DNA from: a virus | DNA: 49,476 nt | Strand: one strand, 5' to 3' | Virus record (IMG/VR): IMGVR_UViG_3300031576_000071 | Location: 1-49,476 of that record | Part shown: positions 1 to 49,476 of the stretch, in pieces | How positions within the stretch are numbered: the first letter of the stretch is position 1 | How the letters are laid out: each line of letters opens with the position of its first letter | The notes under the pieces: generated by a model | Database searches by the model: none | Told to the model about the DNA's origin: nothing | The model's input: only the letters and a program-made list of their open reading frames with translations | Translations under genes and position numbers: made by a program

Positions 1-127
1 CCCGTCGGAGCCATCGCTCTCCGAGTTCGGCAGCGAGGTGGACGGCGAGGACCTGAGACTCATCTGCGAGGCAAGCCGGTCGGCCGCTCGCAGCGTGAAT
101 CGCGCCAGCGTGGCGGATCCGTAGGAC
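1..127. repeat. Terminal direct repeat, copy 1 (circle overlap)
   Basis: The first 127 bases are identical to the last 127 (49350-49476). The repeat lies inside one continuous reading frame (tail chaperone), and joining the copies restores that frame. The length of 127 is a common assembler k-mer size, so this is most likely an overlap of a circular contig and not a biological terminal repeat. Confidence 0.95.
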
Positions 128-627
128 CTCCACCACCTCGCTGGCAGTAGCCCTTTTCCCAGGTCGTCGAGAACCTCGTCGATCTTGGCCACGGTCAGGG
201 CCCCGGAGGACAAGGGCGAGCGCTCCTGCTGGTACTCGACGAGGAGGTCGAACAGGACGGCGATCTCGTCGGGCTGAAGGCGATGGAGCACCTCCCGTCC
301 ATCCTTCGCGAAGAGCGCGTCGGGTTGGTCGGGACAGACGAGGGACTTGGCAAGAATGAACGCCTTGCTCGCAAGCTCGATCGCCGAGCCGCCGAGCTCC
401 CCGAGCTGCAGCTCGTCCACGCGCCAGGCGAGCCCCTCGAGGAACTTCTTCGCCTCGGAGATCGCAACCTGCTGGTCCATCGCCGAGGGCGCACGCAACG
501 CCCAGCGCACGCCCTTGAAGCGCTCGCCGCACCCCTCGAACTCGAAGACCTTGTGCGGGATCGGTCCGCCGAAGAGCTTGGCGAGCCCGGACCCCGACAG
601 GAATCGCTCCGTCTCGTGGTCGCTCAC
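1..627 (-). CDS. Tail assembly chaperone, 5' part (gpG/GT-like, crosses circle junction)
   Basis: GTG start at 627 overlaps the tube-gene stop as GTGA. The frame is open to base 1 (209 codons) and continues across the junction to a TGA at 49320-49322, giving 218 residues. The protein begins MSDHETERFLSGSG, has an acidic alpha-helical body and a polar Ser/Pro-rich tail. Position (after the tube gene, before the tape measure), size and a slippery heptamer at codons 157-158 match the G/GT chaperones that coat the tape measure during tail assembly. A -1 shift gives a 231-residue product whose last 73 residues look like true coding sequence (see 154-160 and 49282-49476). The family name is inferred from context. 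Confidence 0.8.
   Translation of the reverse strand, partial: MSDHETERFLSGSGLAKLFGGPIPHKVFEFEGCGERFKGVRWALRAPSAMDQQVAISEAKKFLEGLAWRVDELQLGELGGSAIELASKAFILAKSLVCPDQPDALFAKDGREVLHRLQPDEIAVLFDLLVEYQQERSPLSSGALTVAKIDEVLDDLGKGLLPARWWRSYGSATLARFTLRAADRLASQMSLRSSPSTSLPNSESDGSDG
154..160 (-). other. -1 ribosomal frameshift heptamer GGGAAAA
   Basis: On the minus strand the bases read G GGA AAA in the chaperone zero frame (CTG GGA AAA GGG), a perfect X XXY YYZ slippery site of the lambda G-T kind. After slipping, reading continues AGG GCT ACT GCC and stays open for 73 codons to a TGA at 49284-49282. The -1 frame peptide is regular and helical (…LAAELGERWLRRDGQL…), unlike a random shadow. Confidence 0.8.
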
Positions 628-1001
628 GTCACGCCTTCGAGTTTCCCGTGATGCTCCCAGCTCGCCCCGTTGGGGTCACCGATCTTGGAGCTGAGGTCGC
701 CGCTGCGGATGTCCCCCTTGATGCGGTACCGCTTCCCGGCGATGACGTAGGTGAACTCGATCGTGGCCCGCGAGGCGATGGCCGCGATGAAGTCGAACTC
801 CAGCCCGCCGCTCGCCTCGGAGGGGACCGCGCTGGTCACCGACGCCACGAACTTGAGGACGCCCGGCGTGTGACCCGCGTGACCGTCGGCGAGCGTGTTC
901 ACGTCCTGGTTGCCGCTCTCGGGCTTGATCGAGATGGACTCCGCCTGGCGGAGCACGCGCCCCCGGTACTCGATCGAGCCCGGTCCTGAGTAGAGAGTCA
1001 T
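624..1001 (-). CDS. Tail tube protein (Mu gpM-like)
   Basis: 125 residues, starting MTLYSGPGSIEYRG. It lies directly downstream of the sheath gene and upstream of the chaperone, the fixed place of the tube gene in Mu-type myoviruses. The sequence is beta-rich with the repeated strand pattern of tube proteins (FDFIAAIASRATIEFTYVI) and a charged C-terminus. It would polymerise as the inner tube under the sheath. The stop overlaps the next start (GTGA). Assignment rests on synteny and length. Confidence 0.8.
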   Translation of the reverse strand: MTLYSGPGSIEYRGRVLRQAESISIKPESGNQDVNTLADGHAGHTPGVLKFVASVTSAVPSEASGGLEFDFIAAIASRATIEFTYVIAGKRYRIKGDIRSGDLSSKIGDPNGASWEHHGKLEGVT

Positions 1002-1015
1002 CGTTCAGCTCCTGT

Positions 1016-2620
1016 TCATCCGCCCGAGAGTTGCCGGACGTTGCCGCCGACGATGTGCACGCCCGGCATGGGCTCGCACGGGATCTCGCAGTCCACGCGA
1101 CCCACGACCGTGGGGTGCTCGACGACCGCGAGGTTGGGGAGGTTCGCGTCCACGTCCCGAATCCACCCGTCCGCCTCCCTGGCCTTGCTGTACGCATAGA
1201 TCAGGCTCTTGATCGCCTTCGGCGTGGTGACGTTCGATGCCTTGGGCACCGAGCCGTCCGCGCTGTCGCTCGCCAGCAGCGCGCCTGCCAGCTCGGTCGA
1301 GAGGAACGCCTGGAGACCGTCGGCGAATGCGTCGGTCACGGTGACGTTCGAGGAGTCGAGGACGGCGTAGTTGTTCACGCCGGACACCAGCGATCGGCTG
1401 GTAATCGAGCGGCAGATGGCAGCCTTGCCACCGGAGCCCGAGGGGATGAGCGGCGTGAGCCCGTTGGACAGGGCGCTCTGCTGCTCGGTCTGCGTCGGCC
1501 GGTCGGCCGGGAACCGCTGCGCGAGCACGCTCGCCATCTTCACCGAGTCGAGGTTCGCCGAGGGGGTGGTGGCCTCGCCGACCAGCACGCCGCCCGCGTT
1601 GCCATCACCGATGAGCCTCGCCGCGCCCATCTGCGCGGCGACCTCTTCGAGCGGCGTCGCTGTGGCGTGGTGCCAGACGATCTGGAGCCGGGATGCGTTG
1701 CGCCCCGTCGCCAGCGTCGTGCTCGTCGCGAGGGTTGCGTTCGTCGCGGCGATGGCTTGCTGCCGAAGCTGCGAAGCCACGCCCGCCTGGGCGTCGAGCT
1801 GGGTGACGACCGCGTCGAGCTGGGCAGCCACGCGGTGCGCGAGGGCGATCCGGTCGTACTTGCTCGCGTCGATCGCAGCGAGGACCGCCGTGAGGCTGTC
1901 GTCCGTCGCGCCCGCTGCGAGCGTGAACTCGGAGCCGATCGTGCCGTTCGCCGAGAGGATGCCTGTGGTCCCGAAGCCGCTCGATGTGCTCCCCGTGAGG
2001 ATGCGCGTCGCGACCCCGCTCGGGTTCACGAAGAACGCATCGACGGCGAGGTCGTTGCCTCGGGGTCCGCTGCACTTCGCGGTGAGCGTGAGGACGCCCA
2101 GGGCGAACTGCGCGGTGACGGGGAGGTCGGCCTCGTCGAGCAGCGCATCGGCGCAGCTCGTCGCGATCACCGTGGGCGTGTCGCCCGAAGCGACCGAGAC
2201 GTCGATCACCTTCCCGCCGATGAAGAACCGGATGCTGAACGCTCCGGTCGCCGTCGTCGCGAAGGTGTAGACCGCCGCTGCCTTCGTCCCCGCCTCGGCC
2301 GAAGAGATGCCTTCGAGCGTCGCATCGGGGTACTGCTTGAACGCAGCGACCGCCATCCGGTGCAGCTCCGAGCCGCGCCCGAACAGCGTGGCCGCGTCGT
2401 CTGGCGAGGGAATGACGATCGGGGAAGCGTCGCCCTGCGTTCCGGCTGTGACCGTGAACGAGGGCGCGGCACCCGAGAGGTTGCTCGTGATCTTGTTGCC
2501 GACGAGCAGGAGCTTCTTGCTCGCCTCGCCCGCGCTGGCTCCGGGGCCGCCGAGAACGACGGCGAGATGGACCTGGGGGACCTTCGCGGAGGCCGCGAGC
2601 CCAACAACGTTGATTCCCAT
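1016..2620 (-). CDS. Contractile tail sheath protein (Mu gpL-like)
   Basis: 534 residues starting MGINVVGLAASAKVPQVHLAVV. The N-terminal start-up strand, the central Ala/Thr-rich beta domain and the C-terminal half with KSLIYAYSKAREADGWIRDVDANLP fit a sheath subunit of the Mu gpL type. It shares an ATGA overlap with the DUF2635 gene upstream, as in Mu. The sheath wraps the tube and contracts to drive injection, which makes this phage a myovirus. Confidence 0.9.
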   Translation of the reverse strand: MGINVVGLAASAKVPQVHLAVVLGGPGASAGEASKKLLLVGNKITSNLSGAAPSFTVTAGTQGDASPIVIPSPDDAATLFGRGSELHRMAVAAFKQYPDATLEGISSAEAGTKAAAVYTFATTATGAFSIRFFIGGKVIDVSVASGDTPTVIATSCADALLDEADLPVTAQFALGVLTLTAKCSGPRGNDLAVDAFFVNPSGVATRILTGSTSSGFGTTGILSANGTIGSEFTLAAGATDDSLTAVLAAIDASKYDRIALAHRVAAQLDAVVTQLDAQAGVASQLRQQAIAATNATLATSTTLATGRNASRLQIVWHHATATPLEEVAAQMGAARLIGDGNAGGVLVGEATTPSANLDSVKMASVLAQRFPADRPTQTEQQSALSNGLTPLIPSGSGGKAAICRSITSRSLVSGVNNYAVLDSSNVTVTDAFADGLQAFLSTELAGALLASDSADGSVPKASNVTTPKAIKSLIYAYSKAREADGWIRDVDANLPNLAVVEHPTVVGRVDCEIPCEPMPGVHIVGGNVRQLSGG

Positions 2621-2841
2621 CAGGCGTTCTCCTTCACGGTCTCGATGTCCCCGCCGCGCAGAGCGCGGTGGTAGTAGGAGGTCTCGGGCACGTCCTCTCC
2701 GTCGGGCATGACCTCGTGGGTCACCGTCGTGCGGTCCTCCGATCGAACGCGCGACCGCGCGACGTACCGACCCGGGACGACGGTCCCGTCCTTGTCAGCC
2801 CAGGGCAGCATGCGCCCCTCGACGGCTTTCACTCTCATCAT
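2620..2841 (-). CDS. DUF2635 family small tail protein (Mu gp38-like)
   Basis: 73 residues, starting MMRVKAVEGRMLPWADKDG and carrying VVPGRYVARSR. In Mu-like phages a DUF2635 protein of this size sits immediately before the sheath gene; here the two overlap by ATGA. The start is the double ATG at 2841/2838, overlapping the previous stop. The precise role of the family is not known. Confidence 0.75.
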   Translation of the reverse strand: MMRVKAVEGRMLPWADKDGTVVPGRYVARSRVRSEDRTTVTHEVMPDGEDVPETSYYHRALRGGDIETVKENA

Positions 2842-3422
2842 GGAATCACCTGTATTTGGGCAGCGGGGTTGGGCTCGGGGTCCGAGCCGCTTTCGAGGTT
2901 GATGTCGGCGTTCACGGCGAGGGGGCTCTCGCCCACGTCGGTGGTGTCCGCGGCGTCGTTGAAGTGCTTCGTGTCGAACAGCAACGTCGCGATGTACCGG
3001 CCAGGCTTGTGCTCGTCGGGCCGATCGCCCGCGTACTTCACGCGGGTGTTGATCGCGATCCCCGACGCCTCGAAGCCGTCGAGCCTCGCCAGAACGGCAT
3101 CGGCCAGGGCCATCAACCCGGTGTTCTCGGTCGTGAGCACCGGGGCCATCTCGCGCAGGTCCCGCACGAGGATCCTCACGCGCCACCGAGTGCGGATCGC
3201 CGTGCGGGAGGACGAGCCCACGAGCGTCGAGACCGACTCCGCGGTCGGGGCGCTCGACTCCCGCGCGAGGAGGACCGCGTTGCCGGTCGTCATCGCCTGC
3301 TGTTCGAGCTTGCCTCGGACGCTCAGGTCTCCGATGACCCACGCCACCGCATCGACGTAGCCCGGTGGGGCCGCGCTCGTGAGCAGCCCCTGCAAGCGCG
3401 TGAGCAGGGCGTTGCCGATCAT
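2838..3422 (-). CDS. Tail-terminator-type protein (Mu gp37-like, putative)
   Basis: 194 residues, starting MIGNALLTRLQGLLTSAAPPGY; ATG at 3422. It lies between a gp10-like protein and DUF2635, where Mu has gp37 (DUF1834), which ends the tail and joins it to the head. The middle carries a W-R-V-R-I-L-V-R-D-L-R strand and a long region about residues acting on one another in a ring, typical of minor tail proteins. Function is inferred from position. Confidence 0.55.
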   Translation of the reverse strand: MIGNALLTRLQGLLTSAAPPGYVDAVAWVIGDLSVRGKLEQQAMTTGNAVLLARESSAPTAESVSTLVGSSSRTAIRTRWRVRILVRDLREMAPVLTTENTGLMALADAVLARLDGFEASGIAINTRVKYAGDRPDEHKPGRYIATLLFDTKHFNDAADTTDVGESPLAVNADINLESGSDPEPNPAAQIQVIP

Positions 3423-3436
3423 ACGCCAGCCCACGG

Positions 3437-3799
3437 CTACGCCCGATCCGCCGCTCGCTGCATCGCCTTCTCGATCTCGTCCACGATCCGTCCCTCCGCG
3501 CGCTCCGCTGCGGGAGCGAGGAACGCGAACGCCTCGCGGCGCTCGACGTACTCGCCGTACTCGGTGTCGCCGAGGACCTCCGCGACGACCTCGCCGTCGC
3601 TCGCGCGCCCCGAGACCGAGCCCGCGACGGTGCGCTGCTCGAGGTCTCCGGTGCGGTTGGTGTACGGATGCGAGCCCGCGGCGTCTTCGGCCACAGCCTC
3701 GGCGGCGCGGTGCATTCCGTCCGCGAGTTCGCTGTCGAGATTCGCCGTGAGGGTGGCGAGCGCCTCGGTGAGGCCGTGGATGCGGACGTCGGTGATCAT
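3437..3799 (-). CDS. HK97 gp10-like / virion morphogenesis neck protein
   Basis: 120 residues, starting MITDVRIHGLTEALATLTANL. The pattern of an N-terminal amphipathic helix, a central HPYTNRTGDLEQRT segment, then YGEYVERREAFAFLAPAAE is characteristic of HK97 gp10-like head-tail joining proteins (the Y.YV/E...R.F.AP motif). It overlaps the DUF1320 stop by ATGA. Confidence 0.75.
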   Translation of the reverse strand: MITDVRIHGLTEALATLTANLDSELADGMHRAAEAVAEDAAGSHPYTNRTGDLEQRTVAGSVSGRASDGEVVAEVLGDTEYGEYVERREAFAFLAPAAERAEGRIVDEIEKAMQRAADRA

Positions 3800-4218
3800 T
3801 CGTCGTCGCCCGCGGTGTCGTCGTGCCAGCCCAGCGCGGTCCGCGAGGACACGCGCGGCTGGACGGTGGCCGCGGGCGAGGAGCCAATGAGGCTCACCAG
3901 GCCCGCGGCGATCTTGTCGGCCCAGGCTTCGAGCGCCTCGGACCTCTTTTCGTAGGAGCTTCCCTCCGCTGCGGAGTCGAAGCGCTTGAGACGCAGGAGG
4001 CTGAACGCCGCCCTCTCGCACACGCACTGGGTCACCTCGAGGGTGACCGACGAGAGCGGGAGGGAGGCGTTCGGGTACCTCGCGGCGATCTTGCCGTCGA
4101 GCCACGCCGCCGCCGCGTCCAGGTGAGCCTGCGCGTGCCCGGCCCCGAGCGTCGCGGTGACGGTCGAGTCCAGGCCGAACTGCTCGAGCTGGGCGGTGGT
4201 GGCGTAGTTGTTGGCCAT
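3796..4218 (-). CDS. DUF1320 head-tail connector (Mu gp36-like)
   Basis: 140 residues, starting MANNYATTAQLEQFGL. The start 'ATT-QLEQFG', a helix ending in AAAAWLDGKIAARY-P, and CERAAFSLLRLKR with a following YEKRSEALEAW helix match DUF1320 proteins, adaptor-like proteins next to the capsid gene in Mu phages. Confidence 0.8.
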   Translation of the reverse strand: MANNYATTAQLEQFGLDSTVTATLGAGHAQAHLDAAAAWLDGKIAARYPNASLPLSSVTLEVTQCVCERAAFSLLRLKRFDSAAEGSSYEKRSEALEAWADKIAAGLVSLIGSSPAATVQPRVSSRTALGWHDDTAGDDE

Positions 4219-4235
4219 GATCGCTCAGGGACGGA

Positions 4236-5156
4236 TCAGGCCGTGCACTTGGCTGCGAGCCAGAACGGCCCGTAGCCCGCGCTGCCCCGAGCCCGGACGC
4301 CGTACAGAGCCTCGTCGTCCTTGAACGCGTGCTCGCTGCCCTCGGTGAGCTGCGAGAACATCGGGGCCTTGCGCTCCGCGAAGACCATCGGCTTCACCGA
4401 CCGGCTCACGTCCATCATGTACCAGGTGGTGTCCGACCCACCGGCGGCGGCGCTCAGGTCGTGGCAGACCATGACCTTCGCCGTGCCCTGCAGGACGTTG
4501 TCGATCGCCGCCGAGCCGGTCCCGTTCTTCAGGATCAGCCCGGACATCACGATCTCCTTCGCCGTTCGCTCGAGGGCCGGAGGCACCACGAGCAGACCAG
4601 GCATCACCCGGAGGGATTTGCCGTCCTCGCCGACGTAGTCCGCCATCGCCGAGCGCACCGCGTTGTAGTTGTCCGCGGTGAGCGCCGTGGCGGCGAACAG
4701 GTTGTCGACCGTGTTGCCGTTGAGGCTGTGGTTGTTCGCGAAGAACGCGAGGCCGTCGTATCCGAGGTCCGTCGAGCCCGCGAGCAGCGCCGCGAAGATC
4801 AGGTCGTCTCGCCACAGCGCGGCCTGGTCACCGAGCTGCGCGATCATCGCGCGGTGGAAGCCGAGCTGGTCGTCCTCGAAGTCCTCCATCGGGACCCCGT
4901 AGGTAAGCTCGTACTTCTCGGCGTCGATCGAGTACGTGTACACGCCGCCCGAGCGGGCGATGCGCTCGCCCTCCCACTTGCGCATCTTGGCGAGGCGCGA
5001 GTGGATGGGGAGCTTGAGCGTGCGATTGTTCATCGGCACGCGGGTGGTGAACGCGTCGGAGACCGGCGTGATGGTCTTGTACGCGTCCATGAAGATGCGG
5101 GAGAACGCCACCTCGGCGGCCGAGATGTCACCCGCGAGCTGTGCAGGAAGGCTCAT
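4236..5156 (-). CDS. Major capsid protein (Mu gpT-like)
   Basis: 306 residues, starting MSLPAQLAGDISAAEVAFSR. Length and motifs (KWEGERIARSGGVYTYSIDAEKYE; D-QLGFHRAMIAQLG; FFANNHSLNG; AFKDDEALYGVRARGSAGYG) agree with Mu-like major head subunit gpT of about 305 residues. It assembles the icosahedral shell; the protease-scaffold and cement genes lie just upstream. Confidence 0.92.
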   Translation of the reverse strand: MSLPAQLAGDISAAEVAFSRIFMDAYKTITPVSDAFTTRVPMNNRTLKLPIHSRLAKMRKWEGERIARSGGVYTYSIDAEKYELTYGVPMEDFEDDQLGFHRAMIAQLGDQAALWRDDLIFAALLAGSTDLGYDGLAFFANNHSLNGNTVDNLFAATALTADNYNAVRSAMADYVGEDGKSLRVMPGLLVVPPALERTAKEIVMSGLILKNGTGSAAIDNVLQGTAKVMVCHDLSAAAGGSDTTWYMMDVSRSVKPMVFAERKAPMFSQLTEGSEHAFKDDEALYGVRARGSAGYGPFWLAAKCTA

Positions 5157-5180
5157 GTGTCAGGCTCCTGGGATCGCGGG

Positions 5181-6026
5181 TCAGGCCGCGGTGGTGGGGA
5201 TCGCACCCATCGGGTGCACTTGGATGGAGTGCTGGGTGTCGAGCGCCCCCAGCGTGAGGGCGCGGCCCATCACGAACGACCCGATCAGCGGGTCCACTGC
5301 GGCGCCCGCGTCGCTGGTATCGGTCCTCCCGGCGACCGCAGTCTTGCTCTTGCCCGCACTGGTCGTGGCGACCAGGGCTCCAGGGTTGACCGCAGCCGAG
5401 CCGATGACCCGCGAGGGTCCGAGAACCCGCACGACAGCGATCGCGCCGGAGGCGGGGGTGTTCTGGAGGACGCCGACCACGTCTTCACCCGCGGCGCTCG
5501 CGATGACGACGTCGCCGTTGGTGTCCATCTTCACGAAGAGGAACTGCGAACTGCTCAGGTCGCCAGCGGCCTCGAGCAGGAGGTCCTTGACCATCGGGTC
5601 CGCGTCGCCGCCGACCTCGACGTAGATCACCGAGCTCTCTACCCGGATGACCCGACCCGCGTAGGGACGCACGCCGTTGGCGCTGGTCCGCGAGACGGTC
5701 TGGTCGTCCACGACGTAGCAGGGCTCGCCCACGTCCGCGATCGTGATGGCGTCGTCGCCCGCGGAGTTCACGAAGCCGAACGCGCCGCGCTCGACGCGAA
5801 GCGTCTTCGCTCCGGCCGCTCCGGCGTTCGCCTTGCCCTCGGTCGCCACGCCGATCACCTTGCGGATGAGCGACGCGGTACCGGGGAACCCGTAGCCGCT
5901 CTGGTCGAGCGAGACGAAGGTCCCGCGGTAGAACGTGGTCGAGGCCCCCATCGGGATCTCGAGGTCGTCAGGGATCGCCTCCGCGCCGTAGCGCGAGAGG
6001 ATCCGGTCAGCTGCTGCTGCGGTCAT
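5181..6026 (-). CDS. Capsid cement/decoration protein, two-domain (DUF2190-like)
   Basis: 281 residues. Residues about 20-160 form one beta-rich unit (FYRGTFVSLDQSGY, GVATEGKANAG, DVGEPCYVVDDQTV) of the kind found in Mu-like phages next to the capsid gene. Residues about 180-281 form a second unit (FLFVKMDTNGDVVIASAAGEDVVGVLQN) with the 'F.K.D..G......G....GVLQN' pattern of DUF2190 cement proteins. The two modules seem fused. It would bind the outside of the capsid. The lineage of the first unit is uncertain. Confidence 0.65.
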   Translation of the reverse strand: MTAAAADRILSRYGAEAIPDDLEIPMGASTTFYRGTFVSLDQSGYGFPGTASLIRKVIGVATEGKANAGAAGAKTLRVERGAFGFVNSAGDDAITIADVGEPCYVVDDQTVSRTSANGVRPYAGRVIRVESSVIYVEVGGDADPMVKDLLLEAAGDLSSSQFLFVKMDTNGDVVIASAAGEDVVGVLQNTPASGAIAVVRVLGPSRVIGSAAVNPGALVATTSAGKSKTAVAGRTDTSDAGAAVDPLIGSFVMGRALTLGALDTQHSIQVHPMGAIPTTAA

Positions 6027-6029
6027 GGA

Positions 6030-7049
6030 TCAGCCCTCCTCGTGGTTGGTGTTCTGGCCACGCCGGGACTTCTCCTCGGCGTACTCCTCGGGGGTGAGCC
6101 CGAGCGACTTGCAGACTCGGGCCTCCGAGACCGTGAGCCCGTTCGCCGGACCCTTCGCGACCGACGGCGCGGTCTTCACGATCACAGGGAGCATCTCGAG
6201 GAAGCCCGCCATGAACTCAGGGTCGGACTTCGCCTTCGCGATCGTCGCGTCCTTGGCCGCGGGGGTGATCTTCCCGTCGCGGATAGCCTTCTCGACCATC
6301 TCCGTCGCCTTGCGCTCGCGCTCGGCGGCGCGGATGTCCGCGAGCTCGCGGCCGTCCTTCTCGGCCTGAACGGCCACCGCCTGAAGACCCTGGATCTTGC
6401 CCAGGGCCTCGGGCGCGCTCTTCGCGTTCAGCGCCGCGAGGATCTTCCCCGCCGCGTCCGCCGCGTCCTTCTCGGTGCTCCCGTCGGGGAGCCCGAGCGC
6501 CTTCATCACTTCGATCATGCTCGATGCTTCCTTCGCCGGAGTGACCGGCTGTGACCGCGCTGCGCCCGCGGCGCGAACTCGCGCCTCGATCACTGCGTCG
6601 GGGTTCGCGGGCAGACTCACCAGTGAGATCTCCCGGAGTTCGTTGTTCGCCAGCACGTAGACGGACCGGCCGTCGCGCTTCTCCTCGCGGACGTCCGCGG
6701 GCACGAAGCCCACGCTCACGGTCCGCAGGATGCCCGCCTCGATCAGCGCCCAGGCCTTGTCCGCCGCTGCGGTCACGCCCTCGGGCGCGAACACCAGCGT
6801 GGCCTTGAGCACCCCGTCCTCGACGCCCACGTCCTCCGCGGTGCCGATGGGCTCCCAGCTCGAGTGCTGGTACAGGACGATCGGGTTGCCGAGGTACCGC
6901 GCGAGATTCCAGCTCTGCTCGACGATCTCGCCATAGCTGTCCACGGTGTCGGTCGAGGCGACTACGCGGACCGCGCGGCGCATCGGCTTGTCGTCGGCGA
7001 GTTTTTCGCGCTCGATTCGTGCGTCACGGGTTCGAAGTTTGGTTTCCAT
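6030..7049 (-). CDS. Prohead protease with C-terminal scaffold (gpI-like)
   Basis: 339 residues. Residues about 25-155 are an HK97-type prohead serine protease: YQHSSWEPIG places the catalytic His at 62, TVSVGFVP places the Ser at 112, followed by ELREISLVSLPANPDA. Residues about 175-339 are helical, charged and Ala/Lys-rich (ALGKIQGLQAVAVQAEKDG; AAERERKATEMVEKAI), fitting a scaffold domain removed after assembly. It overlaps the portal gene end by 26 bases. Confidence 0.88.
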   Translation of the reverse strand: METKLRTRDARIEREKLADDKPMRRAVRVVASTDTVDSYGEIVEQSWNLARYLGNPIVLYQHSSWEPIGTAEDVGVEDGVLKATLVFAPEGVTAAADKAWALIEAGILRTVSVGFVPADVREEKRDGRSVYVLANNELREISLVSLPANPDAVIEARVRAAGAARSQPVTPAKEASSMIEVMKALGLPDGSTEKDAADAAGKILAALNAKSAPEALGKIQGLQAVAVQAEKDGRELADIRAAERERKATEMVEKAIRDGKITPAAKDATIAKAKSDPEFMAGFLEMLPVIVKTAPSVAKGPANGLTVSEARVCKSLGLTPEEYAEEKSRRGQNTNHEEG

Positions 7050-8289
7050 CGTTGTCTCCCTGCGCCGGTGGCGCGGGTGGAGGGGCAGGTGGCGGGGGCT
7101 TGCCGATCGAGAGGACCGGCAGGTTCACCCGCTCGGCGAGCGCGGCGAGATCGACTTCGACGCCCTCGGCTCGCCAAGCCGCGGCGGCCTTGGCAGCCGC
7201 GGTCCAGGTCGCCGCGACGGCCGCGAGGTCTTCGGGGATCTCCGCGTCCCACTTCGGCCACGGAGCCAGGTCGGCGCTCCCGTAGTTGAACAGCGCCCAG
7301 GGTTCGAGCACGTCCCGACGGAGCGCGGTCGCGAGGACCTGGGCGTCGGCCTGGAGCAGGTCGCTGCGAACTCGGTCGTGGACCTTCGCCGCGGCGAGGG
7401 ATCCGCCCTTGGTCTCCTGGGTAAGGTTCTGTCCCAGGATCGCGATGGAGGCGTCATCGGCGACCAGCCCGAGCAGCGACTGAAATCCCTTCCAGCCGTC
7501 GGACATCGCCTCGACGAGCGACACATCGAAGCTGGCCTCGGGAGACTCGCCGCGCGGAACCAGGAGCGTGGTGCCCCCGGAGCCGACGTTGGCGAGCGAG
7601 TCGTAGAAGCTGGCCTTGTCGTCCTCGCTCGCGCGAGCCGGCGTCTTCGCCAGGAGCATCGGTGTTCCGTGGCGCTCGGACCAGCGCGCCCAATCCTTCA
7701 CGGCCTCGGTGCGGATCTTGTCCTCGAGCCCGAGGCATCGGACCACGCCGCGCATCCAGGATCGACACGAGCTGTGGGACATCACGAGCCAGCGGCCGTC
7801 GCCCTGGATCACGGTCTCCACGCCGCTCGACGTAGACACCTGCCACGCGCGAAGCGTCTCGTCCCACCACAGGAGCGACGCGGGCACCGGATACAGCCGC
7901 GGGGTCCACGCGGACCCGGTCGTCGTCCAGACGATCTCGGCGACGCCCACGCCCACGCTGACCGCGGAGCGGAGCAGCTCGGCGAGCACGTCCTCGGGGG
8001 CGATGTCGTAGAAGACCTTCTTCAGGTCCTTCGCGACGCCCTTGGCGCGGCGCTGATCGCCGTCCTCGGCGGGTTCGATTTCGAGAGGGAGCGCGCTGAG
8101 GGCCAGGGTGCGGGTCTGGAGCGCCGCGAAGATCCGGGGGTTGCGCTCGAGGTTGTCCGCGAGGACCGAGGAGCGCGAGAGGTCTCCTCGCTCGTGGGCA
8201 GTCAGCGCGCCTCGGACGGCCGCGACGGTCCAGCGCGAGAGCTGCTCGGGTGCCCAGAGGCGCAGGCGTTCGCGTCGAGGGGCTACCAC
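7024..8289 (-). CDS. Portal protein (DUF935, Mu gp29-like)
   Basis: About 421 residues from a GTG at 8289 that overlaps the terminase stop (GTGGTAG); upstream codons are in the terminase shadow and are left out. Typical DUF935 features include NPRIFAALQTRTLAL, AEIVWTTTGSAWTPR, DKIRTEAVKDWARWSERHGTPM and ILGQNLTQETKGGSLAAAKVH. The tail ends in a Pro-rich linker. It is shorter than Mu gp29 (about 510). The portal forms the dodecameric DNA gate. Confidence 0.88.
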   Translation of the reverse strand: MVAPRRERLRLWAPEQLSRWTVAAVRGALTAHERGDLSRSSVLADNLERNPRIFAALQTRTLALSALPLEIEPAEDGDQRRAKGVAKDLKKVFYDIAPEDVLAELLRSAVSVGVGVAEIVWTTTGSAWTPRLYPVPASLLWWDETLRAWQVSTSSGVETVIQGDGRWLVMSHSSCRSWMRGVVRCLGLEDKIRTEAVKDWARWSERHGTPMLLAKTPARASEDDKASFYDSLANVGSGGTTLLVPRGESPEASFDVSLVEAMSDGWKGFQSLLGLVADDASIAILGQNLTQETKGGSLAAAKVHDRVRSDLLQADAQVLATALRRDVLEPWALFNYGSADLAPWPKWDAEIPEDLAAVAATWTAAAKAAAAWRAEGVEVDLAALAERVNLPVLSIGKPPPPAPPPAPPAQGDNDGNQTSNP

Positions 8290-9695
8290 TGGGATCTTGG
8301 GAGGGAGCGACGGTCGAGGACCGCGGGGGCGTTCGCGACCTCGGCGTAGGCGTCGCTCAGCGCGTCCGCCTGGTCGTCGTAGGCCCCGAGAGGAAACCGC
8401 TCGAGTTCGTTGTGCAGGGCGTCGTTCCACCCGGCGCGAACGAGAGCGAGGTTGCCGGCGAGGGCTCGGGCGCTCACGGGTCCGAAGCGGGTGACCTTGT
8501 CGGTCGAGGGACGACGCGAGCGGATCGTGAGCTGTGGGTACTCACGCTGATAGCTCGCAACCTGGTCCTTCCCGGCCTGCCCGGGATCCTGGGGGATGAC
8601 CTGGGCGGTTCGTGTGTCGAGTTCGCGGTCGCTCTTGGCGATGCGCTCGAACTCGCTGCGGACCTTGGCGGGGTCGCCACGAAATCGCAGGACGTCCTCG
8701 ACCACCACAAGTCCAGAGCGCAGCAAGGCCAGTCGGGCACCCACGGTGTAGTCGCCGTCGCTCGTCGCTCCGAAGTCCCACGCTCGCACACGGGCCGTCA
8801 CGTCCGCGTTGCTCGGGAGCCCGTCGCGAACCTGCAGTCGTGTGCGGTCCCAGAAGTCCTTCGCCGCAGGACGTGCGAGCCAGTCGCCTCCGAGAAGCTG
8901 TGCCCGGCGGACAGGGTCGAGGTCCCGGAGTTGCGCCTTGTACTCGACGCCGACGTGCGGGTTGTCCCTGAGCAGCGCAGGGATGAACGTCCGCGTGAGC
9001 GAGTCTGGCGTCCCCTCGGTCACCTCTTCGCGATCGAGGAACGATCGAGCCTCACCCGGCGCCGCGGGGCGCGGGTGCTTGGGATCGAGCCACGCACCGA
9101 ACCGCGCGAACACCCACTCGTGCCCGGGCCCACCGGGGTTGGTGGTCGCGCGTGTCCAGCGAGGCAGTGCTGGGTCGGTCCCGCGGATGCGCGCTCGGAT
9201 CCGGGTGTACTGGCGCTCGGTGAAGTGCGTGAGCTCGTCGAAGACCACGAGTTGGAACTCGTGCCCGTCGAAGCGCTCGACGTCGTTCTCGTGCTCGCAG
9301 TGCGTGAACCAGACGCGGGCGCCCGAGGGGAATCGCCAGAGCCCAGTGGTGAGGTTGAGCTTCGCGCCGAGCTTGGGATAGAGCGCGACGCTCTTCTCGA
9401 TCAGGTCCGCGAGCTGCGGGGTCTCGCGCCGCAGGACCAGCGCGTTGAACGAGGGGTTGCTGACGAAGCGCAGCGGGGAGGCGATCGCAGCGGCGCTCTT
9501 TCCGCCACCCGCCGCACCGCCGTAGAGAACCTCGTCAACCCGGCTCGCGAGAAATCGGGTCTGTGGTCCCGGGTTCGGACGCCACAGCACCGTCGGGGCG
9601 CTCGAGCTCGGGGAGGACGACGACGCTTGCATGGGTCTGGATCGGTCCGCCGCCGGGTCCCGAGAGCTCCACGCGACGGGGGCCGACTGCGCCAT
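8283..9695 (-). CDS. terL: Terminase large subunit
   Basis: 470 residues. The ATPase domain has a Walker A-like YGGAAGGGKSAA (about residues 58-69) and Walker B LVVFDELTHF. The C-terminal nuclease has RVRAWDFGATSDGDYTVGA with the first catalytic Asp, and YDDQADALSDAY near the end. ATG at 9695 is preceded by GGAG at 5-nt spacing; an alternative ATG lies at 9632. It overlaps the small terminase by 161 bases. Packages DNA into the prohead. Confidence 0.93.
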   Translation of the reverse strand: MAQSAPVAWSSRDPAADRSRPMQASSSSPSSSAPTVLWRPNPGPQTRFLASRVDEVLYGGAAGGGKSAAAIASPLRFVSNPSFNALVLRRETPQLADLIEKSVALYPKLGAKLNLTTGLWRFPSGARVWFTHCEHENDVERFDGHEFQLVVFDELTHFTERQYTRIRARIRGTDPALPRWTRATTNPGGPGHEWVFARFGAWLDPKHPRPAAPGEARSFLDREEVTEGTPDSLTRTFIPALLRDNPHVGVEYKAQLRDLDPVRRAQLLGGDWLARPAAKDFWDRTRLQVRDGLPSNADVTARVRAWDFGATSDGDYTVGARLALLRSGLVVVEDVLRFRGDPAKVRSEFERIAKSDRELDTRTAQVIPQDPGQAGKDQVASYQREYPQLTIRSRRPSTDKVTRFGPVSARALAGNLALVRAGWNDALHNELERFPLGAYDDQADALSDAYAEVANAPAVLDRRSLPRSQW

Positions 9696-9984
9696 CGAGC
9701 TCCGCGAGTCGGTGCGCGATCATCGCGAGCGCCTTGGGGTCTTCCTTCGCGCGGGCCATCGCGGCGGCTTCGAGCAGGAGCGACTCCGCTCGGGCTCGGG
9801 CTGCGTCGGGGCTGATCTCGTTGGAGGGACGCGAGGCGAGGCGCTTCTTGGCGCGGGCGAGGTAGTGCCTGGCGGTCTGCGGGGTGACGCCGTAGGTCCG
9901 AGTCAGCGTGCGCTGGATCGTCCGGGGCGTGCGGCCTGCGAGGTAGAGTCGCTCGGCGTGGTCGATGCGGATGGGGTCAATCAC
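9535..9984 (-). CDS. terS: Terminase small subunit-like HTH protein
   Basis: 149 residues from a GTG at 9984. The N-terminus (IDHAERLYLAGRTPRTIQRTLTRTYGVTPQTARHYLARAKKRL) is a helix-turn-helix like those of small terminases; a helical oligomerisation-type segment with ALAMIAHRLAELDGAVGP follows, then a flexible Pro-rich end. It lies directly before terL. A DNA-recognition role is inferred from place and fold. Confidence 0.75.
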   Translation of the reverse strand: MIDPIRIDHAERLYLAGRTPRTIQRTLTRTYGVTPQTARHYLARAKKRLASRPSNEISPDAARARAESLLLEAAAMARAKEDPKALAMIAHRLAELDGAVGPRRVELSGPGGGPIQTHASVVVLPELERPDGAVASEPGTTDPISREPG

Positions 9985-10076
9985 GATGGACCCTAGAAAG
10001 AGTTTGACGCCACGCCCTCGACGCGAGCCCCGAGGATCGGGAGGACCGGCGGCCTCGGGGACCGCGTGAAGGGCGC

Positions 10077-10307
10077 TCAGGCTGCGATCGGCTCGACGTG
10101 CAGGCGTCCGAGATCGACGCGGTACCGACGTACGAGGGACTCGGCTTCGACCAGGAAGCGCCAGCGTCGCGAGTCCAGCGCGCCCTTGCGGACCCGCGGG
10201 ACGTGGGAGTCGGACTGCTCGCGAGCCCACTGCGCCACCCAGCGCTGCGCCGTGCGGTACGGCACGTCGAACACGACCGCGACGTCTTCGCTCGTGAGCT
10301 CTCGCAT
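10077..10307 (-). CDS. Small HTH DNA-binding protein
   Basis: 76 residues. MRELTSEDVAVVFDVPYRTAQRWVAQWA is a clear winged-HTH/excisionase-style start ('T..DVA..F.V..RT...W'), followed by a basic wing. Being the first gene before the packaging genes, it may regulate the late operon or help DNA recognition. No SD of note. Confidence 0.65.
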   Translation of the reverse strand: MRELTSEDVAVVFDVPYRTAQRWVAQWAREQSDSHVPRVRKGALDSRRWRFLVEAESLVRRYRVDLGRLHVEPIAA

Positions 10308-10348
10308 GACGGTTTCGTCCCCCCGGACGCAACTCTGCCGTTGGTAAA

Positions 10349-10377
10349 TGCGTACCTCGTGGCGCTGAGTCGGTCAA
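10349..10377 (-). promoter_or_regulatory. Possible late promoter
   Basis: On the minus strand TTGACC (10377-10372), 17-nt spacer, TACGCA (10354-10349), ahead of the HTH and terminase genes. The -35 is good and the -10 is weak; inferred from spacing only. Confidence 0.35.
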
Positions 10378-10395
10378 GCGGGCCGCGAGGGGCGG

Positions 10396-10647
10396 TTATG
10401 CTGAGCCACTCAGGGGGTCGAGCGACGGGCCGAACAGGTCCTCGAACACACGGCCAACGCCCGCGAGCGGGTCGCGCTTGGGTCCGCGGGGGACATACGC
10501 GGTCAGCTCGATCAAGCCGAGCGAGAGACGGTCGAGTGTCTTGGCGCACTCGGGGCAGACCGCTCCGAGCCATCCGTCGCGAGTCGTTCGACACCCCGCG
10601 CAATGGTTGGGGTAGGGCGGTCGCTCGGGGCGCCAGAGCCTGCTCAT
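10396..10647 (-). CDS. Small zinc-ribbon protein
   Basis: 83 residues, starting MSRLWRPERPPYPNHCAGC. Two CxxC knuckles (CAGC, CPEC) spaced by 14 residues suggest a zinc ribbon. Start overlaps the previous stop by ATGA, so it is translationally coupled. Function unknown. Confidence 0.65.
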   Translation of the reverse strand: MSRLWRPERPPYPNHCAGCRTTRDGWLGAVCPECAKTLDRLSLGLIELTAYVPRGPKRDPLAGVGRVFEDLFGPSLDPLSGSA

Positions 10648-11624
10648 CGCGCTCCGTCCGACGCGGCCACGAGCAACCTCCATGTCTTGGACTCCCCCCG
10701 CTCGCGCCGTCGCCCACGCGCAGGCAGCGGGCTCACGACGATCCTCCCGTCCCGCACGACCCAGAGCGCCGTCCTCGCGCAGACCCCAGGCACGCGCCGT
10801 CCCTGGCAGCGCGCAGTGAGCGCCGCGCGACCGAACACCCGGCCACCCCGCGAGCGCGCGGCGCAGAGGTCCTCGGCGAGCAGCTCGACGCTCGGACACT
10901 CCCGCGGCGCAAGGACCGGCCTCTGTCCACGTCGGCGACCGCGTGCCACGGACCGCGCTCCGGCCGCGAGCTGCTCGATCGCCCGGCTCACCGCGTCGAG
11001 GTCCTCCGGCAACCATCGCCCGTCGGTGGGCTGCTCCTCGGCCTGGTCGTACATCGCCTCGGCTCGGGCGAGCAGCGCGACACCCCCCGCGCGTGCCGCA
11101 CGAGCGTCCGGTCCCGAGCCGGGCCTCGACGCGGTCACCACGAGGGCGAGGTCCACGGTCTCCAGCCACGGACCGAGGCGACGCAGCTCCGCCCCCGCGT
11201 GGACGTACGTCGCCAGCAGCGCGAGCACCTCCCGCGGGTGCGTCTGTCGCATCCACGCCAACCGCCGCTGCGCACGCAACGCCGCGCCCAGGAGCCCCTG
11301 CACCCGCTCCGCAGGGCTCCCCTCGCTCTGGCCACCGGGGATCTTCGCGATGGGCGAGGCGGACCCGGTGAGCGCGGTGAGGCACAGCGCGAGGGCCTCG
11401 AGGTCTGCGGCGGGGGAGACCCGCGGGGACGACGCTAGCAGGGCGTCCAGCGTCCTCGGGCGAGGCACAGGGCGCTGAGGGGGCGCTGCGGCCCGTGGTA
11501 AGGCGCTGGGGCGAGGCGGCTCGTACTCCGCGCCGCACTCAGGGCAGCGGATTCGGCGACCCTGGGCGAGGGCCTGGGCGCTGATGTCGCAGGTGCAGGG
11601 GCAGGGGCAGGGGGTGGCGATCAT
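10644..11624 (-). CDS. Hypothetical protein with N-terminal zinc ribbon
   Basis: 326 residues. The N-terminus has PCPCTCDISAQALAQGRRIRC and PEC-G, a likely zinc-binding site (CxCxC … CPEC). The middle is Ala/Leu-rich helical, the C-terminus basic (RGRRRGQR, ARGRRRERGE). A GGAGG lies 6 bases before the ATG. It is the first gene after the AT-richer gap at 11625-11978. I do not recognise the family; a nucleic-acid role is possible from the basic tail. Confidence 0.6.
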   Translation of the reverse strand: MIATPCPCPCTCDISAQALAQGRRIRCPECGAEYEPPRPSALPRAAAPPQRPVPRPRTLDALLASSPRVSPAADLEALALCLTALTGSASPIAKIPGGQSEGSPAERVQGLLGAALRAQRRLAWMRQTHPREVLALLATYVHAGAELRRLGPWLETVDLALVVTASRPGSGPDARAARAGGVALLARAEAMYDQAEEQPTDGRWLPEDLDAVSRAIEQLAAGARSVARGRRRGQRPVLAPRECPSVELLAEDLCAARSRGGRVFGRAALTARCQGRRVPGVCARTALWVVRDGRIVVSPLPARGRRRERGESKTWRLLVAASDGAR

Positions 11625-11978
11625 GAGCGACCTCCCTCAACGGCGAGGCGCTTCCGTGCCAAGTGTACCAACCGCGTTCCTGGGTGGGTGGAACGCATCG
11701 ATACTGCGTTTCCCCTGATAGAACAGATATGTTCCAAGTGTTCCATACAAACAAGAAGAGAGAGACTCTGCAACGACGAGCGATTTCTCACCTGCTCACC
11801 CCGTGTGTGAAAATAGTTTTCTGTGTGGGGGCTCTGTGATTTTGTCGGACAGGTTGAACACTTGGAACGTCCGGCGCAATCCGGCGTAACCAAAGGGCTT
11901 TTCGTGTTCCAAGTCGCAGGCAGTTTTCTCCCTCGACTTGGAACAACTGGAACTCTCAGGGTGCTTCGCCTCGCGCTT
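11625..11978. promoter_or_regulatory. Non-coding gap with repeated TTGGAAC boxes
   Basis: 354 bases without a credible gene, clearly richer in A/T than the surroundings (e.g. GTGTGAAAATAGTTTTC at about 11804-11820). A 13-mer GTTCCAAGTGTTC (11731-11743) recurs as its exact reverse complement at 11856-11868. TGTTCCAAGTCG (11905-11916) recurs inverted at 11934-11945. Half-sites TGGAAC repeat every 9 bases inside two of these. Could be operators, iterons of an origin next to the helicase-primase genes, or (11905-11945) a hairpin after the helicase gene. Confidence 0.6.
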
Positions 11979-14210
11979 CTACCCATCGGCGAGGGTCTCC
12001 GTCCCGTCGTCGAGAGCCACCCACAGCCGATCGACCAGCCGCGACCCGAGCCGGACTCGGACGGCGAACGTCCCCCGAGTCGCTCGCCCGTCGCGAGCGA
12101 GCAGCCCTGCCTTCTGAAGCCGCTGGGCAAGCTCGTTGGTGGAGCTGAAGGGCAGCGAGTTGCCCCGACGCTGCGCCACGGCCCGCGCCGCGTCGAGCGC
12201 CGGCCCAGGGTCTAGCAGAATCACGCCCGGATGCTCGGGATGAGTCTGTCCGATTCGATCGCCCTGGCTGACCCAGGTCTCCGTGCGCCACGGCCCCGCG
12301 GGCGCTCCCTCGCCGTCCTTCTCCGCCAGGGGTACGTCCCTGCCGAGCTTCCAGCCCCACGCGCCGGGGTCGCTGGGCGCGCTGACTCCGTCGAGGGCGG
12401 TGAGGTGCGCGCGGCCCGTGGCGATCGCGTCGAGCACCAGCGCGCGGAACCGGAGCGCGGGGTTCTCCTCGTCCTGAAACGCGGCCTGCTTCGACGCGAG
12501 CGTGGCAAGGCACTCGCGGACCCGGCGCAGCGTGCTGCTGGCCTCGGCCTCGGGGACCGCGCCGACCTTGGCGGCGAACCGAAAGAAGCTCCGCGCGCCG
12601 ACGTACAGCGCCCCCGCGACCTGGCTCGTCCGATCGCCGTGCGCGGCGAACCCGCGCGCCTCCTCGGCGTCGAGCTGGTCGAGTCCTTTGCGGATCGAGT
12701 CCATCGACGGGGCGAGCCAGCACAGCATCCCTGCCATCGCCTGTGCGAGCAGCCCGCGCTCGGCGGCTGCGAGGCACTCGGCGTAGCTGGTGGCGCTGCG
12801 CTCGACGTCGATCACGAACACCCGTTGCCGGAGCGAGTAGCCCTGCGGGATCGTCTCGCCCGTCGAGAGCACGGTGGAGCGCGGCGGTCTGGCCGCGCGC
12901 ACCGCCCCCTCGCGGGTGAGGCGCTCCATCCCCGCGCCATTCCATCCGCCGCGGAACACCGCGTCCACCCGCTCGGCGATCTTCTCTTCGTCACGCCCGC
13001 CGCGCACGACGAGATCGTCGATCGTGAGGACGCAGTCGCCGCAGACGTTGCGCGCCCGAGCCAGCACGTTGTCGCTTGCCGAGCGCCAGTACATCGGCAG
13101 CGCGCGTCGGCTCATCTTCGCCCCGAAGTGCCGCTGGGCGATCGACGCCAGCTCGCTCTTGCCCGAGCCCGGCCCGCCGGCGAGGTGGATCGAGGCCTGC
13201 GACGGCCCGAGGATCGAGCGCCAAGCCAGGGAGAAGACCGCGGCGGAGACCTCGCCGTGCACCGAGAAGCACTCCGCCGCCGCCCGCACCGCGCGCTTCA
13301 GCGCCTCGCCCTGCGGCGGCGCGGGCAGGTCGTAGAGCGAAGCGAACCTAGGCAGCGCCGCGCTCGAGCAGTCCTCGACGACGCCCTCCGCGCCGATCGC
13401 GCCGCCGGCGTGGTGGTAACGCCAGCCCGCTGGGGGATCGGGGGCACGGCCCCCGACCGAGGGGTGCCCCCCTCGGACTCCCTGATGTCGGTGCCAGCCG
13501 ATCATGGCGAAGGCTTCCTCGGACGGGATCGACCCGGACAGCCGCTGGATCGCGACGCGCACTTCTTCGAGCGTCCCGCGGCCAGGCCCGATCCATGCCC
13601 GCGCCCCGAGCTGCGCGCCCACCCACCCCATCGCACCGAACTCGCGCGCGGAGACCCACAGCGTGCGCGATGCCCCTCCGGCCAGCACCGAGAGCTCGTA
13701 CTCCCGCAGCTCCTCGGCGCCGTCGTACACGACTCGCTCGCGGGTGATGACCGCGGAGAATCCGGCGAGCTGCTCGCTCGCCCGGCCCTCGCGAAACAGC
13801 GCGCCGCGCCGCATCTGGTAGCCAAACCCGAGGCGGTCGTGCGGATCCTCACCGCTCACCACAAGCGCGCCGTCGAGCAGCGGAGGCGTGCTCGTCCCAG
13901 GCGACGGCTCCCGCTGGTCCTCCTCGCGACGCGCTCGCCTCTGCACCGCGATCGCCCGCTCCCACTCTTTGAGCGAGCTACCCAATTCCTTCAGCGCCGC
14001 GGCCATCTCGCGCTTCAACGAGAACCACGCGCTCGGGGTCGCCGTCTCCAGCCGTGCGGCCGCGTCGAGGACCACGCTGTCGAACGCCACCTCGCCGTTG
14101 GCTCGGACGCGCGCAGGCAGGTCGGCGAGCGGGTCGCCGCCCGAGCTCCGCGCTGCAGCGGCGGCGTCGAGCTCGGCCGCCGCGTTCTCGAGGATGCGGA
14201 TCCCGTTCAC
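11979..14210 (-). CDS. Helicase-like ATPase partner of the primase (DUF927-like)
   Basis: 743 residues from a GTG at 14210 overlapping the primase stop (GTGA). Residues 1-230 are a helical and beta N-domain. Walker A LAGGPGSGKSELA is at about 343-355 and Walker B CVLTIDDLVV at about 393-402, with a later R-rich VRAARPPRSTVLSTGE sensor-like stretch. The arrangement after a Toprim primase fits the replicative helicase half of a primase-helicase pair. Residues about 243-261 come from an inserted palindromic repeat (13432-13483). A TTGGAAC inverted repeat follows the stop. Confidence 0.72.
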   Translation of the reverse strand: MNGIRILENAAAELDAAAAARSSGGDPLADLPARVRANGEVAFDSVVLDAAARLETATPSAWFSLKREMAAALKELGSSLKEWERAIAVQRRARREEDQREPSPGTSTPPLLDGALVVSGEDPHDRLGFGYQMRRGALFREGRASEQLAGFSAVITRERVVYDGAEELREYELSVLAGGASRTLWVSAREFGAMGWVGAQLGARAWIGPGRGTLEEVRVAIQRLSGSIPSEEAFAMIGWHRHQGVRGGHPSVGGRAPDPPAGWRYHHAGGAIGAEGVVEDCSSAALPRFASLYDLPAPPQGEALKRAVRAAAECFSVHGEVSAAVFSLAWRSILGPSQASIHLAGGPGSGKSELASIAQRHFGAKMSRRALPMYWRSASDNVLARARNVCGDCVLTIDDLVVRGGRDEEKIAERVDAVFRGGWNGAGMERLTREGAVRAARPPRSTVLSTGETIPQGYSLRQRVFVIDVERSATSYAECLAAAERGLLAQAMAGMLCWLAPSMDSIRKGLDQLDAEEARGFAAHGDRTSQVAGALYVGARSFFRFAAKVGAVPEAEASSTLRRVRECLATLASKQAAFQDEENPALRFRALVLDAIATGRAHLTALDGVSAPSDPGAWGWKLGRDVPLAEKDGEGAPAGPWRTETWVSQGDRIGQTHPEHPGVILLDPGPALDAARAVAQRRGNSLPFSSTNELAQRLQKAGLLARDGRATRGTFAVRVRLGSRLVDRLWVALDDGTETLADG
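13432..13483. repeat. In-frame two-hairpin palindromic element, copy A
   Basis: Contains hairpin 1 GGGGGC-ACG-GCCCCC and hairpin 2 CCGAGGGG-TGCC-CCCCTCGG, preceded by GGGGATC and followed by GGACTCCC. It lies inside the helicase gene without breaking the frame. A second copy lies at 31081-31128 with compensating stem changes. Confidence 0.85.
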
Positions 14211-15238
14211 GCGGCCACCGCCCCTCGGCGCTGGGCGAGCAGCGCATCGTCCAGGCCCTTGTGCGCCGGGTCCCAACTCGCGGCCCCCACGCTCAGCCCC
14301 GCGCCGCGCAGGGTCTTCACGAGCTGCTCCTGGGCGACAGCAACGGCCGGGTTGCTTCGATCCATGTCCATCGCGACGATCACCTTCCGCGGACGGAGCG
14401 CGATGACCGCATCCCGCCCTGCTCTCCACTGCGACACACCCGGGATCCCGATCACCGGCGTCCCGAGCAGCGCGCTCGACACATCGGCCTTGAGCTCCCC
14501 CTCGGTGACGTAGAGCGGATCGGCGCCGCCCTCGGGCGCAGCGTCCGCCCACGCAGGGACGTGCGCGACGAGCTCAGCCTTCGCTCCGCCGTGCGAACTG
14601 CTCGTGAGGTAGCGGTAGCGCCCGCCCTCGCTCTGCGCCTGGTCGAGCCGGATCTTCAGCCCCACGATGCGCCCCGTGAGATCGCGCACGGGCACGAGGA
14701 GCCCCGCGGATCCGCCGACGGTCCACCAACAGTGCCCGCCCTCGTCGCGCTGAAAGAGCCCCGGGACCTGCGCGAGCTGCCCGTCGCTGAACCGCTCGGC
14801 CAGGCGCTTGCCGATCGGCGCGCGCGACGCGGCCGGGAGCGAGCGGTACTCGCCCAAGTCGAGGTGCTCGCGCTCGAGCCCGCGCGCCTCGAGCCCCGCG
14901 CGGTGCGCGGGCGTCAGGTCGAGCAGCGCGAGCAACGCGCGGTACACGACGTCGCGAAGGTCCGCGGGTCCCGCCCGCTTCGCCAGGGGAATCGCGGGGA
15001 GCTGCCACCCCTTCACCTGCGTGCGCGCGGCGTCGTCGAGGAAGTGCAGCCACCCGTCGGCGATCCCGCTGCGGTGAGGGTGCTCGCTCGCGACCTTGGC
15101 GCACCAGACCACCGCGCCGTCGCCCGCGACCGAGCAGGTCTTCGGCCGACCGCACACCACGCAGCGACGATGCTCGGTGAACCGACGCCAGCCACCGCCC
15201 ACTCTTCCTGCGCCGAGGCTGTCTTTGAAGTACCCCAT
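14207..15238 (-). CDS. DNA primase (zinc-binding, Toprim)
   Basis: 343 residues from ATG at 15238 (ATGA overlap with the resolvase stop). The N-terminus has CVVCG (26-30) and two further Cys (35, 46), a zinc finger for template recognition. The Toprim core has LYVTEGELKADVSSALLG (catalytic Glu) and KVIVAMDMDRSNPAV (DxD). It makes primers for phage replication and is coupled to the helicase gene downstream. Confidence 0.85.
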   Translation of the reverse strand: MGYFKDSLGAGRVGGGWRRFTEHRRCVVCGRPKTCSVAGDGAVVWCAKVASEHPHRSGIADGWLHFLDDAARTQVKGWQLPAIPLAKRAGPADLRDVVYRALLALLDLTPAHRAGLEARGLEREHLDLGEYRSLPAASRAPIGKRLAERFSDGQLAQVPGLFQRDEGGHCWWTVGGSAGLLVPVRDLTGRIVGLKIRLDQAQSEGGRYRYLTSSSHGGAKAELVAHVPAWADAAPEGGADPLYVTEGELKADVSSALLGTPVIGIPGVSQWRAGRDAVIALRPRKVIVAMDMDRSNPAVAVAQEQLVKTLRGAGLSVGAASWDPAHKGLDDALLAQRRGAVAA

Positions 15239-15834
15239 CACGCGCTCCTGAAAGCGGCCGCGTCGAGCAGCGGCCGGGACAGATCCACCTTCCACTCAGG
15301 CCACTCTCGCAGCGGCACGCTCTTCTCTCCGCGCGGCAAGACGAGCAGCGTTCCCGTCCCCCTCGGGTTCCCGATGCCTCGCTTCCTTCGTGCGTCCTTT
15401 CCGTCCTTGGGCGGCACCCTCGCCACGAGCCCCTCGATCGCGCGCCAGGGGAGCGCGTACACCGCGCTCCCGATCGCGTCGGCGAGCACCAGGACCACGG
15501 CGATCGCCCCGTCGCGCTCGGCTCGCGCGAGCTCGTCCCGCTGGCTCTGGCGCAGCTCCTCGCAGGGGAGCCTCCCCGAGGTCGCGCGCTTGACCTCGAC
15601 GTACACCGCGCGCCCTCCGCGCAGGTGCCCGTGGTAGTCGCACCCGGCCGCGGCGGTGTGCCGAGCCTCCCCGCCGACGACCACGACGTTCGTGGGTCGC
15701 TTGCGGAGAACGCCCAGCCCGAGCAACGCGCTGGTGCGGAAGAGCTCCTCGGCGACGGCCTCGCCCTGCTTCCCCGCGCGCTGTTGGGCGGCGGCCTTCT
15801 CGGCGTGGAGCGCGTGCGTGGGAATCCTTACCAT
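15238..15834 (-). CDS. RecU-like Holliday junction resolvase / PD-(D/E)xK nuclease
   Basis: 198 residues. GKQGEAVAEELF near the start, then GCDYHGHL (Asp 66) and YVEVKRATSGRL (Glu 80, Lys 82) give the E…D…ExK metal site of RecU/penicillin-binding-factor-A type nucleases. It probably resolves recombination or replication junctions before packaging; it lies directly upstream of the primase. Confidence 0.75.
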   Translation of the reverse strand: MVRIPTHALHAEKAAAQQRAGKQGEAVAEELFRTSALLGLGVLRKRPTNVVVVGGEARHTAAAGCDYHGHLRGGRAVYVEVKRATSGRLPCEELRQSQRDELARAERDGAIAVVLVLADAIGSAVYALPWRAIEGLVARVPPKDGKDARRKRGIGNPRGTGTLLVLPRGEKSVPLREWPEWKVDLSRPLLDAAAFRSA

Positions 15835-15847
15835 TGCGAGGCCGCCT

Positions 15848-16651
15848 TCAGCGACGCTGCGGTATCTCGGTGTCCCCCGACCCCGGCCAGACGATTCCCG
15901 CGCGGGACGCCTCGGGCCACGGGTCGGGGCGAGCGCGGGGCGAGCGCGGGGCGAGCGCTGGCGGCGCGGGCGGCGACGCCGGACCTCCCGCGAACTGCAC
16001 CAGCGCCCGCGCGGTCCGCTCGATGAGCCCGACGGCGAAGACCTGAGAGTCGGGGCCCAGCCGAGGCAGCGCGCTCGCGTACCACGCAAGGACCACCCCG
16101 AGCTCGGCGAGCAGCGCGGCGTGATCGGCGGGCCCGTCCCCGATCTGCCGGTACTGCGCGAGGCACAGGGCCAGCGACCCGCTCCCCCGGATCGCCGCGA
16201 TGGTCTCGATCTCGTCGAGCAGCTCGTCCCGTGGGGAGGACTCTGGCGCTGGCAGCGCAGGTGGGACGGGTGGGGTCAGCAGCCCTCGCCGCGCTGCCAT
16301 GAACACCGCGATCACCGCCTTGGTCACCGCCACCGCCTTGGGGGTCTCGCTCTTGGAGAGGATGAAGATCGCCTCGGGCTCGGAGAGCCAATACTCGACC
16401 GACGCCACCTCGCCCCGCGGCTTCCCGCTCTTGGTAAACCGCGCCACGGTGGCGGGGTTTGAAACCGGCGAGATGACCGGCGGCTCGGTCGAGCCTTCGG
16501 GCACGCGCGACCACCGCTCGATGAGCTTGCGGATCTTGTGCGGGTCCTTGAACTCCAGCCAGCGCGCAAGGTCCAGATCCCGAGCACGGGGCTCTCCCTC
16601 CATCACGGTCAGCGCCGTGTCCCCGAGCATCATCGCCTCGGAGCCGCTCAT
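15848..16651 (-). CDS. Antirepressor-like DNA-binding protein (Rha/Ant-type)
   Basis: 267 residues from ATG at 16651 (ATGA overlap with the zinc protein). RDLDLARWLEFKDPHKIRKLIERW followed by VEYWLSEPEAIFILSKSETPKA and a helix VTKAVIAVFMAARRG is the typical N-domain of phage antirepressor/regulatory proteins. A long Ala/Leu C-domain may carry the effector or oligomerising role. It closes block A, the counterpart of the Bro-N protein at 29672. Confidence 0.7.
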   Translation of the reverse strand: MSGSEAMMLGDTALTVMEGEPRARDLDLARWLEFKDPHKIRKLIERWSRVPEGSTEPPVISPVSNPATVARFTKSGKPRGEVASVEYWLSEPEAIFILSKSETPKAVAVTKAVIAVFMAARRGLLTPPVPPALPAPESSPRDELLDEIETIAAIRGSGSLALCLAQYRQIGDGPADHAALLAELGVVLAWYASALPRLGPDSQVFAVGLIERTARALVQFAGGPASPPAPPALAPRSPRARPDPWPEASRAGIVWPGSGDTEIPQRR

Positions 16652-17010
16652 CGTCCGCCCCCAGCAACGAGAGCGTCCGACTCGGTCCACTCGAACTCGT
16701 GTGGGAGCGGGCTGGGTTCAGCGCTCGGCGCGCGGTCGAGAGCGGCGTCGATGTCCTCGGCGCACGCGCGACAGCACAAGCCGCCGCAGAACACCGCGAC
16801 GGTGGGATCCGCCTCGCGATCCTCGCAGAGCGCGCAGAGCGGACGCCCGACAGGCTTCGCCCAGCGATGCCCCGTCCCGCGGCAGCCGAGACAGCGCACG
16901 CGCACATCCCGAGCGCGGGCAAACCCAGGGATGCCTGGGTCGTGGATGACCTCGTACCCGCTGCCCTCGCACCCCTCGCAACCGACCTGAACCTCGACGC
17001 TGTTGTCCAT
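16648..17010 (-). CDS. DnaJ-type zinc protein with LPHEF tail (block A)
   Basis: 120 residues. CEGCEGSGY and CLGCRGTGH are DnaJ-type CxxCxGxG repeats; LCALCED and CCRACAED add CxxC knuckles. The C-terminus PLPHEFEWTESDALVAGGG resembles that of the block B protein at 29478 (PLPHEFGYDEHSAELAAGG). GGAGG sits 5 bases before the ATG and lies inside a leader hairpin. Confidence 0.75.
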   Translation of the reverse strand: MDNSVEVQVGCEGCEGSGYEVIHDPGIPGFARARDVRVRCLGCRGTGHRWAKPVGRPLCALCEDREADPTVAVFCGGLCCRACAEDIDAALDRAPSAEPSPLPHEFEWTESDALVAGGGR

Positions 17011-17059
17011 GAGTACCTCCGTGTGAGAGGTACTTTGCCAGATTGGTTCAGTGTGTCAA
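17011..17059 (-). promoter_or_regulatory. Promoter and SD-sequestering hairpin, block A
   Basis: TTGACA at 17059-17054. Starting 26 bases after it, GTACCTC begins the hairpin AGTACCTC-(7)-GAGGTACT (17034-17012), whose 3' arm holds the GGAGG ribosome site of the zinc protein. The same spacing and stem occur in block B at 29426-29473. The -10 is weak. Confidence 0.75.
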
Positions 17060-17068
17060 TACGGCAAG

Positions 17069-17386
17069 CTAGGCTTCGTTGATCCTTTTGATTCGCGCAG
17101 CCTTGTACTGCTTCTCCAGCCCGAACTGCCGGATAGATCGCAGGACGTTCCCGGCGGCGGCCATGTCGAACTCGGCAGCAACCTTCGTGAGATTCCAGTC
17201 GTTGGCCACACAGGCTTCGAGCAGCGCGAGCCTCATCGACTCGTCTCCGATGAGCGTGAGCTTGCTCTTCTTGCGGCCCTCGGGCTTCTTGGGCTTGGGT
17301 GGCTTCTTCTTCGTGGCGGCGGTCATCCGGCCTTTGATGGTATCGTTGAGCGCCCCTCGGGGCTGGGTTGAAACGGACGAGAGCAT
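17069..17386 (-). CDS. Fis-like HTH regulator (block A)
   Basis: 105 residues starting MLSSVSTQPRG, with a lysine/proline stretch MTAATKKKPPKPKKPEGRKK and an HTH with NDWNLTKVAAEFDMA. The block B protein at 29108 shares MLSS, MTA-TKK-P-KPKK-EGR and N-WNLT..AE. GAGG lies 7 bases before the first ATG, favouring this start; a second ATG is at 17326. Likely DNA-binding regulator. Confidence 0.75.
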   Translation of the reverse strand: MLSSVSTQPRGALNDTIKGRMTAATKKKPPKPKKPEGRKKSKLTLIGDESMRLALLEACVANDWNLTKVAAEFDMAAAGNVLRSIRQFGLEKQYKAARIKRINEA

Positions 17387-17476
17387 AGCGAACCTCGGTC
17401 GTGAAGGGTGTGTCCTGCGCGCAGGGCGTCCACTGGACTCCTGTGCAGCGAATGCCTGATCGCCCGTCCCCTGTCG

Positions 17477-17641
17477 CTACTTCGAGGGCTTCTCGCGCTC
17501 GGCCTTCTCGCGCTGGTAGGCACGCCAGACCCAGGACGTGGGGTACCTGTCCTTCGCCATCTCGCGACGCCAGAGCCAGCGCAGGTACCAAGCCCAGTAC
17601 GCGAGGCAGACGACGAGCATTGCGACGCGCCAATTTTCCAT
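17477..17641 (-). CDS. Small Trp-rich membrane protein (block A)
   Basis: 54 residues. One transmembrane helix (VAMLVVCLAYWAWYLRWLW) followed by a basic tail. GGAGG precedes the ATG by 5 bases. A small membrane protein also precedes block B (28898), so it seems part of the same arrangement. Divergent to 17658. Function unknown. Confidence 0.6.
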   Translation of the reverse strand: MENWRVAMLVVCLAYWAWYLRWLWRREMAKDRYPTSWVWRAYQREKAEREKPSK

Positions 17642-17657
17642 GAGAGCCTCCGTGAGG

Positions 17658-18443
17658 ATGGCGAGCGACGACCCGAAAGACAAGCCCGGTCCATCCGCAG
17701 GGGAGATCGTCCTGAAGTCGGCGGGAGGGCTCGTCGCGGTCGGGGCAGGGTCGGCCGTTGGGGGCTTTCCTGGAGCCCTCGTTGGGGGGTGGCTGAGTAC
17801 CGTCTTGCCGGACTTGGTGTCGCGGCTCCTGGCTGCGCTGCGAGCGCGCGAAGAGCGCCGAGCCACCGAGTACCTGAGCCATCTCCTGGGCGACGACGCC
17901 ACGAGCGAGGACGAAGCCAGGGCGCGCATCGAGGCGATGACCTCGTCGGAGGACGGCGCGCAGGCCATCGTTCGACACGTCCGAGAGCTCGCCGCGATGA
18001 CCGACCCCGCCCTCATCCCGGCGCTTGCTGCGCTGGCCCGAGAGTACATGCTCGCCGGCAAGTCGCCGGATCGGTTCTTTCGTAACGCGACGCGGTTCTT
18101 CACGGGGATCGTTCGCATCGAAGCACTCGGACTTGGCCGGGTGCTGGCGAAGGGGAAGTGGCCGGGCGTGCCCGAGACCTTTGCCATCGTCCTCCGGGCG
18201 GGTCGCGAGGGCGAGTGGCCCTGCACGGTCGCCAACGTCACCGAGGAGTGGGCCGGTGATTCTGCCAAGCTGTTTGCTCGGGTCCCGGTCCCCTTCGGGT
18301 TCGAGTTCTTGGCGGAGCTTCGAGGCTGCGACCTTGCGTTCGGCGGCCACACAGGCACGGACTGCGCGAGCGGCCCCGACATCGCCCTGGTTCGCCGTGA
18401 CGTCGCGCTCCGCCTCGCCGCGCTCCTGCGCTGGGTGAAGTAG
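17658..18443 (+). CDS. Hypothetical protein with glycine-rich hydrophobic N-terminus
   Basis: 261 residues, starting MASDDPKDKPGPSAGE. Residues about 17-45 are a glycine/alanine-rich hydrophobic stretch (SAGGLVAVGAGSAVGG) of a membrane-active kind; the rest is helical then mixed, ending in LRWVK. It stands on the plus strand amid minus-strand genes, an accessory-like placement. Alternative ATG at 17640. I do not recognise the family. Confidence 0.65.
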   Translation: MASDDPKDKPGPSAGEIVLKSAGGLVAVGAGSAVGGFPGALVGGWLSTVLPDLVSRLLAALRAREERRATEYLSHLLGDDATSEDEARARIEAMTSSEDGAQAIVRHVRELAAMTDPALIPALAALAREYMLAGKSPDRFFRNATRFFTGIVRIEALGLGRVLAKGKWPGVPETFAIVLRAGREGEWPCTVANVTEEWAGDSAKLFARVPVPFGFEFLAELRGCDLAFGGHTGTDCASGPDIALVRRDVALRLAALLRWVK

Positions 18444-18518
18444 CCAGCTCCCGTCACCGCCGAGAGCATACGGTTCTCCGGGGCGGGAGGGGAGTGGTGG
18501 TAGAGTGGCGGGGAGGAC

Positions 18519-18755
18519 ATGCGAAGGAAGACCGAGCGCGCGGATGCCCGAGTCACCATCGATCCGAAGGTGTCCTTCGGTCGCCCGTGCGTCGCTGGCA
18601 CCGGGGTCCCGACGAGGGAGATCGCGTCCCGCGCGCTTGCGGGGGAGAGCCTCGGCTCGCTCTGCGACGACTTCAGCCTGAGCGCACAGCAGGCGTTCAA
18701 CGCGCTCGTGTACGAGCTCGATCGGAAGCGATCCGCGCGGCGGCGGGCTCGATAG
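18519..18755 (+). CDS. DUF433 antitoxin-like protein
   Basis: 78 residues. ITIDPKVSFGRPCVAGTGVPTREIASRAL-like motif (here VTIDPKVSFGRPCVAGTGVP) and SLCDDFSLSAQQAFNAL are diagnostic of DUF433. SD GGGAGG is well placed. Partners in the family are usually PIN/DUF5615 toxins; none is seen next to it, so it is an orphan. Coding-like sequence continues in frame for about 30 codons after the stop, perhaps decay. Confidence 0.8.
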   Translation: MRRKTERADARVTIDPKVSFGRPCVAGTGVPTREIASRALAGESLGSLCDDFSLSAQQAFNALVYELDRKRSARRRAR

Positions 18756-18853
18756 AACTGCAACGAGTCCTCGATCGCCGCGCTGACGGACGAGCGCCTC
18801 GCGGTCCTCCTGGGGTCGTGGTGCAAGCGGAGCATCCGTTGGGCGTTGGGGAT

Positions 18854-19867
18854 TCACGGCACCGTCTCCACCATCGCCCGCACCTGGCGACCCAGGGCCG
18901 CATCGGCCGCGAACCGATCGAGCCCGCCGTGGGCGTCGATGAGTCCCGCGAGGTTGGCCAGGTCCGACAGACGCAGGTCGGACGCGGGCGACGTGGCGCT
19001 CGGGCGTCCCTGCCCTTGCCCCTTCTGCCGCTTCGGGCCGAGCCGTCGTGCGGCTTCCGTTTTCGGCGCGGACCTCGGCGTCCCCGCCGCTGCAACGAGG
19101 TCGGCTGCGACGAGCGCTCCGATCCTCCCTCCCTGGGCGAGCTTGGTGATCGTCGACTTGGCAACGCCGGTCGCTCGCGCGACCGCCGCCGCCGAGCCGT
19201 GCTCGACGAGCAGCGCAGCGTACGCTCGCTTCGCCTCCGCGGACTGCTCAGCGCTCGCGGATCGCGTCGAGCGTCGGGGTGTGGTGTGGGCCGGCCGCTC
19301 TGGCGCGAGTGCCGGAGACTCTCCTGCGGCTGCGGAGATGACGGCGCTCGCAATCGTCTCGCCGCACCGGCCGGTACGCCGAAGCGCACCCAGCGGCGAG
19401 TTGTTCAGCCCGCACGCCTTCGCGGCAGCGAACACCGACCCGTGCCGCGCGACGAGCACGTCGAGCGCGCGCACAGCGTCCGCCTGCAGCTCGGGGCTCG
19501 CGCTCCGGGTGCTGTGCTTCGTCTTCGCCTCGGGCACCGAGGCCGCCGCGGCCGACGCCGCGGGCTCCGGCGGAGGGGGCTCGGGCCGCGGGCTCGGTTC
19601 GGGTGCTGCGGGTGGGGCCGCGGTGGCCTCCGTGCTCGCTGGGGCCAGTGCTGGGTGCCTCCCCTCGCGCATCGCCTTGTTCACCGCGGACTGCTGGCTC
19701 TTGTCGGTGCGGAGATGAAACTCCAGCACCGCGCCGTCCTTCACGATGTGAGCGCCTCGACCGGCAGAGCGCATCGCCCGAGCGGCGTCGCCCTTCTCGG
19801 CGTACCGCCCGAGAACCTCGATGGTCCCCTTGGGCTGGATCACACAGGTCGTGTAGGAGCCGCTCAC
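18854..19867 (-). CDS. Double-HTH protein
   Basis: 337 residues from a GTG at 19867 overlapping the ParB-like stop (GTGA). The middle holds two copies of an HTH (LDVLVARHGSVFAAAKACGL… and YAALLVEHGSAAAVARATGV…), separated by about 60 residues; a Pro/Ala/Glu linker precedes them. The N-domain binds something unknown. Being coupled to a ParB-like gene, it may be a DNA-binding partner. Confidence 0.65.
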   Translation of the reverse strand: MSGSYTTCVIQPKGTIEVLGRYAEKGDAARAMRSAGRGAHIVKDGAVLEFHLRTDKSQQSAVNKAMREGRHPALAPASTEATAAPPAAPEPSPRPEPPPPEPAASAAAASVPEAKTKHSTRSASPELQADAVRALDVLVARHGSVFAAAKACGLNNSPLGALRRTGRCGETIASAVISAAAGESPALAPERPAHTTPRRSTRSASAEQSAEAKRAYAALLVEHGSAAAVARATGVAKSTITKLAQGGRIGALVAADLVAAAGTPRSAPKTEAARRLGPKRQKGQGQGRPSATSPASDLRLSDLANLAGLIDAHGGLDRFAADAALGRQVRAMVETVP

Positions 19868-21585
19868 CGCGCACCGCCCTTCTTGGCTGGGGACCTCGCG
19901 GGCTTCTTCTTCGCCGCCGAGGGCTTCTTTGTCGATGGCTTCGTCGCGGAGGCCTTCGCGGGGACCTTCGCGACAGGTACCTTGCTCTCCGTCGCGATGG
20001 CCGCCGTTGTCTCGGCAGCGATCTTCACGGGGTCCGCCCCGACCTTCTTGAGCAGCTTGCCGAGCGGGGTCTTCGCCAGGTCCTCGGGGGCGGGATCGTC
20101 GTATTCCTGCACTGCCGCGATCCGAAGGAGCAGCGCCGCGCGGACGAGCTCGGGCTCCTTCGCAGCGTCGAGGTGCTTGACGAGCGCGGCTTCGTCCTTC
20201 AGCCCGAGGACCCCGCAGGCCTCCCCGGACGTCGCCATGTCCATCGCGCCCCGCGCGAACTCTCGGAGCACGTCGAGCGCCGTCGCCTTCGACGACCCGT
20301 AGCTGGCCCGCGTGAGCAGCGCGACGCGATGACGTCGCTCGCTCTCCCGCTCCTGCTTCCACTTGTTGGCGGCATCGCTCGGTGCCTTGCTCTCCTTGCC
20401 CTTGCGGGGCGGTCCCGCGCTGCTCGTCGCGAGGTCGGTCTCTGCCTTCGAGGCCCACGCGTACCCCGCAGCGAGCAGCGCCTTCGCGGCTCCGTCCTTG
20501 GTCGCGAGCTCCCGCGGGGTGCCTGTCGGATCGACGGCGATCGCGACCGTCATCGGGTCGAGCCGCTCGCCCACGAGTTGCCACCAGAGCCCCCCGTCCG
20601 GATCCTCGATGCAGTGCTCGTCCAGGTCGATGAACTGCGCGCCGTACGTGACTCCGTGGGGCTCCCAGGTCTGAAACAGCGCCTTGGCTTCCCGCTCGCC
20701 CAGCAGCCGCGCACCGCGCGCCTTCCAGTCCTCGATGCGCCGCTCCTTGGCAGCGCGACCCTTGCGGCCGAAGCACTCGCCGTCGAGGCATGTGTCGTCC
20801 GCCTCGAGGTCTGCGAACAGCCCGGGCTGCGTGCCGGTGCGCTTCGGGCAGCTCGCGCACGACCCGGCCTCGACGACGAGCTGCGCGTCGTCCATCTCCC
20901 ACCGCGCGTCCGCGAGGCGCAGGAAGTAGCGCGACCGAATCTCCTCGATGATCCTCTTCGCGGACAGCTCTCTCTCCCAGCTCTGCCGAGGCCGGAGGAT
21001 CTCCGCGAGCGCCTCGCTCTGCATCGTCGGTCTCGGGAGTCGCGAGAGCTCGAAGGCCACCCCGAGCGCGAGCTTGTCCTCGAGCAGCGCGGCCTTGGCC
21101 TCGGGCACCAGCGCGGTCAGCGAGAGTCTCTGGTGCACCAGGGCCTGGCTCTTCCCGACCTTCCGCGCGATCTGCGGGGCGGTCTGGCGATGCTCGTCAC
21201 GCAGCCTCCGGTACGCCTCGCCCTCGTCGAGGGGGTGGACGTCCTGTCGCTGTGCGTTCTCGACGAGCTGCAGCTCGAGCACGGCGAGGTCGTCGAGCGA
21301 GTCGTCGATCACGCACGGGACCTCGTCCATCCCGACGGCCTGCGCGGCGCGGAAGCGTCGGTGGCCGGTGACGATCTCGTAGATGGGCTCGTCGCCGGGC
21401 AGCCGTCGCACCAAGAGCGGGTGCTCCTGGCGGAAGCCCTGGGCGCACATCGAGGCATGCAGGCCCTCGAGGTCACCCCAGGACGACGACGCGCGGGGGT
21501 TGGATGGGCTCTCGCGCAGCCATCGCGTCGGGAGCTGTTGCGCGGGGCGCAGTGCGTGAACGGGCGGTTCGGTTCCGTCGGCCAT
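19864..21585 (-). CDS. ParB-like nuclease-domain protein
   Basis: 573 residues; AGGAGG 8 bases before ATG 21585. N-terminal ParB/Srx domain: NPR near 29-31, ETGHRRFRA-like VTGHRRFRAAQAVG (72-86) and LVENAQRQDVHPLDEGEAY, then an HTH (APQIARKVGKSQALVHQRL). A middle CASCPKRTG…CLDGECFGRK resembles the zinc-like segment of ParB-like proteins in phages and plasmids. The Lys/Pro/Ala C-tail is histone-like. Possible partition or replication role. Confidence 0.82.
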   Translation of the reverse strand: MADGTEPPVHALRPAQQLPTRWLRESPSNPRASSSWGDLEGLHASMCAQGFRQEHPLLVRRLPGDEPIYEIVTGHRRFRAAQAVGMDEVPCVIDDSLDDLAVLELQLVENAQRQDVHPLDEGEAYRRLRDEHRQTAPQIARKVGKSQALVHQRLSLTALVPEAKAALLEDKLALGVAFELSRLPRPTMQSEALAEILRPRQSWERELSAKRIIEEIRSRYFLRLADARWEMDDAQLVVEAGSCASCPKRTGTQPGLFADLEADDTCLDGECFGRKGRAAKERRIEDWKARGARLLGEREAKALFQTWEPHGVTYGAQFIDLDEHCIEDPDGGLWWQLVGERLDPMTVAIAVDPTGTPRELATKDGAAKALLAAGYAWASKAETDLATSSAGPPRKGKESKAPSDAANKWKQERESERRHRVALLTRASYGSSKATALDVLREFARGAMDMATSGEACGVLGLKDEAALVKHLDAAKEPELVRAALLLRIAAVQEYDDPAPEDLAKTPLGKLLKKVGADPVKIAAETTAAIATESKVPVAKVPAKASATKPSTKKPSAAKKKPARSPAKKGGAR

Positions 21586-21608
21586 GGGCGGGTCCTCCTG
21601 AGTGCGGA

Positions 21609-21977
21609 TCAGTTCGTCGGGCTTGCGCCGGGCAACTCGCCCTGGCGCTCCTCGTTGGTCATCGAGCGGCTGGTCACGCGCTCGCCCGTGTCGCAGCGGA
21701 GCAGGTTCATCACGAGGCGCACCGGGTCGGGCTCCCAGCGGCACTCGACATCCTGGAACTCCTCGCCGCTCTTCACGGCGCGAGACAGCTCGCGGATCCG
21801 CGCGTTGGCCTGGTCGAGCTCGACCTTCGCTTCGGAGGCGGAGGCCTTCTTCGCGGCGTCGATTCGGTCGTGCTCCTCGATGGTGGCGGCGAGCTCCTTC
21901 GCACGCTCCGCCACCTCCTCGCGGGTGAGCTTCACGGGCAGCTTGAGGATCTCGGACTTCGTCGGTTCGGTCGTCAT
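21609..21977 (-). CDS. Hypothetical coiled-coil protein
   Basis: 122 residues starting MTTEPTKSEILKLPVKLT. A long charged helix (EEVAERAKELAATIEE … VELDQANARIRELSRA) forms a coiled coil; the C-terminal CRWEPDPVRLVMNLLRCDTGE part is a small beta unit. Between ParB-like and exonuclease genes in one operon. Function unknown. Confidence 0.65.
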   Translation of the reverse strand: MTTEPTKSEILKLPVKLTREEVAERAKELAATIEEHDRIDAAKKASASEAKVELDQANARIRELSRAVKSGEEFQDVECRWEPDPVRLVMNLLRCDTGERVTSRSMTNEERQGELPGASPTN

Positions 21978-21998
21978 GGGGGGTCTCCTGGGGTGGTG

Positions 21999-23258
21999 TC
22001 AGAGGGCGAGCGACGCGGAGCCCCCGAGCCCCCGCAGTCGCCGGTAAATCTCGATTGTCGCGGCCACGTCCCCCGCGGCGCGGTGCGCCTGGTGCCCCAC
22101 CCCGAAGTGCTGTCGCAGGCTCTCCAGCGAGCAGCTCTCGACGAGCAGCGCCCCGCGTTTCTTGGCAGCCCTCGCGAGCTTCAGCGTACACAGCGGCTCG
22201 GCTTCGAGTTCGACGGGGACCGCGATTCCCACGCGGCCGCAGGCGGCCCGCAGAAAGCCCGCATCGAAGCCGACGTTGTGTCCGGCGAGCCGTCGGCCAC
22301 GCAGTCGCTCGATCGCCCGTGCGAGCACGAGCCTCATCGGCTTGGCCGCTCGGGCGAACGCGCTCGCTCGCCAGTCGATCCCGTGCACCGCCATCGCCCG
22401 GAGGTCTCGGACCGACCAGGGTTCGAGCCCGACGAGCACCGCGGCCGGCGCTCGGAGCACTGCGCCCGAGAGGTCCGTGATGGCGACCGCGAACTCGATG
22501 ATCTGGTGCTGCGCCGCGCTCTGCCCGGTGGTCTCGCAGTCCACCCAGAGCAGCTCGGGTGAGGTCGGCGAGGTCACCTCTGCGACCGCCGCGTCTGCCA
22601 ACGCGCGCCACTCTGGCGAGAGGGAGGACGAAGGCGCGGGCGCTTCCGCCTCTGCGACCGCTGCGATCGCAGCATCCGCCGCCTCGTGCCACGCCGCCGA
22701 GGGGCTCTTGTCGTCGCACTGCCCCGGCCGGTACGCGGCCCACACGGCGCGCTGCAGGTCGGCAGGGACCATGCGCCAGTGCGGTCCGCACATCAGGCGC
22801 TCCGGCGGACACGGCGCCCGACATCCCCGAGCATGACAGCGGTGGGCGGGGGAAGCCTCGGCTCCTTTCGCTCGGACGTGGCGCGGGCGGGACCGGGATC
22901 GCAGTGCCTCGCACGAGGGCAGCCCCTCGGCGCGAGGCGGATCGACAAACGCAGGGATCCCGAGCGCCGGTGCCCAGCTCGACGCAGACCACCCGCGTGG
23001 CTGCGCCGGGTGCTCGATCGCTCCGCCCTGCCCCGAGGCGTCGCGGTACACGATCACCTCTGCGGTCACGACGAGCACGGCGAGGGGACGACCGACAGCC
23101 GAGAGCAGCTCGTGTCCGCGCGCTGCTCGCTCCTCGGCGGTGGCGAGCAGCTCGTGCTCGAGCGAGCCGATCGGACCCTCCGGCCACCCGAGCTCGAGCG
23201 CGCGGGTCTGCCAGTCCTGCACGAGCGGACCGCACCAGCTCCGATCGCTCACGAGCAT
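21999..23258 (-). CDS. DnaQ-like 3'-5' exonuclease fusion protein
   Basis: 419 residues. The C-terminal third is an epsilon-type exonuclease: LWVDCETTGQ (Asp 240, Glu 242), GHNVGFDAGFL and HRAAGDVAAT (ExoIII His/Asp). Residues about 141-200 contain CHARGC…LMCGPHWRMVP…AWHEAADAAIAA, a small phage/plasmid domain with paired Cys. Residues 1-100 are a separate module of unknown type. Likely proofreading or nucleolytic role in replication. Confidence 0.78.
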   Translation of the reverse strand: MLVSDRSWCGPLVQDWQTRALELGWPEGPIGSLEHELLATAEERAARGHELLSAVGRPLAVLVVTAEVIVYRDASGQGGAIEHPAQPRGWSASSWAPALGIPAFVDPPRAEGLPSCEALRSRSRPRHVRAKGAEASPAHRCHARGCRAPCPPERLMCGPHWRMVPADLQRAVWAAYRPGQCDDKSPSAAWHEAADAAIAAVAEAEAPAPSSSLSPEWRALADAAVAEVTSPTSPELLWVDCETTGQSAAQHQIIEFAVAITDLSGAVLRAPAAVLVGLEPWSVRDLRAMAVHGIDWRASAFARAAKPMRLVLARAIERLRGRRLAGHNVGFDAGFLRAACGRVGIAVPVELEAEPLCTLKLARAAKKRGALLVESCSLESLRQHFGVGHQAHRAAGDVAATIEIYRRLRGLGGSASLAL

Positions 23259-23494
23259 CGCGCCCCCGCATGTGCGGCGGCGAAGCGCGCGGCCTGCGCC
23301 CGGATCTCCGCCGGGTCGCTCGCGAAGGGCTCGCTGCGGTCGCAGCGCGGACAGTGCCAGGCGCAGACGGCCGGCGCTCGGGACTCGGAGCGCTGCCGAG
23401 CTTGCTCGAGCAGGCGCTCGGCCTTGTCCCGCGCGAGGCTGTCTCGCAGCGCGTCGCGGAGCGGGCCCCGGGGTAGCTCGAGCAGGGCACTCAC
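23249..23494 (-). CDS. Small Cys-containing hypothetical protein
   Basis: 81 residues from a GTG at 23494 (GTGA overlap with the gene before). Helical N-half, then CAWHCPRCDRS, a probable zinc knuckle. Overlaps the exonuclease start by 10 bases. Function unknown. Confidence 0.55.
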   Translation of the reverse strand: MSALLELPRGPLRDALRDSLARDKAERLLEQARQRSESRAPAVCAWHCPRCDRSEPFASDPAEIRAQAARFAAAHAGARCS

Positions 23495-23952
23495 GAGGCG
23501 CGCTCCTCGCCCCCGTGCTGCGCCAGCCACGCACCCGCGATCCGGTGGAGCCGGGCCATCAGCGGTCGGAGCGCCGCGCGCTCGGCACCGTCCACCCGGC
23601 CATCGAACAGCGACGACGCGCCGCACGAGACAATCTCCCCGGCGACCTGAAGCACGGCGAGCGTCGCGGCCTCGACCGTGAGCGCGGAGGTCTCGGCGAC
23701 CAACGTCTCCGCGAGCCACGAGAGGACCTGCGCCCGGATCGCGCGCGGCACGCGCGGGTGAGCCAGCACGTACACCGGGAACGGCTTGCGACCCGACGCC
23801 CAGTCCTCCGCGATCGACGGGTCGCGGCCCACCGAGGCAGCCAGGATCGCGAGGGAGCTGCCCGCGTCTCGCACCGCGCAGCGCAGCCGATGCCCCGACT
23901 CGCGGAGCAGGTCGAGCGTGAGCCCCTCGGGGGTCCGGGCGGCGAGGCTCAC
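23491..23952 (-). CDS. Hypothetical helical protein
   Basis: 153 residues starting MSLAARTPEGLTLDLL. Alpha-helical. ILAASVGRDPSIAEDWASGRKPFPVYVLAHP looks like a degenerate HTH (chromosomal regulators use similar 'W..GR..P' text). Part of the tightly overlapping early operon. Confidence 0.6.
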   Translation of the reverse strand: MSLAARTPEGLTLDLLRESGHRLRCAVRDAGSSLAILAASVGRDPSIAEDWASGRKPFPVYVLAHPRVPRAIRAQVLSWLAETLVAETSALTVEAATLAVLQVAGEIVSCGASSLFDGRVDGAERAALRPLMARLHRIAGAWLAQHGGEERAS

Positions 23953-24212
23953 GCGGACTCCCCTCGGGGTGCGGAGGCTGCAATCCTGCGAGCGTGCTCA
24001 CCGCGCGTCACCCCCGACTCCGCGAGCAGCCCGCCGTCTGCGGACGTGCCGAGGACGAGGGACGTGGGCGCGCGGCGGACGCAGATTCCCTCCTGGGCGA
24101 TGCGTGCGTCCCTGGAGCGCTCGACTTGGAGCCGACGAGCGACGTACTCGGCCCACGCCTCGGGGGTGTCCGCGAGCATCGGATGCCAAGGCTCGGAGAG
24201 GATGGGATCCAT
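23949..24212 (-). CDS. Hypothetical protein
   Basis: 87 residues starting MDPILSEPWHPMLADTPEAW. ATGA overlap with the next gene. A helix EAWAEYVARRLQVERS is followed by a mixed C-half. I do not recognise it. Confidence 0.5.
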   Translation of the reverse strand: MDPILSEPWHPMLADTPEAWAEYVARRLQVERSRDARIAQEGICVRRAPTSLVLGTSADGGLLAESGVTRGEHARRIAASAPRGESA

Positions 24213-24215
24213 CGA

Positions 24216-24575
24216 TCAGCCCTCCCCGATCGGCACCGAGGCCAGCAAATCCCTCGCGTACGTCGCGTTGCAGTCGGGCTTCGCGATCTCCAGCGCGGCA
24301 CCCACGAGCGCCCGGGACGACTCAACCACCAGGTGCCCCAGCAACCAGCGCAGGTCCTCGATCGTGTCGCCGGTGAGGTAGCCGAGCGTCGCCCAGTCCT
24401 TGACCGCGCGGAGCGTCGCGGTCTCCAGCACGGACCGCGTGCCCAGGCCGCACCGCTCGCTGAACGCCTTGGCGACGCGCGCGAACTCGCCGTGCAGCGG
24501 AGCGCGGACCGAGTCGTACGTGCGCGGGGCGTGGTCGGAGTACTCGCGCCACCAGGGCGCGGCGGAGGCAACCAT
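24216..24575 (-). CDS. Hypothetical helical protein
   Basis: 119 residues starting MVASAAPWWREYSDHAP. All-helical pattern (VLETATLRAVKDWATLGYLTGDTIEDLRWLLGHLVVES). Part of the early operon; no family recognised. Confidence 0.55.
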   Translation of the reverse strand: MVASAAPWWREYSDHAPRTYDSVRAPLHGEFARVAKAFSERCGLGTRSVLETATLRAVKDWATLGYLTGDTIEDLRWLLGHLVVESSRALVGAALEIAKPDCNATYARDLLASVPIGEG

Positions 24576-24578
24576 CGG

Positions 24579-24761
24579 TCAGAGCCTCCCCGTGCTGCGC
24601 TTGCGCTGGGCTACGATCCGCTCGGCGAGCGCGATCGTTGCGAACGCTGCGTCGCGCTCCGGGCCCTTCGGGAGCTCGTAGATATCCTTCGGCAGCCCAG
24701 GCATCGCGCGTCGCAGCTCCCGACGCACGGTGCCCGCAGGGACGTAGAGGGTGCTCTTCAC
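24579..24761 (-). CDS. Small hypothetical protein
   Basis: 60 residues from a GTG at 24761 overlapping the Cro-like stop (GTGA). Basic, helical (RRELRRAMPGLPKDIYELPKG; IALAERIVAQRKR). Second gene of the leftward early operon. Confidence 0.55.
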   Translation of the reverse strand: MKSTLYVPAGTVRRELRRAMPGLPKDIYELPKGPERDAAFATIALAERIVAQRKRSTGRL

Positions 24762-25027
24762 GCGGCCACCTCGCTCGGCTTGCGGGCCGCACGCGCACGC
24801 TCGACGGCGGCGCGATCGGCGTCCCCGAGCCAGTCCTCCGTCGGGATCCCCGTCAGGGCTGCGATGCAATGAGCCACCGCAGTCGAGGGCGTAACGCGAC
24901 CTGCGAGGATCGACGAGACCGCCTGCTGGGTCACTCCGAGCGCGTCGGCGAGGCGACCCTGAGTCCATGTGCGCTCCGAAGCCCAGGCTCGCAGCCGCTC
25001 CCGCGGCGTGGTCGAGAGAGTGTCCAT
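24758..25027 (-). CDS. Cro-like XRE repressor, probably leaderless
   Basis: 89 residues from ATG at 25027. HTH: WTQGRLADALGVTQQAVSSILAGRVTPS. An ATG at 25036 lies within the -10 of the only good promoter, so the start at 25027, 7 bases after that -10, is preferred and the mRNA would have no leader. First gene of the leftward early operon, divergent to the CI-like gene, as in lambdoid switches. Confidence 0.8.
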   Translation of the reverse strand: MDTLSTTPRERLRAWASERTWTQGRLADALGVTQQAVSSILAGRVTPSTAVAHCIAALTGIPTEDWLGDADRAAVERARAARKPSEVAA

Positions 25028-25033
25028 GCGCAA

Positions 25034-25062
25034 CATCTACAACCGTAAGCGTGGAAGGTCAA
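25034..25062 (-). promoter_or_regulatory. Leftward early promoter with operator
   Basis: TTGACC (25062-25057), 17-nt spacer, TAGATG (25039-25034). The operator TACAACCGTAAGCGT (25038-25052, plus strand) fills the spacer and edge of the -10. Related half-sites occur at 25079-25087 (ACAGTTGTA) and, weaker, 25094-25108. The same layout recurs at 28294-28322. Confidence 0.8.
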
Positions 25063-25066
25063 GGGA

Positions 25067-25705
25067 ATGGATACAGACACAGTTGTATCGGTCGCGCCTA
25101 CGGTTCGCCCCATGTCGCGCCGCTCGCTCTCGGTGCCTGAGCAGGAGCTCGTTCGGACCGCGCTTCGTGTGCTCCTCGAGCAGGTCGAAACGCAGGTCGC
25201 GCTCGCGAAGTTGCTCGACGTGAAGCAGCAGCACCTTTCGAGCATTCTCGCTGGCAAGAGTGCAGGCGGGTACGGGCTTGCGCGCTCTGTGGCGCGCGCG
25301 ATGAAAGTGACCGACGTGGATGGGTGGCTCCTCGGCCGCGAGCCCTCGGTCGCCATTCCCGAGGATCTGCCCGCCTGGGGCAATCTCGCGGGCTACCGCG
25401 AGGCGGAGCGGGAGCTGCGCAAGGCTCGCCCCGAGCGCTACGCGGAGTGGACCTACCTCGGCGGCCGTCGGGTCCGCGGGGTCACGCCGCTCGAGATCCC
25501 CGTCACGGTCGCCGCCCTCACGCGCCTGCTCAACTGGGTCGAGGAGAACACGCGCAACGAGGACGTCCGCGAGATCGAGGCCGCTCGGCAGGACAAGCAG
25601 TTCGAGGCGGACCGCAAGCGGCTGGAGACCCGCGCGAAGAACGCAGCGGCGAAGAAGGCTGCGACGGAGGCGAAGAGACCGAAGCTGCCGGAGGGGAAGA
25701 GATGA
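25067..25705 (+). CDS. CI-like repressor
   Basis: 212 residues. HTH near residues 38-75: ETQVALAKLLDVKQQHLSSILAGKS, then VDGWLLGREPS; the C-half is helical with a very basic tail. GGAAGG lies 8 bases before ATG 25067; ATG 25112 is an alternative that would leave further operator half-sites upstream. Divergent to the Cro-like gene and followed by two overlapping genes. No LexA-type protease motif is seen, so induction may use an antirepressor. Confidence 0.75.
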   Translation: MDTDTVVSVAPTVRPMSRRSLSVPEQELVRTALRVLLEQVETQVALAKLLDVKQQHLSSILAGKSAGGYGLARSVARAMKVTDVDGWLLGREPSVAIPEDLPAWGNLAGYREAERELRKARPERYAEWTYLGGRRVRGVTPLEIPVTVAALTRLLNWVEENTRNEDVREIEAARQDKQFEADRKRLETRAKNAAAKKAATEAKRPKLPEGKR

Positions 25706-26340
25706 GCGGGTCGGGAGCGGCGCAGCCACTGGGCACCGAGCCGCTCGGCGCGCTTGCGGCGGTGCGCGGGATCGATGACGGCGAGATGCAGATGCTCATC
25801 GACATCCGCGGATGGCGGAGCGACGACTCGATGACTCGGCCCGAGTTCGACGCTGCCGTCCTTGCGCATCGCGCGACGTACGTGGGGGCGCAACGGCCCG
25901 GTCAATGGCCCGGCCTCTTCGCCATGTGCGCCGTGCCTTGCCCCCCGACCAACAGCGCGTTCTGTTCGAGCGGCGACGGCGTGGAGACCGTCTTCTACCG
26001 ATGGCTCCGCGACGCAGACGATGAACTCTCGTACGCGGAGCGCGGGAAAGGTCGGCCGAACAACCCATCGAGCTTCGGGCTCTCGTCGTACGTGGCGTTG
26101 GTCCCTGCGGAGAAAAACCTGAAGGCGCAAATCAGCCGCCTGCGAGAGAAGGTCGCGCTGCTCACGCCGAGCTACGCGCCCGACCCCGCGATCGTGAGTG
26201 GCGCGCTTGGGGCTTGCCACGGTCGGTTTATGAAGACGGGGAAGGACCCCGATCATTACGATCTGTGGCTGTTCAGCGACTTCGACGACCTTACTCTCCG
26301 TCGAGCGCTGTTCCCCACCCGTCACGCGGTGACGCCGTGA
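25702..26340 (+). CDS. Unknown protein in the immunity operon
   Basis: 212 residues from ATG 25702 (ATGA overlap with the repressor stop). Contains GMQM-like acidic N-part, CAVPCPPTNSAFCSSGDG, a helix KNLKAQISRLREKVALL and an aromatic end HYDLWLFSDFDDLTL. I do not recognise the family. Coupling to the repressor suggests expression in the lysogen. Confidence 0.6.
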   Translation: MSGSGAAQPLGTEPLGALAAVRGIDDGEMQMLIDIRGWRSDDSMTRPEFDAAVLAHRATYVGAQRPGQWPGLFAMCAVPCPPTNSAFCSSGDGVETVFYRWLRDADDELSYAERGKGRPNNPSSFGLSSYVALVPAEKNLKAQISRLREKVALLTPSYAPDPAIVSGALGACHGRFMKTGKDPDHYDLWLFSDFDDLTLRRALFPTRHAVTP

Positions 26341-27473
26341 CTCTCCCTGTCTCACGCGAAATGCGCCCCCCCACCAAGACCATCCCGCTTGTAACGCTGG
26401 ACGAACCTGTGCTCCTGCATGGGGTTGAGGAGAACGGGCGACGATCGCTTTGGGCCAAACTCCGCGATCGGCCGGGCGACGAGTGGAGGCGGTGGACGTG
26501 GGCGCCGATCACAGACCTCGAGTGGCTCGCGCTGGTTGAGCAGGCGGTCACGATCCGCGAGGTCATGGACAAGGACGAGGCTCGCGTGGTGGAGCAGCGC
26601 GACGGCAGCCCCATCGAGGCGGTAGAGCTGATCCCTGAGCGAACACGCGACGAATACTTCCCTCGCTCGGGTGCGAAGCTGCCGCTGTTTGTTCTCGACG
26701 AGAATCCGGCACTTCGCCCGCCGATCGATCACGCGACTGCGATCCACTTCGAGAACGGCGCGGGTCACCACCGGCTCAAACTTCGCGACTTGGGCGCGCT
26801 CGCGACCGCCCTATCAAACTTCATGGACGCTCACCTGTTCGAGACTGTTTCCATGGTCGAGCGACGCGAGAAAGGGATGAAGACCGGCTCGGTTGACGCA
26901 ATTGCCACCGCCCCAGGGTCCTTCGCTGTGGTCGTGCAGTGCGCCCACGCTGGGGTGATCGAGCGCGCTCTCGAGGCGTTGCGATCACTGACCGGCCACA
27001 CGGATGACCGAGAGCAAGCGCTCTCGGATCTACGCCAGCGACCGCTCACCCGGATCAAGCTGGCAACCCTGATGCGAACCATGACCGCGCGACGGGTCTC
27101 GATGTACGCGCGCGTGGATTCAACGCGCACATTCGTTTCATTCCGCAGGGCGGGGAAGGTTCGGGAGCATCTTGGAGTCGCGCACATTCGCGACTCGTCG
27201 GAGCCATATCCCCGCCTTGTCGATGTGCTTTCGTGGGATCTGCTGAACGCAAAGGGAGTCGTGCTGGATATTGAGCAGGACGAGCGCATCGCCGTGACTC
27301 ACTCGCTGGCGATCCAGCAGGGTGTCGATCCCGTGCTGGTGGGTGGCCGATACTTCGTCAATCTCAACGTGAGCTGGAGCGATGATGGGTCAGAGGAACT
27401 GCGGCCGACTTACCAAGTCGCGAGGATGCAACCGGAGACAGCGCCGAGTCCCGTATCGACCGAGGCCGAGTAG
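26337..27473 (+). CDS. Unknown protein resembling DUF6575 at its N-terminus
   Basis: 378 residues from GTG 26337 (GTGA overlap). Residues about 20-120 (SLWAKLRD … RWTWAPITDLEWLALVEQAVTIREVM … EYFPRSGAKLP) look like the DUF6575 layout as I remember it; the rest has two alpha/beta units with HHRLKLRDLGALATALSNFMDA. Third gene of the immunity operon. Base composition is slightly less GC-rich than the neighbours, in keeping with cargo. Function unknown; a superinfection or defence role is only a guess. Confidence 0.6.
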   Translation: MTLPVSREMRPPTKTIPLVTLDEPVLLHGVEENGRRSLWAKLRDRPGDEWRRWTWAPITDLEWLALVEQAVTIREVMDKDEARVVEQRDGSPIEAVELIPERTRDEYFPRSGAKLPLFVLDENPALRPPIDHATAIHFENGAGHHRLKLRDLGALATALSNFMDAHLFETVSMVERREKGMKTGSVDAIATAPGSFAVVVQCAHAGVIERALEALRSLTGHTDDREQALSDLRQRPLTRIKLATLMRTMTARRVSMYARVDSTRTFVSFRRAGKVREHLGVAHIRDSSEPYPRLVDVLSWDLLNAKGVVLDIEQDERIAVTHSLAIQQGVDPVLVGGRYFVNLNVSWSDDGSEELRPTYQVARMQPETAPSPVSTEAE

Positions 27474-27634
27474 ACCGCCAACGTAGATCGCGAGTTGACC
27501 GTTTCTCCCGGACATTCCCTGACTAGTCCCGCACTCGAAGCTTCGTGCGAGATTCCCGGGTTCGTCGCCGATGGCTCGAGATTCTGTAATCGACCCGATA
27601 GACTGAACACGCGCTCAGGTGACAGCCTCGCGGC

Positions 27635-28252
27635 ATGCTCGGGTCTGCTCTCGACCTGCCATTCTTCGAGACGCCCGGGGACGACGCGCGGGATGGGTTC
27701 CGTGCGTTCGCTCGGGACCTCGCGCGCTCGCGGGGTGCGGGCCGTCCGCGGACCGTCGCCGAGCTGCAGGCGCTCGCCGAGCTCGGGACCGGACCGTTCA
27801 CCTTCACGCTCCCCGAGGTCGAGGGGTTCGCGAGCGGGGCACACCGCGCCTACCGCGGGGCGGGGCACCTCTACCGCGACGTCCGCCCCCTGCCCTGCGC
27901 TCGGTCGCTTGGGCTGGTCCTGGTCCCCGAGTTCGGCGGCTGGATCTCTCGGGCCGCTCCCGATCTGGGGATGGCCTCGATTCGGCGGAGGGAGGACCGC
28001 ATGGCCGAGACCTTCGACGGCTTCCACGAGCTCGCCGAGCTGATCACCGCGCGGGACCTGCTCGCGACCCACGCGGACCGCCAGCTCGTCACCGTCGCGC
28101 TGATGGTCGAGCAGCGGGTCGCCAGCCGGGCGCTCCGGGCGTTCGGGGTTGTGGCGGGGACCGCGTTCCTCGCCCGCTCGCACCGCCACGTTCGCCGCTG
28201 CTTTCTCACGCTGCGCCTGGTGCTCTGCGCAGTCCAGGACAGGGCCGAGTAG
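27635..28252 (+). CDS. Hypothetical protein
   Basis: 205 residues starting MLGSALDLPFFETPGDDARD. Mixed helical composition, C-terminal basic helix (FLARSHRHVRRCFLTLRLVL). It stands alone between the immunity operon and the rightward early promoter. The 161 bases before it contain no clear promoter (a TTGACC at 27495 lacks a good -10). No family recognised. Confidence 0.5.
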   Translation: MLGSALDLPFFETPGDDARDGFRAFARDLARSRGAGRPRTVAELQALAELGTGPFTFTLPEVEGFASGAHRAYRGAGHLYRDVRPLPCARSLGLVLVPEFGGWISRAAPDLGMASIRRREDRMAETFDGFHELAELITARDLLATHADRQLVTVALMVEQRVASRALRAFGVVAGTAFLARSHRHVRRCFLTLRLVLCAVQDRAE

Positions 28253-28268
28253 GGGGAGGCGAGACCGC

Positions 28269-28322
28269 TACAACAAAAAGCGTAGAGACAGGCTTGACGG
28301 TCTACGCTTACAGTTGTAAACG
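28269..28322 (+). promoter_or_regulatory. Rightward early promoter with two inverted operators
   Basis: TTGACG (28294-28299), 17-nt spacer, TAAACG (28317-28322). Operator 1 TACAACAAAAAGCGTAGA (28269-28286) and operator 2 TACAACTGTAAGCGTAGA (28301-28318, minus strand) are 15/18 identical and inverted. Operator 2 holds the same place relative to -35/-10 as the one at 25038-25052; from ACGCTTAC onward 19 of 22 bases match the leftward promoter. Confidence 0.82.
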
Positions 28323-28365
28323 TTGATTCCCCGCCGCACTCCACCGCGCGGGCAAGGAGTCCTCG

Positions 28366-28602
28366 ATGTCGCTCTCCCCCTCAGCCCTCGTCTCCCTCCC
28401 CGGTCTCCCCGCTCTCCGCGTCACCGGCGAGGTCCTCCCGCCTGAGCCCGACGCAGGCATCCCCTACCGTCGCTGGGAGTCCAGCGATTGGACCGGCGTC
28501 GAGGGGCCGCTGACCCCCGAGCAGGAGTGCGCGATTCTCGATCGCGCGGGCGAGTTGAACGACGCGGCGTTCGCCGCGTGGCGGGACGGGGGTGGGCTGT
28601 GA
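28366..28602 (+). CDS. Small hypothetical early protein
   Basis: 78 residues starting MSLSPSALVSLPGLPAL; AAGGAG is 7 bases before the ATG. Acidic C-half with EQECAILDRAGELNDAAF. First gene of the rightward early operon. Unknown function. Confidence 0.65.
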   Translation: MSLSPSALVSLPGLPALRVTGEVLPPEPDAGIPYRRWESSDWTGVEGPLTPEQECAILDRAGELNDAAFAAWRDGGGL

Positions 28603-28901
28603 GCGCGCCCGAGTCCTACCCATGCAACCGCTGCGAGGGTACCGGGCGAGGGTTCCAGTTCGCCCCGGACGACTTCGAGTCGTGCGCCGAGTGCCGCGGT
28701 CGTGGTCGCGTGTCTCGCGTCCGTGTCGCGCAGTCCATTGTCAGCTCGGCGATCGGGCTCCACCGATACGGGCGGGTCTTCGCCCGCGACCCCTACCTCG
28801 TCGCCGCCGCGCACGCGGGCGACCGTGGACTACTCGAGCCCTGGCGTCGCGCGGGATGGATCGTCCGAGCTCGCCGCGAGCTGGCCGGAGTGGCGCTGTG
28901 A
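28599..28901 (+). CDS. DnaJ-type zinc-finger protein
   Basis: 100 residues from GTG 28599 (GTGA overlap). CNRCEGTGRGF and CAECRGRGR are DnaJ central-domain CxxCxGxG repeats, close to the N-half of the block A protein at 16648. The C-half is helical and basic. Confidence 0.7.
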   Translation: MSAPESYPCNRCEGTGRGFQFAPDDFESCAECRGRGRVSRVRVAQSIVSSAIGLHRYGRVFARDPYLVAAAHAGDRGLLEPWRRAGWIVRARRELAGVAL

Positions 28902-29065
28902 CCACCATCCGCGAGCGTTTTCAGTGGGCGTCGTGGATCGCGGTCGCAGCCGCCGTGCTGCTCGCGATGATCAGCTACCCGTGGTCCACGCGGATCGGGA
29001 TCGCTGGGTTCTTCTCCGCAGCCGCCATCGTGTTTTCGGTGCTCGTCAACGCGGAGATGCCGTAA
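28898..29065 (+). CDS. Small two-helix membrane protein (block B)
   Basis: 55 residues from GTG 28898 (GTGA overlap). Two hydrophobic helices (WIAVAAAVLLAMI; IGIAGFFSAAAIVFSVLV). Holds the same place before the Fis-like gene as 17477 does in block A. Confidence 0.6.
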   Translation: MTTIRERFQWASWIAVAAAVLLAMISYPWSTRIGIAGFFSAAAIVFSVLVNAEMP

Positions 29066-29107
29066 TGCAGCCCGCTCAACAGCTCCACGATCCCCAGGAG
29101 AACCGCT

Positions 29108-29395
29108 ATGCTCTCGTCCGAGATGACCGCCACAAAGAAGCCGAGGAAGCCCAAGAAGTCCGAGGGACGACCCATGTCCGTGCTCACCGAGGCCGGGGAG
29201 AAGGGGCGGATTGCGGCCGTGCGGAAGCTCCTGCTGGAGACGCTCAAGGCGAACAACTGGAACCTTACCGCCACGGCCGAGGCGCTGGGCACCAAGCGGC
29301 CGGGGATCATCCGTGCACTCAACGAAGCAGCGCCCGACGAGTACGCGAGAGCGAAAGCGGACGGGCGCGTTTCGCCAGGGAATCGCAGGGAGTAG
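29108..29395 (+). CDS. Fis-like HTH regulator (block B)
   Basis: 95 residues starting MLSSEMTATKKPRKPKK; AGGAG is 7 bases before the ATG. HTH with NNWNLTATAEALGTKRPGIIRAL. Paralogue of 17069 by shared N-terminal lysine region and WNLT core; the rest has diverged. Confidence 0.78.
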   Translation: MLSSEMTATKKPRKPKKSEGRPMSVLTEAGEKGRIAAVRKLLLETLKANNWNLTATAEALGTKRPGIIRALNEAAPDEYARAKADGRVSPGNRRE

Positions 29396-29425
29396 AGCAG
29401 GAACGACTCTGTACCCGTAACGGAG

Positions 29426-29473
29426 TTGACATAGGTAACGAATCCGTTACTGTACCTCTCGAAAGCGAGGTAC
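29426..29473 (+). promoter_or_regulatory. Promoter, operator palindrome and SD-sequestering hairpin, block B
   Basis: TTGACA (29426-29431), 16-nt spacer, TACTGT (29448-29453). The palindrome GTAACG-AATC-CGTTAC (29435-29450) fills the spacer, and a third GTAACG lies at 29417-29422. The leader starts GTACCTC (29452-29458), loop with GAAA, GAGGTAC (29467-29473); the GAGG pairs away the ribosome site 7 bases before the ATG. Matches block A in the 26-base distance. Confidence 0.78.
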
Positions 29474-29477
29474 GGCC

Positions 29478-29675
29478 ATGGTGTGTTTCCTGTGTGAGTG
29501 CGAGCGCGACGGGGCGGACTGCGACGTGTTCGACGAGAGCGGCCACGTTGCGTGCGCGGGCTGTCTGGCGGAGTGGGCGGAGTTCTGCGAGCACGGGGAG
29601 CGCCCCGAGCCGTTGCCCCACGAGTTCGGGTACGACGAGCACAGCGCCGAGCTGGCCGCGGGAGGGATGCTGTGA
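29478..29675 (+). CDS. Zinc protein with LPHEF tail (block B)
   Basis: 65 residues. CFLCECERDGADC and CAGCLAEWAEFC form zinc knuckles; the C-terminus PLPHEFGYDEHSAELAAGG matches block A protein 16648. It lacks the DnaJ repeats, which here are in the separate gene 28599. Translation probably regulated by the leader hairpin. Confidence 0.75.
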   Translation: MVCFLCECERDGADCDVFDESGHVACAGCLAEWAEFCEHGERPEPLPHEFGYDEHSAELAAGGML

Positions 29676-30397
29676 GCGCCGAGCTTGCGCCACTGGCGTT
29701 CGAGGGCAACACGCTCTCGGTAGTGACTCGCGAAGGGGCGACGTACTTCGTTGCCGCGGAGGTGAGCCGCGCGCTCGGGTACACGGAGCCAGGGCGGATC
29801 ACGGACCTCATCTCGAAGGAGTGGAAGGGCGAGTTCATCGAGGGGGTGGACTTCGTGAAGCTCACGGGGCCGGATCTCCGGGCGCTCAGGGTGTCGTTGG
29901 GCGACGACCCACGAGTTACGTGGGTCGTGGGCGATCGGGTGAACAGCCTCCTCCTCCTCACCCGCGACGGGCTGAACCTCGCGCTCATCAAGACGCGCAA
30001 GCCCGCGGGGGTGCGGATGCGTCGGTGGCTGGTGTCCGAGGTGCTCCCGGCGCTCGCGGCCCGTCGTGCCCCACCCGTCACTCCCGCGTTGCCAGCGCCC
30101 GCGGACGAACTGCTTGCTCGACTGGAGCGACTCGCAGCGGAGCTGGAGTCCCCAGCCCTCTCGGTGACGTGCGTCCAGATCCGCGTTCACGGTTGGGCTC
30201 CGGCGACTCAGCGCGCGACGTGGCAACGAGAGTTGTTCGCGGACCTTGCGAGCCTCGCGGTTCGGCTTGCTCGCAGGAGCCTGGACGCGAGCGAGCCGAG
30301 GGACGTGCGGCGAGCGTCGAAGCAGTCCGCGTTGAGCGCGACCGCATTGCTCCGCGGACTCATCATCGAGCACGGGGGCGGCGATGAGGCGCTCTGA
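29672..30397 (+). CDS. Bro-N antirepressor
   Basis: 241 residues from GTG 29672 (GTGA overlap). Bro-N domain in residues about 5-125: LAFEGNTLSVVTREGATYFVA-AEVSRALGY, then LLLLTRDGLNLALIKTRKP and RWLVSEVLPAL. The C-domain is different from typical AntA/KilA-C. Likely antirepressor or regulator; the block A equivalent is 15848. Confidence 0.85.
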   Translation: MSAELAPLAFEGNTLSVVTREGATYFVAAEVSRALGYTEPGRITDLISKEWKGEFIEGVDFVKLTGPDLRALRVSLGDDPRVTWVVGDRVNSLLLLTRDGLNLALIKTRKPAGVRMRRWLVSEVLPALAARRAPPVTPALPAPADELLARLERLAAELESPALSVTCVQIRVHGWAPATQRATWQRELFADLASLAVRLARRSLDASEPRDVRRASKQSALSATALLRGLIIEHGGGDEAL

Positions 30398-30575
30398 CGC
30401 ACGGATCGCGGAGACCCTGCGCGAGCTGCGCGGGGACGTGGCGGCGACAGCCAGGGCCACGGGAGCGAGCGAGATCACGGTGCGCCGGGTGGCGCGCGAC
30501 GCAATGGAGCGAGCACCCGCACTGGCGCGGCTGCTCTCGCACGAGGCGATTGTGTGGTTTGGAGGAACGCGATGA
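30384..30575 (+). CDS. Small HTH protein
   Basis: 63 residues starting MRRSDARIAETLRELRGDVAATARATGASEITVRRVARD, a Fis/resolvase-like HTH. Overlaps both neighbours (14 bases with Bro-N; ATGA with recT). Confidence 0.65.
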   Translation: MRRSDARIAETLRELRGDVAATARATGASEITVRRVARDAMERAPALARLLSHEAIVWFGGTR

Positions 30576-32059
30576 CAACGGAGATCGACAGGTACGGGCT
30601 CGAGCCGAAGGACGGCGAGGGCGCATGGCAGCTTGCGAGGGTCGCGGCGGCGTCGGGGATGTACGGCGTCCAGAAGCCCGAGCAGGCGCTGGTCATCATC
30701 ATGACGGGCCGCGAACTCGGGCTGTCCGCGAGCCAGGCGCTGCGCGGGATCCAGGTGGTGAAGGGCAAGCCGAACATCTCGGCGGACCTGCTCGTCGCGC
30801 TCGTGCGGCGCAGCGAGCTCTGCGAGAGCTGGTTCGTCGCGGAGAGCTCCCCCGAGAGTTGCACGATCGAGACGAAGCGTCGGGGTGACCAGGCCCCGCG
30901 TCGGCTCACCTGGACGATGGCGGACGCGAAGCGCGCGGGGATCTCGGGCGAGATGTACACGAAGTACCCGCGCCAGATGCTGCGCCACGGGTGCGCCGCG
31001 GACCTGGCGCGCGAGGTGTACCCCGACCTGTGCTTCGGGCTGTACGCGCCCGAGGAGTTCGATGACCCGCGGGACCTGCCGGGGATCGGGGACGGAGTCC
31101 CCGACCGAGGGCGAGCCCTCGGACTCCCGCCGGAGCCCGTGAGCGTGGACGTGTCCCCTTCGAAGGCACCCGCTCCTGCCAGCGCTGCGGCGATTGTCGA
31201 GGAACCCGAGGCGGCACCGATCCCGCCCGCGATCCAGCGCGTCCGCGACTCCCTCGCGCAGTTCGGCGGGCCCCTCCTCGCAGCGCAGGCCGCCGCGGTG
31301 TGGTCGGACCACTACGACGAGCTCCCCGAGGCGCTGCGAGACCGGGCCTGGGAGATGATCGAACTCTCGCTCGCGGACCAGCAGAAGACCGCGTTCAAGT
31401 CCCTCGCGCAGGCCCACGAGGCCAGGGTGGCCGCGAAGAAGCGCGCCGCGATAGCACCCGCCGCGCCGGCTGCGGGCACTCTCGAACACGACCGCTCGAG
31501 GATCCGCGCCGCCGCCACCGTCGCCGAGCTCGAGGCGGTGAAGGCGTCTCTGTCGAAGGAGACGATCGGCGCGCTCATCGAGACTCTGTGGCTTCGCAGG
31601 ATCGCGCTCTGCGCCTCGCTCGGCGACCTGAAGAAGCTCGACTTCGGCGTCAGGTCGATCCGATCCGCGTCGCTGCGCGGCATGGTCGAGCGCGCCCTGA
31701 GCACCCGTTGGACCGAGCTCAGCCCCCCCGGCCCCGGTGACGACGGGGGAGGCGAGCCCGCTCCCAGCTCGGGTACTCCTGCCGACGAGGACCCCGAGCG
31801 CGAAGCCATCGCAGGCGAACCAGCGGGCTCGCCCCTCTCCGTCGCCGTCGCTCGCCTCCACGGCTGCAACGGGCCCTCGCACGCGGTCTCGCACTACCTC
31901 GCGCACCGCGACGAGCTCGAGGGGTCGGCGCGCGTGGCGTACCGCGAGGCCCTCGTCACGCACCTGGCGCACCGGTACCCGCGCGCGGTCCCGTCGCTCG
32001 ATGCCGCCAAGCAGCTCGTCGCCGAGACGGAGTCCATCAGCGCGCGGAGGGCGGCGTGA
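30572..32059 (+). CDS. recT: RecT-like single-strand annealing protein with long C-extension
   Basis: 495 residues, about 200 longer than usual RecT. Residues 1-165 carry the RecT core (MTGRELGLSASQALRGIQVVKGKPN; ISADLLVALVRRS; DAKRAGI; KYPRQMLRHGCAADLAREVYPD). Residues about 171-186 (GIGDGVPDRGRALGLP) are encoded by palindromic element copy B. Residues 200-495 are helical (HDRSRIRAAATVAELEAVKASL; HAVSHYLAHRDELEGSARVAY) of unknown role, perhaps protein contacts. Pairs complementary strands in recombination. Confidence 0.82.
   Translation: MTTEIDRYGLEPKDGEGAWQLARVAAASGMYGVQKPEQALVIIMTGRELGLSASQALRGIQVVKGKPNISADLLVALVRRSELCESWFVAESSPESCTIETKRRGDQAPRRLTWTMADAKRAGISGEMYTKYPRQMLRHGCAADLAREVYPDLCFGLYAPEEFDDPRDLPGIGDGVPDRGRALGLPPEPVSVDVSPSKAPAPASAAAIVEEPEAAPIPPAIQRVRDSLAQFGGPLLAAQAAAVWSDHYDELPEALRDRAWEMIELSLADQQKTAFKSLAQAHEARVAAKKRAAIAPAAPAAGTLEHDRSRIRAAATVAELEAVKASLSKETIGALIETLWLRRIALCASLGDLKKLDFGVRSIRSASLRGMVERALSTRWTELSPPGPGDDGGGEPAPSSGTPADEDPEREAIAGEPAGSPLSVAVARLHGCNGPSHAVSHYLAHRDELEGSARVAYREALVTHLAHRYPRAVPSLDAAKQLVAETESISARRAA
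31081..31128. repeat. In-frame two-hairpin palindromic element, copy B
   Basis: GGGGATC, hairpin 1 GGGGAC-GGA-GTCCCC, hairpin 2 CCGAGGGC-GA-GCCCTCGG, then ACTCCC. It lies in the recT linker with the frame kept. Relative to copy A (13432-13483) both stems differ but remain paired. Confidence 0.85.
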
Positions 32060-32925
32060 GCGCGGCCCCCGACGTCCCCCTCGAAGACCTCCTGCCCTCC
32101 CGGCGGTCCGATCGAGTGCGAGCCCGAACCATCTCGATCAAGCGCCTGTCCAAGCGCGACCTGGAGCGAGGGAGGGTGGAGGCGGACGCGCTGCTCGCGC
32201 AGATCCCCGAGGCGGACCGACGGCGACCCGAGAGGCTGAGCGAGTGTCGCCGCACCGAGCTCGGGAGACCCGGGCAGCCGTGCCCGTTCGTGTCGTGCGA
32301 GGCGCACCTGTACCTGGACGTGAGCCCGCGCACCGGCGCGATCAAGCTGAACTTCCCGGACCTCGAGGTGTGGGAGATGCCCGTGACCTGTGCCTACGCG
32401 GTTGCGGGGCTGAGCGGAGAGACGCTCGAGCTGGTCGGCGAGCGGATGAACGTCACCCGCGAGCGGGTGCGCCAGCTCGAAACCAGAGCGCTGAGGCGTA
32501 TTCGCACCGTCGCCCCAGCCCTGCGCGAGCACCTCGACCGCGAGGAGGCGAGGCTTGATCTCGGCGCAGCAGCCCGCGCTCCGGGGCATCGAATCCGCAC
32601 GGGTCGGCCACTGACAGCCGAGGAGCGCGCAGCGGGACTGGCGATCCTCCGAGACCTCGTTGCCGTCCACGGCGTCCGCGGCCTTGCGGCGCTCGCGGGG
32701 TGCTCGACCGCGACGATCTACGACGGGGTAGGCCGACGACGCGAGCGGATCGGACGCAGGCTCTACGAGCGCCTGCGCACCCTCGCTGCGACCCGACTCC
32801 CACCGCTCGACCGCGACCTGTCGGGAGCCGAGAGGATCCGCTGCGCGATCGGCGCGCGGCAACTCGATGCGATCGATCGCGCTGGCGCGGTCGAAGCGTG
32901 GGCCGAGGAGGTGCGCCGTGGATAG
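32056..32925 (+). CDS. Sigma-70 region-4-like DNA-binding protein
   Basis: 289 residues from GTG 32056 (GTGA overlap). The HTH GERMNVTRERVRQLETRALRRI is the signature of sigma region 4 (recognition of -35). A conserved N-part with RPGQPCPFVSCEAHLYLDV precedes it; the C-part has a second HTH-like ALAGCSTATIYDGVGRRR. No region 2 is seen, so it may modify host RNA polymerase and not act as a full sigma factor. Confidence 0.78.
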   Translation: MSAAPDVPLEDLLPSRRSDRVRARTISIKRLSKRDLERGRVEADALLAQIPEADRRRPERLSECRRTELGRPGQPCPFVSCEAHLYLDVSPRTGAIKLNFPDLEVWEMPVTCAYAVAGLSGETLELVGERMNVTRERVRQLETRALRRIRTVAPALREHLDREEARLDLGAAARAPGHRIRTGRPLTAEERAAGLAILRDLVAVHGVRGLAALAGCSTATIYDGVGRRRERIGRRLYERLRTLAATRLPPLDRDLSGAERIRCAIGARQLDAIDRAGAVEAWAEEVRRG

Positions 32926-33184
32926 CGTCTGCGCCCGACAGGACCCGGAGCCTACGGTCACCCCGCTCATGGCCTTCCGCCTGATCCACGTCGGCGGAGG
33001 CGTGGTCGGCAATCCGATCAGCACGCCCGAGAGCGTCCTTGCAGAGATGCGCGCGTGGGCCGCGACTCCGACGCGCGCGAGCCGGAGAGGGACGTGCTCG
33101 GGGATTGCGGGGATCCTCGACTGCTACCTGGACGCGAGGGACGTGCGCCGCTATCGCGCCGCAACGGAGGTGCGCGGTGGGTGA
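32918..33184 (+). CDS. Small hypothetical protein
   Basis: 88 residues from GTG 32918, overlapping the previous stop by 8 bases. Mixed composition with IHVGGGVVGNPISTPESVLAEMRAWA. Unknown. Confidence 0.5.
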   Translation: MDSVCARQDPEPTVTPLMAFRLIHVGGGVVGNPISTPESVLAEMRAWAATPTRASRRGTCSGIAGILDCYLDARDVRRYRAATEVRGG

Positions 33185-33575
33185 GGTCATCCTCCTTCGT
33201 CCCGAGCTCGAGCCCTACGTGACCGTCGAGGACGTGTGCGCCCAGCGGAAATGCAGCCGCTCGACCGCGTACGCGATGCTCCACGAGGCGGAGGGATCGG
33301 CGTCGGGGATCCGAGGGCTCTTGCGCGTACGGCTGAGTGTGTGGCTCCGCTATCTGGCGGACCTGGAGGAGAGACGACGATGCAGCTCTACAAGCGCGGA
33401 CGGACGTGGTGGGTCGATTACCTCGGGCTCGACGGCCAACGACGGCGCGAGTCCACGCGGTGCACCGATCGCAAGGCCGCAGAGGCCGAAGGCGCGCGTC
33501 GCGAGCGGGACGCCCGGGATCCCGATTCCGCGGCGATACGTGACGAAACCGTTGAACGATCGCTCCTCCGGCTGA
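33177..33575 (+). CDS. Excisionase-like HTH protein
   Basis: 132 residues from GTG 33177 (overlap with previous stop). HTH VTVEDVCAQRKCSRSTAYAMLHEA followed by IRGLLRVRLSVWLRYLADLEERRR fits excisionase/AlpA-like regulators. The C-terminal 60 residues overlap the integrase gene and look like shadow coding. Place directly before int supports the directionality role. Confidence 0.65.
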   Translation: MGEVILLRPELEPYVTVEDVCAQRKCSRSTAYAMLHEAEGSASGIRGLLRVRLSVWLRYLADLEERRRCSSTSADGRGGSITSGSTANDGASPRGAPIARPQRPKARVASGTPGIPIPRRYVTKPLNDRSSG

Positions 33576-34627
33576 TCGCTCGAACGACCAACGCGGCGAC
33601 CAAGAGGTTCTACACCCAGAAGAGCGGGCACCTGGTCGCGCTCCTGGGCGGGTCCACCCCGATCGCCTCGCTCCGCGTCGATCACCTCGACGGGTACCTG
33701 CGGATGCGACGCGTGGCGGTCCCGGCCCCGTCGGAGCACACGATTCACAAGGAGGTCCGCACCCTCTCGACCGCGCTCCGTCTGTCGAAGCGGTGCGGTC
33801 TGTTTCGCGGTGACTTGCTCGCGCTGATCCCGCCGACGTCCGCGGAGTACACCCCGCGCGACCGATGGCTCCCGCTGCACGAGGTCGTGGCCCTGATCGC
33901 CGCGTACCACCAGGACTACGCCGACCATGCGGCGCGCGTGGCCTTCGCGGTCGCGACCGGAGCCGAGTGGTCCGCGCTCGATCGAGCCCAGCGCGAGGAC
34001 CTGGGCCCCGAGCTCGTGCGCGTGCGCGGCACCAAGAACGCCAAGCGAGACCGAGTCGTCCCGATCGTCACGCCCTGGCAGCGAGACCTGCTCGCCTTCG
34101 CTCGCTCGAACGCCCGGGGTCGCGAGGGGACGCTCTTCGCTCCCTGGCTGCAGCGCTCGGCCCTCCGCTCGCTCGAGGTCGCGAGCGTCCGGGCAGGGAT
34201 TGCCCACGCGACCTGGCACGACCTACGCCGGACGTGCGCCCAGCTCCTCCGGCGCGGGGGTGTGTCGTTCGACTCGCTCGCCCCGGTGCTGGGGCACTCC
34301 TCGACGCACGTCACGCAGAGCGTTTACGCGCGGCTGGATCCACACGCCCTCGCGGATCGGCTCCGCGCGGAGCTCGGCTCCGGGGCTGTGTCGCCGGTGT
34401 GCCAAACTCCTTCGGATTCGTCGGACTCCCTGGACTGGTTGGACTCGGTGGACCAGCGAAAATCCAGGGAAGTGGTGGGTGATGATGGACTTGAACCATC
34501 AGCCAACGGATTAAGAGTCCGTGGCCTGATCCTCGGATTGCGTGGAAAAAGGCCCAAGAGACGCGCGCGTAAGCGGGCCACTGTGACGCCGGTGTGCCGT
34601 GACTCGGCGATCCGGAGGCGAGCGTGA
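33380..34627 (+). CDS. int: Tyrosine integrase, atypical at Arg I
   Basis: 415 residues from ATG 33380. N-terminal arm/core-binding domains about 1-160. Catalytic domain: GTKNAKRDRVVPI (Lys), HDLRRT (His 280, Arg 283), LGHSS (His 306), SVYARL (nucleophile Tyr 316). At the first Arg site the text is ATGAEWSAL with Glu 196 where Arg is expected. Residues about 335-415 come from attP DNA (arm repeats and tRNA half) and would change on integration. Joins attP with attB in a tRNA-Lys gene. Confidence 0.9.
   Translation: MQLYKRGRTWWVDYLGLDGQRRRESTRCTDRKAAEAEGARRERDARDPDSAAIRDETVERSLLRLIARTTNAATKRFYTQKSGHLVALLGGSTPIASLRVDHLDGYLRMRRVAVPAPSEHTIHKEVRTLSTALRLSKRCGLFRGDLLALIPPTSAEYTPRDRWLPLHEVVALIAAYHQDYADHAARVAFAVATGAEWSALDRAQREDLGPELVRVRGTKNAKRDRVVPIVTPWQRDLLAFARSNARGREGTLFAPWLQRSALRSLEVASVRAGIAHATWHDLRRTCAQLLRRGGVSFDSLAPVLGHSSTHVTQSVYARLDPHALADRLRAELGSGAVSPVCQTPSDSSDSLDWLDSVDQRKSREVVGDDGLEPSANGLRVRGLILGLRGKRPKRRARKRATVTPVCRDSAIRRRA
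34386..34403 (+). repeat. attP arm repeat, left copy
   Basis: CTGTGTCGCCGGTGTGCC, 70 bases left of the tRNA-like core. The partner at 34581-34598 differs at one base and has the same orientation, as expected for integrase arm-type sites. Confidence 0.65.
34414..34458 (+). repeat. Five 9-base tandem repeats beside attP
   Basis: GGATTCGTC, GGACTCCCT, GGACTGGTT, GGACTCGGT, GGACCAGCG in a row. They end 14 bases before the attP core. May bind integrase arms or excisionase, or may simply encode the acidic D-S/D-L repeats in the integrase tail. Confidence 0.6.
34473..34522 (-). other. attP: attP core: 3' half of tRNA-Lys(CTT)
   Basis: On the minus strand: anticodon stem-loop ACGGA-CTCTTAA-TCCGT (34522-34506; anticodon CTT), variable TGGCT, T arm GATGG-TTCAAGT-CCATC (34500-34484), acceptor strand ATCACCC and ACCA (to 34473). 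The D arm and 5' acceptor are missing, so it is not a full tRNA gene. Integration would rebuild a host tRNA-Lys gene. Confidence 0.9.
34581..34598 (+). repeat. attP arm repeat, right copy
   Basis: CTGTGACGCCGGTGTGCC, 58 bases right of the core; 17/18 identical to 34386-34403 in direct orientation. Confidence 0.65.
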
Positions 34628-34977
34628 CCCCCGACCTCATGTTCTCCGAGCTCGCACGGCGCTTCCTCGACCTGGACCGCCGCGCGTGCGCCGGGGAGCT
34701 GACGCCCTCCGAGATCCGCGCGGAGCTGCAGAGGCTGTCCCTGCTCAGCGCGGCGGCGCGGCTGCTGCTCGGCCTGCATTCCCGTCGCCCGCGGCTCACG
34801 ACCGGGTGCGCGACGGGGACTCCCTCGAGCTCGCAGCGGTGGACACGGCGACGATCGACGAGTGCGCGGCAGACGGCGCAGGGCTTCTCGATGGGCAACG
34901 GGACGGGGTCGGTCATCGCGGGTACCTCGACGTCGAAGATGGGACCGCGCGCTAGCTTCCGTCAACCCGCGGACTAG
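34624..34977 (+). CDS. Small hypothetical protein, possibly frameshifted
   Basis: 117 residues from GTG 34624 (GTGA overlap with int). The first 55 residues (MTPDLMFSELARRFLDLDRRACAG…) look coding. From about 34795 the frame turns Ser/Thr/Arg-rich, while another frame reads RVRDGDSLELAAVDTATIDE (from GTG 34806 to 34955) with normal composition. So either two overlapping genes or one gene with a frameshift. Confidence 0.45.
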   Translation: MTPDLMFSELARRFLDLDRRACAGELTPSEIRAELQRLSLLSAAARLLLGLHSRRPRLTTGCATGTPSSSQRWTRRRSTSARQTAQGFSMGNGTGSVIAGTSTSKMGPRASFRQPAD

Positions 34978-35028
34978 CTGCGATGGACATAGTCTGTCGC
35001 TAGCTTTGCTTGTAGTTCTTCTAGTTCG
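34952..35028 (+). promoter_or_regulatory. Cluster of CTAG boxes upstream of the RHH gene
   Basis: CTAGCTT (34952), CTAGCTG (34974), CTAGCTTTG (35000), GTAGTTC (35012), CTAGTTCG (35021), and two more after the gene (35266, 35283). CTAG is rare in GC-rich DNA. Short repeated boxes are typical operators for ribbon-helix-helix proteins. No canonical promoter is obvious. Confidence 0.45.
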
Positions 35029-35047
35029 TGGCTATGGTGCTTGCCTC

Positions 35048-35269
35048 ATGGCCACCAAGAAGACCGGCGCGAAGAGCCCGCCCAAGCCCCCAGGAAGCCG
35101 CCAACTGGCGGTGAACATCCCCGAGGTACTCATGGACGATCTGGATGCCTGGACGGACTGGGAGCGGGCGCAGGACCCCATTCGCAACGCGAGCGTTACC
35201 AAGAAGGACATGGTCATCCGCGCGCTCGCGGACGCTGTAGACCGGTGGAAGAAAAAGAGCGGAAGCTAG
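35048..35269 (+). CDS. Ribbon-helix-helix-type protein
   Basis: 73 residues starting MATKKTGAKSPPKPPG. RQLAVNIPEVLMDDLDAWTDWER followed by TKKDMVIRALADAVDRW gives strand-helix-helix of an RHH repressor or antitoxin. First gene of a short plus-strand group after attP. Confidence 0.65.
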   Translation: MATKKTGAKSPPKPPGSRQLAVNIPEVLMDDLDAWTDWERAQDPIRNASVTKKDMVIRALADAVDRWKKKSGS

Positions 35270-35314
35270 TAGCAAGTCATTGACTAGTTATGGGGGAAGG
35301 ATTAGATTCTACTC

Positions 35315-35695
35315 ATGACGAAGCGCACCGGCCGATTCTTCTCGATCCCCCGCACAGCCGAGACCGGGGACTACCGCGCGCGAGGGCTCCTCGCCCACGC
35401 GGTCTTCGGCCGCGACGGTCTGCGCTGCGTGTACTGCGGCGCGCGGGCGACCGAGGGCGCGGAGATCGAGATCGACCATGTCCGTCCTGCCTCGCACTTC
35501 TCCGCAGGGACCGAGCGTGACGTCGTCAACGCAACGTCCAACCTCGTAACCGCCTGCGAGTCCTGCAACAACGTGAAGGGCGGCTGCGGGCTCGAAGGCT
35601 TCATCGAGAAGCTGCTCGCTCTCGGCGTGAGCCTCCGTTCGGTCGATGCCCTCCGGCTCCGAGTCGAGGCTGCGACATCCACCATCATCGAGTGA
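35315..35695 (+). CDS. HNH endonuclease
   Basis: 126 residues. CVYCG and CESCN form the zinc site; IDHVRPASHFSAGTERDVVNATSNLVTAC is the HNH core (His 55-region, Asn, then NLV..C..CN). Could assist packaging or be a homing-type or nicking nuclease; HNH genes are common near phage termini, though here it is far from the terminase. Confidence 0.85.
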   Translation: MTKRTGRFFSIPRTAETGDYRARGLLAHAVFGRDGLRCVYCGARATEGAEIEIDHVRPASHFSAGTERDVVNATSNLVTACESCNNVKGGCGLEGFIEKLLALGVSLRSVDALRLRVEAATSTIIE

Positions 35696-35736
35696 TTGAC
35701 CGCCCCGCGGTGGGGCGTGAGCATTGGAGAACCAGC

Positions 35737-35976
35737 ATGAAGAAGCGAAGCAACTACGGCGGTGCCGTGCACCTGCCGGGGATCGACCCGAAGAAGTACG
35801 TGGTCTCGATAATCATCTCGAGGCGCGACGACGAGCCTCTCAGCGACCAGGAGTGGGCGATGTGCGAGCGCGCGGTGCCCATCGTGCAAACCGCGGCCGA
35901 GCTCCTCGAGGAGGACGCGCGCGAAGAGAAGAAGGCGAAGCGAGCGAAGGTCTCGGCGAAGAAGCGCGCGGCGTGA
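35737..35976 (+). CDS. Small hypothetical protein
   Basis: 79 residues starting MKKRSNYGGAVHLPGIDPKKY; GGAG is 8 bases before ATG 35737. Helical acidic middle, then a very basic C-tail (KKAKRAKVSAKKRAA). Last gene before the terminator. Confidence 0.65.
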   Translation: MKKRSNYGGAVHLPGIDPKKYVVSIIISRRDDEPLSDQEWAMCERAVPIVQTAAELLEEDAREEKKAKRAKVSAKKRAA

Positions 35977-35985
35977 AATGACCAC

Positions 35986-36014
35986 AAGCCCCGCACCCTC
36001 TCGGGCCGGGGCTT
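35986..36014. terminator. Bidirectional terminator between convergent operons
   Basis: Inverted repeat AAGCCCCG (35986-35993) and CGGGGCTT (36007-36014) with a 13-nt loop, just after the plus-strand group and 13 bases after the last minus-strand stop. No long T-run. Confidence 0.6.
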
Positions 36015-36026
36015 CCGTTGCAGTCG

Positions 36027-36095
36027 TCAGCTCGCGGGCTTGAACAGCGGCGGCGGCTCGTCGGGGATCGGCGACCAGTGCTTACGGGCCGTCAC
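36027..36095 (-). CDS. Candidate 22-residue microprotein
   Basis: GTG 36095 to TGA 36027: MTARKHWSPIPDEPPPLFKP-AS, a Pro-rich tail-like peptide. No SD; overlaps the small gene before it. May be a remnant or a real tiny gene. Confidence 0.3.
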   Translation of the reverse strand: MTARKHWSPIPDEPPPLFKPAS

Positions 36096-36189
36096 TGTAC
36101 CGTCGCCACCACGCGAGCAGCCTCGTCCCCTCGTGCTCAACGATCGCGAGGACCAGGCACCACGCGAGTCGGAGGGCCGCGGTCAGCAC
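36082..36189 (-). CDS. Candidate 35-residue membrane peptide
   Basis: GTG 36189 overlaps the DUF6527 stop (GTGCTGA). Reads MLTAALRLAWCLVLAIVEHE, one hydrophobic helix, then basic residues. Possible small lysis-cluster membrane peptide. Confidence 0.4.
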   Translation of the reverse strand: MLTAALRLAWCLVLAIVEHEGTRLLAWWRRYSDGP

Positions 36190-36521
36190 GGCTCGAAGAC
36201 CCCGCTGCGGAGATACCCGTGCCACCCACAGCCGCCCTTCGCAGTGTCGTGCAGGATCGACGGCGCGAGCGTGACGCTCTCGGGCCTCGCGAGATCGCCC
36301 TCGATCACGCTCCACTGCGGATGCCCTCCGCGAGCACCCGCGAAGTCCAGCGACACGGGCCTCCCGCACCCTGCGCAGGAGTGGATGTAGCCGGTGACGC
36401 GTGCCGGGTCATCGCGGTGGATCACGGGCACGACGTCGCCGGGCTCGGGCGCGTCGCCGAAGATCGCGCTCACGCTCGCGAGCCGCGCAGGCACGCGGCA
36501 CCGGAGGTCTAGCGCGGTCAT
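36183..36521 (-). CDS. DUF6527 family protein
   Basis: 112 residues starting MTALDLRCRVPARLASV. CAGCGRPVSLDF…HPQWSVIEGD…SVTLAPSIL…GGCGWHGYLRSGV matches DUF6527, which has Cys and His that may bind zinc. ATGA overlap with the preceding endolysin-like gene. Family function unknown; often found in phage lysis regions. Confidence 0.75.
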   Translation of the reverse strand: MTALDLRCRVPARLASVSAIFGDAPEPGDVVPVIHRDDPARVTGYIHSCAGCGRPVSLDFAGARGGHPQWSVIEGDLARPESVTLAPSILHDTAKGGCGWHGYLRSGVFEPC

Positions 36522-37492
36522 GGTCGCTCGAACCCCGCGGCACCCAAGGTCCCCCACCCGCACACCCCATCGACTTGCGGTCCCACGAGCCCGAGCTCGC
36601 GCTGCCAGCTCTTGACGCACTCGGTCGGCTCGCGTCCCTCGGGAGCGTGACCCCCGGCGATCATCCGGCCTACCGCCGACAGACACGACGCGGTCACCGC
36701 CCAGGGCTCGCCGCGGAACTCCGCGTCGAACCACAGCACGTTCGCCCGGTCGCGCACCGTGAGCAGCGCATCCACGAGGTCCTGTGGCCGCTGCGCGTGC
36801 CCATACCCCTGGAGGGTCCAGGAGTGCGGGCGCTCCAGATCGAGGCGCGCGAGCGAGGCGTCGTGCTTCGCCCAGTCCCGATCGCTCCACCGCCGACAGC
36901 GCCCGTAGGCGTCCCGGCCCTTGAGGTTGCGGAAGTAGAGCTGGCGGATACGGCAGTCCACGAAGCTCGCGAACTCGTCGCTCGGGAAGCCCGCGAAGGT
37001 CCCGCCCTCGCCCAGGGGCTTGGCGGTCTTTCTCTCGTCCCCGTGGCTCTCGATCGCGAACCAGGGCTGGTCCCCGAGGATGATCGAGGGGGCGAGCTTC
37101 CGCAGCTCCTCGCCCAGCTCGAGCGCGCCCTTCTCGTCGGTCTCGTCCTCGGGGCCGGTGTCCACGTCCCACTGGCCCTCGGCGTCGAGCAGCCCGAACG
37201 CGAGGCCGGGTGTACCCGCGAGCAGCTCGCCGATCTTCCGGCCCTTGTCCTTCGCCTTGCCCCCACCGTCGAGCCCGAACGAGAACGCGAACGCCACACC
37301 CTCGGCGCGTGCCATCGCCGCACCGCGTCGGAGCCCCTCGCGTCCACCGTGGAAGACCACGCCCGGGAGCCCGAGCCGCTTGGCCCACAGGATCATGGTG
37401 CGCGTCTCGGCCTCACCTCGCATCGAGCCGAGGTAGAGCTGGAGCCAGGTGCCCTTCGCGATCGGCACGTCCCAAGGCTTGCCGGGGATCAC
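36518..37492 (-). CDS. Endolysin-like glycosidase with C-terminal peptidoglycan-binding motif
   Basis: 324 residues from GTG 37492 (GTGA overlap). TIM-barrel-like alternation with LGLPGVVFHGGREGLRRGAAMARA, VAFAFSFGLDG, FGLLDAEGQWDVD, VDCRIRQLYFRN and LWFDAEFRGEP; the end SWQRELGLVGPQVDGVCGWGTL resembles a PG-binding repeat. Acidic Asp/Glu at strand ends suit a glycoside hydrolase. Lysis role inferred from context. Confidence 0.6.
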   Translation of the reverse strand: MIPGKPWDVPIAKGTWLQLYLGSMRGEAETRTMILWAKRLGLPGVVFHGGREGLRRGAAMARAEGVAFAFSFGLDGGGKAKDKGRKIGELLAGTPGLAFGLLDAEGQWDVDTGPEDETDEKGALELGEELRKLAPSIILGDQPWFAIESHGDERKTAKPLGEGGTFAGFPSDEFASFVDCRIRQLYFRNLKGRDAYGRCRRWSDRDWAKHDASLARLDLERPHSWTLQGYGHAQRPQDLVDALLTVRDRANVLWFDAEFRGEPWAVTASCLSAVGRMIAGGHAPEGREPTECVKSWQRELGLVGPQVDGVCGWGTLGAAGFERP

Positions 37493-37770
37493 GAGTTCAC
37501 CCGCTTGCCGACCTTGCGCACGCCCCACGGGACGTAGCCCTTGACCACGAGGTACACCGGCACGTCGTTGACGCGGTAGATCGCGTCGGGCTCGCTGTCG
37601 GTCGCGGCCCGTGACCCGCGGTGGACGATCACGTCGTACGACCGCGGCGCGTCACCGTGTTGCTCGACGTTGACGATGGTCGCCGCGCGCGGGTCGCTCT
37701 CGCTGTCGCCGATCGGCGGGGGGACGTACAGGACGGACTCGCCGAGGTCGAACCAGGGATCGCGCTTCAC
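37489..37770 (-). CDS. Small hypothetical protein
   Basis: 93 residues from GTG 37770 (GTGA overlap). Beta-rich: FDLGESVLYVPPP, ATIVNVEQHG, RSYDVIVHRG, YLVVKGYVPWG. Looks like a small SH3-like or adaptor domain. Unknown function within the lysis-type operon. Confidence 0.55.
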   Translation of the reverse strand: MKRDPWFDLGESVLYVPPPIGDSESDPRAATIVNVEQHGDAPRSYDVIVHRGSRAATDSEPDAIYRVNDVPVYLVVKGYVPWGVRKVGKRVNS

Positions 37771-38360
37771 AGCCCACCCCCGTCCTTCGGCTCGATGGGC
37801 CCTTCGAACTCCGATGGTCCCGCGTCCGCTTCCTCCTCGACGCTCGCGTCCATCTCCCGCTCCCAGCACGTCGAGCTGAGCTGGGTGAGCACCCCGTGCC
37901 CGGGCATCCGGACCTTGCCGCCCACCTCGAGGCAGGTCCCGTACTCGGTTCGCTGGACGATCCGAGGGGCGACCGCGGTGACGTGGGGGCTCCCGCCGGC
38001 GCAGCCCGAGATGCACGCAGCGAGCACCGCGGCGGTGCCGACCGCGACCCCGCCGAGCTTGATCTTGCCGTAGCCGACGGAGGCTGCAAGCAGCGCCGTC
38101 GCGGCTCGACCACCCCCGACGCGCGTCGCGAAGATCTTGGCGATCTGTCGGAGGATCGTCGAGGGCAGCGCGACCGCGAGCAGCGCGAGTACGACGTAGT
38201 TCCCCGGCGCGAGCCGGAGGACTCCGAGGTACAGCAGCGCGGCGACGACCGCGAGGTCCGTCAGTCCTTCGCGGACCTGCGAGATCCCGCGCACGATAGG
38301 CGAGGACTCGGGGGCAGGGGGGACGGTCGTGGGCGGCGTGGTGACTTCGACTTCGGGCAT
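37767..38360 (-). CDS. Membrane protein, holin/spanin candidate
   Basis: 197 residues; AAGGAG before ATG 38360. Hydrophobic helices at about 34-50, 53-70 and 100-118. The third ends in LAACISGC, similar to a lipobox, followed by a Cys-containing periplasmic-type segment. The mixture of helices and lipobox suggests a holin-spanin type protein. First gene of the minus lysis operon. Confidence 0.5.
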   Translation of the reverse strand: MPEVEVTTPPTTVPPAPESSPIVRGISQVREGLTDLAVVAALLYLGVLRLAPGNYVVLALLAVALPSTILRQIAKIFATRVGGGRAATALLAASVGYGKIKLGGVAVGTAAVLAACISGCAGGSPHVTAVAPRIVQRTEYGTCLEVGGKVRMPGHGVLTQLSSTCWEREMDASVEEEADAGPSEFEGPIEPKDGGGL

Positions 38361-38456
38361 GGAGGGGACTCCTTGGGGTGAGCGTTGCGCGCCTATCGCC
38401 CAGGGCGAGGAGGCAGCGGCACGGGGGGAGATACGGGCGTGATACCGTCCGGCGGA

Positions 38457-38963
38457 ATGGCTGGGCCGTACCGGACGCGAGAGGAAGTGAGGCTCGCGCT
38501 GGAGTCGCTGGACCCTCGGGCGCTCTGGTCGAACGACCAGATCCAGTCCGCGCACACGCTGCTGGTCGAGATCCGGGCGGCCATCCACTACGGGGCGCTG
38601 GACGCAGGGCTCGATGAAGTCGCGCGCGACCTCGAGCTGTCGCGGGTGGCGATCGTGACCTACGACGCGCGCCGCCGGGCCTGGCTCGGCCAGCTCACCG
38701 CCATCGCGGCAGTCGCCGTCAGCGCCATCATCGGGGCCTACGGCAAGGGCGCGATCACCGCCGCGTTGATGCTGTTCGTGGTCTGCATCAAGGGAACGCA
38801 GGAGTGGGGCCGGGCGGCCCAGCGCGAGACCATTGAGCGCTCGCTCACCGAAACCATTGCCGCCGCGCGGTCCCGCCCAATGACCCGCGCGCTGCCCGCT
38901 CCCGCCGTGCCATTCGACATTCCGGGGCAGACAACCCAAGATCCCGTGAAGGTGAAGTCATGA
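38457..38963 (+). CDS. Membrane protein with two helices
   Basis: 168 residues from ATG 38457. Soluble N-domain (REEVRLALESLDPRALWSNDQIQ), then two hydrophobic helices (AIAAVAVSAIIGAY; AALMLFVVCI) and a Pro-rich tail. Divergent to the lysis operon; could be a holin. Alternative TTG at 38385. Confidence 0.6.
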   Translation: MAGPYRTREEVRLALESLDPRALWSNDQIQSAHTLLVEIRAAIHYGALDAGLDEVARDLELSRVAIVTYDARRRAWLGQLTAIAAVAVSAIIGAYGKGAITAALMLFVVCIKGTQEWGRAAQRETIERSLTETIAAARSRPMTRALPAPAVPFDIPGQTTQDPVKVKS

Positions 38964-39136
38964 AGAAGCGCATCGATGGAGGGCTGCTCGAACTCGGGGT
39001 GTTCGAAATCTTCGGTGGTCTTTGGGCCGTCGTCCTCGGCGGCGTCGCGATGCCGATCGCTGTTGGATGCGGCACAGTGGTCGCGCTCCATGGGCTCCTC
39101 ACGACCGCTCGCGCGGTCGGCTGGACCGAGCGGTGA
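38960..39136 (+). CDS. Small membrane protein
   Basis: 58 residues from ATG 38960 (ATGA overlap). Two hydrophobic stretches (GLWAVVLGGVAMPIAV; VVALHGLLTTA). Likely co-acts with the preceding membrane protein. Confidence 0.55.
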   Translation: MKKRIDGGLLELGVFEIFGGLWAVVLGGVAMPIAVGCGTVVALHGLLTTARAVGWTER

Positions 39137-39224
39137 TCGACAGGGGGCTACTCGGCACCGCCGCCTGGGAAGTCGCAGCGGGGATCGCGATGGCGGGCAG
39201 CCACGTCTGGATTTCGTGCATCGC

Positions 39225-39521
39225 TCACTCCACCGTAACGTCGGTGTCGCCACGCGGTATGACCGACTCGTCGTATTCAGAGAGGGCTTGTTGCTCCGCA
39301 GTGAGCAGCGCGAGCCACTCCAGCGGCACGAGCACGAGCACGTCTGCGCTGCCCATGATCGCGCGGAAACGCACGGACCGGAGCGTGTCTCCGCAGTGGC
39401 AGTGGATCCCGCCGCCGACCCTGTCGCTCGGAGTGGACTCGCACGGGTAGCCGAGCGCGGTGTCGAGTACGGTGCGGATGGCTCGCGCCGTGTCGAGCGT
39501 GGTACGGATGCACCGACTCAT
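39225..39521 (-). CDS. Small Cys-containing hypothetical protein
   Basis: 98 residues starting MSRCIRTTLDTARAIRTVLD. IHCHCGDTLRSVRF resembles a Cys/His metal site; the C-half is acidic. ATGA overlap with the LamG-like gene. Last gene of the fibre group. Confidence 0.55.
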   Translation of the reverse strand: MSRCIRTTLDTARAIRTVLDTALGYPCESTPSDRVGGGIHCHCGDTLRSVRFRAIMGSADVLVLVPLEWLALLTAEQQALSEYDESVIPRGDTDVTVE

Positions 39522-40288
39522 ACTCCGTACCTCGCAAGGAAATACGCCTCTAGTGCTGTAATTTCGCTAGCCGTTGCGACGCGCGCGAGGATCACGATTT
39601 CGTACACTCTCGCGTTGGCAGCGAACCCTCCCGCGCCCGAAAAACCGATGCCGAGCGGGTGCGGTGGGTCGCTCGCGCTTGGTGTCGCAGTCTCGCTCGC
39701 GGTCGCGCCTACCGCGCCGTCCAGCCGCAGCACGAGGTCTGGGTTGACGCCGGAGCGGTAGGTCACGACATATTTGTGTGTCACGTTGTTCGCGGTTGGC
39801 GCTGCCGCCAACGCGACTGCCGCGGTCCCGTTGCCGACCAGGGCATGAGCGGCGCTACCGCTCACCTGTGAGAACGCGAACCCGCGGTTAACGCCGGACG
39901 AATGCTGCGTTGCTAGCTGATAGTTCCCGAAGGGTCCGCTGTTGTTTTTGCCAACGAACGCCACGGTCATCCCGACCCCGTTGTGCAGTGCCTCCCAATC
40001 TGCCGCAACGCCAGCGTAGAGCCCGCGCGAACTAGAGGTCACGCTGGTGACGTACGGGAGGTTGTTCACTCCGCCGCTTGCGCTGTACGGGGGTTGGTTG
40101 CCTGCCGTCGTCTGTATCGCATGGCGACCGTTGCCGCTCTGGTCCGCCCACGCCGCGACGTTGGAGCCGTTGAGCGTGATCCCGAGGTCGGATCGATACC
40201 ACGCGTGCGGCACGAGCGCCGCCGGGGTCCACGCCGGGGCGGCGACCCTGCGCGCAGTCCCGGGAATCCCGATCCCGACGCCGATCAC
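39518..40288 (-). CDS. LamG/concanavalin-like tail protein
   Basis: 256 residues from GTG 40288 (GTGA overlap). YRSDLGITLNGSNVAAWADQSGNGRHAIQTTAGNQPPY is the classic start of a concanavalin A-like jelly roll found in phage fibres and secreted proteins, ending VYEIVILARVATASEITALEAYFLARY. Probable receptor or glycan binding at the tail tip. Base composition is a little lower in GC than the neighbours, suggesting exchange. Confidence 0.8.
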   Translation of the reverse strand: MIGVGIGIPGTARRVAAPAWTPAALVPHAWYRSDLGITLNGSNVAAWADQSGNGRHAIQTTAGNQPPYSASGGVNNLPYVTSVTSSSRGLYAGVAADWEALHNGVGMTVAFVGKNNSGPFGNYQLATQHSSGVNRGFAFSQVSGSAAHALVGNGTAAVALAAAPTANNVTHKYVVTYRSGVNPDLVLRLDGAVGATASETATPSASDPPHPLGIGFSGAGGFAANARVYEIVILARVATASEITALEAYFLARYGV

Positions 40289-40578
40289 CAGAACACCGTG
40301 ACGCTCGTGACCCCCGTCGTCCCCGTCGCGAGGATCTTGCTGATCTGCACGTCGAACAGCTCGTTCGCGACGAGGCCCGAGAAGACGCAGGTCGAGCCGT
40401 CGGCGAACTGCACCGCGATGGCAGGCGACGCGCCCACCGCCTCGATGCGGAGCCGTCGGGCGGGGCACTTTTTCGCGGTGCCCGCGGTCGGCGCTTCGAC
40501 GAGAAGATCGATGTCCGCAACAAACGAGGTGAACCGCTTGGCGGTGACGGCGCTGCTGAGAGAGTCGGGGTTGGCCAT
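40285..40578 (-). CDS. Small tail-fibre-group protein
   Basis: 97 residues starting MANPDSLSSAVTAKRFTSFV. Beta-rich (IAVQFADGSTCVFSGLVANELFDVQISKILATGTTGVTSVTVF). Small phage tail-fibre accessory proteins with this form lie between fibre and LamG genes. Confidence 0.6.
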   Translation of the reverse strand: MANPDSLSSAVTAKRFTSFVADIDLLVEAPTAGTAKKCPARRLRIEAVGASPAIAVQFADGSTCVFSGLVANELFDVQISKILATGTTGVTSVTVFW

Positions 40579-40582
40579 GGGA

Positions 40583-41146
40583 TTACCTCTTCACGAGATC
40601 GGGGGTGGCTTCGACCCAGAGCGTCGCGTGCAGGACCGCCCCGGTGTTGTTGTAGACGTAGAGCTTGAAGTTCGCGGGATCCACGTAGAGGAAGAGCGTC
40701 GCGGCGATCTGCACGTACCACTTGCCCGCCGCGCTCACCGGGGGGTTGCCTGCGGTGGGTGCGGCTCCGCCGGCGTCATACCCACCGGTCCCCGTGTAGC
40801 CCTGTGCGAGTCCGTACGCGAGGGTGCCGTTGTTGAGATAGTCGTTCGCCTGCCCTGCGCGCACGTTCGCCGCGGTGAGATCGACCCACCGCACGTGCAG
40901 GTACCGATCGCGCCAGTCGATCGTGTCGTCGATCAGTGTGAGGTTCGCGTTGGCCCACCCGCCCGCGGGCGTGGCGTAGAACCGGGTCTCGGAACCTGCG
41001 CCCGCTCCTGTGACCGCGGCCATGCCCGAGAGCTCGCCGGTCGCGGCCTCGCTCGCGAGTCGTTGGCCACGCGCGCGGTCCTGCATCGCGTTCAGGGTCG
41101 CGCTCGGGACCTGGCTGTTGGTCGTGAAGGTCGTCAGTCTGTCCAT
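40583..41146 (-). CDS. Tail fibre-like protein
   Basis: 187 residues starting MDRLTTFTTNSQVPSATLNAMQDRARG, a common N-terminal start for phage fibre or baseplate-attached proteins. Gly/Ala/Asn-rich middle, C-terminal strands KLYVYNNTGAVLHATLWVEATP. Follows the gp48-like gene as the fibre does in Mu. Confidence 0.7.
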   Translation of the reverse strand: MDRLTTFTTNSQVPSATLNAMQDRARGQRLASEAATGELSGMAAVTGAGAGSETRFYATPAGGWANANLTLIDDTIDWRDRYLHVRWVDLTAANVRAGQANDYLNNGTLAYGLAQGYTGTGGYDAGGAAPTAGNPPVSAAGKWYVQIAATLFLYVDPANFKLYVYNNTGAVLHATLWVEATPDLVKR

Positions 41147-41147
41147 G

Positions 41148-41744
41148 TCAGCTCCCGAGTACGTCGCGGTCTGTGAGGGAAAGCGGGTCGTCCGTCTTGA
41201 AGGTCACCGTGGCGACCAGGCGGTGTTGCGCGTACGCAGGCTGCATCCGAGTGCACACCGCGGAGACTTTCGTTCGGGTCTCGACGTCGTCGTACGCAGC
41301 CCCGAGCCCGACGCAGTAGCGAAAGACCTCGCGCGGATCGGGCAACAGGACCGCGGGCGTTTCTTGCAGCGTCGCGCCGGGGACGATGGCGCGGATCGCC
41401 GCGAGGATGTCCGCGGGGGATCCGCCGAAGGTCGAGCGCGTCGCGGCGAGGATCGATGCCCGACGGGTCGCCGCGCTCTGGTTGGTCTGCGAGGGCAGCC
41501 CGAGGGCAGCTTCCCACTCATCGAGCATCTCCGTCGCGGTGTCGGGGAAGGACTCGTCCCGAATCGCCTCGACGGTCTGCGTCGTCGCCGCATCGACGGT
41601 GTCGCCGAGCGCGAGCAGCTCGGCCGCACCGACCCCACCGTCGGGTGCCTGGACCGCGGGGCCGAGCATTCGCGCCAGCCGACGCGCGATCCGGCCGGGC
41701 CGGGAGTCCTCGCTCGGGACGTCCTGGGGAACCGCGCGCGTCAC
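41148..41744 (-). CDS. DUF2313 baseplate protein (Mu gp48-like)
   Basis: 198 residues. MLDEWEAALGLP and RRASILAATRSTFGGSPADILAAIRAI are characteristic of the DUF2313/gp48 family (baseplate tip connector to fibre). ATGA overlap with baseplate J. Confidence 0.8.
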   Translation of the reverse strand: MTRAVPQDVPSEDSRPGRIARRLARMLGPAVQAPDGGVGAAELLALGDTVDAATTQTVEAIRDESFPDTATEMLDEWEAALGLPSQTNQSAATRRASILAATRSTFGGSPADILAAIRAIVPGATLQETPAVLLPDPREVFRYCVGLGAAYDDVETRTKVSAVCTRMQPAYAQHRLVATVTFKTDDPLSLTDRDVLGS

Positions 41745-43204
41745 GGAATCTCCGTGATGAGGAGTTCAGCGAGCTCGATGACCATCTTCGCGTTCGCGGG
41801 CGTCTGGTCGGTGCCCGGTGTGGTGATCGAGACGGTGACCAGGCCGGGGACCGCTTGCAGCGTCGCGGCGATGGCCGAGAGATAGAGCGTCGCGCGCCCG
41901 CGCACGTCCTCGGTTGGGTACCTCTGGAGCGCGGGCGTGTCCCTCGGGCCGAGCGAGTCGAGCAGCGCGAAGATCGCGGTGCGGATCGCGTCCCAGTTCG
42001 CCGGGGCCGGGTACACCAGGCTCGCGGCGACGGGCGTCCCGAGGAGCGTGGTGATCGTCCAGGTCGTCTTGTTCGTCCCTCCGTTGTAGGTGCCGCCGAC
42101 GAGGTCCACCGCCTGGTAGCCGCCGCGGATGAAGCCTGTGCCGACCTTCACCAGCGCGCGCTTGCCATTCTTGGCGGTGTGGTCACCGGTCACCACCAGC
42201 GTCGTGGCGCTCGAGCCGTTCTCGGTCATCGTCCCCGTGAACGGAAACGGAAACCGGCCGCTATTCTTGATGGCGCAGGTGATGTTCTGCGTGGTCGGGA
42301 CGAGGTTGGTGACCTCGAAGTCCGCCGTCGCCATCGTCACGGGCCGGAGCTGGATGCCGTCGGTGATCACTGCACCGCTCTCATCGCGCGTGCCGTTGAT
42401 GAAGTCCTCGATCTGGTTGCAGCGGGTCGAGCCCACGACGCGGCTGTTGAGGACCGCGTCGCCCTGCGCGGGACCGACCGCGACGACCGTGACGCACCCG
42501 AGCGTCTCGCCCGAGACTGCGCCCGGGAAGAGCCGCTGGTAGACGTACGCCTCGGCGATTCCGTCGCACTGCTCGACCCAGTCCCGCCAGTCCTCGGCGT
42601 TGCCCGAGGCGGGACGCTGGCGGAGACGATCGAGCAGCCGAGTCCGCAACTCCTCGTCGGTCTCCTCGTCCTCGCCCGCGGTCGTGATGCTCGCCACGAG
42701 GCCGGTGGGGTCCAGCCCCGCGGGGGTCGAGACCCAGGTGAGCGTGGTGCCGAAGGCGAGCGTGCTCGCAGAGCCGCCCTCGTCGGCGACGACGGTGATC
42801 GTCCCGTCGCCCGAGCCGTCGAGCACCACCGAGGCGTCTTGGCAGGTGAACAGCGCCCCGGAGGGCGAGGACATCTTCGAGTTCGCCGGGATCGCGGGCG
42901 TGGTGCTCGGCGTGCCGGTGACCGCGACGACCAGGACCGCGGAGACCGGGACTCGTCGGATGATGGCGTAGACCGCGGCGTGTCGATCGAGCAGCTCGAT
43001 GGACTCGTCGGGGAGGATCTCGTGCGAGAGCGCCTCCGCCGCGGACTCGAGCTGCAGGAGCTCGACCGCGAGGACGTCGGCCATCCAGTACGCATCCGAG
43101 CCGTACTCGACGGCGAGGGTCTTGCCCGCTGCGGCGTAGCGCGTCGTCAGCGCCGCGAGGAGCGCCGTGCGGATCGTCTCGCGGGTGCGTGCGGTGAAGG
43201 CCAC
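41741..43204 (-). CDS. Baseplate J-like protein (Mu gp47)
   Basis: 487 residues. ESIELLDRHAAVYAIIRRVPVSAVLVVAVTGTPSTTPAIPANSKMSSPSGALF and DEELRTRLLDRLRQRPASGNAEDWRDWVEQCDGIAEAYVY give the Baseplate_J domain. It is longer than Mu gp47 (about 360): residues about 275-400 contain extra beta units, perhaps an Ig-like insertion. Forms wedge arms. Confidence 0.88.
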   Translation of the reverse strand: MAFTARTRETIRTALLAALTTRYAAAGKTLAVEYGSDAYWMADVLAVELLQLESAAEALSHEILPDESIELLDRHAAVYAIIRRVPVSAVLVVAVTGTPSTTPAIPANSKMSSPSGALFTCQDASVVLDGSGDGTITVVADEGGSASTLAFGTTLTWVSTPAGLDPTGLVASITTAGEDEETDEELRTRLLDRLRQRPASGNAEDWRDWVEQCDGIAEAYVYQRLFPGAVSGETLGCVTVVAVGPAQGDAVLNSRVVGSTRCNQIEDFINGTRDESGAVITDGIQLRPVTMATADFEVTNLVPTTQNITCAIKNSGRFPFPFTGTMTENGSSATTLVVTGDHTAKNGKRALVKVGTGFIRGGYQAVDLVGGTYNGGTNKTTWTITTLLGTPVAASLVYPAPANWDAIRTAIFALLDSLGPRDTPALQRYPTEDVRGRATLYLSAIAATLQAVPGLVTVSITTPGTDQTPANAKMVIELAELLITEIP

Positions 43205-43208
43205 GGAT

Positions 43209-43598
43209 TCAGGCTCCCAGGGTCAGGGTCTGACCCACGGTCGCTCGGGTGCGAGCGCGCGGGTCGTAGAAGTCCACGGAGTAGACGAGGCGGTCCCGCT
43301 CGGCGCTCGCCGTCACGCGGAGGTCGGTGATGCGCCCCGCGCTCGTCAGGAACGCTAGAGCCGCGGTGATCGCTGACTGCGCGGTGACGGCCAGGTCGGG
43401 GCGCGCGCGATCGAGTCGGCTCACATCGAGGCCATACGTCGGGTCCAGTGGACAGGAGCCGCGAGGCGTGCGGAGAGCGCGGACGACCAGCTCGGTCGCG
43501 GGCTGTCCGCGCGCGTAGGTGCGGCCGTCCGCGTCGAGCACCCATTGGCCCGTCGCGGGGTCCAGCTTGCGGGTCACCGCGTAGTAGGGCTCGGCCAT
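43209..43598 (-). CDS. gp46-like/gp25-like baseplate protein
   Basis: 129 residues. RALRTPRGSCPLDPTYGLDVSRLDRARPDL and ITDLRVTASAERDRLVYSVDFYDPRARTR match the Mu gp46 and gpW/gp25-like baseplate wedge type. Position between gp45 and gp47 types confirms. Confidence 0.8.
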   Translation of the reverse strand: MAEPYYAVTRKLDPATGQWVLDADGRTYARGQPATELVVRALRTPRGSCPLDPTYGLDVSRLDRARPDLAVTAQSAITAALAFLTSAGRITDLRVTASAERDRLVYSVDFYDPRARTRATVGQTLTLGA

Positions 43599-43599
43599 T

Positions 43600-44208
43600 T
43601 TAGGCTTTCACGTTGGGTGCGCCGCTCGTGACGATGCCGACAATCGGGACGGTGATCGTCCCGGCAAGCGCACTCATCCCCGCGGCTGTGATGGTGACGA
43701 CTCCCGCCGGGGTAGGCGCTCCGCCCGGCGGCGTGTACGTCGCGGTCAGCGTGAACGTCGGCGTCGCGCCTGCGGCGACGATGACCAGCGTTCCGTTCGT
43801 CGTCGTGTCATCGACCCGCGCGACGGCCTTCGATCCGCCGTTCAACACCACGTCCTGCCCGGCTTTGGACTCGACGTCGGTGCGTCCGGATGCGCGGTGC
43901 CGGATGCGCGACGTCGGTTCGGCCGCCCCGTACAGCCTCGTCTCACCCGCCTCGACGTCGAGCACCGACAGGGCCTTGTTGAGGATCGCGAGCCCGAGGG
44001 TCTCCTCGCCCAGCTCCGCCGCGAGCAACTCGAGCCCGGCCGCGATGATCGGTCGCACGAAGAGCCCGAGAGGCTGCACGACCTCGATGTCATCGAGCGC
44101 CTGGGCGTCCTCGTCTGCGCCTTCCTGCCCGAGCCCCCGCACCTGCGCGAGCAGCGCGCGGACGTTGGTGGCGAGCCGGACGCGGGTGACCTTGAAGAAC
44201 TGAAACAT
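43600..44208 (-). CDS. gp45-like baseplate hub/spike protein
   Basis: 202 residues starting MFQFFKVTRVRLATNVRALLAQ. VVQPLGLFVRPI and GETRLYGAAEPTSRIRHRASGRTDVESKAGQDVVLNGG follow Mu gp45 (oligomer-forming spike with beta-helix). The C-terminal 80 residues are Gly/Thr/Pro-rich and beta. It closes the hub with gpP. Confidence 0.75.
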   Translation of the reverse strand: MFQFFKVTRVRLATNVRALLAQVRGLGQEGADEDAQALDDIEVVQPLGLFVRPIIAAGLELLAAELGEETLGLAILNKALSVLDVEAGETRLYGAAEPTSRIRHRASGRTDVESKAGQDVVLNGGSKAVARVDDTTTNGTLVIVAAGATPTFTLTATYTPPGGAPTPAGVVTITAAGMSALAGTITVPIVGIVTSGAPNVKA

Positions 44209-45389
44209 CAGGTCGAGTCCTCGGGGTCCACCTTGATCGCGCCGCGCGGGACCGCGCGGAGCTCTGTCGTCTGGCCGCCGTCGCGCGAGCCCTTGAACTC
44301 CACCCGCGTCAGCAAGCCCGCGAGGTCGGTGCCGGTGATGTCGTCGCGCACGCGGCAGAGCTCGTTGGGCTGGTAGAGCACCATGGCCCCATCGACCACT
44401 TGGCCGTGGCCCTGGACCGTCGCCGTGTACTGGCGGAGGTTCGCGTTGGCGTCGCCCAGGATCCGCGTGGCCTCGCGACGCGCGGAGGCGTCGGAGCGGG
44501 CACGCGCGGACACCGAGTACCGCGGCCGATCAGGGAGCGCGCGCGCGTACAGGCCGATCACGAACTGGTCGTTGAGGACCGTCCGTGCCAAGCGCGCGGG
44601 CTGAAGGTCTCCGCGCGGGGTGTCCGCGAACACCGTGACCTCCGTCGGGATCCCCGCGGCGTCGATCGCGTCGGATCCCGAGAGGATGTTCGAGCGCTGC
44701 GACACAGTGCCGTCGGGCAGCAGCTCGCGCAGGAACCGAAACCGCTCGGGGCCGGTCGTGCGCGGCGAGTCCACGCGCAGGACCAGATCGTTCGGCGTGG
44801 ATCCCGGCGCGGTCCAGAGCAGGTACCCGGCCTTGCGGCAGAGGGACTCCATGCACTGCCAGATGGTCTCGCCGACCCGGACGCGAAACCGATCGATCAC
44901 GCCTCGGCGCTGCTGGCGACGGCGGGAGGAACGGCGGGGCGGACGGAGCCCCGGGGCGGCGCGCATCGGATCGACCCCGGCCCCGAGTTCGATGGTGAAA
45001 CCGAGCGGATCGATGAGCCGCTCCAGGGCGTCGCGCAGTGTGGTGTTCCGCAGCGAGAGAGTCGGGTCCGCGTGGGCGTCGATGACCGAGCCCGAGATGT
45101 CCCGCCCTCCGAGGACGAGCATCGCGCCGCCTGCGTCCGCGCGCGGCTCCCGGCGCTCGAGGTACCCGTCGAGCTGCACCACGCCGTCGAGGGCGAAGGT
45201 AACCGGAGCGCCGACGCGCGCGAGGGTCAGGAGCTGCGTCCAGGTCTGCGCCGCGCCCTCGGTGCGCCAGAGCGAAAAGGTCCAAGCACTGCCGGGCCGG
45301 AGCATGTCCAGCGTGATCGCGTACCCGTCCCAGACCTCGATCGGCGTCCCGTCGATCACCAGGAGCACCTCGTGTTGGAGCGCGCTCAC
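44208..45389 (-). CDS. Baseplate hub protein (Mu gpP/gp44-like)
   Basis: 393 residues from GTG 45389 (GTGA overlap). Start ALQHEVLLVIDGTPIEVWDGYAI; VVQLDGYLERREPR; LVLGGRDISGSVIDA; TVQGHGQVVDGAMVLYQPNELCRV fit the phage late-control-D / gp44 hub family. An Arg-rich insertion (PPRRSSRRRQQRR, about residues 160-172) is unusual for the family. Confidence 0.82.
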   Translation of the reverse strand: MSALQHEVLLVIDGTPIEVWDGYAITLDMLRPGSAWTFSLWRTEGAAQTWTQLLTLARVGAPVTFALDGVVQLDGYLERREPRADAGGAMLVLGGRDISGSVIDAHADPTLSLRNTTLRDALERLIDPLGFTIELGAGVDPMRAAPGLRPPRRSSRRRQQRRGVIDRFRVRVGETIWQCMESLCRKAGYLLWTAPGSTPNDLVLRVDSPRTTGPERFRFLRELLPDGTVSQRSNILSGSDAIDAAGIPTEVTVFADTPRGDLQPARLARTVLNDQFVIGLYARALPDRPRYSVSARARSDASARREATRILGDANANLRQYTATVQGHGQVVDGAMVLYQPNELCRVRDDITGTDLAGLLTRVEFKGSRDGGQTTELRAVPRGAIKVDPEDST

Positions 45390-46273
45390 CGGGGCAACAC
45401 CAGCCGGCGGCCTGGGCGAATCTCCGTCGAGACCAGGGCGTTCGCCGCGACGAGCTTCGCGATCCCGTCGAGCGACCCGTACACCTCGAGCGCGAGATCC
45501 GCGACGCTCATCCCCGAGACCGGGACGATGTACTCCCGGGCCTCGCTGCGACGCAGGTACTGCTCGCGGAGGGTGAAGGACGAGTCTCGCAGGCGCTCGA
45601 CGGCGGTCAGTGCTGCGATCGAGGAAGCCGTCGCCTCGCGCAGCTCGTCGAGCGCGAGGGTGGCGGTGATCGCGTCGTCGAGCTCGGCGAACGCCGCGCG
45701 CACCTCCTCGTGACTCGATCCGTCCGTGGCGGCCAACTCGGTCGCGGCATCGACGCTCTCGCGGAGGGAGGGCGTCCCAGGCGCAACCACGGCAACCGCT
45801 GCGTCGGCGGTGTCCGCGCGACGCTGGACCTGCTCGACCGAGTCGCCCTGGTCGGGCGCGAAGTTCGCATCGGCCACCGAGGCGACGTTCTCGACCCACG
45901 AGAGGGTCATCCGCGCGCCGCCCCGGTCCTCGGCCGTGAGCTCGACGGGCCAGCTCGCGACGTGCGCTTCGAGCGGGCCGAGCAGAGGGTGAACGAGTCG
46001 GCCGATGGGCCGGTCTTGGAACTTCAGCCGAAGCCGCTCGAGCAGGTCGGGGAAGAGCGTTCCGTACCTGCGAACGAGGCCGTCGGTGTTGACCAGCGGA
46101 ATCACGAGCGTCCCGCGGTACGCCTTCAGCCCCGTCGGCTCGATGACCGAACCGCGACGCAGATAGGCTCGGTGCTCGACGCTATCGTGTCCGCCCTCGA
46201 CCGGCGCGGACGTGACCGGGAAGCCGATCCCGTCGTAGGAGGCTTCTACGAGCGCGGAGAATGCGTCGGCCAT
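45386..46273 (-). CDS. gpN-like baseplate/tail protein with C-terminal LysM
   Basis: 295 residues starting MADAFSALVEASYDGIGFPV. YDGIGFPVTSAPVEGGHDSVEHRAYLRRG and GTLVIPLVNTDGLVRRYGTLFPDLLERL are of the 'DNA circulation' gpN type. The C-terminal 45 residues (VSGMSVADLALEVYGSLDGIAKLVAANAL … RRLVLPR) form a LysM-like unit, perhaps attaching to the hub or peptidoglycan. Confidence 0.8.
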   Translation of the reverse strand: MADAFSALVEASYDGIGFPVTSAPVEGGHDSVEHRAYLRRGSVIEPTGLKAYRGTLVIPLVNTDGLVRRYGTLFPDLLERLRLKFQDRPIGRLVHPLLGPLEAHVASWPVELTAEDRGGARMTLSWVENVASVADANFAPDQGDSVEQVQRRADTADAAVAVVAPGTPSLRESVDAATELAATDGSSHEEVRAAFAELDDAITATLALDELREATASSIAALTAVERLRDSSFTLREQYLRRSEAREYIVPVSGMSVADLALEVYGSLDGIAKLVAANALVSTEIRPGRRLVLPR

Positions 46274-46333
46274 GGGTCAAGTGAGACGGCGGGGCAGGAG
46301 CGGGGGTAGCGTCGGCGGGATGCCGAGGGCCGA

Positions 46334-46909
46334 ATGAGTCCAGAGACCAAGGACCTGATGAAGCTGCTCGGGACGGGGCTCGCGATCGGCGCGCTCGCCT
46401 GCGTCGGTGCCATGACCTGGGCGGTGTGGAGCGGCGATCCGCCGCGACGGCCAGAGACAGAATCGAACATCCCCTCTGCGCCCCCTGTCTCGATCGCTTT
46501 CGAGACGACCGACGCCAGCGCTGATGCCCCGTCGCGAAGGCTCTCGCCTACGTCGCCCCGCCAAACGCCGCACGAGGGGTGCTTCGTTCGCCCGGCGGGC
46601 GCGAGCAGCGAGGGGGCTTGGTGCACATGGACCGAGACTACGTCGCCCTCGAGCTACACCTGCGAGACTACCCTCGTCGGCTGCGAGGCCGCGCGCGCCA
46701 CGCTGCTCGAAATCGAGCGCGAGTTCCCCTCTGATCCCGGTCAGCCGTCGCGGGTGCCCGAGTTGTGTACGCGGAGGACTGGCGCGTTTTGCACCGACCT
46801 GGGCGACGGCTGGGCGAACCGCCAGTGCCGCGCGCGCCGGGAGCAGTGCGAGGCGTTGCGTCCTCAGCACTCCGACGCAACCCGCTGCGTGCATCGCCCT
46901 ACGTTCTAA
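46334..46909 (+). CDS. Plus-strand Cys-rich exported protein (moron)
   Basis: 191 residues; GAGG 6 bases before the ATG. N-terminal helix LLGTGLAIGALACVGAMTWAV is a signal anchor; then a disordered Ser/Pro stretch and a Cys-rich domain with about 9 Cys (CFVRPAG, WCTWTE, CETTLVGC, CTRRTGAFC, CRARREQC, CVH) likely disulphide-bonded outside the membrane. It stands opposite to all virion genes around it. May alter the lysogen's surface. Its end overlaps the tape-measure end by 4 bases. Confidence 0.75.
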   Translation: MSPETKDLMKLLGTGLAIGALACVGAMTWAVWSGDPPRRPETESNIPSAPPVSIAFETTDASADAPSRRLSPTSPRQTPHEGCFVRPAGASSEGAWCTWTETTSPSSYTCETTLVGCEAARATLLEIEREFPSDPGQPSRVPELCTRRTGAFCTDLGDGWANRQCRARREQCEALRPQHSDATRCVHRPTF

Positions 46910-48909
46910 CGACTCGGATTCCCGGGCTGTCCTTGCAGCGCCGTCCTCGCTGCGTGCGCGGCGTCTTGAGGCGCGACGGTAGCGGTCATGGTGCCCATGC
47001 CCTCGCGTACCGCTCCGGTGAGCGCCTCGCGGAGAGCGTTGATCGTGTCGGTGTCGAGCGAGACGGGGCGGTCTACGTTGATCCCGTGCTGCTGAGCGTT
47101 CCTGACGAGCTCCTCCGTGCGACCCTGAATCTCGCGGTCCGCGTTCGCCTGCATCCGCTCGCCGCCCACTGCGGTTGCGATTGCGCCGCCGATCCAGTCG
47201 AGCGGGTTCGCGGACTCCTGCCATGCGTTTCGTCGGCCGAGCACCTCGGTCTCCGCTTGCTGGCGAAACAGGTCCCGGCGCGTTCGGACCTCGGCGCTGC
47301 TGCCGTGGACTCCCATACCCTGCACCGAGGCCCGACCCGCGCCGAGTAGGTCCATCCCCCCCCGAGTTGCCGAGTTGTCGAGCAGTCGCCCGATAAGCGG
47401 GCTGGTCGTCTTGATGTCGTCGATCGTGCGCTGGTTCTCTGAAGCCCAGTCGTTCTGTTGATTCGCTTGCGACCAGAACAGCCGCGCTTCTCGTTGGGCG
47501 TCCCGACTCGCCTGAGTCTGCATCGCATCCCGCGAGGCACGCGCCGTGTCCTCGGGACTCCCGGTGATCCCAGCGTCTACCAGTTGCCGAAAGTCGGTGG
47601 CGCGCCCGCCGTGTGCCTGCATGTCGCGGAAGAGTTGGTCGGTGAGCGCGCGCGACCGGGTGTTGACTCCGCCGACTGCGACGCCGAATCGCGAGGCGTT
47701 CCCGCCGCTCGCGCGGAAGGCGTCCTCGAAGAGTCGCGCGAGGGCGTCGGATTGCGTCTCGCCCTCGCGGGATCGAAGCTGGCCGGTGCTGTTGAAGGCG
47801 TTGCGTCCGATCAGCTCGCGGAGCCGTCCGCGCCCTCGGTCGGAGCTGAAGTTGTCGAGGAAGGCTCGCGCTCGCGTCGCCGACACATCCCCGCCCCCGC
47901 CGCCCTTTCCCGCCGTCTGAAACAGGGCACCGACGACGGAGCTGGAGCGCATCCGGTTCTCTGCGTTGGTCGAGAGAAATCGAGAGCCGCCGCCCAGCAA
48001 GACCCCCGCATGGCGCGCGGAATCTTTAAACGAGATGGAGCCGAGCCGTCCCTGGGCGATCTGGCCAGCGACTGCTCGCGGAAGCTCGGCCGCCGAGATG
48101 TTCATCTGGCGCTGGTACTCGCCGGTCGCGTCGACCATGTCTTCGAGCTTGGTCCCCGTTGCGACCGCGGCGTTGGCGAGTTGGGGAAGCACTTGGGTTA
48201 GGTACGTTGCGCGCGAGGCGGAGTCCCCAAGCGCCGAGAAGCTGGCTTGGGCGCGCTCTAGCCCGCTCAGCACGTCCGCTGCGTCGATCCCCGTCCGCAC
48301 GTTCGTGCTCTGGACGGCGGCCATGATTTCTCGCTGGGCTCCCGGGGTCCTCAACTCGCTGGACGCGAGTACCTGAGCCCGATGACTGAGCGCCGCGCGC
48401 TGGCGCGCTGCGGCTCGTAGGTCGTCGCCGTAGCCCTGGAAGAACGTGAGTCCCCGCTCAGCCAGACCGACGGCGTCGCCGCCTCCGCCTCCGCCACTCT
48501 GCCGCTCGCGCCGAGCTGTAGCCTGCGTGCCTCGACGCGCGGACTCGACCCTGCGACGCGCGAGCCGCTCGACGGTCGAGGTCAAGCGCTGCTCGTCGCG
48601 AATCGCCTCGTCGGTCCCGCGCTTGCGAAATGCCGCGACGGCCGACGACTCGGTCCGAGCGGCGTTCGTTCGCACCTTCGCGGCGGCCTGCACGGTCTGG
48701 GTGTACCGGCGCTCTTCGACGGCGAGGCTCGCGTACGCGCGGCGGACTTCGGCCGATCCCTTCTTTGCGTCCGCGGCGGCACCCGACCACACCTTGCTGA
48801 ACTCCCCCCGCATCGCACGCGCCACCGTCCGCGCTGCGCCTGGCAGCGTGTTCAGGGCAGCGATGACCGAGGTCGTGTCACCGACCAGCTCGAAGACTGC
48901 GCGTGCCAT
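46906..48909 (-). CDS. Tail tape measure protein
   Basis: 667 residues starting MARAVFELVGDTTSVIAALNTL. Long Ala/Gln/Arg-rich helices with coiled-coil (EVRRAYASLAVEERRYTQTVQAAAK; EAIRDEQRLTSTVERLARRR), a Gly-rich hinge and C-terminal helices. Largest virion gene after the chaperone, as expected. By the usual 0.15 nm per residue the tail would be about 100 nm. Confidence 0.85.
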   Translation of the reverse strand: MARAVFELVGDTTSVIAALNTLPGAARTVARAMRGEFSKVWSGAAADAKKGSAEVRRAYASLAVEERRYTQTVQAAAKVRTNAARTESSAVAAFRKRGTDEAIRDEQRLTSTVERLARRRVESARRGTQATARRERQSGGGGGGDAVGLAERGLTFFQGYGDDLRAAARQRAALSHRAQVLASSELRTPGAQREIMAAVQSTNVRTGIDAADVLSGLERAQASFSALGDSASRATYLTQVLPQLANAAVATGTKLEDMVDATGEYQRQMNISAAELPRAVAGQIAQGRLGSISFKDSARHAGVLLGGGSRFLSTNAENRMRSSSVVGALFQTAGKGGGGGDVSATRARAFLDNFSSDRGRGRLRELIGRNAFNSTGQLRSREGETQSDALARLFEDAFRASGGNASRFGVAVGGVNTRSRALTDQLFRDMQAHGGRATDFRQLVDAGITGSPEDTARASRDAMQTQASRDAQREARLFWSQANQQNDWASENQRTIDDIKTTSPLIGRLLDNSATRGGMDLLGAGRASVQGMGVHGSSAEVRTRRDLFRQQAETEVLGRRNAWQESANPLDWIGGAIATAVGGERMQANADREIQGRTEELVRNAQQHGINVDRPVSLDTDTINALREALTGAVREGMGTMTATVAPQDAAHAARTALQGQPGNPSR

Positions 48910-48912
48910 GAG

Positions 48913-49263
48913 TCAGCCCGCCTTCGCCCGGTCTCGCATCCGCGCTACGACCGCGGGCCGCCTGCGTCGAGCCTCGCGGTACGCGAGTCCGAACCAGGCG
49001 CTCGCGAGCGCACTCACCACCGTGAGCGACACGAGCAACGCGACGGCCACGGTCTTCGAGGGCGGCGAGCTGAGCCACGTCGTCACGAGCGAGACCAGCG
49101 CGCCCGCGCTGAAGGTGAGGAAGCCGAGGGCGCGAGATTCTTCGGAGACGGCAGCGTCGAGAGCGTCCAGGTCCATATCGAGCACCTCGTACGTGTCGAT
49201 CCCCTTGATGCGATGAAGCCGCACCTGGGGGACCGACTGAAGAGTCTGTGGCCGATCGGTCAT
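48913..49263 (-). CDS. Small two-helix membrane-type tail-region protein
   Basis: 116 residues starting MTDRPQTLQSVPQVRLHR. Two hydrophobic helices (ALGFLTFSAGALVSLVTTWL; TVAVALLVSLTVVSALASAWFGL) and a basic tail. It lies between the chaperone and tape measure genes, an unusual place for a membrane protein; may be a superinfection or injection factor. Confidence 0.65.
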   Translation of the reverse strand: MTDRPQTLQSVPQVRLHRIKGIDTYEVLDMDLDALDAAVSEESRALGFLTFSAGALVSLVTTWLSSPPSKTVAVALLVSLTVVSALASAWFGLAYREARRRRPAVVARMRDRAKAG

Positions 49264-49281
49264 TGGTTCAATTCCCTGGGC

Positions 49282-49476
49282 TCACCGACGGGGGAGCGAC
49301 TTGAGCACTTGCGCGAGCGTCAGGGCGACGACGGCGGGGAGTTGTCCGTCCCGTCGGAGCCATCGCTCTCCGAGTTCGGCAGCGAGGTGGACGGCGAGGA
49401 CCTGAGACTCATCTGCGAGGCAAGCCGGTCGGCCGCTCGCAGCGTGAATCGCGCCAGCGTGGCGGATCCGTAGGAC
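49282..49476 (-). CDS. Tail assembly chaperone, 3' part (zero frame to 49320; -1 frame to 49282)
   Basis: Continuation of the gene that starts at 627. Zero frame ends TDNSPPSSP at TGA 49322-49320. The -1 frame, entered at GGGAAAA (160-154), runs through DESQVLAVHLAAELGERW and LTLAQVLKSLPRR to TGA 49284-49282. Bases 49350-49476 repeat 1-127. Confidence 0.78.
   Translation of the reverse strand, partial: VLRIRHAGAIHAASGRPACLADESQVLAVHLAAELGERWLRRDGQLPAVVALTLAQVLKSLPRR
49350..49476. repeat. Terminal direct repeat, copy 2 (circle overlap)
   Basis: Exact copy of bases 1-127. Position 49350 is equivalent to position 1; the unique genome is 49,349 bp. Confidence 0.95.

Follow-up and report, generated by a model that had tools for sequence, protein, structure and literature searches.

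A conserved GGGAAAA in the tail assembly chaperone gene of an uncultured contractile-tailed phage group points to a lambda G/GT-type −1 frameshift with a long frame-0 overlap

The analysed stretch of viral DNA, referred to as the window, comprises 49,476 bases with a GC content of 70% and carries an exact 127-base repeat at both ends. The gene under study encodes a putative tail assembly chaperone and lies between the tail tube and tape measure genes (Table 1), which is the position required for a chaperone gene of the lambda G/GT type. Its GTG start codon overlaps the stop codon of the tube gene (GTGA). An ORF bearing DUF2635 is also found among its neighbours, and the window further contains genes for baseplate, portal, terminase, and major head proteins. 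The gene order is as in SfV and Mu. In the related viral loci described below the order is sheath, tube, chaperone, and tape measure, and the window has one extra ORF of 116 amino acids before the tape measure gene. The second half of this ORF is hydrophobic. Its site is empty in most relatives, with gaps of 1–19 nt, and HK97 carries a moron gene at the matching position. Two further ORFs on the minus strand were noted. In the 1208-aa ORF at 19864–23490, residues 651–834 match a ParB N-terminal and HTH domain, and the long stretch ahead of them could belong to a different gene or stem from a wrongly called start. The ORF at 36183–37388 carries a C-terminal DUF6527.

Table 1. Features of the chaperone locus and its surroundings, numbered from the first base of the window
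Feature	Position	Strand	Remarks
End repeat	1..127 = 49350–49476	.	identical; the contig closes into a circle midway through the chaperone gene
Slippery heptamer GGGAAAA	154..160	-	read G GGA AAA in frame 0; a −1 slip would give GGG AAA
Tail assembly chaperone gene, frame 0	1..627	-	GTG start at 627; resumes at 49349 past the contig ends; 218 aa
End of the frame-0 ORF past the contig junction	49320..49349	-	stop ends at 49320
−1 extension, first part	1..154	-	codon 1 is AGG at 154–152
−1 extension, second part	49282..49349	-	stop ends at 49282
Weak SD-like ACGAGGTT, candidate stimulator	172..179	-	11 nt upstream of the heptamer, −6.6 kcal/mol
Stretch with both frames apparently constrained in relatives (~26 codons)	76..153	-	frame-0 predicted helix, residues 171–192
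Tail sheath	1016..2620	-	phrog_165, E 4.5e-62
Probable tail tube gene	624..1001	-	by position, same as in SfV and Mu; no match in PHROG/Pfam
Tape measure protein	46906..48909	-	phrog_794, E 0.00048 (weak), and position
116-aa ORF between chaperone and tape measure	48913..49263	-	no clear family

The plus strand reads TTTTCCC at the slip site, which corresponds to GGGAAAA on the minus strand. This is the single phase-correct X XXY YYZ heptamer in the chaperone gene, and no second GGGAAAA is present on either strand of the 49,349 unique bases. A −1 slip at this site would lead into 73 further codons and to a product of 231 aa, which shares its first 158 residues with the unshifted product of 218 aa. 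The downstream ORF begins 18 nt past the −1 stop. These frames agree with the original prediction, which had proposed a GGGAAAA in exact X XXY YYZ phase, a 73-codon −1 frame with a 231-residue product, and an end shortly before the following gene, all in a gene spanning the contig ends. Absent from it were the 60 codons (180 nt) for which frame 0 stays open beyond the heptamer in the window and with which the 218-aa product ends. In the window, the −1 frame is also open over the 157 codons that precede the heptamer. The open −1 frame was rejected as evidence of frameshifting, since the whole gene is open in this frame, and the window alone thus represents weak evidence.

None of the profile libraries names the chaperone gene. 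The family scans gave nothing significant, the Pfam scan gave no match, and the best matches to chaperone families, phrog_2792 and phrog_344, had E values of 0.045–0.29 and appeared in one or two of the related proteins. A sequence search of solved structures returned unrelated weak matches only, and a profile comparison with the HK97, Mu, lambda, and ST405phi1.1 proteins gave no match. The identification as a tail chaperone, already made in the original prediction, is instead supported by the gene order in the relatives and by the predicted fold. Of the 37 distinct complete sequences, 22 went into structure input A7 and 19 into A8. Since the gene crosses the contig ends, the models are partial and cover 209 of the 218 frame-0 residues and 64 of the 73 residues of the −1 tail (from 49282–49476). 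The predicted frame-0 model has a mean pLDDT of 76.6, with values up to 95 in the N domain, and ends in a helix (residues 171–192) followed by disorder. The HK97 tail assembly chaperone 2ob9 ranked first in the Foldseek search with the N domain (residues 8–134). The comparison of the two gave a Z score of 9.8 over 104 aligned residues, with an rmsd of 4.5 and 12% identity, and the next structure, YqbN, reached 6.6. This suggests that the N domain has the chaperone fold which the G/GT type requires. The −1 tail is predicted to form a small helical domain (pLDDT 84.7), for which the fold search gave no match with an E value under 1.9.

A search with the single chaperone protein sequence gave no match in phage records or viral contigs. 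Alignments of the sheath protein led to 67 viral loci and a chaperone search to two more contigs, so that 69 loci were scanned. The search of genome contigs with the sheath alignment, which was run twice, gave no match and thus no evidence of a host or a prophage. The chaperone ORF was found in 53 of the 69 loci; in the other 16, the contig breaks off inside the sheath match or no more than ~460 nt beyond it. One of the 53 ORFs (L062) stops short of the heptamer, which leaves 52 usable loci, and another locus (L050) is cut 82 nt past the heptamer and was excluded from the analyses of the tail. All 52 loci that extend over the heptamer position, and also the window, carry GGGAAAA at the same place. 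Some of the loci repeat one phage from different samples, and therefore lineages rather than loci were taken as the unit. Including the window, there are 38 distinct 180-nt contexts, which fall into 16 lineages under 90% identity. The heptamer is kept even in L065–L067, in which the sheath identity is 31%. Both of the codons that make up the slip site are otherwise scarce: apart from the heptamer itself, 37 N domains use GGA for 17 of 310 glycine codons and AAA for 17 of 219 lysine codons. The sequences thus point to a conserved slippery heptamer in the X XXY YYZ phase, as the G/GT type requires.

Coding constraint on the −1 frame was assessed from the variation by codon position in close pairs of sequences and from parsimony counts on a tree of a 26-sequence clade. 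In the close pairs, the codons upstream of the heptamer change mostly at the third position of frame 0. In codons 28–55 of the tail, the third position of the −1 frame is the most variable (0.152 vs 0.035 and 0.020). Codons 2–27 show low variation throughout, with the highest value at the third position of frame 0 (0.070 vs 0.028 and 0.038). The changes per codon position in the clade were 21/11/70 in frame 0 upstream of the heptamer, 32/20/28 in the −1 codons 2–26, which is flat (P 0.25), and 14/11/52 in the −1 codons 27–48, which is a clear −1 coding pattern. In a further test, the codons of eight diverse genes were re-drawn, seven of which were long enough for the second part of the tail. 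Conservation of the −1 frame exceeded what frame 0 forces, with z 4.3 in the first 26 codons and z 10.2 in the next 20, compared with upstream control values of 0.5 and 2.2 (−1 frame) and −0.3 and 1.8 (+1 frame). These patterns argue firmly for the −1 frame after the heptamer being protein-coding, and it appears to encode the conserved protein extension that the G/GT type requires. The original prediction was to be given up if either the heptamer or the −1 frame lacked conservation in relatives; both are conserved there, the heptamer invariantly and the −1 frame under coding constraint, and the frameshift reading is thus well supported.

The frame-0 tail is long not only in the window. Of the 37 distinct complete contexts, 36 have their frame-0 stop 47–69 codons (141–207 nt) past the heptamer; in L065 the distance is 30 codons (90 nt). 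The short frame-0 tail, which is usual though not defining in the known cases, is absent here. The tail could be passively open and meaningless, in which case the low wobble variation in its first 26 codons would reflect an RNA frameshift signal. Openness as such is not significant: no frame-0 stop was found in the first 26 codons of the eight diverse genes against a null mean of 1.4, but 333 of 2,000 null runs were also free of stops. The end of the tail is of low complexity and predicted to be disordered, which also fits a passive tail. Against this explanation, no conserved downstream RNA structure was found in the 16 lineages, where three pairs were detected and none was compensatory. The overlap is also most variable at the third position of frame 0, as a frame-0 protein predicts, its GC content by position tracks frame 0, and Leu174 of frame 0 is invariant in 22 of 22 sequences. 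Selection on the frame-0 tail is further supported by its predicted helix at residues 171–192 and by the rate of −1 wobble changes, which in codons 2–26 is half that in codons 27–48 (P 0.0015). It is weakened by the total number of changes per codon, which is hardly lower in the overlap (3.2) than upstream (3.4) or downstream (3.5), and by pairs under 60% identity, in which the phase signal is absent. In the re-draw test, frame 0 was conserved beyond what the −1 frame forces, with z 4.1 in the first part. A z of 3.3 was also reached in the second part, although no constraint on frame 0 is visible there from the codon phase, and the null is therefore lenient. We consider a passive frame-0 tail possible but rather unlikely. 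The first ~26 frame-0 codons past the heptamer are likely to be selected themselves; the support for this is moderate, given the lenient nulls. With similarly moderate support, the slip would pick between two conserved C-termini, and not between a stop and an extension.

The −1 frame might also be a separate small overlapping gene with its own start codon, expressed with no frameshift. The −1 frame of some genomes does contain start codons, in the window at tail codons 7, 8, and 66 and in others at codon −25 or tail codon 30, but they occupy no common place. A stop codon immediately ahead of the heptamer interrupts the −1 frame in 21 of the 37 genes. None of these 21 has an ATG, GTG, or TTG in the −1 frame between this stop and tail codon 30, yet the residues encoded there are conserved. 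Separate initiation therefore cannot produce the conserved start of the tail in these genes. It would also leave the invariant heptamer unexplained, and we regard this explanation as highly improbable. The least credible explanation is that a GC-rich gene, from which the frame-0 protein alone is made, carries both the heptamer and an open −1 frame by chance: stops are rare at 70% GC, the −1 frame of the window is open gene-wide, and some phase-correct X XXY YYZ heptamer appears in about half (10,307 of 20,000) of the synonymous re-draws of the gene with phage codon usage, but GGGAAAA itself appears in just 70 of 20,000, and conservation, seen in the heptamer of every relative and in the −1 codon-phase pattern of the second part of the tail, refutes chance in practice.

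It is thus very probable that the gene is a tail assembly chaperone gene with a −1 frameshift of the lambda G/GT type at GGGAAAA, leading to products of 218 aa and 231 aa. As judged from the sequence, this putative frameshift is located in a contractile-tailed phage with a Mu/SfV-like gene order. We infer that most ribosomes keep the frame and produce the 218-aa protein, and that a minority slip one base back on GGGAAAA to give the 231-aa protein with a different C-terminal domain. If the roles are those of lambda G and GT, both products would coat the tape measure protein with their shared N domain, and the less frequent one would recruit tail tube subunits through its −1 domain.

The end of frame 0 may have a further function in many of the relatives. 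Among the 16 lineages, L020 and L065 were excluded from this analysis as no tape measure start was found in them, and the window and L003 were excluded because their tape measure start lies >40 nt beyond the −1 stop. In 10 of the 12 testable lineages, the frame-0 stop lies between a 1-nt overlap with the tape measure start and 26 nt before it (null mean 6.8, P 0.003). In some lineages the stop and the start are merged as TAATG or TAGTG. Six of the ten fitting lineages have a null probability of at least 0.82, and the signal is thus carried only by L005, L007, L015, and L023. In L011 and L053 the frame-0 stop does not fit such coupling. In the window, frame 0 does not end at the tape measure start, and the 116-aa ORF intervenes. 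The position of the stop suggests that the two genes may be translationally coupled in many relatives. The combined proposal has in our estimation about an even chance of being correct: the same ~80 bases would encode two selected C-terminal domains, namely a helix in the unshifted product and a helical domain in the shifted one, and the abundant unshifted product would be translationally coupled to the tape measure protein. If this is true, the 'G' product is more than a truncated 'GT'.

A dnaX-type frameshift signal consists of an SD-like element ~10 nt upstream of the slip site and a downstream stem-loop. An SD-like element at a spacing of 10–12 nt scores better than the synonymous null across the 16 lineages (z about −2.6) and is a weak candidate for a frameshift stimulator. 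It is not found in every lineage: the best spacing is 21 nt in five of the 16, 24 nt in two, and 15 nt in one. A downstream RNA structure was rejected as a stimulator; single-sequence z scores ranged from −2.4 to +0.7 in nine sequences. Thus, with the SD-like element missing at this spacing from some lineages and with no conserved stem, a signal of the dnaX type was not found. One clade, which contains many of the loci L004–L060, carries GTAGCTGA directly before the heptamer (for example at 7451–7458 in L004 and 7450–7457 in L022). This sequence places stops in both the −1 and the +1 frames just ahead of the heptamer in that clade.

PMC5009743 describes low-level −1 frameshifting at the G/GT position as a widely conserved trait of long-tailed phages, and a passage in PMC3711429 gives measured efficiencies of 6–7% for HK97-like chaperone genes. 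Among the papers listed in literature searches on tail-chaperone frameshifts, the titles and abstract openings describe neither this phage group nor two conserved C-termini. The uncultured contractile-tailed group formed by the window and the 52 loci would join the phages with frameshifting tail chaperones. The passages on the predictor PRFect state a mean distance from the heptamer to the frame-0 stop of 26 nt in the SEA-PHAGES training set and of 36 nt in the Xu set. Some of the Xu cases lie above 30 nt, so that long overlaps are not unheard of, and of 43 genomes in one viral test set whose distance exceeds 51 nt, only 2 were detected. As predictors rely on the frame-0 stop being close, they would probably miss long-overlap sites like the GGGAAAA described here. 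If both C-termini are functional, these phages provide a natural experiment on what the unshifted chaperone requires past the slip site.

The same heptamer is named in descriptions of two actinobacterial phages: GGGAAAA is given as the slip site of TM4 (PMC4626039, with the gene unnamed in the passage) and of the chaperone gene of the siphophage Bush (PMC11749239). The HK97 protein gp13 (2ob9) has the N-domain fold predicted here, and a −1 frameshift is annotated for it. No X XXY YYZ heptamer is located at the end of its gene and its only heptamers lie far upstream, for which reason HK97 does not serve as a yardstick of distance. Neither does Mu, since a scan of gp41 found no strict heptamer. 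Klebsiella phage ST405-OXA48phi1.1, with a sheath of 30% identity and a Mu-like gene order, has between its tube and tape measure genes a gene with an A AAA AAG heptamer, in contrast to GGGAAAA here, and frame 0 is open for 90 nt beyond it. Its 68-codon −1 tail ends at the base preceding the tape measure start, and the gene is annotated as two hypothetical proteins. This chaperone gene (L017, 6456–6668 of MK388859.1) probably contains an unannotated frameshift at A AAA AAG.

The contractile-tailed phages P2 (E/E+E′) and SfV (orf13) share with the present group the order of sheath, tube, chaperone, and tape measure genes. Their −1 extensions comprise 57 and 53 codons, respectively, and their heptamers are T TTT TTG and T TTT TTC instead of GGGAAAA; the −1 slip in SfV is not annotated and was read from the sequence in this analysis. 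Frame 0 stops 18 nt past the heptamer in P2 and 9 nt past it in SfV, compared to 141–207 nt in all but one of the contexts here. The original prediction stated that the site matches the lambda G/GT design. This holds for the mechanism and the location: lambda also slips by −1 on a G GGA AAN heptamer between the tail tube and tape measure genes, and its two products share an N domain to which a −1 extension is added. It does not hold for the overlap, as frame 0 ends 15 nt past the heptamer in lambda and 180 nt past it in the window, where the first part is apparently selected. The −1 part comprises 144 codons in lambda and 73 in the window, and lambda is a siphophage, whereas the phage described here has a contractile tail. 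In the yardsticks lambda, P2, and SfV, frame 0 runs only 3–6 codons past the slip site. The present phages appear to depart from all three in their long frame-0 overlap and in the conservation of both alternative ends in the same DNA.

Follow-up and report, generated by a model that had tools for sequence, protein, structure and literature searches.

Does the palindrome that covers the ribosome site of two paralogous phage operons act in RNA, as a hairpin that hides this site, or in DNA, as an operator, and on which transcripts could such a hairpin act? The question arises from the IMG/VR phage record IMGVR_UViG_3300031576_000071, which was analyzed over positions 1 to 49,476 (49,476 nt, hereafter the window). 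The ends of the record are identical over 127 bp, and the window codes for a terminase, a RecT-like protein, ParB, an integrase, and a sigma70-region-4 protein. Two blocks, A (minus strand) and B (plus strand), consist in identical order of a Fis-like HTH gene, a short leader, a zinc-type gene, and an Ant-like gene (Table 1). The aligned proteins of the two blocks are 41% (HTH) and 35% (zinc) identical, while coding nucleotide identity is 47-52% (0.52 and 0.47) and third positions agree at ~40%. The HTH gene and the zinc gene are co-directional in both blocks, with 58-82 nt from the end of the former to the ATG of the latter, and a terminator scan of the window found no terminator-like site between them. 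The stop codon of the zinc gene overlaps the start codon of the Ant-like gene, as ATGA in A and GTGA in B; this overlap and a second inverted repeat, located at the -35 box, were absent from an earlier, sequence-only reading of the locus.

Table 1. Coordinates of the genes and leader features of blocks A and B in the window.
Feature	Block	Position	Strand	Remarks
HTH gene	A	17069..17386	-	upstream of leader A; paralogous to B and hence Fis-like; N-terminal tail basic
HTH gene	B	29108..29395	+	upstream of leader B; Pfam HTH_8, Fis family
Zinc-protein gene	A	16648..17010	-	120 aa; DnaJ-type CxxCxGxG and RING-like cysteines, weak matches
Zinc-protein gene	B	29478..29675	+	65 aa
Ant-like gene	A	15848..16651	-	paralogous to gene B, E 3e-7; without own family match
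Ant-like gene	B	29672..30397	+	Bro-N domain, antirepressor families
TTGACA, -35-like	A	17054..17059	-	1 of 2 copies in window
TTGACA, -35-like	B	29426..29431	+	1 of 2 copies in window
Candidate -10 CAAAGT	A	17032..17037	-	putative; spacing 16, overlaps 5' arm; weak hexamer
Candidate -10 TACTGT (TANNNT)	B	29448..29453	+	putative; spacing 16, overlaps 5' arm
Hairpin II 5' arm GTACCTC	A	17027..17033	-	
Hairpin II 3' arm GAGGTAC	A	17013..17019	-	includes zinc-gene SD
Hairpin II 5' arm GTACCTC	B	29452..29458	+	
Hairpin II 3' arm GAGGTAC	B	29467..29473	+	includes SD
Inverted repeat I 5' arm TTGCCGTATTG	A	17057..17067	-	9/11 complementary
Inverted repeat I 3' arm CAATCTGGCAA	A	17035..17045	-	
Inverted repeat I 5' arm GTAACGGAGTTG	B	29417..29428	+	GTAACGGA perfect
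Inverted repeat I 3' arm CGAATCCGTTAC	B	29439..29450	+	partly in near-palindrome GTAACGAATCCGTTAC 29435-29450

Several other parts of the genome were noted in passing. The ParB protein (ParB_N and HTH_ParB; 19864-21585) is found in a phage that also carries an integrase, and the sigma70 region-4 domain protein (32056-32925) could influence phage promoter choice. A tRNA-like stretch at 34470-34538 (Rfam tRNA, 24.9 bits, below the gathering threshold; no tRNA according to ARAGORN) lies near the 3' end of the integrase gene and may be a 3' piece of a tRNA used as attP. At 21.2 kb, a seeming third copy of Bro-N (repeat D6) was discarded, the region being the ParB gene on the opposite strand, and for Ant-like protein A a single-sequence model was of insufficient quality for use.

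Both leaders conform to the pattern TTGACA-N20-GTACCTC-N7/8-GAGGTAC-N2/4-ATG. The sequence-only reading had described for block A a GTACCTC that starts 26 bases from the start of TTGACA and is followed by GAGGTAC, with the SD of the zinc-protein gene in the 3' arm; the sequence bears this out, and GAGGTAC holds the SD in block B as well. Its further statement that the element recurs in block B at the same distances is accurate for the stem and for the gap of 20 nt between TTGACA and the 5' arm, which is alike in the two leaders, but only approximate for the start codon, which follows the 3' arm after TC in A (ATG at 17010) and after GGCC in B (ATG at 29478). Spacer and loop differ, as it had said: the loop is TCACACG (7 nt) in A and TCGAAAGC (8 nt) in B, and outside the motif only 13/29 leader positions agree, vs 20/20 identical motif bases. 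Since TTGACA and the 5' arm keep a fixed separation while the loop and the distance from the 3' arm to the ATG vary, the 5' arm appears tied in position to the promoter, and the 3' arm to the start codon.

The element is also rare in its surroundings. TTGACA occurs twice in the 49-kb window on either strand, at leaders A and B only, and GTACCTC-N3..20-GAGGTAC is found at the same two sites and in none of 100 shuffles. An SD inside a perfect stem of 7 bp or longer was seen at 3 of the 249 SD-bearing candidate starts in the window, namely A, B, and one at 4021. The sequence GAGGTACTCATG at 35123 was set aside; it sits within a small ORF and is without a 5' arm. Identity at all 20 motif bases and the exact 20-nt spacing, set against a diverged coding and leader background, show that the element is under selection.

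Folding calculations indicate that the leader stems are stable, at -12.3 kcal/mol in A and -14.8 kcal/mol in B; of 200 shuffles, 0 and 3, respectively, fold as stably. Both stems are lengthened by U-G pairs, and the SD lies in a 9-bp stem. In read-through RNA the computed probability that the SD is unpaired is at most 0.002 (paired, at least 0.998), and in local RNA from an assumed start in the loop it is 0.30-0.61 for A and 0.11-0.47 for B. On RNA initiated upstream, the SD is thus computed to be sequestered in a stable stem of the T4 gene e type. An Rfam search of the whole window returned no family match to the leaders and no match to the c4 antisense RNA family.

The location of the presumed promoter determines which RNA can form this stem. 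With TTGACA taken as the -35 box, the sole hexamers at a spacing of 16-18 that combine A at -11 with T at -7 are the two candidate -10 boxes of Table 1; the last two bases of each are also the first two of the 5' arm, a position kept between A and B. Together, TTGACA and a -10 box over the 5' arm would constitute a local sigma70-type promoter and, if TTGACA is the -35 box, consensus geometry would place the transcription start ~7 bases past the -10 box, in the loop. A generic promoter scan called neither site A nor site B, because the -10 boxes are weak. A local mRNA with the predicted start in the loop would be without the 5' arm and could not hide its own ribosome site. On this premise the hairpin could act only on RNA that reads through from the HTH gene upstream, and the original proposal that it hides the ribosome site is retained in part: the SD does lie in a well-folding stem, but an mRNA from the TTGACA promoter would not contain the 5' arm. 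Elsewhere in the window, at 35236-35320, a promoter-like TTGACT-N17-TAGATT would start transcription at about the ATG (35315) of a possible leaderless gene.

The second inverted repeat, repeat I, surrounds the -35 box. Its arms read TTGCCgtATTG/CAATctGGCAA in A and GTAACGGAgTtG/CgAaTCCGTTAC in B; they differ between the blocks yet remain complementary, and their dyads agree within half a base. For repeat I of A, 6/500 shuffles fold equally well and 13/300 hold an equally good inverted repeat; for that of B, 4/500 and 2/300 shuffles are as good, so that repeat I outscores ~95-99% of shuffles, depending on the measure used. It is probably a block-specific operator governing the local promoter, at a position customary for operators and perhaps bound by the HTH protein of its own block; as RNA, it would form a hairpin directly next to hairpin II. 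The operator reading of repeat I is favored because the AT-rich island at 28268-28330 contains such a repeat without an SD hairpin, a perfect 9-bp inverted repeat AAGCGTAGA-N14-TCTACGCTT (28278-28309) around TTGACG. This repeat is followed by TTACAGTTGTAA, and the island likely serves as promoter and operator for the rightward set of genes to which block B belongs. Another AT-rich island, at 11674-11945, carries a 12-bp inverted repeat TGTTCCAAGTCG/CGACTTGGAACA with a 17-nt loop and a further TGTTCCAAGTGTTCC motif, and is a probable regulatory region.

The reading to which we assign the highest weight, with a probability of roughly 0.5, is a composite promoter-in-hairpin switch located before a translationally coupled zinc/Ant-like operon. 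RNA reading through from the HTH gene has both arms and, by calculation, its SD in the 9-bp stem, and the zinc gene on this RNA would be poorly translated; through the overlapping start, silencing would spread from the zinc gene to the Ant-like gene. RNA from the putative local sigma70-type promoter, whose -10 box would overlap the 5' arm, should start in the loop without that arm and, as computed from this assumed start, have its SD open. Expression of the operon would then require that its own promoter be free, transcription of the surroundings notwithstanding. Retention in both blocks of A at -11 and T at -7 at spacing 16 speaks for this arrangement, as do the comparison of the leaders, the computed SD accessibilities, the matching dyads of repeat I, the similar leaders of other phages, and the T4 precedents; the loop difference of 1 nt together with the U-G extensions of the stem is easier to reconcile with RNA than with a rigid dimer site. 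Several observations speak against it: the -10 box of A is weak and the promoter scan called neither site, the GTAC part of the 7-bp core shows no compensatory change, as would be expected of an operator, and repeat I is unnecessary for a translational switch.

An alternative is a reading in DNA, which we consider a substantial possibility, though short of even odds: GTACCTC...GAGGTAC would be a shared site for a repressor dimer over the -10 box, the start, and the SD, the RNA stem would be a by-product of the palindrome, and repeat I would be a second, block-specific operator. The arms are identical even though synonymous sites look saturated, which argues that the sequence has been kept and not merely the pairing; the site spans -10/+1, a classic operator place; each block has an HTH gene; and other AT-rich islands have inverted repeats around TTGACx without an SD hairpin. 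Dimeric repressors rarely tolerate a 1-bp change in half-site spacing, however, and here the half-sites are separated by 7 bp in one block and 8 bp in the other, a difference that with two sites is not decisive. The 3' arm, moreover, coincides exactly with the SD in both blocks, and no further copy of the palindrome exists in the phage, the regions upstream of the HTH genes included.

If the hairpin instead belonged to the main mRNA, it could be a translational operator to which the zinc protein, or another, binds and represses its own translation. Stable folding of both leaders with the SD in the stem, the zinc-type cysteines of the downstream product, and the capacity of repeat I to fold as an abutting RNA hairpin all agree with this proposal, but the main transcript would have to start upstream of the 5' arm, which leaves the perfect, position-locked TTGACA unexplained; the loops, where proteins usually make contact, differ between the blocks, and the leaders match no Rfam family. 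We regard it as unlikely. That the likeness of the leaders is simply inherited from block duplication, with a pairing that has no function, is very improbable, for although the blocks are true paralogues, their coding and spacer sequences are only about half identical and the motif bases and spacing have nonetheless been retained in full.

Relatives of the blocks are scarce. Searches with single sequences and two-sequence alignments found none for the zinc, HTH, or Ant-like proteins in viral_contigs or the phage collection, apart from one Bro-N match to AntB (L246; 26% identical), and in the stretches read of the terminase relatives (L192-L240), of which the close ones share structural genes, no block homologue was found. 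The exact leader pattern gave 70 viral-contig matches and 3 in the genome collection, neither number exceeding a rough chance estimate; most of these matches are without the promoter-hairpin-start layout. A like geometry was seen in other phages (L160/L190, L158, and L156), which were picked by a scan biased toward GTACCTC...GAGG and serve as examples, not as an estimate of frequency. In the unrelated phage contig L160 (4575-4640), and likewise in L190, the -10 box of TTGACA-N17-TAGAGT falls within the 5' arm of a stem of 14 bp, one of them G-U (leader fold, -27.4 kcal/mol); the SD covered by this stem belongs to the gene of a 200-aa protein of unassigned function. On the minus strand of L156, in an element next to 11257, the leader of an HNH endonuclease pairs TGTATAGTACC, which holds the -10 box, with GGTACTATACA over the ribosome site, a pairing as in the T4 homing endonucleases. 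A survey of promoter-in-stem geometry over 2.3 Mb of loci yielded too few cases, from biased sampling, for an enrichment to be shown.

The design itself is known from phage T4. Long early RNA of genes e, soc, 49, and I-TevI folds into a stem that hides the SD; in gene e, the 5' strand of this stem is encoded by the local late promoter, and local transcripts, being without that strand, are translated (PMC3014915). The leaders described here resemble gene e in having a computed SD stem on upstream transcripts and, as their sequence suggests, a promoter over the 5' strand; they differ in that the T4 late promoters are TATAAATA and depend on gp55, whereas a sigma70-type TTGACA promoter is proposed here, and in that the gene products and the phages are unrelated and the present case is known from sequence alone. 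Leaders A and B would be a new example of the design on a sigma70-type promoter. If this is true, it would carry a textbook device of T4 over to promoters of the sigma70 type and to a temperate phage's regulatory operon, and the presence of two diverged copies in one genome allows operator and hairpin to be tested against each other side by side. A broader and rather doubtful conjecture is that of a temperate phage with two-layer control, in which two paralogous antirepressor-type operons differ in the operator specificity of their -35 regions, have in common a promoter-in-hairpin that silences read-through, and are separately switchable, perhaps as a general sigma70 counterpart of the T4 late-promoter hairpins.

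Leaders of homing-endonuclease genes (I-TevI, I-TevII, I-TevIII, segB, and mobE) provide a second comparison; in I-TevI the promoter is also overlain by an operator, and phage Aeh1 has similar leaders in segB and mobE (PMC2988022). As is proposed for blocks A and B, a promoter and a hairpin that sequesters the ribosome binding site, joined in I-TevI by an operator, are combined in one leader. The genes controlled here, in contrast, are the zinc and Ant-like genes, and the putative operator is an inverted repeat. Antirepressor control offers a third parallel, in that the c4 RNA of P1/P7 and the sar RNA of P22 are antisense RNAs that control an antirepressor (PMC12197685), whose translation is held down via the region of the ribosome site, as is proposed for the Ant-like operons; c4 and sar act as antisense RNAs, whereas in leaders A and B the complementary strand lies in cis, in the same hairpin.
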